IMG/VR virus record: IMGVR_UViG_3300017917_003898
Span: 1 to 37,504 of that record
Direction: 5' to 3' (one strand)
From: a virus
Length of the DNA: 37,504 nucleotides
The notes below the pieces were generated by a model. That model was not told where the DNA came from, did no database searches, and was given only the letters and a program-made list of their open reading frames with translations. Both the position numbers and the translations under genes were made by a program. Positions within the stretch are counted from its first letter, which is position 1, and every line of letters begins with the position of its first letter. Positions 1 through 37,504 of the stretch are shown piece by piece.

Positions 1-73
1 CCTGTACAAACCTAAGATCAAGTGACATTGGGTAGTAAGTAAGATGACAGCTCGGAATAGTACGAGCAAAAAT
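1..73 (+). other. Leader of tRNA cluster, no gene seen
   Basis: No coding region or complete tRNA is recognisable. A short hairpin, GCTCG (50-54) with CGAGC (63-67), lies just before the first tRNA. The stretch GGGTAGTAAGTAAGATG near 30-46 resembles GGGTAGGTAGGATG inside the inverted-repeat element at 235-351. This may be the right part of a third related element cut by the window start. Confidence 0.35.
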
Positions 74-144
74 TGTCCTGTAGAATAATGGCAGTTCACC
101 CGACTTTGACTCGGGGCGTGTTGGTTCGAATCCAGCCGGGACAA
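74..144 (+). tRNA. tRNA-Gln (anticodon TTG)
   Basis: This folds as a full cloverleaf. The acceptor is TGTCCTG/CGGGACA with one G-T pair. The D stem is GAAT/GTTC, the anticodon stem CCCGA/TCGGG with loop CTTTGAC, and the T arm GTTGG-TTCGAAT-CCAGC. Anticodon TTG reads CAA/CAG glutamine codons. The discriminator is A144, and CCA is not encoded. It is the first of a cluster of phage tRNAs that probably supplement host decoding or replace tRNAs lost during infection. Confidence 0.9.
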
Positions 145-158
145 CAACAAAAATAAAT

Positions 159-233
159 GGGCTTGCATGTACCAAGGCTAGGCGATTCTCCTTTGCACGG
201 AGAGTGTGGTGAGTTCGATTCTCACCGGGTCCA
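159..233 (+). tRNA. tRNA-Ala-like (anticodon TGC), weak D arm
   Basis: The anticodon arm TCTCC-TTTGCAC-GGAGA and T arm GTGAG-TTCGATT-CTCAC are perfect, and the anticodon TGC reads alanine codons. The acceptor GGGCTTG/CGGGTCC closes with three G-T wobbles. The D region (166-185) does not form a normal four-pair D stem; the best option is TACC/GGCG with a mismatch. The molecule may be a functional atypical tRNA, a decaying gene or a tRNA mimic. Identity is read from the anticodon only. Confidence 0.65.
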
Positions 234-234
234 C

Positions 235-351
235 AAAAATATAATACGGGTAGGTAGGATGTTAGTAGTCGTTCCCTAAATCACGGACTAACAAGGTAAA
301 GCGTTCAGATTAAAAATTAGGTAAACGTTATTAAAGTAGTATTATATTTTT
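235..351 (+). ncRNA. Candidate structured RNA element A bounded by 13-bp inverted repeat
   Basis: AAAAATATAATAC (235-247) is the exact reverse complement of GTATTATATTTTT (339-351). The 91-base interior carries GGGTAGGTAGGATG, a local hairpin GTTAG (261-265)/CTAAC (288-292), and a near direct repeat GGTAAAGCGTT / GGTAAACGTT. It fills the gap between tRNA-Ala-like and tRNA-Asp and has no open frame of note. A closed ~117-nt RNA with a long terminal stem close to a Ro60-like gene recalls bacterial Y RNAs, but that is an inference. It may instead be a processing spacer of the tRNA transcript. Confidence 0.5.
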
Positions 352-355
352 ATTT

Positions 356-429
356 GGCTCGTTAGTAGAGATGGTTACAATGTCGCCCTGTCACGGCGAA
401 GGTCACGGGTTCGAGTCCCGTACGAGCCG
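356..429 (+). tRNA. tRNA-Asp (anticodon GTC)
   Basis: The acceptor GGCTCGT/ACGAGCC is perfect. The anticodon arm is TCGCC-CTGTCAC-GGCGA and the T arm ACGGG-TTCGAGT-CCCGT. The D stem GTAG/CAAT has one mismatch. The discriminator is G429 and CCA is encoded directly after it (430-432). Anticodon GTC reads GAC/GAT aspartate codons. Confidence 0.92.
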
Positions 430-431
430 CC

Positions 432-556
432 AAAGAAAAGCAGTTAAGCTGTAATTGAGAGGTAGAGTGTTTTAAATACCGAAAAAGGGTTAATAGTAGG
501 TAGGCGTCACTCATTGCACTCAATCAGTAACCCTGAAAGACCCAAAGCTTTTCTTT
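432..556 (+). ncRNA. Candidate structured RNA element B bounded by 10-bp inverted repeat
   Basis: AAAGAAAAGC (432-441) pairs perfectly with GCTTTTCTTT (547-556). Inside, ATTGAG (454-459)/CTCAAT (519-524) and GAGTG (465-469)/CACTC (508-512) extend a co-linear bulged stem. AGGGTTA (486-492)/TAACCCT (528-534) would cross these, giving a pseudoknot or an alternative fold. AGTAGGTAGG occurs near 495-504, as in element A. It fills the whole gap between tRNA-Asp and tRNA-Ser. The size and closed-end design resemble Y RNAs, which bind Ro60-like proteins. No known RNA family was recognised. Confidence 0.5.
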
Positions 557-561
557 TATTC

Positions 562-649
562 GGAAGATTGGCAGAGATGGATGATTGCACCGGTCTTGAA
601 AACCGGCATACCAGAAATGGTATCGGGGGTTCGAATCCCTCATCTTCCG
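562..649 (+). tRNA. tRNA-Ser (anticodon TGA)
   Basis: This is a class II tRNA with a long variable arm (ATACC...GGTAT, about 608-623). The acceptor is GGAAGAT/ATCTTCC, the D arm GCAG/TTGC, the anticodon arm CCGGT-CTTGAAA-ACCGG and the T arm GGGGG-TTCGAAT-CCCTC. Anticodon TGA reads serine UCN codons. The discriminator is G649, and CCA is not encoded. Confidence 0.93.
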
Positions 650-656
650 CAACTAT

Positions 657-728
657 GGTTCCATAGTTAAATGGATATAACAAGACTCTTCTAAAGTCTG
701 GTTCGTGGTTCGATTCCACGTGGAACTA
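657..728 (+). tRNA. tRNA-Arg (anticodon TCT)
   Basis: This is a full cloverleaf: acceptor GGTTCCA/TGGAACT, D stem GTTA/TAAC, anticodon arm AGACT-CTTCTAA-AGTCT, T arm CGTGG-TTCGATT-CCACG. Anticodon TCT reads AGA/AGG, fitting an AT-rich phage whose arginine codons are often AGA. CCA is encoded at 729-731. Confidence 0.93.
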
Positions 729-735
729 CCAAAAG

Positions 736-809
736 GGATGCTTACAGCAATTTTTTTAACTATCAAACTTTTAATTTGAAAACAGTAAAAACACAGCATC
801 CTGTAACTT
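736..809 (+). ncRNA. Tandem structured RNA motif, copy 1
   Basis: Outer stem GGATGCT (736-742)/AGCATCC (795-801) is followed by the tail TGTAACTT. The 5' loop has ACAGCAATTTTT (744-755). An inner hairpin TCAAA (763-767)/TTTGA (775-779) follows. The outer stem sequence differs from copies 2-4 while the loop and tail motifs are kept, as expected of a real RNA structure. No known family was recognised. Confidence 0.6.
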
Positions 810-814
810 ATTAA

Positions 815-889
815 GGGCTTCTAACAGCAATTTTTAAAAACTCAAATTCCAAAATTATTTGACCGATAAAATAGAAGCCCGTAAATTTT
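815..889 (+). ncRNA. Tandem structured RNA motif, copy 2
   Basis: Outer stem GGGCTTCTA (815-823)/TAGAAGCCC (872-880) is nine perfect pairs. The loop starts with ACAGCAATTTTT (824-835). The inner hairpin is TCAAAT (842-847)/ATTTGA (857-862). The tail begins GTAAATTTT, a weaker match to the GTAACTT tail of the other copies. Confidence 0.6.
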
Positions 890-894
890 AAAAA

Positions 895-926
895 ATTCTT
901 TCAAAATAGCTTGGCTATGCGAAAGA
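895..926 (+). ncRNA. Hairpin between RNA motif copies 2 and 3
   Basis: TCTTTC (897-902) pairs with GAAAGA (921-926), and within it ATAGC (906-910) pairs with GCTAT (914-918) around a short loop. It is a well-formed two-part hairpin that does not carry the ACAGCAATT motif. It may be a processing site or spacer between RNA units. No T-run follows, so it is unlikely to be an intrinsic terminator. Confidence 0.4.
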
Positions 927-960
927 TTGTTATTATATTAACGACATAAAGAAATTAAAA

Positions 961-1022
961 AGGATTCAAACAGCAATTTTAAAAATTTCATTTGGATTGA
1001 AAATCAACGAATCCTGTAACTT
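961..1022 (+). ncRNA. Tandem structured RNA motif, copy 3
   Basis: Outer stem AGGATTC (961-967)/GAATCCT (1009-1015) is followed by GTAACTT (1016-1022). The loop carries ACAGCAATTTT (970-980). A weak inner hairpin with one bulged G lies at about 991-1007. The stem differs in sequence from copies 1, 2 and 4. Confidence 0.6.
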
Positions 1023-1024
1023 CT

Positions 1025-1134
1025 TGAGGTAATGAGTACAACCAGCAATTATTAAAACATATAAATTAATAATTACTAACTAACACCTCAGTCATCGACT
1101 CCCCTAGCCGATGCACGTACTCAGTAACACCTCA
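1025..1134 (+). ncRNA. Tandem structured RNA motif, copy 4 (expanded)
   Basis: Inner stem TGAGTAC (1033-1039)/GTACTCA (1117-1123) is enclosed by TGAGGT (1025-1030)/ACCTCA (1129-1134). The conserved CAGCAATTATTAAAA (1043-1057) follows the 5' stem and GTAAC (1124-1128) follows the 3' stem, as in the other copies. It is longer than they are, with about 40 extra bases before the closing strand. A second ACCTCA (1085-1090) offers a rival partner for TGAGGT. Confidence 0.5.
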
Positions 1135-1166
1135 AACATCGGCTAGGAACGGGTCATGATAGAGGT
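1085..1166 (+). promoter_or_regulatory. Multi-stem leader upstream of the Ro60-like gene
   Basis: CCTAGCCGATG (1103-1113) and CATCGGCTAGG (1137-1147) form an 11-bp perfect stem ending 54 bases before the start codon. It overlaps the copy-4 stem strand at 1117-1123, so the two folds cross. ACCTCA and CATCG each occur twice, at 1085/1129 and 1092/1137, allowing alternative pairings. GAGGT recurs at 1162-1166. This looks like a conformational switch or protein-binding leader. Autoregulation by the downstream RNA-binding protein is a reasonable but unproven reading. Confidence 0.45.
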
Positions 1167-1201
1167 ATTTAAAAACTAAAAAAAAAAAAGAAATAAAAGA
1201 T

Positions 1202-2578
1202 ATGAGTAATTTAATTAACGCAATGAGACAAAAAGATGCCTTAACTGCTAATGGCGCTTTAACTAATTCTACTTCGTTGAATGCGGTTGTAGACATGTTT
1301 TTCTTAGCAGGTGCTTCTCGTAGAATGTCAGAACAAGATATTATTAATGTGTTTGTAAAAGCATATAATGAAGATCCTAACTTGGCTGTTAAGTGTTTGT
1401 TTTGGGCTCGTGACGTTAGAGGTGGTGCAGGTGAACGTAGGTTCTTCCAAGTCATCATGAAATATATTAGTGAAAACTATCCATCTGTTTTTGAATTTAA
1501 TATCCGTTTGACTCCAGAATATGGTTATTGGAAAGATGTTTTCAATGTTTTAACTCCAAACAGAACTGTTTTGGATTGGATGTCAGAACAATTAAATAAT
1601 CCTAATAGCGGATTGTTAGCTAAGTGGTTTCCACGTAGAGGTGTTTGGTTCTCTTCAATGCATAAGCATTTAGGAATGACTCCAAAAGAATTCCGTAAAA
1701 TGATTGTTGAAAAAACTAAAGTAGTTGAAACTACTATGTGTAATAAAGAATGGGGTGCTATTGAGTATTCTAAAATTCCATCACAAGCTTTCCAAAAATA
1801 TAAAAGAGCGTTTTTAAGAAACGATGAATCTAGATTCAATGATTTTATTAGCGCTGTTGTAAAAGGTGAAAGTAAAGTTAATTCAGGTACTTTATTCCCA
1901 TATCAATTATATAGATCATTCCTACAAGGTTTAGATAAAAATACAACTATGGCTCAATGGATGAATTTACCAGATTATGTTGGTGAAGGATCTTTTTTAC
2001 CTGTTTGTGACGTATCTGGTTCGATGATGGGTTTACCAATGGATATATCTATTTCTTTAGGTGTTTACTTATCAGAAAGAAATAGATCAGTATTTAAAGA
2101 TGCTTTTATTACTTTTTCTAGTGATCCAAAATTACAATATTTAAAAGGTAATATAATTGAAAGATTTAATCAATTACAAAGAGCTGAGTGGGGTATGTCA
2201 ACTAATTTACAAGCTGTATTTGATCTAGTATTAAATAAAGCAATTGAAAATAGATTATCTCAATCAGATTTGCCAGAAACTATTTTGATTATTTCAGATA
2301 TGGAATTTAATTATGCTTGTAGTGGTAGAACTAATTTTGAAGTAATTCAAGATAAATTTGAGGCTGCAGGTTATAAAATGCCAAAATTAGCTTTTTGGAA
2401 TGTAAATGGAAGAGAAGGTAATGTACCAGTATCCGCAGATACTAAAGATGTTGCCTTAATTTCAGGAGCTTCACCAGCAATCGTTAAAAACGTTTTAGCA
2501 GGTAAAGATTTTACTCCAAAAGGTATCATGTTGGAAACTCTATTGAGTGAAAGATATGAAAAAATTGTAGCTCTTTAA
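1202..2578 (+). CDS. Ro60/TROVE-like RNA-binding protein with vWA domain
   Basis: 458 residues. The N-terminal two thirds resembles the helical-repeat ring of the TROVE/Ro60 and related DUF2828 proteins, with the typical stretch around FWARDVRGGAGERRFF (about residues 67-82). The C-terminal third is a von Willebrand A fold with a complete MIDAS: D270-x-S272-x-S274, T334 and D366. Ro60 proteins bind Y RNAs and misfolded non-coding RNAs and, in bacteria, assist RNA processing and decay. Here the gene sits among tRNAs and just after clustered structured RNAs, which suits such a role. The start is ATG after an A-rich tract, with no Shine-Dalgarno. An 8-bp hairpin spans the stop codon. The family call is firm as a superfamily; DUF2828 versus classical Ro60 is not settled. 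Confidence 0.82.
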   Translation: MSNLINAMRQKDALTANGALTNSTSLNAVVDMFFLAGASRRMSEQDIINVFVKAYNEDPNLAVKCLFWARDVRGGAGERRFFQVIMKYISENYPSVFEFNIRLTPEYGYWKDVFNVLTPNRTVLDWMSEQLNNPNSGLLAKWFPRRGVWFSSMHKHLGMTPKEFRKMIVEKTKVVETTMCNKEWGAIEYSKIPSQAFQKYKRAFLRNDESRFNDFISAVVKGESKVNSGTLFPYQLYRSFLQGLDKNTTMAQWMNLPDYVGEGSFLPVCDVSGSMMGLPMDISISLGVYLSERNRSVFKDAFITFSSDPKLQYLKGNIIERFNQLQRAEWGMSTNLQAVFDLVLNKAIENRLSQSDLPETILIISDMEFNYACSGRTNFEVIQDKFEAAGYKMPKLAFWNVNGREGNVPVSADTKDVALISGASPAIVKNVLAGKDFTPKGIMLETLLSERYEKIVAL

Positions 2579-2588
2579 TTAGAGCTAC
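2567..2588 (+). other. Hairpin spanning the stop codon of the Ro60-like gene
   Basis: GTAGCTCT (2567-2574) pairs perfectly with AGAGCTAC (2581-2588) around TTAATT. The stop codon TAA (2576-2578) lies in the loop. No T-run follows and a tRNA begins six bases later, so it may be an RNA processing or stabilising hairpin rather than a terminator. Confidence 0.5.
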
Positions 2589-2593
2589 TTAAC

Positions 2594-2667
2594 GGGCCTT
2601 TAGCTCAGTCGGTTAAAGCAGCGCTCTCATAAAGCGAAGATCACTGGTTCGAGTCCAGTATGGCCCA
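2594..2667 (+). tRNA. tRNA with CAT anticodon (Met or lysidine-Ile)
   Basis: The acceptor GGGCCTT/ATGGCCC has one mismatch. The D region TAGCTCAGTCGGTTAAAGC is canonical-like. The anticodon loop is CTCATAA with a four-pair stem, and the T arm is ACTGG-TTCGAGT-CCAGT. A CAT anticodon may be elongator Met or Ile2, which reads AUA after lysidine modification. The GGGCCTTTAGCTCAGT start recalls Ile2 tRNAs. Its last bases, with flanking C and T, are repeated exactly at 3107-3119 beyond the HNH gene. Confidence 0.85.
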
Positions 2668-2669
2668 CT
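2657..2669 (+). repeat. Direct repeat AGTATGGCCCACT, left copy in tRNA 3' end
   Basis: The 13 bases AGTATGGCCCACT cover the end of the T stem, the acceptor 3' strand and the next two bases. An identical copy lies at 3107-3119 right of the HNH gene, marking the ends of an inserted segment of about 450 bases. Confidence 0.8.
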
Positions 2670-2670
2670 G

Positions 2671-2689
2671 TTAGAGAACATATCTCTAA
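2671..2689 (+). other. Hairpin between tRNA and HNH gene
   Basis: TTAGAGA (2671-2677) and TCTCTAA (2683-2689) form seven perfect pairs around ACATA. It starts three bases after the tRNA and ends just before the ATATTTAT motif. It lies inside the inserted segment, so it probably came with the endonuclease gene. Confidence 0.45.
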
Positions 2690-2690
2690 T

Positions 2691-2698
2691 ATATTTAT
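2691..2698 (+). promoter_or_regulatory. ATATTTAT motif before the HNH gene
   Basis: An exact ATATTTAT lies four bases before the ATG at 2703. It is one of ten such sites at gene starts that follow a non-coding gap. It is interpreted as a phage late promoter element. Confidence 0.45.
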
Positions 2699-2702
2699 TA
2701 AT

Positions 2703-3107
2703 ATGAAATTATGTTTTCAATGTAAACAAATTAAAGATTTAACTTTATTTTATAAAAATAAATCAATGAAGGATGGGCATTCCGGATTATGTAAAGAATG
2801 TCAATTAATTAATGAAAGAGAAAATAATTTAAAAGCTAAAGAGTGGTTAATAAGTTTAAAAATAAAATGTGAAAAATGCAATGAAAAAAGACATTGGGTA
2901 TTAGATTTTCATCATAAAGATCCTTCAAAGAAAACAATAACAATATCAACTTATGCTATTTCAGGTACAGCAAATTTTAAAACTAAAAAAATGAAAATTG
3001 AAGAAGAGCTTAAACATTGTTGTGTTTTATGTTCTAATTGTCATAGAGATTTTCATTATTTAGAAAAAAATCAAAATATTACAATTGATAAATATTTATA
3101 TCATTAA
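2703..3107 (+). CDS. HNH homing-type endonuclease
   Basis: 134 residues. The N-terminal part has a four-cysteine zinc finger (C4-x2-C7, C30-x2-C33). A second cysteine pair, C56-x2-C59, precedes the first HNH histidines in LDFHHKDP (H70, H71). The motif closes with C110-S-N112-C113-H114-R-D-F-H118. This is the layout of small free-standing phage HNH nucleases, which cut DNA and spread their own gene. It lies between a tRNA and that tRNA's probable terminator, with 13 bases of the tRNA 3' end repeated on the far side, so it is almost certainly a mobile insertion. Target site and activity are unknown. Confidence 0.85.
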   Translation: MKLCFQCKQIKDLTLFYKNKSMKDGHSGLCKECQLINERENNLKAKEWLISLKIKCEKCNEKRHWVLDFHHKDPSKKTITISTYAISGTANFKTKKMKIEEELKHCCVLCSNCHRDFHYLEKNQNITIDKYLYH

Positions 3108-3119
3108 GTATGGCCCACT
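3107..3119 (+). repeat. Direct repeat AGTATGGCCCACT, right copy
   Basis: This is an exact copy of 2657-2669, starting in the last base of the HNH stop codon. It is followed at once by the terminator hairpin. Before insertion the tRNA would have run directly into that terminator. Confidence 0.8.
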
Positions 3120-3156
3120 AAGGTCTGTTATTAATTTAACAGGCCTTTTCTTTTTT
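3120..3156 (+). terminator. Rho-independent terminator of the tRNA/HNH unit
   Basis: AAGGTCTGTT (3120-3129) pairs with AACAGGCCTT (3138-3147), ten pairs including one G-T, followed by TTCTTTTTT. It ends the tRNA-bearing transcription unit just before the tail-protein gene at 3171. Confidence 0.85.
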
Positions 3157-3157
3157 A

Positions 3158-3165
3158 ATATTTAT
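3158..3165 (+). promoter_or_regulatory. ATATTTAT motif before 3171 gene
   Basis: ATATTTAT ends five bases before the ATG at 3171 and directly follows a terminator, where a new transcript must begin. This is one of the best-placed examples of the putative late promoter motif. Confidence 0.55.
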
Positions 3166-3170
3166 TATAA

Positions 3171-4265
3171 ATGGCTTCATATACACCTCAACAATTATAC
3201 GGAAATGGTACAATAGGAGAAAACCTATCAGGTTCTAAGTTATTTTTGTTTCTTAATTCATATTATTCTTCTTATTTTACTATGGAAACTAATAGAGATA
3301 ATATTGGATTTTACAACACATCATCATTTACTAACTTTTCAGGTTCATATTCAGCAACCCAATCTATGGGTTTAGTTACCTCATCTTATATTGCTTCGGT
3401 AGTTGTTAATCCAGGTACATCTTCATTTTTATTTACACCTAATTATAGAGTTGTTTCTGGTTCAAATTATAGATTGATGGGTACTGGAGGTTATACTCTT
3501 GATATTTACGATCCAACTACTTTATTTGCCTCAGGTGCAAAAGGTGCTTGGTTTGATGCTTCTGATATAAGTACATTATTCCAAGATGCGGCTGGAACTA
3601 TTCCTGTTACTGCTATAGGACAACCAGTAGGAAAATGGTTAGATAAATCAGGTAATAATAATCATGCTACTCAATCTACAGCTGGTTTAAGACCAACTTG
3701 GCAAATTGATAATGAAGGAAATTATAATGTAACATTTACTAAGACTGGTCAACAGCTAGTTACTCCTTCAATTGATTTTACGGCTACTGCTCAGATGTTA
3801 GTATGTGCTGGTATTAATGTTGTAGATTCAAGTTCTGCTGGTGTTGTAGCAGCTTTGGGTTCTGATATTAACTCAGTTAATGGATCATTCTTAATAGGTG
3901 CTCCCTCTGCAGTAGCGGATCATAGTTTATATCTAAGAGGTACTACTACTATTAGGGCAGCAATTAATAACGTTGTCGATGGTGATGATATTTTAACTGG
4001 TATTTTTGATATATCTCAAGCCACTAAAGAACTTGAATTGATTCCTAGGTTAAACTACGTACAACTTACCGGTTCTCAAATCACTTGGACTGGTACAGAT
4101 GCTGGCACAGGCAATTTTGGTAATCTTCCTCTTTATATAGGATCTAATAGCGGCGTTACAACTCCATACGGTGGTAAGATCTACCAACTTATAGTTAGAG
4201 GAGCTTTACCAACAGGTAACCAAACTTACGCTACAGAAAACTATGTAGATTATTTCTTAGATTAA
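3171..4265 (+). CDS. Concanavalin/LamG-like phage tail or receptor-binding protein
   Basis: 364 residues, no signal peptide. The N-terminal ~110 residues are Ser/Tyr/Thr-rich and resemble small phage structural modules. From about residue 122 comes GAWFDASDISTLFQDAAG and GKWLDKSGNNNHAT, a pattern common at the start of LamG/concanavalin-like beta-sandwich domains in phage tail proteins, which often bind sugars. The rest to the C-terminus fits that fold. It stands as a separate unit between a terminator and the exported-protein block, with an ATATTTAT motif upstream. The likely role is a tail fibre tip or decoration protein that binds the host surface. The exact place in the virion is unknown. 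Confidence 0.6.
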   Translation: MASYTPQQLYGNGTIGENLSGSKLFLFLNSYYSSYFTMETNRDNIGFYNTSSFTNFSGSYSATQSMGLVTSSYIASVVVNPGTSSFLFTPNYRVVSGSNYRLMGTGGYTLDIYDPTTLFASGAKGAWFDASDISTLFQDAAGTIPVTAIGQPVGKWLDKSGNNNHATQSTAGLRPTWQIDNEGNYNVTFTKTGQQLVTPSIDFTATAQMLVCAGINVVDSSSAGVVAALGSDINSVNGSFLIGAPSAVADHSLYLRGTTTIRAAINNVVDGDDILTGIFDISQATKELELIPRLNYVQLTGSQITWTGTDAGTGNFGNLPLYIGSNSGVTTPYGGKIYQLIVRGALPTGNQTYATENYVDYFLD

Positions 4266-4286
4266 TAAAATTCTAATCCCTTTTTC

Positions 4287-4294
4287 ATATTTAT
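4287..4294 (+). promoter_or_regulatory. ATATTTAT motif before 4299 gene
   Basis: ATATTTAT ends four bases before the GTG start at 4299. It heads a tightly packed series of genes that runs to 10583 with overlapping ends, so it would drive the exported-protein block. Confidence 0.5.
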
Positions 4295-4298
4295 CAAT

Positions 4299-4760
4299 GT
4301 GAAATCACTCGGGTTCCTTGTACTCTTATTGTTTCCTTTAACACTGTGTTCTCAAATTAAAGTTGATAAAGCAGGTGATGGATGGGATTCTATAGTTTAT
4401 TCAGCTATTAATCTTATTAAAAAAACATCTCCAATTCACTACGCAGTATTAACAGAAACAACACAAAATGTACAATTTTGGAACGAGGATTATTCATCAA
4501 ATAATGTAATAGAAGGAAAAGGTGTTATTGTAATTTCATCTCAAGATATTAAGTTAAACAGTTTAAATAATATAGCTGCTGCCTTAGTACATGAGAGTTA
4601 TCATTTGAAGTTTTTAAAATATGGTCCTGATTTAAGGGGTTATGAAGAAGAATATCAGTGTTATTTATTTGAACTAAAGTTTTTAAAGTTGTTGCCTAAT
4701 GTAGAACCTTATCTATTAGCAAATGTACATGAACAACTTAAACTTTGGAAAATAAAATGA
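4299..4760 (+). CDS. Exported HExxH-type peptidase-like protein
   Basis: 153 residues from a GTG start; the overlapping ATG two bases earlier meets a stop at once. The first ~18 residues (KSLGFLVLLLFPLTLCSQ) are a signal peptide. A cysteine near the cleavage point gives a weak lipobox. H98-E99-S-Y-H102 is an HExxH zinc-binding motif in a helix (ALVHESYHLKFL), followed by the acidic GYEEEYQ that could supply the third ligand. This suggests a small zinc metallopeptidase acting in the periplasm or at the outer membrane. The family is not recognised. Its end overlaps the next gene by ATGA, so the two are translated together. Confidence 0.6.
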   Translation: MKSLGFLVLLLFPLTLCSQIKVDKAGDGWDSIVYSAINLIKKTSPIHYAVLTETTQNVQFWNEDYSSNNVIEGKGVIVISSQDIKLNSLNNIAAALVHESYHLKFLKYGPDLRGYEEEYQCYLFELKFLKLLPNVEPYLLANVHEQLKLWKIK

Positions 4761-6646
4761 AAAAACTAATCTCAATTTTACTAACAGCAGTATTCTATTT
4801 AGGATTATCTGCACAATCAGCCACCACATCTCCTGGAACAGGACATTGGGTAGTTATTGATTCAGGATACAAAGTAGAAACCTACACAACTGGAAAAACA
4901 GTTGCTCCTTTGTATTTTTACAACACATCTACTATTAACAAAATTACTGGTTTGCAATTTAGAGTATTTTATGATAATACTGCTTTTACAGCTGTAGTAC
5001 CTTCATTAAAAATATCATCTTCAGATCAATATTTACAGTATACCGATAATAATACAAGTGGTTATTTGACGGTTACTGTTGTCTATACAGGCACTAATTC
5101 TACATTTAACTACTCTGATGGTGCTATGTTTGATTTAACGTTTACACACTCAAGTGCAACTGTTTGGAATACTTTAGATTCTATTAAATCATTAAAAATA
5201 TCAGGTGTAAGTTCATTTCCTAATTTAGCTTCAAGTAACTATGGTAATGATACTACATTAACTGTTTATTCTTACGGTGGTCGTTTCAATCAGAAAATGT
5301 TAAGATTTGCTGGTAAATTTATTAATACTACTGGTACTAATTCTAAGAATTTATGGGTAAGTTTAGAAAAGAAAGCACCAGGTGGATCTTGGACTACAGT
5401 AATGTCTAAATCAACTAACTCAAATGGTGTAGTTGTTTTCTATAAAAATATAGATACTACTTATTGGGATGTTAGAATGGCAGTTAAAGGAGATACAATG
5501 ACTCCTGGTTCTGTATTCTCAACAGCTGATGCTCAAAAGATTAACCAAGTAATGTTGGGTACTTATACTCCTAAAGGATTTGATTATTATTCTATGGATG
5601 TAAATGCAGCAGATGGTAATATTACAATTGCAGACGTTTATTCAGTTTATGGTAGATTAGCAGGTAGATTTACTAAATGGCCTAATTCTCAAAATGATGT
5701 TAAATTCTTTACAGTAGCAGAATATAATACTATTAATGCTTCTTCAAATAACTATACTTCAACTATTGCTGGTGTTACTAATTTCTATTACACTATTGAT
5801 GGTAAAGATTCTATTACTTATTATGTAAATGTTAAAGGTGATGCTAATGGTACTGGTTTTAAAATGGCTCGTTTAACACCTATTAAAATTATCAACCCAG
5901 CAAATGCTAATAAATATATAATTGATAATACCGTTTCATATGACAATGTTATAGAAACTATAGAAGTTAATATGCCTAAAATAACTGTTGACCAAGGTAA
6001 TTTAGTTAATGTACCTGTTAAAGTATTAACTAAAGGAAAACAATTAGGTGCATTTCAATTAGAATTAAAATATGATACTGCTTTATTAGAATTTAGAAAA
6101 ATTGATTTAACTGAAAAAATGATGAACTGGACCTCATTCACTAATCCTGATAATGGGATAGTTGCTTTCGGTGCTGCTGATTTAAAAGGTGATCAATTAT
6201 TAAATGATGGTGAGACAGTAATGAATTTACAATTTATAGCTAAAAAACCTCAAGCTGATTGGGGTACAGCAGCTGTTTGGACTGGTCCTAAATTTGTAGG
6301 AGGTAATGATGCTAGAGATATGAATATTACTCCTGCTATGGGTATAATTGAAGTAAGAAGAATTCAAAATACTACTGTTGTTAAAGGTTTAGAAAAAATA
6401 ATTGTTTATCCAAACCCAACTCAAGGTGAAGTAGTAGTTGAATTTAAAGTAGAATATGATTCAGAAGTAGAATTGAATGTAAATGATTTAATAGGAAAAA
6501 GAGTATTAGAAATTTTAAATCAAAGAATGCCTTCAGGCAGTTACAAATATATTGTAAAGTTAGATCAGTTAGCTAACGGTATGTATATTATGTCTTTACA
6601 GACTAGTACAACAGCTACTTCTCATAAAATATTTATAAATAAATGA
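4757..6646 (+). CDS. T9SS-sorted secreted protein with cohesin-like and dockerin-like modules
   Basis: 629 residues from the ATG at 4757, which overlaps the previous stop as ATGA; an upstream in-frame ATG at 4745 would put four extra residues before the signal peptide and is less likely. MKKLISILLTAVFYLGLSAQS is a Sec signal peptide. Two beta domains (about 30-165 and 410-530) resemble cohesin-type folds. Between them DVNAADGNITIADVY (from D281) is a dockerin/EF-hand-like calcium loop. The last ~80 residues match the T9SS type A sorting domain: VYPNP (Y551-P554), a central DLIGKRVLE, then LANGMYIMSLQ and KIFINK. T9SS exports such cargo across the outer membrane of Bacteroidota and removes this domain. 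The phage would therefore use a host secretion system to place this protein on or outside the cell. Its purpose is unknown. Confidence 0.78.
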   Translation: MKKLISILLTAVFYLGLSAQSATTSPGTGHWVVIDSGYKVETYTTGKTVAPLYFYNTSTINKITGLQFRVFYDNTAFTAVVPSLKISSSDQYLQYTDNNTSGYLTVTVVYTGTNSTFNYSDGAMFDLTFTHSSATVWNTLDSIKSLKISGVSSFPNLASSNYGNDTTLTVYSYGGRFNQKMLRFAGKFINTTGTNSKNLWVSLEKKAPGGSWTTVMSKSTNSNGVVVFYKNIDTTYWDVRMAVKGDTMTPGSVFSTADAQKINQVMLGTYTPKGFDYYSMDVNAADGNITIADVYSVYGRLAGRFTKWPNSQNDVKFFTVAEYNTINASSNNYTSTIAGVTNFYYTIDGKDSITYYVNVKGDANGTGFKMARLTPIKIINPANANKYIIDNTVSYDNVIETIEVNMPKITVDQGNLVNVPVKVLTKGKQLGAFQLELKYDTALLEFRKIDLTEKMMNWTSFTNPDNGIVAFGAADLKGDQLLNDGETVMNLQFIAKKPQADWGTAAVWTGPKFVGGNDARDMNITPAMGIIEVRRIQNTTVVKGLEKIIVYPNPTQGEVVVEFKVEYDSEVELNVNDLIGKRVLEILNQRMPSGSYKYIVKLDQLANGMYIMSLQTSTTATSHKIFINK

Positions 6647-6999
6647 TAAAAATGTTTAATTTTGGAAAACAAGAATATGTTAAAGTAGACGATAAGAATC
6701 GTTTCTACTATATGTTACAATCAATGCAAGTTAATCGTTGGAAGATTACTTTAATTGTATTGTCTTTATTTTTCTTTATTATCTTAGGTATTAACTCTGC
6801 TGTGTTCTTTGGAGTTGCAATTCAAGAATCTTGGAAAGAAATGTTACTTATTTTATTAGGTGCGTTTGTTGGTAACTTAAATAAAGTGGTAGATTATTGG
6901 TTTAACTCAGAAGACAGAGATAAAATGTTAATTCAAAAGGTAGATGAGGAAGATGGTAACTCACTTTCAAACACAATGTCTAGCAAAATAGAAGGATAA
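6643..6999 (+). CDS. Small two-helix membrane protein
   Basis: 118 residues. Two hydrophobic segments (about 33-55 and 64-80) are separated by a short loop. The segment LLGAFVGNLNKVVDYWFNSEDRDKM, with Trp-Phe next to the membrane and then charges, recalls small phage membrane proteins of holin type. The start overlaps the upstream stop as ATGA. Position inside the envelope block makes an inner-membrane role in lysis or envelope modification plausible. No specific family was recognised, and a holin candidate at 11044 lies nearer the endolysin. Confidence 0.5.
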   Translation: MIKMFNFGKQEYVKVDDKNRFYYMLQSMQVNRWKITLIVLSLFFFIILGINSAVFFGVAIQESWKEMLLILLGAFVGNLNKVVDYWFNSEDRDKMLIQKVDEEDGNSLSNTMSSKIEG

Positions 7000-7003
7000 A
7001 ATT

Positions 7004-7327
7004 ATGTCAGAAGAAACTCAAGAAAGCGGAATGTCCGCTGTTAAAAAAGCCATCATCGGTGCTATTACCACTGCGGTAACGGCAGGTGGTGCCTGGTTTG
7101 TAAGTCATTTAGGTGGCGGAGAAGAATCTAAACCAGAAACTCCAGCAGCTGTTTCAGCTCCTGCTCCTGTTATTAACATTACTAATAGTAATGAAAATAG
7201 TCAAAAGCAACAAGCTTCAGGTGGAACTAATACAGTTATCTACAAAGAAAAAACAGTAGAAAAACAAGCAGCTCCGGCTGAAAAACCTGCTTCAAAACCT
7301 AAAGAAGATGAAGAAAGTCCTTGGTAA
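7004..7327 (+). CDS. Single-helix anchored protein with Pro/Ala-rich tail
   Basis: 107 residues. A short N-terminal region precedes one Ala/Gly-rich membrane helix (about 13-37). The rest is low-complexity Pro, Ala, Lys and Glu, likely extended and unfolded, ending EDEESPW. It may span the periplasm as a linker. The next gene starts inside its last 20 bases in another frame. No family was recognised. Confidence 0.45.
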   Translation: MSEETQESGMSAVKKAIIGAITTAVTAGGAWFVSHLGGGEESKPETPAAVSAPAPVINITNSNENSQKQQASGGTNTVIYKEKTVEKQAAPAEKPASKPKEDEESPW

Positions 7328-8030
7328 TATCTCTTTAATAATTATAGGGGCTATATTTTTCGCCTTATTATTAACAACTATTTTTTCTAGTTGTGGTTCA
7401 ATGAAAACTACAACTGAACAGGATGTTATTGAAGTTAAAGATATTTCATCAGTTTCTAATTATAATGATTCTATTAAAAAAGTAGTTCAAGTAATTAACG
7501 TTGATATGTCTAAATTATTTGCTATGTATCCTGCTTTACAAGAAAAAAATGTTGGGTTGGGATTTGCTGAAACTGTATTAGATTATTTAGATGAAACGCA
7601 TCGTTTTGTATTTAGTGAAGAGAAGACTGAAATCAAGGAAAGGATGGTAACTCAATTTAAAGCTTCTAAAAAAGGAATCTTTGAAGAACCTATTGATGGT
7701 AAAGGTAAAATTAAAGCCGCTCAATATTTTGTTTACGTGACTGTAGCTGATTTTGCTGTAGATGAGGATGAGGCAGTAGCAAAAGGTAAATCTGTATCTG
7801 TTGTTACTACTTTTATTCGTTTACAAGTTAGATTTGTTGATGCAAAAACAGGTCAAGTATTTATAGGATCAGGTGAGGGTGAATCTAAAAAAATAGGTGA
7901 ATCATTCTTAAAGTCTCTTGATATGAAGTTTTCTCAAAGTACTGTTGGTAAAGCCACTAGAAAATCTTTAGAAACTGCTACTACTAAAGTAGTTGAAAAC
8001 TTAATCAAGAATGGCATCTTTAAAAACTAA
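7308..8030 (+). CDS. CsgG-like outer-membrane lipoprotein
   Basis: 240 residues. An N-terminal hydrophobic segment ends in FSSCGSM, a lipobox-like site with C29 as probable lipidated cysteine. The body follows the CsgG pattern: a helix leading to ETHRFVFSEE, the segment KIKAAQYFVYVTVADF, a strand-rich TTFIRLQVRFVDAKTGQVFIGSGEGE, then a C-terminal helix with KATRKSLETATTKVVENLI. CsgG proteins form ring-shaped channels in the outer membrane that export curli subunits. Here no curlin is seen, but several exported proteins surround it. It may build a pore for these neighbours or weaken the outer membrane at lysis. Length is close to CsgG. The call rests on sequence pattern only. Confidence 0.6.
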   Translation: MKKVLGNISLIIIGAIFFALLLTTIFSSCGSMKTTTEQDVIEVKDISSVSNYNDSIKKVVQVINVDMSKLFAMYPALQEKNVGLGFAETVLDYLDETHRFVFSEEKTEIKERMVTQFKASKKGIFEEPIDGKGKIKAAQYFVYVTVADFAVDEDEAVAKGKSVSVVTTFIRLQVRFVDAKTGQVFIGSGEGESKKIGESFLKSLDMKFSQSTVGKATRKSLETATTKVVENLIKNGIFKN

Positions 8031-9435
8031 AATATTAATTATATTAATGATTATTGGATTGCCCCTTTGTGGGCAATCCTTTACTTATAGTTATATAGAT
8101 CCGTGTACTCATGAGATAAAATACATAAATGCGGATATGTCTGCTCCTATAATGGTAGCTTATTATGGACAAGTACAGGCGTTTACTTACATTCAATTAA
8201 GTGATGGTACATTTGATAATTGGTTGAATAATATTTATAACAAATATAAATCTACCTCTCCATGTCAAGGTGTTATTACAACTACAACAACTACAACCTC
8301 AACAAACCAAGTATCGAATATAATAACTAATGTTACTAGTTTAGTAAGTTTAGATTTATCTTCAGTAACTTCAGGTGTAAGTGGTGGTGTAGGAAATAAT
8401 GTAGGAGGAACAGCATCTTCAGGTTCAGGTAGTGTATCCTCAGAAAATAAAAAAGAAAATGGTACTAATAATAACTCTAATGACCCTAACTCTAGTAGTA
8501 CTAGTGATGGATCTAGTAATAACTCGTCAGAGGGACAAACAGGACAAAATGGTGGAAACTCATCAGAAAATCAAGGCGGGTCTAATGGAGGAGGAGGTGT
8601 AAATGGAAACAATAATTCCAATTCTAATTCAGGGGGCTCTAGCGGTAGCTCTGGTAGTGGGGGTAGTAAGACTGATTCTAAAGGAGAGACCCCGAAAGAA
8701 GAAAAACCAAATGAACAGAAAGTAGAGGAACAAAAAACCGAAACTCAAAAATCACAAACTCAATCAACAGCAAAAGCAGCTGCTAAAGCTAAAACCGAAA
8801 CTCAAAAACCTGCTATTTTATTAACAGGAGATATTGTTGGGATTCAAACTAAAGCTAATGGTAATCAAGATGCTAGAGCCACTATGTCTTTTACTCGTGT
8901 AAAAGGAGATGGAACTGCATCTTTAGGTTTATCAGCAGATTATATGGTTAACGCTAAAATAGGTAATTTTTCAGGTATTCGTTCTTGGATTGGTACTAAT
9001 AAAAAAGGCAATAAACATATTAATATTGTTTCCGGAGGGTTTGGTTTAATGCCCCAATCTACATCAGGAAATTTATTATTTGTAAGGGTTAACTCAATTA
9101 AATCATTTACTGCTTTATATGGTGCTGCTGGTACTTATGGTAAATTATATGGGGAAGAATTAATATCAACTATTGCTATTGCTGGTTTTATGTATAAAGG
9201 AAAATTAACTAAATCAATAGATGCTACAATTATTGCTGCTGGTATTTATTCTCCTTATCAAAAATATTATACTGAATCTTTATTTAAAGCAAAACCTATT
9301 GTTATTCCATTTTTAAATCTAAATTATAGGTTAACTAAAACTTTTGGAATAGGATTAACAGCAGGTGGCACTTATATATCAGGGGAAGATATATTAAATT
9401 ATCAAATACTAATGGGAGCTAAATTAAAATTATGA
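8011..9435 (+). CDS. Exported outer-membrane-type protein with low-complexity linker
   Basis: 474 residues. The signal peptide ends near LPLCGQS (about residue 22). Residues ~25-85 form a small Cys-containing domain. Residues ~90-260 are low-complexity: a Thr run, then Ser/Gly/Asn repeats, then Lys/Glu/Gln/Thr repeats. The last ~200 residues (from ILLTGDIVG) alternate polar and hydrophobic residues and end in strands such as FGIGLTAGGTYI and ILMGAKLKL, as in outer-membrane beta barrels. It overlaps the CsgG-like gene by 20 bases. It could anchor an extended surface structure or act in superinfection exclusion. No family was recognised. Confidence 0.5.
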   Translation: MASLKTKILIILMIIGLPLCGQSFTYSYIDPCTHEIKYINADMSAPIMVAYYGQVQAFTYIQLSDGTFDNWLNNIYNKYKSTSPCQGVITTTTTTTSTNQVSNIITNVTSLVSLDLSSVTSGVSGGVGNNVGGTASSGSGSVSSENKKENGTNNNSNDPNSSSTSDGSSNNSSEGQTGQNGGNSSENQGGSNGGGGVNGNNNSNSNSGGSSGSSGSGGSKTDSKGETPKEEKPNEQKVEEQKTETQKSQTQSTAKAAAKAKTETQKPAILLTGDIVGIQTKANGNQDARATMSFTRVKGDGTASLGLSADYMVNAKIGNFSGIRSWIGTNKKGNKHINIVSGGFGLMPQSTSGNLLFVRVNSIKSFTALYGAAGTYGKLYGEELISTIAIAGFMYKGKLTKSIDATIIAAGIYSPYQKYYTESLFKAKPIVIPFLNLNYRLTKTFGIGLTAGGTYISGEDILNYQILMGAKLKL

Positions 9436-10583
9436 GGTGGATTATTATTTTCTTTTTAATCACTAATTCCTTATTAGCACAATTTACTTACTCAGGTTAT
9501 CTTTATAATGCAAATGGTTCAGGTGCTTATAATGTACCTGTTAAACTTTATAAACGAACTACAACCACTACAGGTAATAATTCAACATCTGTCAGAATTT
9601 TTAAAACCCATAATAGTAATGGTAGTACTAATCAATATCAAGCTTATCCTTCAACAAGATCAGAAATGGATAGATGTTTTAGTACAGCTTATTCCAATAC
9701 AGTTTTATATTGGACAGGTTCATTATCAGGAAATGCATCTTTAAATTTTGGTTCTTATTCAACTTTAACATCCTATGGAGCTTCAGTTCCAAATGGAGGT
9801 GAATATTTTTCAACAGAAGTTACTTTTACTTTCACCCCCGCAGAATCAGGAACTTATTCATTTGGTTTAACATCAGATGATGGAGGTGATTTATGGCTTG
9901 TAAATTATGGTAGTGTAATTGAGTGGTATGGAGGTAAAGGAACAGGACAATATAAATATGGTAGTGTAAATTTAACAGCAGGTACCTCTTATTCATTTAT
10001 AGCTAGAATGCAAGAGTATGGAGGTGGAGAAGGACTTTATGTTAACTGGAAACGACCATCACAATCTGGTTATTCTTATCAATCTTCAGAAATAGGAACA
10101 GTAACTACTACAACCTCATCTTGGACATTAGATGCAACTTCATATACTAATTCATCAGGTTATTATTCTTTTTCTAGAACTACTACTAGTAATACAGAAT
10201 GGTATATTCAAATTGATGCCCCTACTAGAATTCAAGCTTATACAACAACTGATTTGCAAGCAGTTTCAAATATTATTTTAGAGAAAACTTCCAAAACAGG
10301 TTTATCATTTCATATGTTTGATGTTAATGATGATGGAAGATTGGATGTGGCAGATGAATATTATATTTCTGCAAGACAAAAAGCAATTTTTAATAAATGG
10401 AGAATAGCACCTGATGTAAGAATATTTACAACCTCAGAATACAATTCTATTACTTCTTCTTCCAATAATGTTAGAACTATATATCCAGGAGTTGCTTCTT
10501 ATGCAACTTCAACCTTAACATCTGGTGGTACTCTAAATCTTTATATTATTGCTCCTGGTTATGCAGGATCAGTTTCTTATTAA
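9432..10583 (+). CDS. Secreted PA14-domain protein with dockerin-like C-terminal module
   Basis: 383 residues; starts by ATGA overlap with the previous gene. A signal peptide ends near LLAQF (about residue 18). Residues ~60-210 look like a PA14 domain: FSTEVTFTFTPAESGTYSFGLTSDDGGDLWL, then SYSFIARMQEYGGGEGLYVNW. PA14 is a sugar-binding or protein-binding beta barrel. D297-V-N-D-D-G-R-L-D is an EF-hand/dockerin-like loop. The following KW..DVRIFTTSEYNSITSSSNN repeats a stretch of the T9SS cargo at 4757, so the two share a module. No T9SS sorting domain is visible at its C-terminus. Confidence 0.6.
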   Translation: MRWIIIFFLITNSLLAQFTYSGYLYNANGSGAYNVPVKLYKRTTTTTGNNSTSVRIFKTHNSNGSTNQYQAYPSTRSEMDRCFSTAYSNTVLYWTGSLSGNASLNFGSYSTLTSYGASVPNGGEYFSTEVTFTFTPAESGTYSFGLTSDDGGDLWLVNYGSVIEWYGGKGTGQYKYGSVNLTAGTSYSFIARMQEYGGGEGLYVNWKRPSQSGYSYQSSEIGTVTTTTSSWTLDATSYTNSSGYYSFSRTTTSNTEWYIQIDAPTRIQAYTTTDLQAVSNIILEKTSKTGLSFHMFDVNDDGRLDVADEYYISARQKAIFNKWRIAPDVRIFTTSEYNSITSSSNNVRTIYPGVASYATSTLTSGGTLNLYIIAPGYAGSVSY

Positions 10584-10590
10584 TATTTAT
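10583..10590 (+). promoter_or_regulatory. ATATTTAT motif before 10596 gene
   Basis: ATATTTAT starts in the last base of the previous stop and ends five bases before the ATG at 10596. It would start a transcript carrying the holin and endolysin genes. Confidence 0.5.
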
Positions 10591-10595
10591 AACAA

Positions 10596-11042
10596 ATGTT
10601 AAACATAGTTGCTACAATATTGTTTGCTTTACAACCTTCACCTACTTATGTTAAGGTTCATACTCACAATTATACTCAAATAGAGAAAATTGATGGTAGA
10701 GATCCTTTATTTGGTGTTAAAGAAACTATTGAAGAATTATTAATTGAAAAAGGATATACCCCTACTGATACTGGGGATGGCTTTGATGTTCATGTTTCTA
10801 TTGATAGTATTTATTCCCCTCAACAATTAATTAATATTGCGGGATTACAATGGTTAAGAAAAAATTATATTGTAAAAACTACAATTTGTATAGGATCGGG
10901 TTGTTTTAATGGAGTTGGTGAGAGAAAAACATTTATTTTTGCTATGTTTTTAAACGTAGAAAATAATGAGGTTCCTTTAAACCGAAAGGCGTTTTCGAAA
11001 GCGTTGCAAGCGAGTTTGAAAAACACAACTAAACAATTTTGA
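10596..11042 (+). CDS. Putative exported small protein
   Basis: 148 residues. The first ~17 residues are hydrophobic (MLNIVATILFALQPSPT) and could be a signal peptide. The rest is a mixed alpha/beta domain with VHVSIDSIYSP, a Cys pair in TICIGSGCFNG, and a C-terminal KAFSKALQASLKN helix. The pattern of a variable-strand domain plus terminal helix resembles small periplasmic lipoprotein-like folds, but there is no lipobox and no family was recognised. It sits directly before the holin candidate. Confidence 0.4.
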   Translation: MLNIVATILFALQPSPTYVKVHTHNYTQIEKIDGRDPLFGVKETIEELLIEKGYTPTDTGDGFDVHVSIDSIYSPQQLINIAGLQWLRKNYIVKTTICIGSGCFNGVGERKTFIFAMFLNVENNEVPLNRKAFSKALQASLKNTTKQF

Positions 11043-11043
11043 T

Positions 11044-11328
11044 ATGAAAAATTTCTTTAAACATCTATTTGATGACAACAACACAATCAATGAAAAAGCC
11101 GTAGTAGGTTTTATTGCGTTTGCTTGTCTGGTTTTAGCATTACTAGTTGACTTGGTAACAGGTTATATGGGTACTGCTTTGGTAATTAATCAGTTTATCT
11201 TTGATGGCTTTATGGTAATCGTTTTAGGTTCCTTTGGTATTGCCTCTGTAGATAAATTTATGAATAAAAAGAATTCTAAAGAAGAAGATACAACTTCTAC
11301 TACTCCAACTGAAGAAGAGGAAGGTTAA
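11044..11328 (+). CDS. Putative holin
   Basis: 94 residues with two membrane helices (about 19-40 and 45-67), a short polar N-terminus and a highly charged C-terminal tail (KNSKEEDTTSTTPTEEEEG). Size, topology and position two bases upstream of the endolysin gene fit a class II phage holin, which permeabilises the inner membrane so that the endolysin reaches the cell wall. Sequence family is not recognised; the call rests on topology and context. Confidence 0.6.
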   Translation: MKNFFKHLFDDNNTINEKAVVGFIAFACLVLALLVDLVTGYMGTALVINQFIFDGFMVIVLGSFGIASVDKFMNKKNSKEEDTTSTTPTEEEEG

Positions 11329-11330
11329 TT

Positions 11331-12161
11331 ATGTTATTAAAAAAAGGCGATAATAACGAGGACGTTAAAAAATTACAAATTAAATTAGGAGTTGATCCTA
11401 TTGGTAATTTTGGACCTAAAACTGAAGCAGCTGTTATAGCGTTTCAGAAAGCTAATGGGTTAAAAGATGATGGAGTTGTAGGAAATGATACTTGGAATAA
11501 AATTATGGGGATTACAACTTCTACCCCTACTCCTGCACCTACTGTAGTAGTTCCTCCTAGTTCTTTTAAATTAGATAAATTAAAAGGACACATTCCAGAT
11601 TCAGTAATTGCTCAAATTCCAGATACAGCTGCTAAATTTAATATTACTAATCCTTTAAGACTTGCTCATTTCCTAGCACAATGTGGACATGAATCAGGTG
11701 GATTTAAATCTACTAGTGAAAATTTAAATTATTCTTCTAAAGGTTTATTAGGTATCTTTCCAAGATATTTTAATGCTGCTACTGCTGAACAATATGCCCG
11801 TAAACCTGAGGCTATTGCTTCTCGTGTTTATGGAGGTAGAATGGGGAATGGAGCTGAAGCTACTAAAGAAGGATACAAGTTTAGAGGTAGAGGATATATC
11901 CAATTAACTGGAAAAGATAATTATGCTGCTTTTGATAAATCAGTTGCTGAAGATATTTTAGCTAATCCTGATTTAGTAGCAACTAAATATCCTTTAATGT
12001 CAGCTGCTTGGTTCTTTAATAAAAATGGACTTTGGGCTATATGTGATAAAGGATCAGATCAAGCAACAGTAACTGCTGTTACAAAAAGAGTAAATGGTGG
12101 AACTATAGGATTACCAGACCGTATTAAACATTTTGTAGAATATTATAATTTATTAAAATAA
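11331..12161 (+). CDS. Endolysin: peptidoglycan-binding domain plus GH19 catalytic domain
   Basis: 276 residues. Residues ~1-58 are a PG_binding_1 domain (DNNEDVKKLQIKLG, then FGPKTEAAVIAFQKANGL). A Thr/Pro-rich linker (~62-78) leads to a chitinase-class GH19 lysozyme domain to the end. GH19 hallmarks are H-E121-S-G-G-F, E130 in TSENLNYS and YKFRGRGYIQLTGKDNY. GH19 endolysins cut the glycan strand of peptidoglycan. No signal peptide is present, so it should depend on the holin just upstream. It is followed by a one-base overlap with the next gene. Confidence 0.9.
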   Translation: MLLKKGDNNEDVKKLQIKLGVDPIGNFGPKTEAAVIAFQKANGLKDDGVVGNDTWNKIMGITTSTPTPAPTVVVPPSSFKLDKLKGHIPDSVIAQIPDTAAKFNITNPLRLAHFLAQCGHESGGFKSTSENLNYSSKGLLGIFPRYFNAATAEQYARKPEAIASRVYGGRMGNGAEATKEGYKFRGRGYIQLTGKDNYAAFDKSVAEDILANPDLVATKYPLMSAAWFFNKNGLWAICDKGSDQATVTAVTKRVNGGTIGLPDRIKHFVEYYNLLK

Positions 12162-12538
12162 TGAGTGAATTTCAATTAAAAGAAGGACAAGGATATATCT
12201 ACGTTGGAGAATATTTCCATAAATACAATAAATCAATTCCTACAGAAAAAAAGGTAGCTAAAACAGATTCTTTATTAGAAATTCCTCAAATTGATGATTA
12301 TGCTTTTAGTTTAGACTTTACAGCATCAGATATCTATTTAGTAGATAACTATGAAAAAATGTATGAGGCATTAGTTGCTTTATTAGATAATGACCAATTA
12401 AAAGATGATTGGTATGAGGATACAGATGGCGATTTAAAAGATAGAGTAGCTAGATTTATGGCTGCTTTTGGATATAAAGAAATCTGTGATGTAGATGGTG
12501 ATGGTATTCCTGATCATTTAGACGACCATATTGGTTAA
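12161..12538 (+). CDS. Hypothetical protein with calcium-loop-like C-terminus
   Basis: 125 residues, acidic, no signal peptide or membrane helix. The C-terminus reads DVDGDGIPDHLDDH, the DxDxDGxxD pattern of thrombospondin type 3 or EF-hand-like calcium loops. The ATG overlaps the endolysin stop (TAATG), implying coupled expression with lysis. Function is not recognised. Confidence 0.45.
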   Translation: MSEFQLKEGQGYIYVGEYFHKYNKSIPTEKKVAKTDSLLEIPQIDDYAFSLDFTASDIYLVDNYEKMYEALVALLDNDQLKDDWYEDTDGDLKDRVARFMAAFGYKEICDVDGDGIPDHLDDHIG

Positions 12539-12539
12539 A

Positions 12540-12555
12540 TCGCCATACTCGGCGA
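12540..12555 (+). other. Short hairpin after 12161 gene
   Basis: TCGCC (12540-12544) pairs with GGCGA (12551-12555) and is followed by AAAATTCT rather than a T-run. It may be a weak terminator or stabiliser at the end of the lysis unit. Confidence 0.35.
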
Positions 12556-12574
12556 AAATTCTGAGATAATGTAT

Positions 12575-12608
12575 TATAGGCGCTATAGAAAAGTATATGG
12601 CGCCTATA
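12575..12608 (+). other. Inverted repeat overlapping the motif before 12619
   Basis: TATAGGCGC (12575-12583) and GCGCCTATA (12600-12608) pair perfectly over nine bases, with a further TATA/TATA possible inside. The right arm overlaps the first three bases of the ATATTTAT motif. It could be an operator, or an RNA hairpin that ends the upstream unit. Confidence 0.45.
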
Positions 12609-12613
12609 TTTAT
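12606..12613 (+). promoter_or_regulatory. ATATTTAT motif before 12619 gene
   Basis: ATATTTAT ends five bases before the ATG at 12619. Its first bases belong to the right arm of an inverted repeat, so binding there could block or modulate this promoter. Confidence 0.5.
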
Positions 12614-12618
12614 GTTAG

Positions 12619-13038
12619 ATGGATATAAATAAAATATTCAATTTATTTGAATCTGGTTCTGAGGAAAAATCTAAGGAAGATGTTGTTTTAATTAATATAA
12701 AAGATACTCCTATTTACTGGATAGGAATGTTTAAAAAATTAATTCAAAACAATAATATATTTACTACCCAGGTTGTTGGGTTTTTTGATAAAATAAACCC
12801 TGAATTAGATTTAGAGGATATAAAGGAAATGGGTGATAGGGTTGCCTATGAAAGAGCCTATTATTATCTTTCTAAGATTGATATTGAAAATAAAATGCAC
12901 CAAGACTCCATACTTTTGAATATGGATGATAATCTAAAAAAATCTTTAAATAAATCAATTCTATACTTCCAGGAATATGAGGAGTATGAAAAATGTGCAT
13001 TTATTAAAAAAATCCTAGATTTTACAAAAACTCTTTAA
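12619..13038 (+). CDS. Hypothetical helical protein
   Basis: 139 residues, charged and predicted mainly helical, with no signal peptide or membrane segment. The C-terminal stretch YFQEYEEYEKCAFIKKILDF resembles the paired-helix UvrB/UvrC-type motif (EEYEKCAxIKKI) that can mediate protein contact. It begins a run of small genes leading to the late sigma factor. No family was recognised. Confidence 0.5.
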   Translation: MDINKIFNLFESGSEEKSKEDVVLINIKDTPIYWIGMFKKLIQNNNIFTTQVVGFFDKINPELDLEDIKEMGDRVAYERAYYYLSKIDIENKMHQDSILLNMDDNLKKSLNKSILYFQEYEEYEKCAFIKKILDFTKTL

Positions 13039-13099
13039 CTTAAGCTTGGAGTGTGATCTCTTAAGTATTATATTCCAATCACGGGGTTTAAAAAAACAT

Positions 13100-13297
13100 A
13101 TGAAAAATAGAGATATAATAATGAGAAGGTTGGAGAAAATGGAGGGTAATATCGAGAAGATGTACTTCATCCTACAACGTCAAGGTACTAGAGAACAATT
13201 TGAAGAAAATCTTCAAGAATTAAGGGAATTGGTTTCCGAAACTAAAATGTTTGTTGATCAAGAACCTTTAGGTCCAAACGAAATTAATAATTTTTAA
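13100..13297 (+). CDS. Hypothetical small helical protein
   Basis: 65 residues from ATG 13100 (MKNRDIIMRRLEKMEGN). The frame is open upstream to a TTG at 13046, but the ATG follows an A-rich tract typical of this phage, so it is preferred. The protein is a coiled-coil-like helix (about 5-50) with a short tail. It ends two bases before the HD-domain gene. Function unknown. Confidence 0.5.
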   Translation: MKNRDIIMRRLEKMEGNIEKMYFILQRQGTREQFEENLQELRELVSETKMFVDQEPLGPNEINNF

Positions 13298-13298
13298 T

Positions 13299-14087
13299 AT
13301 GCAATTAACAGCAGAACAAATCCAACAAAATTGGTTAAAACTAATTGGTTTTATTGAAAGTCATATTTCTGAACCTCGTAAAACTAAATTATTAGAATTT
13401 TATGAGCAATATTCTGAGCGTTTAATGTTAATGCCTGCTGCACATAAAAAAGAATATCATAATGCATTTCCTGGAGGTTATGTTGAACATGTTAATCGTG
13501 TTATAACTTGTGCTCTTCATCTTCATGATTTGTGGGCTACTATGGGTGCTGATACTACTACTTATACCAAAGAAGAATTAGTATTTTCTGCACTTAATCA
13601 TGACCTGGGTAAAATGGGTGATGAGGAACAAGATTCTTATATTCCTCAAACTGATAAATGGAGACAAGAAAAATTAGGTGAAGATTATATGTTTAATACT
13701 AAAGTCCCATTTGCTTCTGTTCCTGATAGAGGTCTATATTTACTCCAGGCTCATGGTATTCAATATACCTTTAATGAAATGATTACCATTCAGACTCACG
13801 ATGGTTTATATGATGAGGCAAATAAAAAATATTTAATGACTTTTATGCCAGAACAAAAACCACGTACTTCTCTTCCTTATATTGTTCATCAAGCCGATTT
13901 AATGGCAGCAAGAATTGAATTTGAAAGAGAATGGTTACCAAAACTTCAAGGTAACGTGGATAATTCAAAGAAATCATTTACATTGGAAACAAATAAAAAA
14001 TCTGCTCCAGCTACTTCAGATAAAAAATCTAAAGCTTTAGGTAGTTTGAAAAGTGAGGGATTAAAAAATATGTTAGATAATTTATGA
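13299..14087 (+). CDS. HD-domain phosphohydrolase
   Basis: 262 residues. The HD metal site is visible: H64 in FPGGYVEHVNRV, H101-D102 in ALNHDLGKMG, a later TIQTHDG and D in YIVHQADLMAARIE. GGxxxH...HDxGK is typical of HD hydrolases acting on nucleotides or RNA, such as the YhaM-like group. The C-terminal ~45 residues are Lys/Ser-rich and probably unstructured. The neighbouring gene overlaps by four bases, and the set leads to the late sigma gene. Substrate is unknown; a role in nucleotide or RNA turnover during infection is possible. Confidence 0.75.
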   Translation: MQLTAEQIQQNWLKLIGFIESHISEPRKTKLLEFYEQYSERLMLMPAAHKKEYHNAFPGGYVEHVNRVITCALHLHDLWATMGADTTTYTKEELVFSALNHDLGKMGDEEQDSYIPQTDKWRQEKLGEDYMFNTKVPFASVPDRGLYLLQAHGIQYTFNEMITIQTHDGLYDEANKKYLMTFMPEQKPRTSLPYIVHQADLMAARIEFEREWLPKLQGNVDNSKKSFTLETNKKSAPATSDKKSKALGSLKSEGLKNMLDNL

Positions 14088-14359
14088 TAACTTTAGTTAT
14101 ATTATTACTTATATTGGTCGTGATATTAGGTTTCACGACCTTTAACCTTCTAAAGAAAAATGAAAAACAAGAAGACATTCTTGCTTCATATTTAACTTAC
14201 CTTAACAAAATTTCAGATATTATCGAAATGTCAGATAAAAAAATCCATGAAATTGATATTAAAGGTTCATTTGAAAGTGATGATGAAATTGGGTTTTTCT
14301 TTACAAACATTAAAATGATTCAAGATGTTTTGAATCAATTCCGTATTAAAAATTTATGA
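14084..14359 (+). CDS. Small membrane-anchored protein
   Basis: 91 residues with one N-terminal membrane helix (about 2-22). A soluble helical part carries DIKGSFESDDEIGFFF, a compact acidic-aromatic stretch that looks conserved. It overlaps both neighbours by four bases, so it is part of the HD-hydrolase/sigma-factor operon. Function was not recognised. Confidence 0.5.
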   Translation: MITLVILLLILVVILGFTTFNLLKKNEKQEDILASYLTYLNKISDIIEMSDKKIHEIDIKGSFESDDEIGFFFTNIKMIQDVLNQFRIKNL

Positions 14360-15063
14360 GTGAAATAGTAGTTAAGAAAAAGAAGGGAGTACAATATTTT
14401 ACTCAAGACACAGAAGATGCAATTGTAGCTTATAATAATGCTGCTACTTTTGATGAAAAAAATAAAATTTATCATGAGCGTATTCATTATGCCTTCTTTA
14501 AGTTAACAGAAAATATCATTCATACTTTTAAATTTTATTATACTGAGGTAGATAATATTGAGGATTTACAATTTGAAGTTATTTCATTTTTAATTTCCAA
14601 AATGCATCTATTCAATCCAGCTAAAGGAGCAAAAGCGTATTCTTATTTTGGTACAATTGCAAAACGTTATTTGATATTATCAAATCAGAAAAATTATAAA
14701 AAACGTATTGATACTGCTCCTATAGAACAATTAGAAGAGGATGAACGACACTCATATGAAATTGGAGAAGACCAACCTATAGAACGTTTATCTTACTATA
14801 TAGATGAATTTACTGAATATTGTACTGAACATATTTTTGATATTTTCCCTAAAGATGAGGATGCTCGTATTGCGGATGCGATATTAGAAATTTTTAGAAA
14901 ACGAGAAACAATAGATATTTTCAATAAAAAAGCACTTTACATTTATATTCGTGAACAAATAGATGTTAAGACTCCTAAAATAACTAAAATAGCAAATAGA
15001 CTTTACGATATTTTTAAAGTAGGATATGTATTTTATTTAGAGCATGGATATACAAAGTTTTGA
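14356..15063 (+). CDS. Late-transcription sigma factor, T4 gp55-like
   Basis: 235 residues. The segment from residue ~83 to 110 (LFNPAKGAKAYSYFG, TIAKRYLI) is typical of phage gp55-like sigma factors and corresponds to the region that contacts core RNA polymerase and the promoter -10 region. Preceding helices (about 40-80) fit sigma region 2. There is no region 4, as in gp55. T4 gp55 directs host polymerase to late promoters of simple TATAAATA form. In this phage the matching signal may be the ATATTTAT motif that precedes many late-type genes here. It overlaps the upstream gene by four bases. Confidence 0.75.
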   Translation: MSEIVVKKKKGVQYFTQDTEDAIVAYNNAATFDEKNKIYHERIHYAFFKLTENIIHTFKFYYTEVDNIEDLQFEVISFLISKMHLFNPAKGAKAYSYFGTIAKRYLILSNQKNYKKRIDTAPIEQLEEDERHSYEIGEDQPIERLSYYIDEFTEYCTEHIFDIFPKDEDARIADAILEIFRKRETIDIFNKKALYIYIREQIDVKTPKITKIANRLYDIFKVGYVFYLEHGYTKF

Positions 15064-15068
15064 TTTAA

Positions 15069-15076
15069 ATATTTAT
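15069..15076 (+). promoter_or_regulatory. ATATTTAT motif before 15090 gene
   Basis: ATATTTAT lies 13 bases before the ATG at 15090, directly after the sigma-factor gene. It would start the transcript of the baseplate cluster. Confidence 0.5.
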
Positions 15077-15089
15077 AATCAAAAGCTTT

Positions 15090-15428
15090 ATGAGTTTAGA
15101 CGCTGTAGTATTTAAAAAGAAAAAATTCTCCGATATTTTAGAAGAAATTTATGAGAATCAAAAGAAAAAAGAGGCTCAAATTTCCGCATTGATTGGAGAA
15201 TTAAAACCACTTATTAATGATATAGGTGATGCGACTCTGGTTGTACCTTTAATTAAAGAGTATATGGAAATTGGAGTTAAAAATGATGAACAATTAATTA
15301 AAATGGCTACAATTGTTCAACGTGCTTTACAAGTTCAAGCCCAAACAGGAGCAAATGAATTATCTTTCTCAGAAGAAGAAAAAGCACAATTGTTTGATTT
15401 GGCTAAAACTGTTGGAGATAAAAAATAA
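15090..15428 (+). CDS. Hypothetical helical protein next to the late sigma gene
   Basis: 112 residues, charged and mostly helical, with an N-terminal Lys-rich segment (VVFKKKKFSDILEEIYENQKK) and a C-terminal SEEEKAQLFDLAKTV. Its size and place between the gp55-like gene and the baseplate genes would suit a late-transcription partner or a small virion protein, but no specific resemblance was found. It overlaps the spike/hub gene by one base. Confidence 0.45.
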   Translation: MSLDAVVFKKKKFSDILEEIYENQKKKEAQISALIGELKPLINDIGDATLVVPLIKEYMEIGVKNDEQLIKMATIVQRALQVQAQTGANELSFSEEEKAQLFDLAKTVGDKK

Positions 15429-16642
15429 TGCCTATTAAATATGGATTAGGAGCTTTTAATCAAGCTTTAAACTCTTCTACTAATGCTTCGAATATTCCAA
15501 GCATAGGAAATATTCTACAACCCGTAAGAGTAAAAAGTATTATTTTAAATGAATCTCATCCACGTTTTAAAGATTTAGGTGAATGGAATGGTTTAGGTAT
15601 TATTGAATATGAAACAATAGATAATCCTATTGCTAGTAGTTCTCCATTACCTTATGCTAGACCTTTATTATCTAATCAAAAATCATTTCCATTAATTAAT
15701 GAAATAGTATTTTTATTTAGTTTACCTAATACTGATATTGGTCAATTTACTACTTCAAATGATAATTATTATTTAACAACAGTAGCTCTTTGGAATCATC
15801 CTCATCATAATGCTTATCCAACTCAACCAAACACATTACCTCCTACTCAACAAAAAGATTATATTCAAACTCAAGCAGGTAGTGTTAGAAGAGTAACAGA
15901 TCAATCCACTGAAATATTTTTAGGTAATACTTTTAAAGAAAAATCTAATATTCATCCTTTATTACCTTTTGAAGGAGATATAATTAATGAAGGTAGATGG
16001 GGAAATAGTATTAGAATAGGTTCTACAGTTAAAAACACTCCTAATAATTGGTCAACATCAGGTAATGATGGTGATCCTTTATTAATTCTAAGAAATGGTC
16101 AAGGTAATCAAAGTGAAGAAGGTTGGGTTCCAACTATTGAAGATATTAATAATGATGATTCTTCTATTTACTTAACTAGCACTCAAACTATTCCTTTAAA
16201 GGCTTCAAGTACTACTTATAATAGTTACACCACTCCCCCCTCATCCCCTAATAATTTTTCAGGTAAACAAATTTTAATAAACTCAGGAAGATTAATATTT
16301 AATTCAACACAAGACCATATTTTATTATCTTCTATTAAATCAATAGGATTAAATGCTGTTGAAAGTGTTAATATTGATTCACCTTCAACCATCATATCCT
16401 CAAATAAGGTTTTATTAGGTGGAAAAACAGCTACTGAATCTGTTCTAAAAGGAGATACAACAATTCAAATTCTATCTGATTTATTAACAGAATTAATTAA
16501 TTTAACTCAAGCATTAACAAGTGTTACTCCTCAAGGAGGTCCATTAGTTAATCCTGCTGCTGTTCAATTATTACCTGAATTATTATCTATTAAAACTAGA
16601 TTAGAAACTCAAACAAAATCTAACATAAGTAAAACTTTATAA
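15428..16642 (+). CDS. Baseplate hub/spike protein with OB-fold
   Basis: 404 residues. The N-terminal part (VRVKSIILNESHPRF, LGIIEYETID) is an OB-like fold of the gp5/spike kind. The middle has FEGDIINEGRWGNSIRIGS followed by GDPLLILRNG, a pattern seen in baseplate spike proteins of T4-like phages. The latter part repeats short strands (SSIYLTSTQTIPL, GKQILINSGRLIFNS, HILLSSIKSIGLN) as in a beta-helix stem. No lysozyme domain is present, unlike T4 gp5. It would sit at the centre of the baseplate and pierce the outer membrane. It is followed by a one-base overlap. Confidence 0.65.
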   Translation: MPIKYGLGAFNQALNSSTNASNIPSIGNILQPVRVKSIILNESHPRFKDLGEWNGLGIIEYETIDNPIASSSPLPYARPLLSNQKSFPLINEIVFLFSLPNTDIGQFTTSNDNYYLTTVALWNHPHHNAYPTQPNTLPPTQQKDYIQTQAGSVRRVTDQSTEIFLGNTFKEKSNIHPLLPFEGDIINEGRWGNSIRIGSTVKNTPNNWSTSGNDGDPLLILRNGQGNQSEEGWVPTIEDINNDDSSIYLTSTQTIPLKASSTTYNSYTTPPSSPNNFSGKQILINSGRLIFNSTQDHILLSSIKSIGLNAVESVNIDSPSTIISSNKVLLGGKTATESVLKGDTTIQILSDLLTELINLTQALTSVTPQGGPLVNPAAVQLLPELLSIKTRLETQTKSNISKTL

Positions 16643-17502
16643 TGGCTGGAATAGATATTAATACAATGAAAAATGCTTTACCTGATTCTTTTAAGGAAAA
16701 AGGTGTAGCTAAAATGAAAAACATTATTTTATCTCAAGGTCAAAAAGTTAAGACTCAATTACAACCTGAATTAGATAAAATTACATCACAGATTCCAACC
16801 AACGGAACTTGTCCTTCAACAACTCAAATTGAAACAATAACCCAAACAAGAAATAATTTAGTTCAACAATTAAATTCAATTCAGATAACTTTAGATGCTG
16901 CGTCATCTGCTATTAATATTACAAGTAATTTTTTAGAAGTTTTATTATTTACAACCTCTAATTTAAAAAATGTAAGAACAGCTATTGTAGCTGCTAATAA
17001 TTTTACTCCTGTAGTTCCTGGAGCCGTTATAAGTTCTATTCAAACTATAAGTGAGATTGTAGATAAAATTACTTTTGATAATATGGGGAATTCAAGATTA
17101 AATCCTATTTATCAAGAAATAAATGCTGCTTCTATTCCTGTAGCTTTAACAGCTGTAGCTTTAAAAAATTTCATTACTAATTTAAATATAGTAGATACTT
17201 TTTTATCCAAATGTTCAACCAATAAATTAGACGTTTTATCCCCTAATATATTATCTATAGTTGAAGCACAAAACTTAATTGATAACTCATCGTCTGATAA
17301 TAATTCTTCTTTATATAAAGGATTTAATTTAGAAATTGAGGAAAAAAATTATACACCTACTGTAAAACAAAAAAGAGCAGTTGCTAAAAATAATCAAAAT
17401 ATAATTTTAATTTCTACTCCATACTCTTTTACTACAGACAATCAAGTATTAATAAATGAACTTAAATTCATTATTGATAGAGATAATTTAAAAGCTTATT
17501 AA
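16642..17502 (+). CDS. Putative baseplate/tail structural protein
   Basis: 286 residues. The N-terminal two thirds is helical and Ile/Thr/Asn-rich with coiled-coil-like stretches. The C-terminal part YKGFNLEIEEKNYTPTVK, AVAKNNQNIILISTPYSFTT ends with DNQVLINELKFIIDRDNLKAY, which looks like a conserved docking segment. It lies between the spike and gp25-like genes, so a place in the baseplate hub or wedge is likely. It starts by a one-base overlap with the spike gene. No precise counterpart in T4 was recognised. Confidence 0.5.
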   Translation: MAGIDINTMKNALPDSFKEKGVAKMKNIILSQGQKVKTQLQPELDKITSQIPTNGTCPSTTQIETITQTRNNLVQQLNSIQITLDAASSAINITSNFLEVLLFTTSNLKNVRTAIVAANNFTPVVPGAVISSIQTISEIVDKITFDNMGNSRLNPIYQEINAASIPVALTAVALKNFITNLNIVDTFLSKCSTNKLDVLSPNILSIVEAQNLIDNSSSDNNSSLYKGFNLEIEEKNYTPTVKQKRAVAKNNQNIILISTPYSFTTDNQVLINELKFIIDRDNLKAY

Positions 17503-17507
17503 TTTAA

Positions 17508-17515
17508 ATATTTAT
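17508..17515 (+). promoter_or_regulatory. ATATTTAT motif before 17521 gene
   Basis: ATATTTAT ends five bases before the ATG at 17521. It restarts transcription inside the baseplate cluster, before the gp25/gp6 genes. Confidence 0.5.
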
Positions 17516-17520
17516 AAAAA

Positions 17521-17892
17521 ATGAAACCAAGTGAATTCAAATCAATGATCAAGGAAGCTGTTAAAGAAGCTATCCAAGAGGAGTTACGTGAAATTATATT
17601 AGAGGCAGTGAAAGCTCCTAAAGGTACTCCTATTGGAGTAGGGGGTTATGGAAACGTTAATGAATCTTTAAGAGATACATTTGCTCAACCTCATCTTACT
17701 CAACCAAAAACTTTAACCCCTAAAGAACGTAGAGATATGTTTGCAGGTATGTTAGGTGAAATGCAAAATGGAGGAGTAGCAAATACTGCTTATCAAGGAA
17801 ATTTTAATCCTACTCCAACAGATACAATTAATGGTGCTTTGCCTGAAGGACAAGTAGGATTAGACCAAATAATGGCTTTAATGAATAAATAA
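17521..17892 (+). CDS. Small putative virion protein
   Basis: 123 residues. An N-terminal amphipathic helix (SEFKSMIKEAVKEAIQEELREII, about 3-27) is followed by a Gly/Asn/Thr/Pro-rich segment and a short C-terminal helix (QIMALMNK). It overlaps the gp25-like gene by one base and sits in the baseplate operon. It is likely a minor structural or assembly protein. No family was recognised. Confidence 0.45.
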   Translation: MKPSEFKSMIKEAVKEAIQEELREIILEAVKAPKGTPIGVGGYGNVNESLRDTFAQPHLTQPKTLTPKERRDMFAGMLGEMQNGGVANTAYQGNFNPTPTDTINGALPEGQVGLDQIMALMNK

Positions 17893-18299
17893 TGGCATTT
17901 GGAGCAAAAAATATATTCCCTATAGATACTAAACCGGGTACTGCGGTTGGAATATCTTTACCATTTAATGCTCCTGGTGTCTTTTTTTCTACTTATACAA
18001 CAAAAGAAGCTGTAAAAAATAATTTAATAAATTTTTTCTTAACTAACCAAAATGAAAGATATTTAAATCCTTTGTTTGGAGGTAATTTAAGAGCATTTTT
18101 ATTTGAACAAATAGCAACTAATAATTTAGATTTTTTAAAACAAGAAATCCAAAGCCAATTAGGAGCTTATTTTCCCAACATAATAATAAACCAATTAGAT
18201 ATTCTATCCTATCCAGATAATAATTCAATATCAGTTGAGTTTTCTTATACTATAAAAAACACTAACTTAAACGACGAAATACAATTATCATTCATATAA
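17892..18299 (+). CDS. Baseplate wedge protein, gp25-like
   Basis: 135 residues, the usual size of GPW/gp25 proteins. The central TNQNERYLNPLFGGNLRAFLFEQI has the Glu-Arg core and following strand-helix found in this family. The C-terminal half gives the expected strands (ISVEFSYTIKN). In T4, gp25 joins the wedge to the tail sheath and helps start sheath polymerisation. It overlaps the gp6-like gene by one base, the common gp25-gp6 order. Confidence 0.85.
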   Translation: MAFGAKNIFPIDTKPGTAVGISLPFNAPGVFFSTYTTKEAVKNNLINFFLTNQNERYLNPLFGGNLRAFLFEQIATNNLDFLKQEIQSQLGAYFPNIIINQLDILSYPDNNSISVEFSYTIKNTNLNDEIQLSFI

Positions 18300-20158
18300 T
18301 GGCTGTTAGAAGAGATATTAAATATATAAATAAAGATTTTTCGGAATTAAGAGCGAGTCTAATAGATTATGCTCGTACTTATTTTCCAACTACATATAAC
18401 GATTTTAGTCCAACATCACCAGGAATGATGTTTATGGAGATGGCAGCGTATGTAGGTGACGTATTATCTTTTTATCTTGATAATCAAATTCAAGAAAACT
18501 TTTTACAATATGCTCGTCAAACTAATAATTTATATGAATTAGCATATATGTTTGGTTATAAACCAAATGTAACTCAAGTTGCTACTACAAATATTAGCCT
18601 ATACCAACAAGTACCATCAGTATTATCTGGTTCAACTTATGTACCTGACTTTAGTTATGCTTTATTTGTAAATCAAAACTCATCAGTAATTTCAACTTCA
18701 ACTCCTTCAGTTAGTTTCTTAATGGAAGACCCAGTTGATTTTACCGTTTCTAGTTCTTTAGATCCTACAGAAGTAAGTATTTTTAGTATTGATGGTTCCG
18801 GTAACCCAACTTATTTCTTATTAAAGAAAACAAGAAAAGCAATATCAGCTAATATTAATACAACTACTTTTTCATTTGGTGCTCCTGAAAAATTTGCTAC
18901 TGTAGAAATAAATACCTCTAATTTAATTGGTGTTTTAGATGTAACAGATACTGATGGAAATAAATGGTATGAAGTTGATTATTTAGGTCAAGAAATGGTT
19001 TATGATTCAATAAAAAATACAAACCAAAATGATCCTAATTTTTATACAGATGGAAATAATACTCCATATATTTTAAAATTAAAAAAAGTACAACGTAGAT
19101 TTGCTACTCGTTTTATAGATTCTGGTTCATTACAACTTCAATTTGGAGCAGGAACAGCAGCAGATACTGATGAAAATATTATTCCTAATTCTAATAATGT
19201 TGGAATTGGATTACCATTTGAAAAAACAAAATTAACAACTGCTTATTCTCCTTCTAATTTCTTGTTTACAAAAACTTATGGAATTGCTCCTTCAAATACT
19301 ACTCTAACAGTTAGATATTTAACAGGTGGAGGAGTTACAGCTAATGTTCCTTCTAATGATTTAACTACATTATTAGGTAATGTAACTTTTTTAAATACAA
19401 ATTTAAATTCAACCACAGCAAATACTATTTTTAATTCATTAGCAGTTACTAATCCTGACGCAGCCGATGGAGGTGGAGATGGAGATACTATTGAAGAAAT
19501 CAGACAAAATGCTTCAGCTAATTTTGCAACTCAATTACGTAACGTAACACAAGATGATTATTTAGTAAGAGCACTTTCAATGCCTGCAAAATATGGGGTT
19601 ATTTCTAAAGCATATATTGAACCAACTAAAGTTCAAAGTTTATCAACAGGAGATTCAAATGCTGTTTTAGATTTATATGTTTTATCATATAATGCTTCCT
19701 CACAATTAACTACGGCTTCTAATGCTTTAAAAAATAATTTAATTACTTATTTATCTCAATATAGAGTTACAGGAGATGCAGTTAATATTAAGGATGCTTT
19801 TATCGTTAATATAGGAATAAATTTTGATATTATAACTTTACCTAATTACAATAGTAATGATGTATTAGTAAAATGTATTAATGCTTTAAAAGCTTATTTT
19901 GCTATAAGTAATTGGCAAATTAACCAACCAATTATTTTAAGAGAAATTTATGTTCTTTTAGATAAAATTGAAGGTGTTCAAACAGTAAAAAATATTGAAG
20001 TAATTAATTTAGTAGGAGAAAATTTAGGATATTCACCTTATGAGTATGATTTAAATCAAGCAACATTAAGTAGTGTTATTTATCCTTCTTTAGATCCTAT
20101 GATTTTTGAAGTTAAATACCCTGATTTAGACATTCAAGGTAGAATAGTATCTTTATAA
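18299..20158 (+). CDS. Baseplate wedge protein, gp6/baseplate J-like
   Basis: 619 residues, close to T4 gp6. The N-terminus (RDIKYINKDFSELRASLIDYARTYFP, then SPGMMFMEMAAYVGDVLSFYLDNQIQENFL) is characteristic of gp6/baseplate J proteins. The middle includes the segment TIEEIRQNASANFATQLRNVTQDDYLVRAL seen in this family. The C-terminal domain ends with the strand-rich EGVQTVKNIEVIN. Gp6 dimers form the ring that holds the wedges together in contractile-tail baseplates. Confidence 0.88.
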   Translation: MAVRRDIKYINKDFSELRASLIDYARTYFPTTYNDFSPTSPGMMFMEMAAYVGDVLSFYLDNQIQENFLQYARQTNNLYELAYMFGYKPNVTQVATTNISLYQQVPSVLSGSTYVPDFSYALFVNQNSSVISTSTPSVSFLMEDPVDFTVSSSLDPTEVSIFSIDGSGNPTYFLLKKTRKAISANINTTTFSFGAPEKFATVEINTSNLIGVLDVTDTDGNKWYEVDYLGQEMVYDSIKNTNQNDPNFYTDGNNTPYILKLKKVQRRFATRFIDSGSLQLQFGAGTAADTDENIIPNSNNVGIGLPFEKTKLTTAYSPSNFLFTKTYGIAPSNTTLTVRYLTGGGVTANVPSNDLTTLLGNVTFLNTNLNSTTANTIFNSLAVTNPDAADGGGDGDTIEEIRQNASANFATQLRNVTQDDYLVRALSMPAKYGVISKAYIEPTKVQSLSTGDSNAVLDLYVLSYNASSQLTTASNALKNNLITYLSQYRVTGDAVNIKDAFIVNIGINFDIITLPNYNSNDVLVKCINALKAYFAISNWQINQPIILREIYVLLDKIEGVQTVKNIEVINLVGENLGYSPYEYDLNQATLSSVIYPSLDPMIFEVKYPDLDIQGRIVSL

Positions 20159-20162
20159 TAAA

Positions 20163-21290
20163 ATGGCAGTATATAAATTATTCCCTATAGCAGATGCAAC
20201 CATATATTCAGGATATCCTTCTATGAATACAGGGTTAGATGAAATTGTAGAAGCATCAACTAATTTTAAAGCAGGTATATTACAATCTAATGGTATTTAT
20301 CCTCAAACCTCAAGATTACTAATTAAATTTGACCCAACAGATATAAATAATATAATCAATACTAAAATATCAGGTTCAACTTGGCAATCAAATTTAAGAT
20401 TATTTGTAGCAAATGTTGAAGGTATAAGTAATACTTCTTCTATAGCAGTTAATGCTGTTGCTGAGGATTGGTCAATGGGTACGGGTCATTATTTAGATAA
20501 TCCTGAAATCAATAATGGAGCTTCTTGGGTATGGAAAGATTCCTCTGGAAGTTTAAAATGGACTACAGCTGGTTTTGCTTCTGGTACAACAGCTTCTTTT
20601 AATATAACTAATAATCCATCATCATCAGGTGGTGGTGTTTGGTATACGGGTTCTCAAGCATCTCAATCTTTTAATTTTTATTCTGATTTAGATATTAATA
20701 CAAATGTAACTTCTATTGTATCAAAATGGTATAGTGGTTCATTTAATAATTATGGATTTATTGTTAGACAAACAGAATCTCAAGAATTTTCAACTAATAA
20801 TAATTCACAAGTAACTTTAAAATATTTTTCTAGAGATACACATACTATTTATCCTCCTCAATTAGAGTTTAAATGGAATGATTTTACCTATTCAACAGGT
20901 AGTTTAACAGTTCTAAATACAACCCCAGCTACTATTGCTTTAGATCAAAATCCAGGAGTATTTTATTCAAGTAGTGTTAATGTATTCAGAGTAAATTCAG
21001 CACCTGAATATCCTGCTAGAATATGGCAAACTGCTTCTCTTTATACTATAAATTATGCATTACCTACAGCTTCTTATTATGCTATTAAAGATGTAGATAC
21101 TGATGAATATGTAATTGATTTTGATACTATTTATACTAAACTAAGTTGTGATGCTACAGGTAGTTTCTTTACTTTATATATGAATGGTTTAGAACCTGAA
21201 AGATATTATAAGATTTTAATTCAAACTACAATTAATGGCTCAACAATAGTATTTGATAACAATTATAACTTTAAAGTAGTTAATGGATAA
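20163..21290 (+). CDS. DNRLRE-domain-like baseplate or tail protein
   Basis: 375 residues. The N-terminal half (PIADATIYSGYPSMNTGLDE, SRLLIKFDPTDI) follows the DNRLRE-type beta-sandwich pattern, with later AVAEDWSMGTGHYLDNPE and VTSIVSKWYSG fitting the same domain, which is known from surface and structural proteins. The C-terminal half is beta-rich. It follows gp6, where T4 has gp7 and gp8, so it is probably a peripheral wedge component. It overlaps the next gene by one base. Confidence 0.55.
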   Translation: MAVYKLFPIADATIYSGYPSMNTGLDEIVEASTNFKAGILQSNGIYPQTSRLLIKFDPTDINNIINTKISGSTWQSNLRLFVANVEGISNTSSIAVNAVAEDWSMGTGHYLDNPEINNGASWVWKDSSGSLKWTTAGFASGTTASFNITNNPSSSGGGVWYTGSQASQSFNFYSDLDINTNVTSIVSKWYSGSFNNYGFIVRQTESQEFSTNNNSQVTLKYFSRDTHTIYPPQLEFKWNDFTYSTGSLTVLNTTPATIALDQNPGVFYSSSVNVFRVNSAPEYPARIWQTASLYTINYALPTASYYAIKDVDTDEYVIDFDTIYTKLSCDATGSFFTLYMNGLEPERYYKILIQTTINGSTIVFDNNYNFKVVNG

Positions 21291-21625
21291 TGGAAGTAAT
21301 TAATTTAAATAAAATTGAATATAATAAAAATCAATACCAAAAGGTAATTGATACTTCTTTTACTCAATTAATTAATACTCCTACTACTTCTAGTGTTACT
21401 CAAAGTGTAACAGTAGATCAATTTTTTCAATATTATCAAGATTTATTTTATCAAATACCTAAACTTGGAAGTACAAACTCTCATGAGTATCTTGTAAAAA
21501 CAAGCGGTGAATATATAGGAAATACACAAGTTAATGATGTCGTACAAGCTTTAGTTGAAGAAATAAATCAATTAAGACAAGACAATTTAACTTTACAACA
21601 ACAAATTATATCAGGAAGCTTATAA
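21290..21625 (+). CDS. Small coiled-coil baseplate protein
   Basis: 111 residues. The middle has DQFFQYYQDLFYQIPKLG and the C-terminus is a coiled coil (DVVQALVEEINQLRQDNLTLQQQI, about 84-107). Position between two large tail genes, with a one-base overlap upstream and a three-base gap downstream, suggests a bridging structural protein. No named family. Confidence 0.5.
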   Translation: MEVINLNKIEYNKNQYQKVIDTSFTQLINTPTTSSVTQSVTVDQFFQYYQDLFYQIPKLGSTNSHEYLVKTSGEYIGNTQVNDVVQALVEEINQLRQDNLTLQQQIISGSL

Positions 21626-21628
21626 TAA

Positions 21629-24600
21629 ATGGCAGAAATAATTAACATTCAACCTTTAGACCCTAATACTTTTGAATATCAAGAATATTCAGTAGAAGAT
21701 ACTTCATTGATGGCTTCTAATGTAGTTGATACTACTTTTGATCCTACTACTGATTATGTAGAATATTTTATATATGATTTAAACGGTAATATATTATACG
21801 CTAATAATTACAATTTTTCCGATTATAAAATTTTAGATAATCAATTAGTATTAAATCCTGAAAAAGATTTAGTTACTTATTTTTCTGATGAAGGACAATA
21901 TAATACTTTATATAATATATTAAACAATAAATTAGGTTCATCTTATTTTAATACTCTTTATATTCAAGAAATATCAAGTGATAGAACAGAACTTAGATTA
22001 AATACTACTTCAATCCCTAATGCTGAATTAATTTTAAAAACTAATGAATTTATATCCCAAATTCAAAATTCAGGAGTAGGTTACTTAGATTTTTATTTAA
22101 ATTTTGGATATAATAAATTAATTATTGCTAATAATATTTTATTAGATGATTCAAATCCTGATGATCCTACAGTATTAATTAAATTATATGAACCACTACC
22201 TGTTGATATTCAAACTAAAACCGAATGTTGGGTTGTAGAACAAGTATCAAACCCCGTAGCTTATAATATTTCTATAACACAAACATTTGATGTTACTGAT
22301 TTAAATATTAAACTTAAAGGTCCAAATTTAAATTTATCTGTACAAGATAAAATTAATAATACTACTCCTTATTCTAATTATACTAATTTAAAATCCACTA
22401 CCTCATCACAAAATTCAGGCAGTTTTTATTATCAATTAAATAGTATTTTAGCAGAAAAAGGTATTAATATAAACATAAATTACTCAGATTATTCTCAATT
22501 TGTAAATTTATCTTCTGCTCAAACAAGATTAGAAAATTTTTATTACAAATTAAGTTTAATAGAACAATATCAATATAGTGCTAGTTTATCTTCAAATACA
22601 GTAACTAATTACTATGTTTCATCAAGTAATGTAATTTATCAAACTAAAATAAATGATATTATAACTAATTTTGATGGTTATGAATATTATTTATACTTTG
22701 AATCAGGTTCAAATACTTGGCCTAAAACAAACTCAACACCCCCATATAATAATGCAGGTACAAATTCTACAGCTGGTTTAGCTTTTTTAACTACTCAATC
22801 TTTATCTGCTTCTTATTATGATGATGAAAATAATAATGCTTTAATTAAAGCTATTCCTTCATATATTTTAGAAGATTCTAACAATAATCAATATAAATTA
22901 TTTATTGAAATGTTAGGTCAAATGTTTGATAGCGTTTGGGTTTATATTAAAGATGTTACTAATAAATTTAATGCTGATAACCGTTTAGATCATGGTATTT
23001 CAAAAGATTTAGTAGCAGATGTATTAAGAGATTTAGGATTCAAATTATACCAAAATAATTTCTCCTCAGATAATTTATATTCTTCTTATTTAGGATTTAC
23101 AAACTCAGGAAGTTTATATAATTTACCTTACACAACAGGTTCTTTACCAGTAAATACAGGATGGGAATACATTAATTTATATGTTACTGCTTCAGCAACA
23201 GGTTCATTAATTCCTACTGATGACATTAATAAAGAAATTTATAAACGTATTTATCATAACTTACCTTATCTATTAAAAACAAAAGGTACAGTTTCTAGTT
23301 TAAATACTTTATTAACTATTTTTGGTATTCCTGAAACTATTTTAAGAATAAATGAATTTGGTGGTAAAGATAGAAATTTTAACACTTGGGATTTTTGGCA
23401 AGATGAATATAATTATGCTTTTATAACAACAGGTTCAGCTAAAATTTCAATTCCTTTTACTGCATCTTCAACAGATTATGGAACAGTATATCCTAAAGCA
23501 TTAGAATTTAGATTCAAAACCTCAGGATTGCCAACATCATCTATTCCTTATTCTCAATCAATTGTTACTCATAATGGAGGAACATTTAATATTGTTTTAG
23601 AATATACAGGGTCAGGATATAATAGTGGTTCATATACTGGTTCAATAATTGATCCTAATTACCAATACGCAACATTAAAATTTATTTCCGGTTCTCAATC
23701 ATCAAGTGTTTACTTACCTTTTTATGATGGGGATTGGTGGTCAGTATTAGTTAATGCTAATTCTGGTTCAACTACAACTTATACTTTATACGCTAAAAAT
23801 AAAATATATGAAGGAGCCGATGGTAATATAATTGGTTATCAAGCTTCTTCAAGTTTTACAGGAACTACATTCTGGGCAACTTCAGGTCAACTATTATTTG
23901 GTACATCAAGCGGAATATATACTGCTTTAAGTGGTGCTTATCAAGAAATTAGATATTATAACACAACATTAGCTGAAAGTAATTTTGATGCTTTTGTAAT
24001 GAATCCTAATTCTATTGAATCTTATAATAATTTATTCTTTAGATTACCTTTAGGAGGTGAATTATATACAGGTTCGACATCAGTTCATCCTGGTATTACT
24101 GGATCTTTTGTAACCCAATCATTTACAGGAGCCCCTTCAACAGCTTCATTTAGTGGAAATTATGTTTTTTCTCCTAATGTTGAAACTTTTTATTATGATC
24201 AACCAGCAGCAGGAATTCAAAATATTGTTTCTGATAAAATTAAATCGGTAACTACTTTATTACCTTATAGTGGAAGTACAGATCCGAATGTTCCTTATAA
24301 TAAAACTTTATCACCTTATATTTCAATTCAACAACAATATTATATAAGTTCTTCTTATACTAATAACGTTGATTATGTTGAAGTTGCTTTTTCTCCACAA
24401 AATGAAATTAATGAAGATGTAATGTCTTCTTTAGGTTATTTTAATATTGGAGATTATATTGGTGACCCAAGACAAATAAGTTCTTCCGATGAATCATATC
24501 CTGATTTAGATACTTTAAGAAATACTTATTTCCAAAAATATACAGCAAATTATGATTGGAATGATTATTTAAGATTAATTAAATTCTTTGATAATTCATT

Positions 24601-26230
24601 ATTTAAAACCATTCAGGATTTTATACCAGTCAAAGCATCATTAGCTTCAGGTGTAGTAATTAAACAAAACTTACTTGAAAGAAATAAATATCCTGTACCT
24701 CAAATGGATTTCACCCAATCTGAATATACAGGTTCTATTTCAACTTACAAAATATCAGGTTCAGATGGTGGTTCTTATCCAAATTTATCCTCTAGTTTAT
24801 ATTCTCAGATAACTCAAAGTTGGACAGGATCATATATGTCTTATAGTGGTTCTATTACTTATACTCAAGATGATTTATCTGAATTTTTTAATGGTCAATT
24901 AAGTGGTTCTAATTTAACTATAGATAATGGTGATTTAAACGCTAGTAATATTTATAAAACTTTATCAAATCCTGATTCATCATCTTTTGATTTAAGTCCT
25001 TATAATGTATTATTAAATAATGTTACTTCTAGTGTTTTAAATACTGTTTATATGGATGTAGATTATTCTAATAATCCTATTATTCCTGTAAATCAACAAT
25101 TATTATTGAGCGGTAGTGCTAATAGAATTGAATTACCTGATTCAAATTATACAGCTTATAGAGTAGTTAGTCCAAGATATGATGGTAGTAAAACATCATC
25201 TCCTGATTTTAATAAACCAATTTATAAAAATCCCCCATTAGGATATATAAATAATGCTTTTTCATCTTCATCTCCTACAACAGAATCTCAAATAGCAAAT
25301 GTTTCAAAATATGCTAATTATTTTGTTTATTTTGATTGGATTGGAGGTGCAAACCCTGAATATCCAGGTGGAGGAAATATTCATTGTACTTATTTAATTT
25401 CAACAGAGGGTGTAGCTTATCCTTTAACTACAGCTAATAAGAATTTAAATATTATTGAAAATACATTTATTAAAGGACAAACAGCAAATATTCTTCCTGC
25501 TGTATATTCTGCTGGTAATCAATCTATTCAAGTAAATATTGTTGAAGGAGGAGCTTTATATAACACTATATTTGCCAATTCAGGTTCAACTACAGGACTT
25601 TTAGTAGGGGGTTTTGCTGTTTATACCGTAAATTTAGTTAACCCTAATTATTTAGATGCTATACCTTATGGTGTTCCTACTTTCTTAACCCAAAGTGCTA
25701 CTAATATTTTATATGATAGTGGCAGTGCTTGGTTAAAATATATGTTAACTGGAAGTGGGATTTATCCTGAATTAAATGTAAAATATATTCAACCAATTGG
25801 AACTAACTTTCAGTTATATAATAAATTAACTGGAAATTATGCTGCTTTAAATGAATTAGTACCTTATGAAAGTACTTATTTTCCACTACAATATGGAGAT
25901 ATGATTCGTTTTGGTATTAATACTGTCGGTTCAACAGGATCTTTAGATTATAGTTATCAAACTTTAGGTATAGCTTCTATAGCTTCTAGTTCTCTAGACT
26001 CAGGAAGTATTTCAACTACTAGTTCTTTATATGTTGATAAAATCCCTACCCAATTCCCTTCAAATTATTCTTTACAAAATATAAGAGTAATGAGAAGAGT
26101 TCCTAATGAATCTTTTGTGTTAGTACAAAACAGTCCTTCATATGGAGATCCTGGATTTTTAATACCTGAAAATTTTAATCCTGCTTATGACCCTTATAAT
26201 TTAGCTAAAAAAGCAGGAATAATATCATAA
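21629..26230 (+). CDS. Large baseplate/tail-fibre protein with concanavalin-like insert
   Basis: 1533 residues, the largest gene here. The N-terminal ~180 residues (TFEYQEYSVEDTSLMASNVVDTTFD) look like a baseplate docking domain. Residues ~405-570 contain NQYKLFIEMLGQMFDSVWVYIK and IYHNLPYLLKTKGTVSSLNTLLTIFGIPETILRI, a pattern shared with tail protein I-like baseplate proteins of myoviruses. Residues ~597-810 form a concanavalin/LamG-like sandwich (ALEFRFKTSG, LYAKNKIYEG, QEIRYYNTTL). The rest is Ser/Gly/Tyr-rich, fibre-like and beta-rich. It probably plays the gp7-like wedge role and also carries an adhesion region. Exact T4 counterpart is unclear. Confidence 0.6.
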   Translation: MAEIINIQPLDPNTFEYQEYSVEDTSLMASNVVDTTFDPTTDYVEYFIYDLNGNILYANNYNFSDYKILDNQLVLNPEKDLVTYFSDEGQYNTLYNILNNKLGSSYFNTLYIQEISSDRTELRLNTTSIPNAELILKTNEFISQIQNSGVGYLDFYLNFGYNKLIIANNILLDDSNPDDPTVLIKLYEPLPVDIQTKTECWVVEQVSNPVAYNISITQTFDVTDLNIKLKGPNLNLSVQDKINNTTPYSNYTNLKSTTSSQNSGSFYYQLNSILAEKGINININYSDYSQFVNLSSAQTRLENFYYKLSLIEQYQYSASLSSNTVTNYYVSSSNVIYQTKINDIITNFDGYEYYLYFESGSNTWPKTNSTPPYNNAGTNSTAGLAFLTTQSLSASYYDDENNNALIKAIPSYILEDSNNNQYKLFIEMLGQMFDSVWVYIKDVTNKFNADNRLDHGISKDLVADVLRDLGFKLYQNNFSSDNLYSSYLGFTNSGSLYNLPYTTGSLPVNTGWEYINLYVTASATGSLIPTDDINKEIYKRIYHNLPYLLKTKGTVSSLNTLLTIFGIPETILRINEFGGKDRNFNTWDFWQDEYNYAFITTGSAKISIPFTASSTDYGTVYPKALEFRFKTSGLPTSSIPYSQSIVTHNGGTFNIVLEYTGSGYNSGSYTGSIIDPNYQYATLKFISGSQSSSVYLPFYDGDWWSVLVNANSGSTTTYTLYAKNKIYEGADGNIIGYQASSSFTGTTFWATSGQLLFGTSSGIYTALSGAYQEIRYYNTTLAESNFDAFVMNPNSIESYNNLFFRLPLGGELYTGSTSVHPGITGSFVTQSFTGAPSTASFSGNYVFSPNVETFYYDQPAAGIQNIVSDKIKSVTTLLPYSGSTDPNVPYNKTLSPYISIQQQYYISSSYTNNVDYVEVAFSPQNEINEDVMSSLGYFNIGDYIGDPRQISSSDESYPDLDTLRNTYFQKYTANYDWNDYLRLIKFFDNSLFKTIQDFIPVKASLASGVVIKQNLLERNKYPVPQMDFTQSEYTGSISTYKISGSDGGSYPNLSSSLYSQITQSWTGSYMSYSGSITYTQDDLSEFFNGQLSGSNLTIDNGDLNASNIYKTLSNPDSSSFDLSPYNVLLNNVTSSVLNTVYMDVDYSNNPIIPVNQQLLLSGSANRIELPDSNYTAYRVVSPRYDGSKTSSPDFNKPIYKNPPLGYINNAFSSSSPTTESQIANVSKYANYFVYFDWIGGANPEYPGGGNIHCTYLISTEGVAYPLTTANKNLNIIENTFIKGQTANILPAVYSAGNQSIQVNIVEGGALYNTIFANSGSTTGLLVGGFAVYTVNLVNPNYLDAIPYGVPTFLTQSATNILYDSGSAWLKYMLTGSGIYPELNVKYIQPIGTNFQLYNKLTGNYAALNELVPYESTYFPLQYGDMIRFGINTVGSTGSLDYSYQTLGIASIASSSLDSGSISTTSSLYVDKIPTQFPSNYSLQNIRVMRRVPNESFVLVQNSPSYGDPGFLIPENFNPAYDPYNLAKKAGIIS

Positions 26231-26246
26231 AAAACTAAAATTAAAT

Positions 26247-26254
26247 ATATTTAT
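26247..26254 (+). promoter_or_regulatory. ATATTTAT motif before 26272 gene
   Basis: ATATTTAT lies 17 bases before the ATG at 26272, within an AT-rich 41-base gap after the large tail gene. It would drive the three tail genes that follow. Confidence 0.5.
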
Positions 26255-26271
26255 AACAAATAATAAAAAAC

Positions 26272-26925
26272 ATGGGATACTTAAATAATAGTGTAGTAAC
26301 CGTAGATGCAATTTTAACAACTAAAGGTCGTGAATTACTAGCTAAAAATGATGGTTCATTTAGAATTACTCAATTTGCTTTAGCAGACGATGAAATTGAT
26401 TATACCCTTTATAATCCAACTCACCCTTCAGGATCTGCTTATTATGGAGAAGCAATAGCTAATATGCCTTTACTTGAAGCGTTTCCTCAAGAAACACAGA
26501 TGATGAAATATAAACTTACAACTTTACCTCGTGGTACAGCTAAAATGCCTATTCTAGATTTAGGTTATTCAGCTATTACTATTAAACAAGGTGCAAGTTT
26601 AGCAATTACTCCTCAAACTTTAAATTATTTAGGTGGTAATACATTTGAATCAAGTGGATATACAGCTACTATTTCAGATGTAAGATTATTTTCAACATTT
26701 GAAGGTGTAGGTATTAATACTCCTGCAGCAATTGCTTTAAATAGTACTACAACTTTAGGAACTAATGTGTCTAAAACAGTAGTAGGTACTACAATTAATT
26801 TAAGAGCAACTACTGTAAATACTTTATTTGGTTCTAATTCTGCTTTATATGCTACATTAACTGTAGAAGGTAGAGATAGTGGAGCTCGTTTAACAATTCC
26901 TGTAACTGTAACTAAAATATCTTAA
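26272..26925 (+). CDS. Conserved phage virion protein with Ig-like C-terminus
   Basis: 217 residues. The N-terminal ILTTKGRELLAKNDGSFRITQFALADDEIDYTLY and YYGEAIANMPLLEAFPQETQMMKYKL are strongly patterned stretches typical of a structural protein found in tail regions of T4-like phages of Bacteroidota and cyanobacteria. The C-terminal ~70 residues (LFGSNSALYATLTVEGRDSGARLTIPVTV) look like an Ig-like fold. Likely a tail or baseplate component. It heads a three-gene group with short gaps. Confidence 0.6.
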   Translation: MGYLNNSVVTVDAILTTKGRELLAKNDGSFRITQFALADDEIDYTLYNPTHPSGSAYYGEAIANMPLLEAFPQETQMMKYKLTTLPRGTAKMPILDLGYSAITIKQGASLAITPQTLNYLGGNTFESSGYTATISDVRLFSTFEGVGINTPAAIALNSTTTLGTNVSKTVVGTTINLRATTVNTLFGSNSALYATLTVEGRDSGARLTIPVTVTKIS

Positions 26926-26935
26926 TATATAGACT

Positions 26936-27976
26936 ATGTCATTTAAAAGATTAGAAGGTGATGATTTTATAGTAAGTGCTGATGCTACTCAAGGCACAGT
27001 ATGGTCAAATGGTTCACCAACCTTAACAACATTTTTCACCTCATCTACTCAATCAGGTAGTGTTTCTGGTAAATACTATTTAGATGTTTATAACACTGGA
27101 TCTACTGTTTCTGGTTCATTTATTCAATTCTCTATTGCTTATGGAAATTCAGATGGTAGTGGTAGTGTAAACTTTAACCAATTAGTAAATGGTAAATCCC
27201 CTTCTGCTACAGTTTATGGACAATGGCAGAATTTAGCGATTGGAGATGAAAATACTAATTTTAATTTCGGAGGAGTAACTCAATCTGAATTTTTTGTTAT
27301 TTCATTAGAAAGAGCTAGATATAAAGAATCTATTGCTTTAGGTTCAATGACATTAGTAATAAGTGGTAGTACAACTATTTCATTAACTGATAATAGTAAT
27401 TATGCCTCTTCAGTAATATACAATGAAGCAGGTAGAGTATACCAATTAATTTCAGGTTCAACAGGTGTTAAAGCCTCCGGTTCAAATATAACATCTGATG
27501 GTTACTCATTATATTCAGGATCATTTGGTTGGTTATTACCAGATGTTGGAGCTATTATTTTAAATTCAAAAGCACTTGCTGGTACAACTGTTGGTGGTGG
27601 AATTAATTTATCATATAGTGGTTCAATATCTGCTACTGGTTCAATAAATGAAACCCCTATGGGTTATTTATATAGAGCTATTAGTGCTTCTTTAAGTAGT
27701 GGATTTAAATTAAATTCACAAGAAACCATTACCTCTGATTATGTATTTATTAGACCTAAAAGCTCAGAATTTAACTACTCTGAAAACCCATCATTTATTT
27801 CAGGATCAACTGGCGAAGTAATATACAGTAATTTTATCAACAATCCACAAACTTATATTACAACTGTTGGTTTATATAATGATTCAAATGAATTACTAGC
27901 TGTTGCTAAATTATCTAAACCTCTTGTAAAAGATTTTACAAAAGAAGCATTGATTAGAGTTAAGTTAGATTTCTAA
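26936..27976 (+). CDS. Tail structural protein, paralogue of the next gene
   Basis: 346 residues, Ser/Gly/Thr-rich and beta-rich, no signal peptide. The C-terminal segment SSEFNYSENPSFISGSTGE and ITTVGLYNDSNELLAVAKLSKPL recurs with changes at the end of the next protein (NEFNFSQNPSITSGS, VTTVGLYDENQNLLAVGKLAQPL). The shared end is probably an attachment or oligomerisation domain, while the N-terminal parts differ. Likely tail-tip or fibre-associated. Confidence 0.55.
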   Translation: MSFKRLEGDDFIVSADATQGTVWSNGSPTLTTFFTSSTQSGSVSGKYYLDVYNTGSTVSGSFIQFSIAYGNSDGSGSVNFNQLVNGKSPSATVYGQWQNLAIGDENTNFNFGGVTQSEFFVISLERARYKESIALGSMTLVISGSTTISLTDNSNYASSVIYNEAGRVYQLISGSTGVKASGSNITSDGYSLYSGSFGWLLPDVGAIILNSKALAGTTVGGGINLSYSGSISATGSINETPMGYLYRAISASLSSGFKLNSQETITSDYVFIRPKSSEFNYSENPSFISGSTGEVIYSNFINNPQTYITTVGLYNDSNELLAVAKLSKPLVKDFTKEALIRVKLDF

Positions 27977-27981
27977 AATGA

Positions 27982-29004
27982 ATGGGTGCTTACAAACAAT
28001 TTCTATCTTCCGACATAATTGTCACTCCCTTTGAAGTAAATAAATCATTTACTTTTAATGGAGCTGCTTCCTTAACTGGTTCTAGTGTTGGTATTGATAG
28101 ATATTTAGGTAAAAACATTCAATCTACTATATTTGATCCTAATACTGCTCCAACAACAGGGCAAATAACTACTCAATATCAAGAGTTAGTTTATGAATCA
28201 GTTAAACAACTTTATTATGGTAATTATGTTAGTGAATCCTTTAATTATGGATTACCAGCAATATCATCTAGTTTAGTTCCTGGAAATGATGCAGCAGGTA
28301 ATGTTTATGTAGGTCCTACAGCTTCAATAGGTAAATATTTAGATTTTTCACCAACCACATTAACATTTAAAAAATATTATCCAATATCTACAAGTGCAGA
28401 AATTGGAGTAATATCAATTCCCACAGGTTTATTTGGAAGTTATATTGTTCCTAATTCATTTTTATGGGCTGCTGAAAGTGGTTCTGTAATTGATGATGGT
28501 GAAGGAAACTTAATATTATCTGCTTCTAGAAACATTTGTGGTAATATATTTTATGAACAGGGTATAGCTGTTATAACTAGTGATAGTGATCCTTTCAATG
28601 ATGGATATGGTTTTGGTGATTATGGAACAGCAGTTTATGGTATGACGGATGTTACTATTATTAGAAATTTAGTTACTTCTTCTAATGTAACTTGTTCTTT
28701 TTCATCATCTTTTGCTATTTTTGAAACTCAATATAAATGTACTATTAGAGAAAATGAATTTAATTTTTCCCAAAATCCATCAATTACTTCAGGTAGTACT
28801 CAAATATCAAGTTCAGTAGGTACTTTCTTTACTGCAGGACAATATTTAAATGATTTTGCTACTGGTTCTTATTTTAATCCTTATGTAACAACAGTAGGAT
28901 TATATGATGAAAATCAAAATTTGTTAGCAGTAGGAAAATTAGCTCAACCATTACCTACATCACCTACAACAGACACAACAATACTTATTAATATAGATAA
29001 ATAA
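27982..29004 (+). CDS. Tail structural protein, paralogue of the previous gene
   Basis: 340 residues. The N-terminus (AYKQFLSSDIIVTPFEVNKSFTF) is found in phage structural proteins that follow the 26272-type gene. The C-terminal ~70 residues match those of the previous protein, showing gene duplication with diverged fronts. The middle contains a Cys pair and Gly/Tyr-rich strands. Likely a tail-tip or fibre-associated protein. Confidence 0.55.
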   Translation: MGAYKQFLSSDIIVTPFEVNKSFTFNGAASLTGSSVGIDRYLGKNIQSTIFDPNTAPTTGQITTQYQELVYESVKQLYYGNYVSESFNYGLPAISSSLVPGNDAAGNVYVGPTASIGKYLDFSPTTLTFKKYYPISTSAEIGVISIPTGLFGSYIVPNSFLWAAESGSVIDDGEGNLILSASRNICGNIFYEQGIAVITSDSDPFNDGYGFGDYGTAVYGMTDVTIIRNLVTSSNVTCSFSSSFAIFETQYKCTIRENEFNFSQNPSITSGSTQISSSVGTFFTAGQYLNDFATGSYFNPYVTTVGLYDENQNLLAVGKLAQPLPTSPTTDTTILINIDK

Positions 29005-29007
29005 TTT

Positions 29008-29481
29008 ATGAATGAATGGTTTTCTCAAACAGACAGTGACAGTGGGTTATTAACTAAAAAAATTTATTCCTCAATTGAGGATTTTCCCCAAGACACCTTT
29101 GGTTTTATTTATATCGTTAAACATAGACCAACAGGTAAAGCTTATATCGGAAAAAAAGTTCTTTACCATAACGTAAAGAAAACATTAACAAAAAAGGAAC
29201 TAGCAGAACAGACAGGACCAGGAAGAAAACCTACTAAAAAAGTAGTACAAAAAGAATCTGATTGGAAAACCTATTATGGCTCTGCTAAACCAATTATGGC
29301 TCTCATTAAGGATGGTAAACAAGAGGAATTTACTCGTGAGATTTTACAATTGGTTCCTAATAAAAAACTTCTTACTTACTATGAATGTAAGTACTTATTT
29401 GAATATGGTGTATTAGAAAATCCTGATGGCTATTTCAATGATAATATTTTAGGAAAATTTTTCACTAAAGATTTTATTTAA
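29008..29481 (+). CDS. GIY-YIG domain nuclease
   Basis: 157 residues. The motif is seen as F33-I-Y35 in FGFIYIVKHRPTGKAYIGKK with Y46-I-G48. DWKTYYGS follows with a catalytic-type Tyr and Ser. A glutamate in TYYECKYLFEYGV may be the metal ligand. GIY-YIG nucleases in phages include homing enzymes and enzymes acting on phage or host DNA. It sits at the junction between tail and replication genes, a typical place for such genes, but a resident role is also possible. No DNA-binding tail domain is obvious. Confidence 0.7.
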   Translation: MNEWFSQTDSDSGLLTKKIYSSIEDFPQDTFGFIYIVKHRPTGKAYIGKKVLYHNVKKTLTKKELAEQTGPGRKPTKKVVQKESDWKTYYGSAKPIMALIKDGKQEEFTREILQLVPNKKLLTYYECKYLFEYGVLENPDGYFNDNILGKFFTKDFI

Positions 29482-29484
29482 CTT

Positions 29485-29509
29485 GGTAACTCAAGTAGTT
29501 CTTGTTACC
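29485..29509 (+). other. Hairpin between nuclease and primase genes
   Basis: GGTAAC (29485-29490) pairs with GTTACC (29504-29509), extended by AAG/CTT across a two-base bulge. Only TTATAGTT follows, so it is at best a weak terminator. It lies nine bases before the primase start and could affect its translation. Confidence 0.4.
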
Positions 29510-29517
29510 TTATAGTT

Positions 29518-30447
29518 ATGCTGAATCAACCTTTGATTGCATTAACAAATTCTGTTTTAGGAACAGGTAAACAAACAGCTCGTGGTAACTTTGCTTATCA
29601 TTGTCCGTTTTGTAACCACCACAAACCTAAATTAGAAATTAACATGACCGAAAATAAAAAGGGTGAAAATCCTTGGCATTGTTGGGTTTGTGATAAACGT
29701 GGTAAGAAATTATCCCAAGTATTTAAACAAATAAGCGCTTCTCCTGAGGCATTACTAGAATTAAGGTCTATTGTTAGAACTGAAACAGCAGATAAAGAAA
29801 TTGCTGTTTCCGAAAAATTATCCCTACCAAAAGAATTTAAATCATTACTTAATATCCAGCAATCCAATATTATTGGTAGACATGCTTTAGCTTATCTTAA
29901 ATCAAGAAATATTACTGAGGAGGATATACTTAAATACAATATTGGTTATTGCGAATCAGGACCCTATAAAAATATGGTTGTTATTCCTTCTTATGATGAA
30001 AATGGGGAATTAAATTATTTTACAGGTCGTTCATTTGAAAAAGATGTTAAAGTAAAATATAAAAACCCATCTGTCTCTCGTGACATTATACCATTTGAGT
30101 TGTTTATAAACTGGGATTTACCGTTTATATTATGCGAAGGACCATTTGATGCAATTGCCGTTAAACGTAATGTGATTCCGTTATTAGGTAAAAATATACA
30201 ATCAAAACTAATGAGGAAGATTGTTAAATCTTCTGTGGATAGAATATATATAGCCCTTGATAGGGATGCTCAAAAACAAGCTTTATCTTTCTGTGAGCAA
30301 TTAATGAATGAAGGTAAAGAAGTATATCTCGTTGATATGCAAGATAAAGACCCAAGTGAAATGGGCTTTAATAATTTTATAGATACAATAACAAACACAC
30401 TACCCTTAACACTCTCAGGATTACTTGAGAAAAAACTATTTTTATGA
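29518..30447 (+). CDS. DNA primase, T4 gp61/DnaG-like
   Basis: 309 residues. The N-terminal zinc-binding domain has C29-P-F-C32-N-H-H and W-H-C55-W-V-C58. A linker leads to the TOPRIM catalytic core with ILCEGPFDAIAVKRN (catalytic Glu) and YIALDRDAQKQAL (metal-binding Asp pair), as well as ILKYNIGYCESG upstream. Length fits gp61. It would make RNA primers for lagging-strand synthesis at the phage fork. The start is ATG after a hairpin-rich 36-base gap. The end overlaps the PD-(D/E)XK gene by four bases. Confidence 0.88.
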   Translation: MLNQPLIALTNSVLGTGKQTARGNFAYHCPFCNHHKPKLEINMTENKKGENPWHCWVCDKRGKKLSQVFKQISASPEALLELRSIVRTETADKEIAVSEKLSLPKEFKSLLNIQQSNIIGRHALAYLKSRNITEEDILKYNIGYCESGPYKNMVVIPSYDENGELNYFTGRSFEKDVKVKYKNPSVSRDIIPFELFINWDLPFILCEGPFDAIAVKRNVIPLLGKNIQSKLMRKIVKSSVDRIYIALDRDAQKQALSFCEQLMNEGKEVYLVDMQDKDPSEMGFNNFIDTITNTLPLTLSGLLEKKLFL

Positions 30448-31217
30448 GTAAAATTAAACACACTTACAATCGAATATTAGAAATTTCCGATGACCACAAA
30501 CAAGTAACTTTACCCGATGCACGTTATTATAGAAGAAACGGTGCTTATTACCCATCAATAACTTATGTTTTAGGTTATTATCCTAAAGGAAAACAATTTG
30601 AGGATTGGTTAAAAAATATGGGTCGTTCTGCTGATTATATTGTTAAAAAAGCAGCCGAAGATGGAACTAAAGTTCATGAATTAGTTGAAAGATATTTGAA
30701 TGGAGAGGAAATAAACTTTTTAGATAAATTCGATAATCCAAGATACGATACTGATATTTGGCAAATGTTTTTACGTTTTGTTGAGTTTTGGGAAACATAT
30801 AAACCAGAATTAATTGAAACAGAAGTACATCTATTTTCAGATGAACTAAAAGTAGCGGGTACCTGTGATTTAATTTGTAGAATTGATGGTAAAATTTGGT
30901 TATTAGATGTTAAAACCTCTAACATGATGCACAATACTTATCCATTACAAACAGCTGTTTACGGATATTGTTATAAAGAATGTTATGGAGTTGATGTAGA
31001 CAACTATGGTATTTTATGGTTAAAATCCTCTAAACGTAGATTAAATGTAGAAAAAATGAGTGGTAAAGGATGGGAAGTAGTTTTACCTGAACGTACTCAA
31101 GATGAAAACATTGAAATTTTTAAAATGGTTAAACGTTTATTCGATATTGAAAACCCACAAGAGGCACCTACATTCACCGAGTTTAAGACTGTAATAAAAA
31201 GAGATTTGGAATCCTAG
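30444..31217 (+). CDS. PD-(D/E)XK nuclease, Cas4/RecB-like
   Basis: 257 residues. GTKVHELVERYLNGE supplies the leading helix with its His. AGTCDLICRIDGKIWLLDVKTS holds the catalytic triad D142, D155 and K157 (D-x-K form). A following Gln in LQTAVYGY is typical of the QxxxY motif of the Cas4/RecB exonuclease group. Such phage enzymes process DNA ends in recombination-dependent replication. It overlaps the primase gene by four bases, placing it in the replication unit. No iron-sulphur cysteines are apparent. Confidence 0.78.
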   Translation: MSKIKHTYNRILEISDDHKQVTLPDARYYRRNGAYYPSITYVLGYYPKGKQFEDWLKNMGRSADYIVKKAAEDGTKVHELVERYLNGEEINFLDKFDNPRYDTDIWQMFLRFVEFWETYKPELIETEVHLFSDELKVAGTCDLICRIDGKIWLLDVKTSNMMHNTYPLQTAVYGYCYKECYGVDVDNYGILWLKSSKRRLNVEKMSGKGWEVVLPERTQDENIEIFKMVKRLFDIENPQEAPTFTEFKTVIKRDLES

Positions 31218-31229
31218 TTTGTTTTTCAT

Positions 31230-31237
31230 ATATTTAT
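31230..31237 (+). promoter_or_regulatory. ATATTTAT motif before 31253 gene
   Basis: ATATTTAT lies 15 bases before the ATG at 31253, after the replication genes. It marks the start of the next unit. Confidence 0.5.
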
Positions 31238-31252
31238 GACAAAATTATTAAA

Positions 31253-31570
31253 ATGAAAAAGCAAACATTATTCGAAGAAATTAAACGTATGCAAAAACTA
31301 GCTGGTATAATTAAAGAAAATAAAGACCTTTCTGATTTAACAGTCCATTATTACAAAAATCCAGATAATTATGGTGAAAAAGGTTTAGCTGATGATTTTC
31401 ATGAAGAAGATGGTAAAAAAGTAAAATATATTGTGGGATATGATGATGAAGATGAAATGGATGATATAGGATATATTTACACAAAAAGTGGAGATGATAT
31501 TGAAACTAAATATAGTGAAGATGATTTGTATGATGTTTTTTATAATTCATTAGAATCAACAGGATTATAA
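31253..31570 (+). CDS. Hypothetical acidic protein with leader-like N-terminus
   Basis: 105 residues. The N-terminus MKKQTLFEEIKRMQKLAGII is a short amphipathic helix similar in style to the leaders of several proteins that follow; IKE then N fits the I/L-x-E cleavage form of T4-type prohead proteases. The rest is acidic (DDEDEMDDIGYIYTKSGDDI). A terminator follows at 31604. Function unknown; an internal capsid protein is one possibility. Confidence 0.45.
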   Translation: MKKQTLFEEIKRMQKLAGIIKENKDLSDLTVHYYKNPDNYGEKGLADDFHEEDGKKVKYIVGYDDEDEMDDIGYIYTKSGDDIETKYSEDDLYDVFYNSLESTGL

Positions 31571-31603
31571 AAATATAAAATTTAATTAAAAATATTTAAA
31601 GTT

Positions 31604-31631
31604 AAGCTTGGTTAACCAAGCTTTCTTTTTT
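31604..31631 (+). terminator. Rho-independent terminator
   Basis: The 20-base palindrome AAGCTTGGTTAACCAAGCTT (31604-31623) is followed by TCTTTTTT. It ends the 31253 gene. The core GCTTGGTTA-CCAAGC is nearly the same as in the terminator at 31935. Confidence 0.85.
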
Positions 31632-31676
31632 ATTTTAGTATTAATTAATATAACTACAAAAATCCAAACTAAAAAA

Positions 31677-31919
31677 ATGATAGAAATATTAAATAAAAAA
31701 ATATCATCTTCATTTCCAAGTGAACAAACATGGGATCTTTGGTTAAAATTATCCGAAGAAAACGAATATGAAGATTATGATTTACAAACTCACAACCATT
31801 TACAAGTCAGAAACATATTCAGAGAACTTCAATGGATTGAAAATAACAAAGATAAATTTGATGAAGAGGAATTAAGTGACAAATTTAGTGACTTCTTAGA
31901 TCAAGAATATTCAAAATAA
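31677..31919 (+). CDS. Hypothetical small acidic protein
   Basis: 80 residues from ATG 31677 (MIEILNKKISSSFPSEQTWD). An earlier in-frame GTG-type start at 31608 would lie inside the terminator stem and code a hydrophobic stretch from the T-run, so it is rejected. The protein is helical and acidic with Trp-rich spots. It stands alone between two near-identical terminators. No family was recognised. Confidence 0.5.
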   Translation: MIEILNKKISSSFPSEQTWDLWLKLSEENEYEDYDLQTHNHLQVRNIFRELQWIENNKDKFDEEELSDKFSDFLDQEYSK

Positions 31920-31934
31920 ATATCAAAATTAAAG

Positions 31935-31958
31935 GGCTTGGTTATCCAAGCCTTTTTT
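31935..31958 (+). terminator. Rho-independent terminator
   Basis: GGCTTGG (31935-31941) pairs with CCAAGCC (31946-31952) around TTAT, followed by six T. It ends the 31677 gene and closely resembles the terminator at 31604. Confidence 0.88.
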
Positions 31959-31961
31959 ATT

Positions 31962-31969
31962 ATATTTAT
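31962..31969 (+). promoter_or_regulatory. ATATTTAT motif before 31984 gene
   Basis: ATATTTAT follows a strong terminator by three bases and lies 14 bases before the ATG at 31984. It would start the operon that runs to the end of the window. Confidence 0.55.
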
Positions 31970-31983
31970 GGCAAACATTACCC

Positions 31984-32745
31984 ATGATTGGACTGATCTC
32001 TTTATTAAAAGAAATACAAGGTAAGCCAAAAGCAATTTTTATGGCAGGTCCAGCAGGGTCAGGTAAATCCTATATATCTAAAATATTAGTACCTTCTGAT
32101 TTTCAAACTATTAATGTAGATGATACTTATGAGGAACTATTAAAAGCCTCAGGTATTGGAATGAAGTTGGCTAAAATGTCACCTGATGAATTAAAAAAGG
32201 CAGGTGAATTAATGGGTAAAGCAAGAAAAACTACAGATGAAAAATATAAAAAAGCATTAGAAAATGCTAATAATATTTTAATCGATAGTGTAGGAGGTTC
32301 CTCTAAAACATTACTTAAGAAAAAACAAGAATTAGAGGATTTAGGTTACGAAACAGCAATGATAATGACTTATGTATCGCCTATTACCTCATTAGAGCGT
32401 AATATGAAGCGAGACAGATCACTTTTACCAAGTATCGTATTGCGTTCTTGGCGCGATGTAAATAAAAATATAGACGCGTATAAACAAGCATTTGGGAATA
32501 ATTTTACATTAATAAATTTAGATCCTGAAGGGGCAAATAAAGAATTTGACCAAGAATATGTTTATAATACGTTTATTAAACCTTTAGGACAAGTAGGTAA
32601 AGAAAAATCACCTGAGGAATTAGCTAAATCTAAAGCAGAATCAGAACAAATATATTCAGATATCAAATCATCTTTAGAAAATCAACCTGAATTTGATACT
32701 GAGGAACAAGCAAAAACTAAAATCACTAACTTTATAAACAAATGA
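31984..32745 (+). CDS. P-loop kinase, zeta-toxin-like
   Basis: 253 residues. Walker A is G22-P-A-G-S-G-K28-S29, after a short leader MIGLISLLKEIQGK. TINVDDTYEELL gives an Asp pair placed as in zeta-toxin and related phosphotransferases. NNILIDSVGG is the likely second beta strand, and SLERNMKRDRSLLP has the Arg-rich lid. The C-terminal ~50 residues are helical and charged. Such phage kinases may phosphorylate nucleotides, sugars or RNA ends; the substrate is unknown. It overlaps the next gene by four bases. Confidence 0.65.
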   Translation: MIGLISLLKEIQGKPKAIFMAGPAGSGKSYISKILVPSDFQTINVDDTYEELLKASGIGMKLAKMSPDELKKAGELMGKARKTTDEKYKKALENANNILIDSVGGSSKTLLKKKQELEDLGYETAMIMTYVSPITSLERNMKRDRSLLPSIVLRSWRDVNKNIDAYKQAFGNNFTLINLDPEGANKEFDQEYVYNTFIKPLGQVGKEKSPEELAKSKAESEQIYSDIKSSLENQPEFDTEEQAKTKITNFINK

Positions 32746-33107
32746 AAAAATTATTAGATCTATTAAACGAAATAGAGGAAAAAGAAGTACTTAAACCTGT
32801 TGAAGAAGAGGGTCCATCTGTAGTAGATGAAGTAGGTAAATTCTTTGTAGTTAAAAAACCTAAAAAAGGTATGACTAAAGAAAATATGGTGCAAGAAGCT
32901 ACAGTATTTGATGAAATTAAAATGGACGAAACTAAAGGTGTTTATAAAAATAAATCTGAAGCAAATCGTCACGCTACTGAAGCTCTTAAAGAATACGAAA
33001 TGCAGCTTAAGGAAATGGAAACCGCTATGGAAGAATTTCGTTCTGCTAAAAAAGATATTGAAGAAAAGAAAAAATCTGCTAAAGAAAAAATTAAAGCTTT
33101 ACAATAA
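32742..33107 (+). CDS. Coiled-coil protein with leader-like N-terminus
   Basis: 121 residues. The N-terminus MKKLLDLLNEIEEKEV resembles other leaders in this operon and contains L-N-E. A middle segment (VDEVGKFFVVKKPKKGMTKEN) is followed by a long Lys/Glu coiled coil from about residue 78 to the end. It overlaps both neighbours by one to four bases. A scaffold-like or internal capsid role would fit, but no family was recognised. Confidence 0.45.
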   Translation: MKKLLDLLNEIEEKEVLKPVEEEGPSVVDEVGKFFVVKKPKKGMTKENMVQEATVFDEIKMDETKGVYKNKSEANRHATEALKEYEMQLKEMETAMEEFRSAKKDIEEKKKSAKEKIKALQ

Positions 33108-34714
33108 TGTCTGAAGTAACAGAATCTTTATTACAAGAACTGTTAGATGAGCCAATAACAGTAGCCATTTATGGTGGTGGTTTCAAACCACCTACCAAAG
33201 GTCACTTTACTGTAGTTGAAAAAGCCTTAAGTGATTTTCCTGAAATAGATGAATTTAAAATATTTGTAGGTGGTGGAGTTAGAGATGGTATTACCCAAGA
33301 GGAATCAATTAAAATATGGGACATCTATAAAAAATATCTTTCAGATAAAATTGATGTTGAACCTTCTGTAGCTCCTGTTAAATCAGTTTTAGGGTATGCT
33401 AAAGATCACCCTGAAGAAAAAATTTATTGGATTTTAGGTGCTCGTGAAGGTGATGAAGAGGATTTAAAAGATATTGAATCTAGAACTAAATCTCTTGACA
33501 AATATCCTAACATTGAAGTAAAAGTAATTACTACTGCTGGTGGTGTTAGTGGAACTAAAACTAGAGCAGCTATTAAATCAGATAATAAAGAACAATTTCT
33601 TCATTTAATTCCAAATGTTGATCCTAGAGAACAAGAACAAATATGGGATATATTAAAACCAGTTGTTAAGGAAGAAAAAGAAGAAGTAACTGAAGTAGGT
33701 GAAGCAAATCTTAAACCATACAAATGGAAAGAAGTAGATAGGGAAGGTTATTTTGTTTATACTCGTTTTGTAACAGATAGTGAAACACAATATGATGTAG
33801 ATCTTGAATCTATGCCTTATTTCCCCGAAGATTCAGATTCATATATTCAAGCATTAGGAGTAGAATTTTCTGCTAAACTTAAAGATGCTGAAGGTTCTTC
33901 AGCTAAAATAGTAGTTAATAAAGGTGAAATGTATAGAGTAATGGCTACCTTAGTAGATATAATTAAAAAATATATCAAAAAATTAAAAGCTAAAGCAATT
34001 TTATATTCACCCTCTAAAAAACAAGGAGAAGAATTTGGTACTCAAAGAGATCAACTATACAAAGCATTTATCTCCAAAGCTATACCAGGTGTCAAATTTG
34101 AACAAGATGGTGAATTAGTAGCAGCTATTTTACCTGATACTGTAAAAGAAACAGTAACAGCTACAAAAATTATTTGTGATAACTGTGGTTGGTCATGGGA
34201 TAAAAAAGACGGAGGTAAAGATTTATACATTTGTCATAAGTGTGGACATGATAATACTCCAACCAAATCAGATCCATTTGGTTTAAATGAATTAGCAAGA
34301 AAAATTGGAGAAGAAATGGGAAGAGATTTAACAAAAACTTGGAATCCCAAAAAAGATTTCTTATCTTTATCTGTATTTATGAGAGACAATGGAATGAATA
34401 TAACACCATTGCCTAAAATTAAGGTTATTAAGGATGATAAACAAAATGCATCCGATCTTTTGGGTAAAACTGCTTATTATAATCCGACTGATAAGTCTAT
34501 TACTTTATACACATATGGTAGACACCCAAAAGATATATTACGTTCATTTGCTCACGAAATGGTTCACCATGAACAAAATCTTGATGGTAGATTAGGAAAC
34601 ATAACTACAACTAATACTAATGAAGATGGTCATTTAGTTGAGTTAGAAAAAGAAGCTTATTTAAAAGGTAACATGATGTTACGTAATTGGGAGGATGGAA
34701 TAAAAAATGTATAA
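33107..34714 (+). CDS. Fusion: nucleotidyltransferase, zinc ribbon and HExxH metallopeptidase
   Basis: 535 residues. Residues ~15-185 form a cytidylyltransferase/NMNAT-type Rossmann domain: AIYGGGFKPPTKGH has the T/HxGH-type site ending G32-H33, and S148-G-T-K-T-R153 is the second nucleotide-binding motif. Residues ~200-345 are an unrecognised alpha/beta region. C357-x2-C360-x15-C376-x2-C379 is a zinc ribbon. At the C-terminus H483-E484-M-V-H487-H-E-Q is a zinc-peptidase motif, followed by GHLVELEKEAYLKGN with a possible third ligand. Three distinct enzyme-like parts in one chain are unusual. It begins with SEVTESLLQELLDE, leader-like with L-Q-E. Target could be a host protein modified and cut, or an NAD-related step. 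Confidence 0.65.
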   Translation: MSEVTESLLQELLDEPITVAIYGGGFKPPTKGHFTVVEKALSDFPEIDEFKIFVGGGVRDGITQEESIKIWDIYKKYLSDKIDVEPSVAPVKSVLGYAKDHPEEKIYWILGAREGDEEDLKDIESRTKSLDKYPNIEVKVITTAGGVSGTKTRAAIKSDNKEQFLHLIPNVDPREQEQIWDILKPVVKEEKEEVTEVGEANLKPYKWKEVDREGYFVYTRFVTDSETQYDVDLESMPYFPEDSDSYIQALGVEFSAKLKDAEGSSAKIVVNKGEMYRVMATLVDIIKKYIKKLKAKAILYSPSKKQGEEFGTQRDQLYKAFISKAIPGVKFEQDGELVAAILPDTVKETVTATKIICDNCGWSWDKKDGGKDLYICHKCGHDNTPTKSDPFGLNELARKIGEEMGRDLTKTWNPKKDFLSLSVFMRDNGMNITPLPKIKVIKDDKQNASDLLGKTAYYNPTDKSITLYTYGRHPKDILRSFAHEMVHHEQNLDGRLGNITTTNTNEDGHLVELEKEAYLKGNMMLRNWEDGIKNV

Positions 34715-35249
34715 AGTTAAGTTAACTGATCTTTATAAACAAATTAAAGAACAAGAAACAGAAACCGAAGAACAAAAGTATAAAATATTTTGTGATATGG
34801 ATGGTGTTTTATGTGACTTTGAAAATCGTTTTAAAGGTATAAATCCTGAAAAATTATCTCCCTCACAATACTCAAATAAATACGGAGTTGAAAAAATGTG
34901 GGATTTAATTACTAAAGAAGGAGTAGGATTTTGGGTTGGAATCAAATGGATGCCTGATGGAAAAGAATTATGGGATTATATCAAAGATAAAAACCCTACT
35001 CTATTATCAGCACCTTCAAAACACCCTTCATCTCGCTTAGGAAAAAGATTATGGGTTAAAAATAATATGCCTGGAACTAAATTAATTTTAGCTTCAGCAG
35101 AAAAAAAACAAAATTATTCTGGTACTAATAGAATACTTATAGATGACCGTCCTGATACTATTGAACAATGGCGTTCACAGGGAGGTATAGGAATATTACA
35201 TACAGATACAGCAAATACAATTAAACAATTACAAAATTTAGGATTATAA
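34707..35249 (+). CDS. HAD-family 5'(3')-deoxyribonucleotidase-like phosphatase
   Basis: 180 residues. After a leader (MYKVKLTDLYKQIKEQETE) comes the HAD motif I D30-M-D32-G-V-L in KIFCDMDGVLCDFE. GIKWMPDGKELWDYIKDKNPTLLSAPSKHP provides motif II. Lys residues in SRLGKRLWVKNN suit motif III, and RILIDDRPDTIEQW gives motif IV. This is the layout of phage and bacterial 5'-nucleotidases of the NT5C group, which remove phosphate from (deoxy)nucleotides and balance the precursor pool. It overlaps the upstream gene by eight bases. Confidence 0.75.
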   Translation: MYKVKLTDLYKQIKEQETETEEQKYKIFCDMDGVLCDFENRFKGINPEKLSPSQYSNKYGVEKMWDLITKEGVGFWVGIKWMPDGKELWDYIKDKNPTLLSAPSKHPSSRLGKRLWVKNNMPGTKLILASAEKKQNYSGTNRILIDDRPDTIEQWRSQGGIGILHTDTANTIKQLQNLGL

Positions 35250-35250
35250 T

Positions 35251-35940
35251 ATGGCAGCACCAATTACATACAAAAGATTAGTATTATCTGGAGATAAAGC
35301 TAAAGAAACAGCTACAGAAGTTAAAGCAAAAATGTCTAAAGACTGGAAGAAAGATTTCCCTGATGGTAAATTAGATATCAAATCGGGTGTTGAAGGTAAA
35401 ATGGTAATTGATGTTACTACTAAAGAATCATCAGCTGCCTCTTTAGCATCTAAAATTAAAGACATTGCTACTCGTAATAAAGTAACAGTTGTTACTAAAG
35501 ATAAACCAACCTTAAAATCAATTAAAGAAGCTTTAGATAAAAGAATTGCTACTGTATTTTTCAAATACAAAGGTAAATCATTTCCAATGGATTACAAACC
35601 AGGTTCTATGTTTGCTAGATTTGTAAGCGATTTAGAAAAATCAGGAGCATTTAATAGTGAGGATGAAGTTTCTGACTTTATGTCAAGTGAAGAATTTGAT
35701 AATTATGCTAATAAATTTAATGTTGAAATTGATTGGGCTGAATATGACCCAACTCCATTAGAATTAGCACCTGAAGAACCTGTTAATCCTCAAGATTTAA
35801 TACCTGGTAGAGCATCTGGTGATGAATATATGAATGATAATATTCCTCATAGAGTAAGAGATTTATATGAAAAATTAAAAACAGGTAAAATTAAAAAATC
35901 TGAATTAAAAGAAATTTTATTATTTGAATTTAAAAAATAA
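35251..35940 (+). CDS. Hypothetical alpha/beta protein
   Basis: 229 residues. The first ~90 residues are a Lys/Asp-rich alpha/beta domain. The middle has TVFFKYKGKSFPMDYKPGSMFARFVSDLEKSG and EEFDNYANKFNVEIDWAEYDPTP. A Pro-rich stretch (LAPEEPVNPQDLIPGRASGDEYMNDNIPHRVRDLYE) leads to a terminal helix SELKEILLFEFKK that resembles the operon leaders but at the C-terminus. It overlaps the next gene by one base. No family was recognised. Confidence 0.5.
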   Translation: MAAPITYKRLVLSGDKAKETATEVKAKMSKDWKKDFPDGKLDIKSGVEGKMVIDVTTKESSAASLASKIKDIATRNKVTVVTKDKPTLKSIKEALDKRIATVFFKYKGKSFPMDYKPGSMFARFVSDLEKSGAFNSEDEVSDFMSSEEFDNYANKFNVEIDWAEYDPTPLELAPEEPVNPQDLIPGRASGDEYMNDNIPHRVRDLYEKLKTGKIKKSELKEILLFEFKK

Positions 35941-36509
35941 TGAAAAAAGAAACAGTTTTAAAAAAGGAATTCAAACATCGTGATGTTGAACGCCTACGTA
36001 ACCTTGTAAAAGGTAAGTATGGTGAACGTACTACTGTTGGAGTTGGTTATCAAAAAGCAAAAGAATTTCATAAAGAGGGAGATATTTGGGAGGAAGATAA
36101 TCGTAAATGGACTATTAAAAATGGTATTAAACAAAATATTACCAAATTAGATTCAGCAAAACAAGGTGTTGTATTACCTTTATTTTGTCCTAAATGTTCT
36201 AAATCAATGAAACCTCATTTGGATAAACAATGGTTTATTATTAATGGACATTGTTACAATTGCCAAGTAGATTATGAGTTTCAACTTCGTAAAGAAGATA
36301 AATTTGATGAAATGCAACAACAAGTAGTAAATGACCATTTAGATGGTATTACTAAAGATTTTGAAGTTTGGTTTGATGAAATGATTAATTCTAAAGACTC
36401 ATTTGTTACTGAAAATGGTGATGTTGAAAAATGGGATGGTTCTGGTAAAGAACAATTATTAAAACAAAAACAAGAAGCATTAGAATACCTTAAATCACTT
36501 AAAAAATGA
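35940..36509 (+). CDS. Zinc-ribbon protein, conserved phage type
   Basis: 189 residues. C83-P-K-C86 and C105-Y-N-C108 form a four-cysteine zinc ribbon with an 18-residue spacer. The N-terminal part is basic (KHRDVERLRNLVKGKYGERTTVGVGYQKAKEFHKEGDIWEEDN) and could bind nucleic acid. The C-terminus is a Lys/Gln/Glu helix. It overlaps both neighbours by one to four bases. The role may be nucleic-acid binding; no named family was recognised. Confidence 0.55.
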   Translation: MKKETVLKKEFKHRDVERLRNLVKGKYGERTTVGVGYQKAKEFHKEGDIWEEDNRKWTIKNGIKQNITKLDSAKQGVVLPLFCPKCSKSMKPHLDKQWFIINGHCYNCQVDYEFQLRKEDKFDEMQQQVVNDHLDGITKDFEVWFDEMINSKDSFVTENGDVEKWDGSGKEQLLKQKQEALEYLKSLKK

Positions 36510-37123
36510 CAACAGCCGTAACAACAATCATTGTAGCTTTTATAACAGCCGTATTAGGACCTATTCTAATAGAATGGGTAAAAGCTCTATTAAATAGAAA
36601 AAAAGAAGTTAAACAATCTACTGTTAAAGAAGCAATTGATTTAAATGAATTAGTTGATAATCAATTAGATCAAATGATAGATGAGTTAGGTTGTGATAGA
36701 ATTTGGATTGGACAATTTCATAATGGTGGTCATTTTTATCCTACAGGTAAATCTATTCAGAAATTTTCAATTTTCTATGAAAAATTAACTCCTGATACTT
36801 CAGCTATCCAACATATTTTCCAACAAATCCCAGTATCATTATTTCCAAAAGCATTATCTAAATTATATAAAGATGGTGAATTAGCTATTGTTAACTATTC
36901 TACTGATGAAACTTATGATTTAGGTTTATTTGCTAAAGATTATGGTACTAGATCTTTTTACATGATTGCTATAGATGATTTAGATGGTCATTTTATAGGA
37001 TTAATGGGAATTGCATTTAATGATAAAGAACATAAATTATCCAAAGATGAATGGATATTTATAAGACAGAAAGTGGGTGCTATTGGCTCATTATTAACAG
37101 ATTATTTATATACTAAAAAATGA
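36506..37123 (+). CDS. Membrane-anchored GAF-like domain protein
   Basis: 205 residues. The first ~25 residues are a membrane anchor (VTTIIVAFITAVLGPILIEWV) followed by a charged neck (~30-55). From ~58 to the end the sequence fits a GAF-like sensor fold: CDRIWIGQFHNGGHF, FSIFYEKLTP, then GTRSFYMIAIDDLDGHFIGLMGIAF and a terminal helix QKVGAIGSLLTDYL. GAF domains bind small molecules or nucleotides. A phage version with only an anchor and no output domain may bind or sequester a ligand at the membrane. It overlaps both neighbours by four bases. Confidence 0.55.
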   Translation: MTTAVTTIIVAFITAVLGPILIEWVKALLNRKKEVKQSTVKEAIDLNELVDNQLDQMIDELGCDRIWIGQFHNGGHFYPTGKSIQKFSIFYEKLTPDTSAIQHIFQQIPVSLFPKALSKLYKDGELAIVNYSTDETYDLGLFAKDYGTRSFYMIAIDDLDGHFIGLMGIAFNDKEHKLSKDEWIFIRQKVGAIGSLLTDYLYTKK

Positions 37124-37504
37124 AAGATATTCAAAAAATAAAAGAATTTTTCTCTAAACCTTTAGATGAAGCATCTTCAACAGAAAAATTCCTTCGTAAA
37201 TTAGGATGGGCTGGTGAAGATTGGACTCCACAAGAATTTGCTTCACAAATTAAAAAACTACCAGATAGTACTTTAATTTCTTGGGCTAAGAGTAATAAAG
37301 GTATTGGTAAAGGCATTCCAAATACACCTCTTGCTTTTCAACAAAAATTAGTTAAAATTGAGATGGATAAAAGGGGATTATCTTTAGATGAAGCTAAAAA
37401 AGAAACAGCTGTTGACATGGCCAAAAAGCAATTAGATGCTTTAGGTGTTAAATACGAAATGTCAGGCAATGAATTTAGACCATTTAAAGCAATTTACAAA
37501 CCAA
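37120..37504 (+). CDS. Hypothetical protein, partial (cut by window end)
   Basis: The ATG at 37120 overlaps the previous stop as ATGA. The frame stays open for 128 codons to the end of the window. The start MKDIQKIKEFFSKPLDEASS is leader-like and includes L-D-E|A, a good match to the L-x-E|A form cut by T4-type prohead proteases. The rest (KFLRKLGWAGEDWTPQEFASQIKKLPD, FQQKLVKIEMDKRGLSLDEAKK) is helical and charged. Function unknown. Confidence 0.55.
   Translation, partial: MKDIQKIKEFFSKPLDEASSTEKFLRKLGWAGEDWTPQEFASQIKKLPDSTLISWAKSNKGIGKGIPNTPLAFQQKLVKIEMDKRGLSLDEAKKETAVDMAKKQLDALGVKYEMSGNEFRPFKAIYKP

What the first reader, a model, noticed from the sequence alone, without database searches (positions are those of the whole stretch)
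736..1134. Four tandem copies of an unrecognised structured RNA motif upstream of a Ro60-like gene
Four units (736-809, 815-889, 961-1022, 1025-1134) share one architecture: a closing stem of 7-9 perfect pairs, CAGCAATT with an A/T run (ACAGCAATTTT in copies 1-3) just inside the 5' strand, and GTAA(C) just after the 3' strand. Copies 1 and 2 also share an inner TCAAA/TTTGA hairpin. Stem sequences differ completely (GGATGCT, GGGCTTCTA, AGGATTC, TGAGTAC) while loop and tail are kept, which is covariation within one locus. No known RNA family was recognised. Their place between a tRNA cluster and a Ro60-like RNA-binding protein makes them natural candidates for its RNA partners.
Basis: partly seen in the sequence, partly recalled or inferred. 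Interest (0 to 1): 0.88.

Follow-up and report, generated by a model that had tools for sequence, protein, structure and literature searches.

The report
Phage Ro60 partner RNAs, amoeba-like
A phage carries four small structured RNAs next to its own version of the Ro60 RNA-quality-control protein; the same RNA module sits beside or near such genes in many other phages and bacteria and closely resembles an orphan RNA class of social amoebae, which suggests a shared job as Ro60 partners.

Summary
Confirmed, and wider than reported. Four units lie upstream of a gene whose predicted product has the Ro60 fold (Z 22.9; Pfam DUF2828). Relatives keep all four with compensatory stem changes. One descriptor (7-bp stem; CAGCA/G usually 10 nt after its start; G[T/A] right after the 3' strand) finds tandem copies beside Ro-like genes of phages of Listeria, Campylobacter, Enterococcus, Staphylococcus, Mycobacterium, Synechococcus and Aeromonas, of bacteria and of one archaeon. 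Two held-out sets gave 57 and 61 near-gene units on Ro's strand against 2 and 3 on the other strand. Some phages carry them inside tRNA clusters instead. Some longer copies enclose a YrlA-type permuted tRNA, tying the module to Y RNAs. Rfam's model of Dictyostelium Class I RNAs, said to be unique to social amoebae, picks out the same units, though below its cut-off. Best explanation: short Y RNAs that bind the DUF2828 branch of Ro60. Binding and expression are not shown. The last unit also overlaps a conserved pseudoknot helix ahead of the Ro gene. Y RNAs near phage Ro genes are known in principle; the module and the amoeba link appear new.

The parts
735..806 (+). unit 1: stem 735-742/795-802, TTACAGCAA 742-750, GTAA 803-806; starts 4 nt after the tRNA-Arg gene
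   Evidence: R1 53 bits; used in training; RF01414 30.7 bits
815..884 (+). unit 2: stem 815-823/872-880, ACAGCAA 824-830, GTAA 881-884
   Evidence: R1 49 bits; used in training
961..1019 (+). unit 3: stem 961-967/1009-1015, ACAGCAA 970-976, GTAA 1016-1019
   Evidence: R1 52.3 bits; used in training; RF01414 25.9 bits
1024..1135 (+). unit 4: inner stem 1033-1039/1117-1123, outer helix 1024-1030/1129-1135, CAGCAA 1043-1048, GTAA 1124-1127
   Evidence: R1 21.2 bits, not used in training
1085..1165 (+). long hairpin that includes the pseudoknot helix 1103-1113/1137-1147; its loop holds the 3' strands of unit 4
1202..2578 (+). Ro60-like protein gene (DUF2828/DUF7788, PHROG 850)
657..731 (+). tRNA-Arg (TCT), last tRNA of the cluster before unit 1
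2594..2668 (+). tRNA-Met (CAT) just after the Ro gene

Best explanation
The units are genes for small non-coding RNAs, short Y RNAs, that bind the phage's own Ro60-like (DUF2828-type) ring protein. Likely steps: (1) the tRNA cluster, the units and the Ro gene are read in one direction, and tRNA-processing enzymes help to free the units (inferred); (2) each RNA is closed by a 7-bp stem that presents TTACAGCAA on its 5' side and GU(U/A)A on its 3' side, and this terminal module is the Ro binding site (inferred from conservation and linkage); (3) the variable loop, A-rich in most and a YrlA-type permuted tRNA in some, gates or tethers what Ro does, probably handling damaged or misfolded structured RNAs during infection, as known Y RNAs do for Rsr/Ro60 (by analogy); (4) in the window's wider clade the last unit also overlaps a pseudoknot helix just before the Ro gene and may let Ro regulate its own expression (speculative). 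Shown here: the module, its covariation, its linkage to Ro, the Ro60 fold, and the likeness to Dictyostelium Class I RNAs. Not shown: transcription, binding, function.
For: Syntenic conservation with compensatory changes. Held-out linkage to Ro genes found by protein alone, on Ro's strand: 57 near units in 77 viral loci and 61 near units in 80 bacterial/archaeal loci, against 2 and 3 near hits on the other strand. Covariance model R1 trained on viral units: 38 of 38 hits at E<=0.1 on Ro's strand in the cellular loci; all 13 Ro-phage genomes hit, none of T4, phiKZ, SPO1, which lack DUF2828. Ro60 fold, Z 22.9 over 403 residues. The same terminal module closes YrlA-like permuted tRNAs in EFDG1, JoeDirt and, read by eye, Felix O1. 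Next to six TROVE-type Ro genes R1 finds nothing while YrlA-like matches occur in four.
Against: No transcript or binding data for these units. 36 of 77 viral and 45 of 80 cellular Ro loci show no unit within 1.2 kb by the strict descriptor; some phages have them elsewhere, others may lack them. Known YrlA and window units fall below each other's Rfam gathering scores. R1 hits in Lak-B5 and ME3 are weak (E 0.05, 0.008).
Confidence: 0.8

Rival explanations
1. The units are cis-acting leader elements of the Ro mRNA: Ro binds them and controls its own synthesis, with no free RNA made.
For: In the window all four precede the Ro gene, and the last overlaps a pseudoknot helix that ends 36 nt before the start codon and is kept in relatives.
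Against: Units lie downstream of Ro in Mycobacterium and Staphylococcus phages and many viral loci, and inside tRNA clusters away from Ro in KVP40, LR756501 and Ochrobactrum phage OC. The pseudoknot is absent in Listeria, Campylobacter and other loci.
Confidence: 0.1
2. The units are small regulatory RNAs whose variable loops pair with host or phage mRNAs, the terminal module serving a protein other than Ro or only stability.
For: Loops vary while the ends are fixed; Class I RNAs of Dictyostelium have been proposed to act on mRNAs and one binds the RRM protein Rnp1A.
Against: The close linkage to DUF2828-type Ro genes across phages, bacteria and an archaeon and absence from three phages without DUF2828.
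Confidence: 0.06
3. The units are by-products of tRNA clusters: spacers, processing signals or decayed tRNAs.
For: They adjoin or lie within tRNA clusters in many phages.
Against: T4 has a tRNA cluster but no DUF2828 and no R1 unit. Six cellular Ro loci with units that were checked have no tRNA at all. The form is not that of a tRNA.
Confidence: 0.03

Closest known systems
Dictyostelium Class I RNA (Rfam RF01414; PMC7919456)
   Same: Short stem joining the ends with varying sequence, TTACAGCAA beside its 5' strand, CUGU at the 3' end in units 1 and 3, AAG before or at the stem, variable A-rich loop, about 60 nt, clustered genes.
   Different: Scores below the gathering cut-off (30.7 of 41.5 bits in the window, 37.1 best elsewhere); linker one nt shorter; no amoebal promoter; host is a phage or prokaryote.
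YrlA, bacterial Y RNA (Rfam RF02553)
   Same: Encoded near a Ro60-fold protein; ends joined by a stem; some relatives of the window units enclose the same permuted tRNA.
   Different: Window units have no tRNA-like part and no YrlA match; the CAGCAA/GUAA module is not part of the YrlA consensus, and R1 finds none beside six TROVE-type Ro genes.
Y RNAs near Ro60 in bacteria and phages (Chen et al. 2014, doi 10.1261/rna.047241.114)
   Same: Same idea: Y RNAs encoded near phage Ro genes (from memory of the abstract, and from PMC12282133, which cites it for mycobacteriophages).
   Different: Paper not held, so whether it already shows this CAGCAA module or the DUF2828 branch could not be checked.
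Ro60/Rsr and the Ro60 of Thermus phage phiLo (PDB 2i91, 2nvo, 9l5y)
   Same: Same overall fold: Z 22.9, 12.2 and 14.8.
   Different: Window protein matches Pfam DUF2828/DUF7788, not TROVE, at E <= 0.001, with 10-16% identity to these structures.

Membership tests
Y RNA (Ro60-bound RNA) | encoded near a Ro60-family gene | tested here: met
Y RNA (Ro60-bound RNA) | 5' and 3' ends joined by a helix that is conserved by covariation | tested here: met
   syntenic relatives; partly circular
Y RNA (Ro60-bound RNA) | bound by Ro60 in the cell or in vitro | not testable with these tools
   no binding data
YrlA (RF02553) | Rfam gathering score 69 bits | tested here: not met
   no YrlA match to the window units; best in relatives 44.9 bits in EFDG1
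YrlA (RF02553) | permuted tRNA module | tested here: not met
   absent in window units; present below the cut-off in EFDG1 and JoeDirt
Dictyostelium Class I RNA (RF01414) | Rfam gathering score 41.5 bits | tested here: not met
   30.7 and 25.9 bits in the window; 37.1 best elsewhere
Dictyostelium Class I RNA (RF01414) | short end-joining stem that keeps structure but not sequence | tested here: met
Dictyostelium Class I RNA (RF01414) | 11-nt motif beside the 5' stem strand | tested here: met
   CUUACAGCAA in unit 1, ACAGCAA in units 2 and 3, CAGCAA in unit 4; alignment
Dictyostelium Class I RNA (RF01414) | 3' end CUGU | tested here: inconclusive
   CTGT in units 1 and 3, CCGT in 2, CAGT in 4
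Dictyostelium Class I RNA (RF01414) | DUSE promoter element about 60 nt upstream | not tested
   amoebal promoter, not expected in a phage
Ro60 protein | Ro60 fold: helical-repeat ring plus vWA domain | tested here: met
Ro60 protein | Pfam TROVE (PF05731) match | tested here: not met
   only DUF2828 and DUF7788 at E <= 0.001

The most novel reading that the evidence does not exclude
Dictyostelium Class I RNAs, an orphan RNA class thought unique to social amoebae, are of the same RNA kind as these phage and bacterial units: they are Y RNAs, partners of a DUF2828-type Ro60 protein, in an RNP shared across phages, bacteria, at least one archaeon and amoebae. That amoebae encode such a protein was not tested here.
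Probability: 0.5. Interest if true: 0.92.

Novelty: new variant of a known kind. Interest (0 to 1): 0.85.

Why it matters
It would give a large family of phage and bacterial Ro60-like proteins (682 phage records match the window protein) a defined RNA partner with a simple recognition module, explain short conserved elements in tRNA clusters of well-known phages such as Felix O1, A511 and KVP40, and offer a testable protein partner class for Dictyostelium Class I RNAs. It would also widen Y RNAs beyond the YrlA type.

Tried and rejected
Rfam at gathering scores: only tRNAs in the window. Single-sequence folding as proof: weak for units 1 and 3. Sequence search of solved structures with the Ro protein and its profile gave no clear hit, so the fold was predicted instead. 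The abundant Listeria transcript 26,236-26,727 (PMC12282133) was first thought to be the units, but the same coordinates in A511 match ROOL. RF01414 alone is not specific near 24 bits: T4, without DUF2828, gives one hit at 24.3 bits, so RF01414 hits were counted only where the descriptor or R1 agreed. A genome scan with the window protein alone found no relative; one with an alignment did. Stem covariation on descriptor-picked units is partly circular, so the syntenic count is preferred. A terminator reading of the hairpin 1085-1165 was dropped: no run of T follows it. Key papers on bacterial Y RNAs (Chen 2014; Sim and Wolin) are not held.

Full report
What is there. The window is a 37.5-kb virus record. 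Its first 1.2 kb hold a tRNA cluster and four short units, then a 458-aa gene and a tRNA-Met. Each unit has a stem of 7-9 bp, CAGCAA starting 10 nt after the stem's first base, and GTAA straight after the 3' strand. Eight close relatives (Ro protein 86-93% identical) keep all four units in order. On seven aligned sequences 99% of pair cells are standard pairs, three pairs show compensatory double changes, and sliding the partners drops pairing to 30-43% with no double changes.

The protein. Pfam gives DUF2828 and DUF7788. An AlphaFold model from 44 relatives (pLDDT 89.7, pTM 0.88) matches Ro60 over 403 residues, Z 22.9 to Ro60 with misfolded RNA and 22.5 to Ro60 complexed with RNAs; Foldseek's three best are a TROVE structure, Rsr and Ro60. 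So the gene encodes a Ro60-fold protein of the DUF2828 branch.

How far the unit reaches. L012 and L013, with Ro proteins about 50% identical, have units of the same architecture upstream. Named phages followed: Listeria A511 (3 units), Campylobacter F352 (2), Enterococcus EFDG1 (3), Staphylococcus S-CoN_Ph5 (3, downstream), Mycobacterium Loadrie and JoeDirt (3 each, downstream), Fusobacterium Fnu1 (1), Synechococcus BUCT-ZZ01 (3), Aeromonas LAh_8 (7). From these I fixed a strict descriptor: 7-bp stem with at most one G-U, CAGCA or CAGCG 9-10 nt after its start, G[T/A] right after the 3' strand, loop 25-169 nt. In 26 representative loci it gave 51 hits on Ro's strand, 44 of them within 1.2 kb of the gene, and none on the other strand, against 3.4 +- 2.1 in shuffles. 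That set helped to make the descriptor, so it is not a test.

Held-out tests. Unchanged, the descriptor was run on 77 further viral loci found by protein alone: 57 units within 1.2 kb on Ro's strand, in 41 loci, and 6 farther off; on the other strand 6 hits in all, 2 of them near; shuffles 3.6 +- 2.0. On 80 bacterial and archaeal loci: 61 near on Ro's strand, in 35 loci, and 3 near on the other strand; shuffles 8.0 +- 2.5. The shuffle numbers count hits anywhere in the shuffled loci on one strand, so they overstate the chance rate near Ro. Some of these loci are close to one another (for example L045/L046, L059-L069), so units are not all independent. A covariance model, R1, built from 40 viral units, gave 38 hits at E <= 0.1 on the 80 cellular loci, all on Ro's strand, the best in a Woesearchaeota contig at E 7e-8. 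R1 hit all 13 Ro-phage genomes tested and none of T4, phiKZ and SPO1, which lack DUF2828. Several of the 13 supplied training units, and Lak-B5 (E 0.05) and ME3 (E 0.008) are weak.

Units away from Ro. In Felix O1 and Citrobacter phage Moogle the units sit between tRNA genes just after Ro; in KVP40, the 735-kb phage LR756501 and Ochrobactrum phage OC they sit in or near tRNA clusters farther away. This argues against a purely cis-acting role.

Link to Y RNAs. Two EFDG1 units, one JoeDirt unit and one Felix O1 unit close, with the same terminal module, around a permuted tRNA (T arm, acceptor, D arm). Rfam's YrlA model matches the EFDG1 and JoeDirt ones at E 7e-7, 9e-4 and 2.5e-5, below its gathering score; the Felix O1 one was read by eye. 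Beside six TROVE-type Ro genes of Bacillota R1 found nothing better than E 0.3, while YrlA-like matches appear in four. So the CAGCAA module seems to go with DUF2828-type Ro.

Link to amoebae. Rfam RF01414, Class I RNA of Dictyostelium, aligns end to end with units 1 and 3 (30.7 and 25.9 bits, cut-off 41.5). Run over whole records it picks units in Listeria, Staphylococcus, Mycobacterium, Felix O1, KVP40, LR756501, LAh_8, Moogle, Fnu1 and BUCT-ZZ01 phages, and its best hit in a 1.7-Mb Woesearchaeota genome is the Ro-adjacent unit. It is not specific alone: T4 yields one hit at 24.3 bits, and other Ro-bearing genomes gave no or doubtful hits. The Class I hallmarks named in PMC7919456 (AAG start, short covarying stem, 11-nt motif beside the 5' strand, CUGU end, about 60 nt, clustered genes) are largely met; that paper states that none was found outside Dictyostelia. 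Whether amoebae have a DUF2828 protein could not be tested here, and shared origin is not shown.

The last unit. In the window clade and in L012, L013, L040, L042, L043, L045 and L054 the loop of the last unit pairs over 10-15 bp with sequence after the unit, with different helix sequences in different lineages (0-2 of 200 shuffles as good). In the window the whole hairpin 1085-1165 folds at -36.5 kcal/mol, z -6.2. Its loop holds the 3' strands of unit 4, so the two form a pseudoknot or alternate. A role in Ro self-regulation is a guess. Listeria, Campylobacter and several other loci lack it.

Expression. Not shown for these units. A Listeria phage related to A511 has three abundant non-coding regions within 2 kb upstream of its Rsr-like gene (PMC12282133). 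The most abundant, 26,236-26,727, corresponds to a ROOL match in A511. Whether another is the unit array (A511 25.29-25.55 kb) could not be read from the text.

Verdict. I rate it a new variant of a known kind, Y RNAs near Ro60, because Y RNAs near phage Ro genes were reported before (Chen 2014, not held; cited in PMC12282133). The module, its breadth, and the likeness to Class I RNAs were not found in the papers I could search.

Noticed in passing
L017 2507-3058 (Listeria phage A511): ROOL RNA (RF03087) match, 87.5 bits, E 2.6e-16, just under its cut-off of 99.1; it falls on the coordinates of the most abundant, unexplained transcript of the related phage CKA15 (PMC12282133).
   Followed up: partly
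window 432-556: A further conserved structured stretch between tRNA-Asp and tRNA-Ser, closed by a perfect 10-bp repeat (AAAGAAAAGC/GCTTTTCTTT), with GGTAGGCGTCACTCATTGCAC kept in relatives; no Rfam match.
   Followed up: no
window 160-234: Looks like a tRNA-Ala (TGC) that ARAGORN misses in the window but finds at the same place in relatives.
   Followed up: no
L006 about 1640-1744, also L007 and L008: An insert of about 100 nt between tRNA-Ser and tRNA-Arg that the window lacks; nature unknown.
   Followed up: no
L009 4899-4960: freshwater-1 RNA (RF02979), 74.3 bits, above its cut-off of 72, inside the tRNA cluster of a relative.
   Followed up: no
L025 65-415 (Enterococcus phage EFDG1): A tmRNA match (RF00023, 140.6 bits) in the phage, near its tRNAs.
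   Followed up: no
L082 4961-5015: NsiR1 (RF02399) at 38.6 bits, cut-off 39, overlapping the end of a Ro-associated unit.
   Followed up: no
window 4745-6646 and 9432-10583: Genes with cohesin, Por secretion tail and PA14 domains, pointing to a Bacteroidota host.
   Followed up: no
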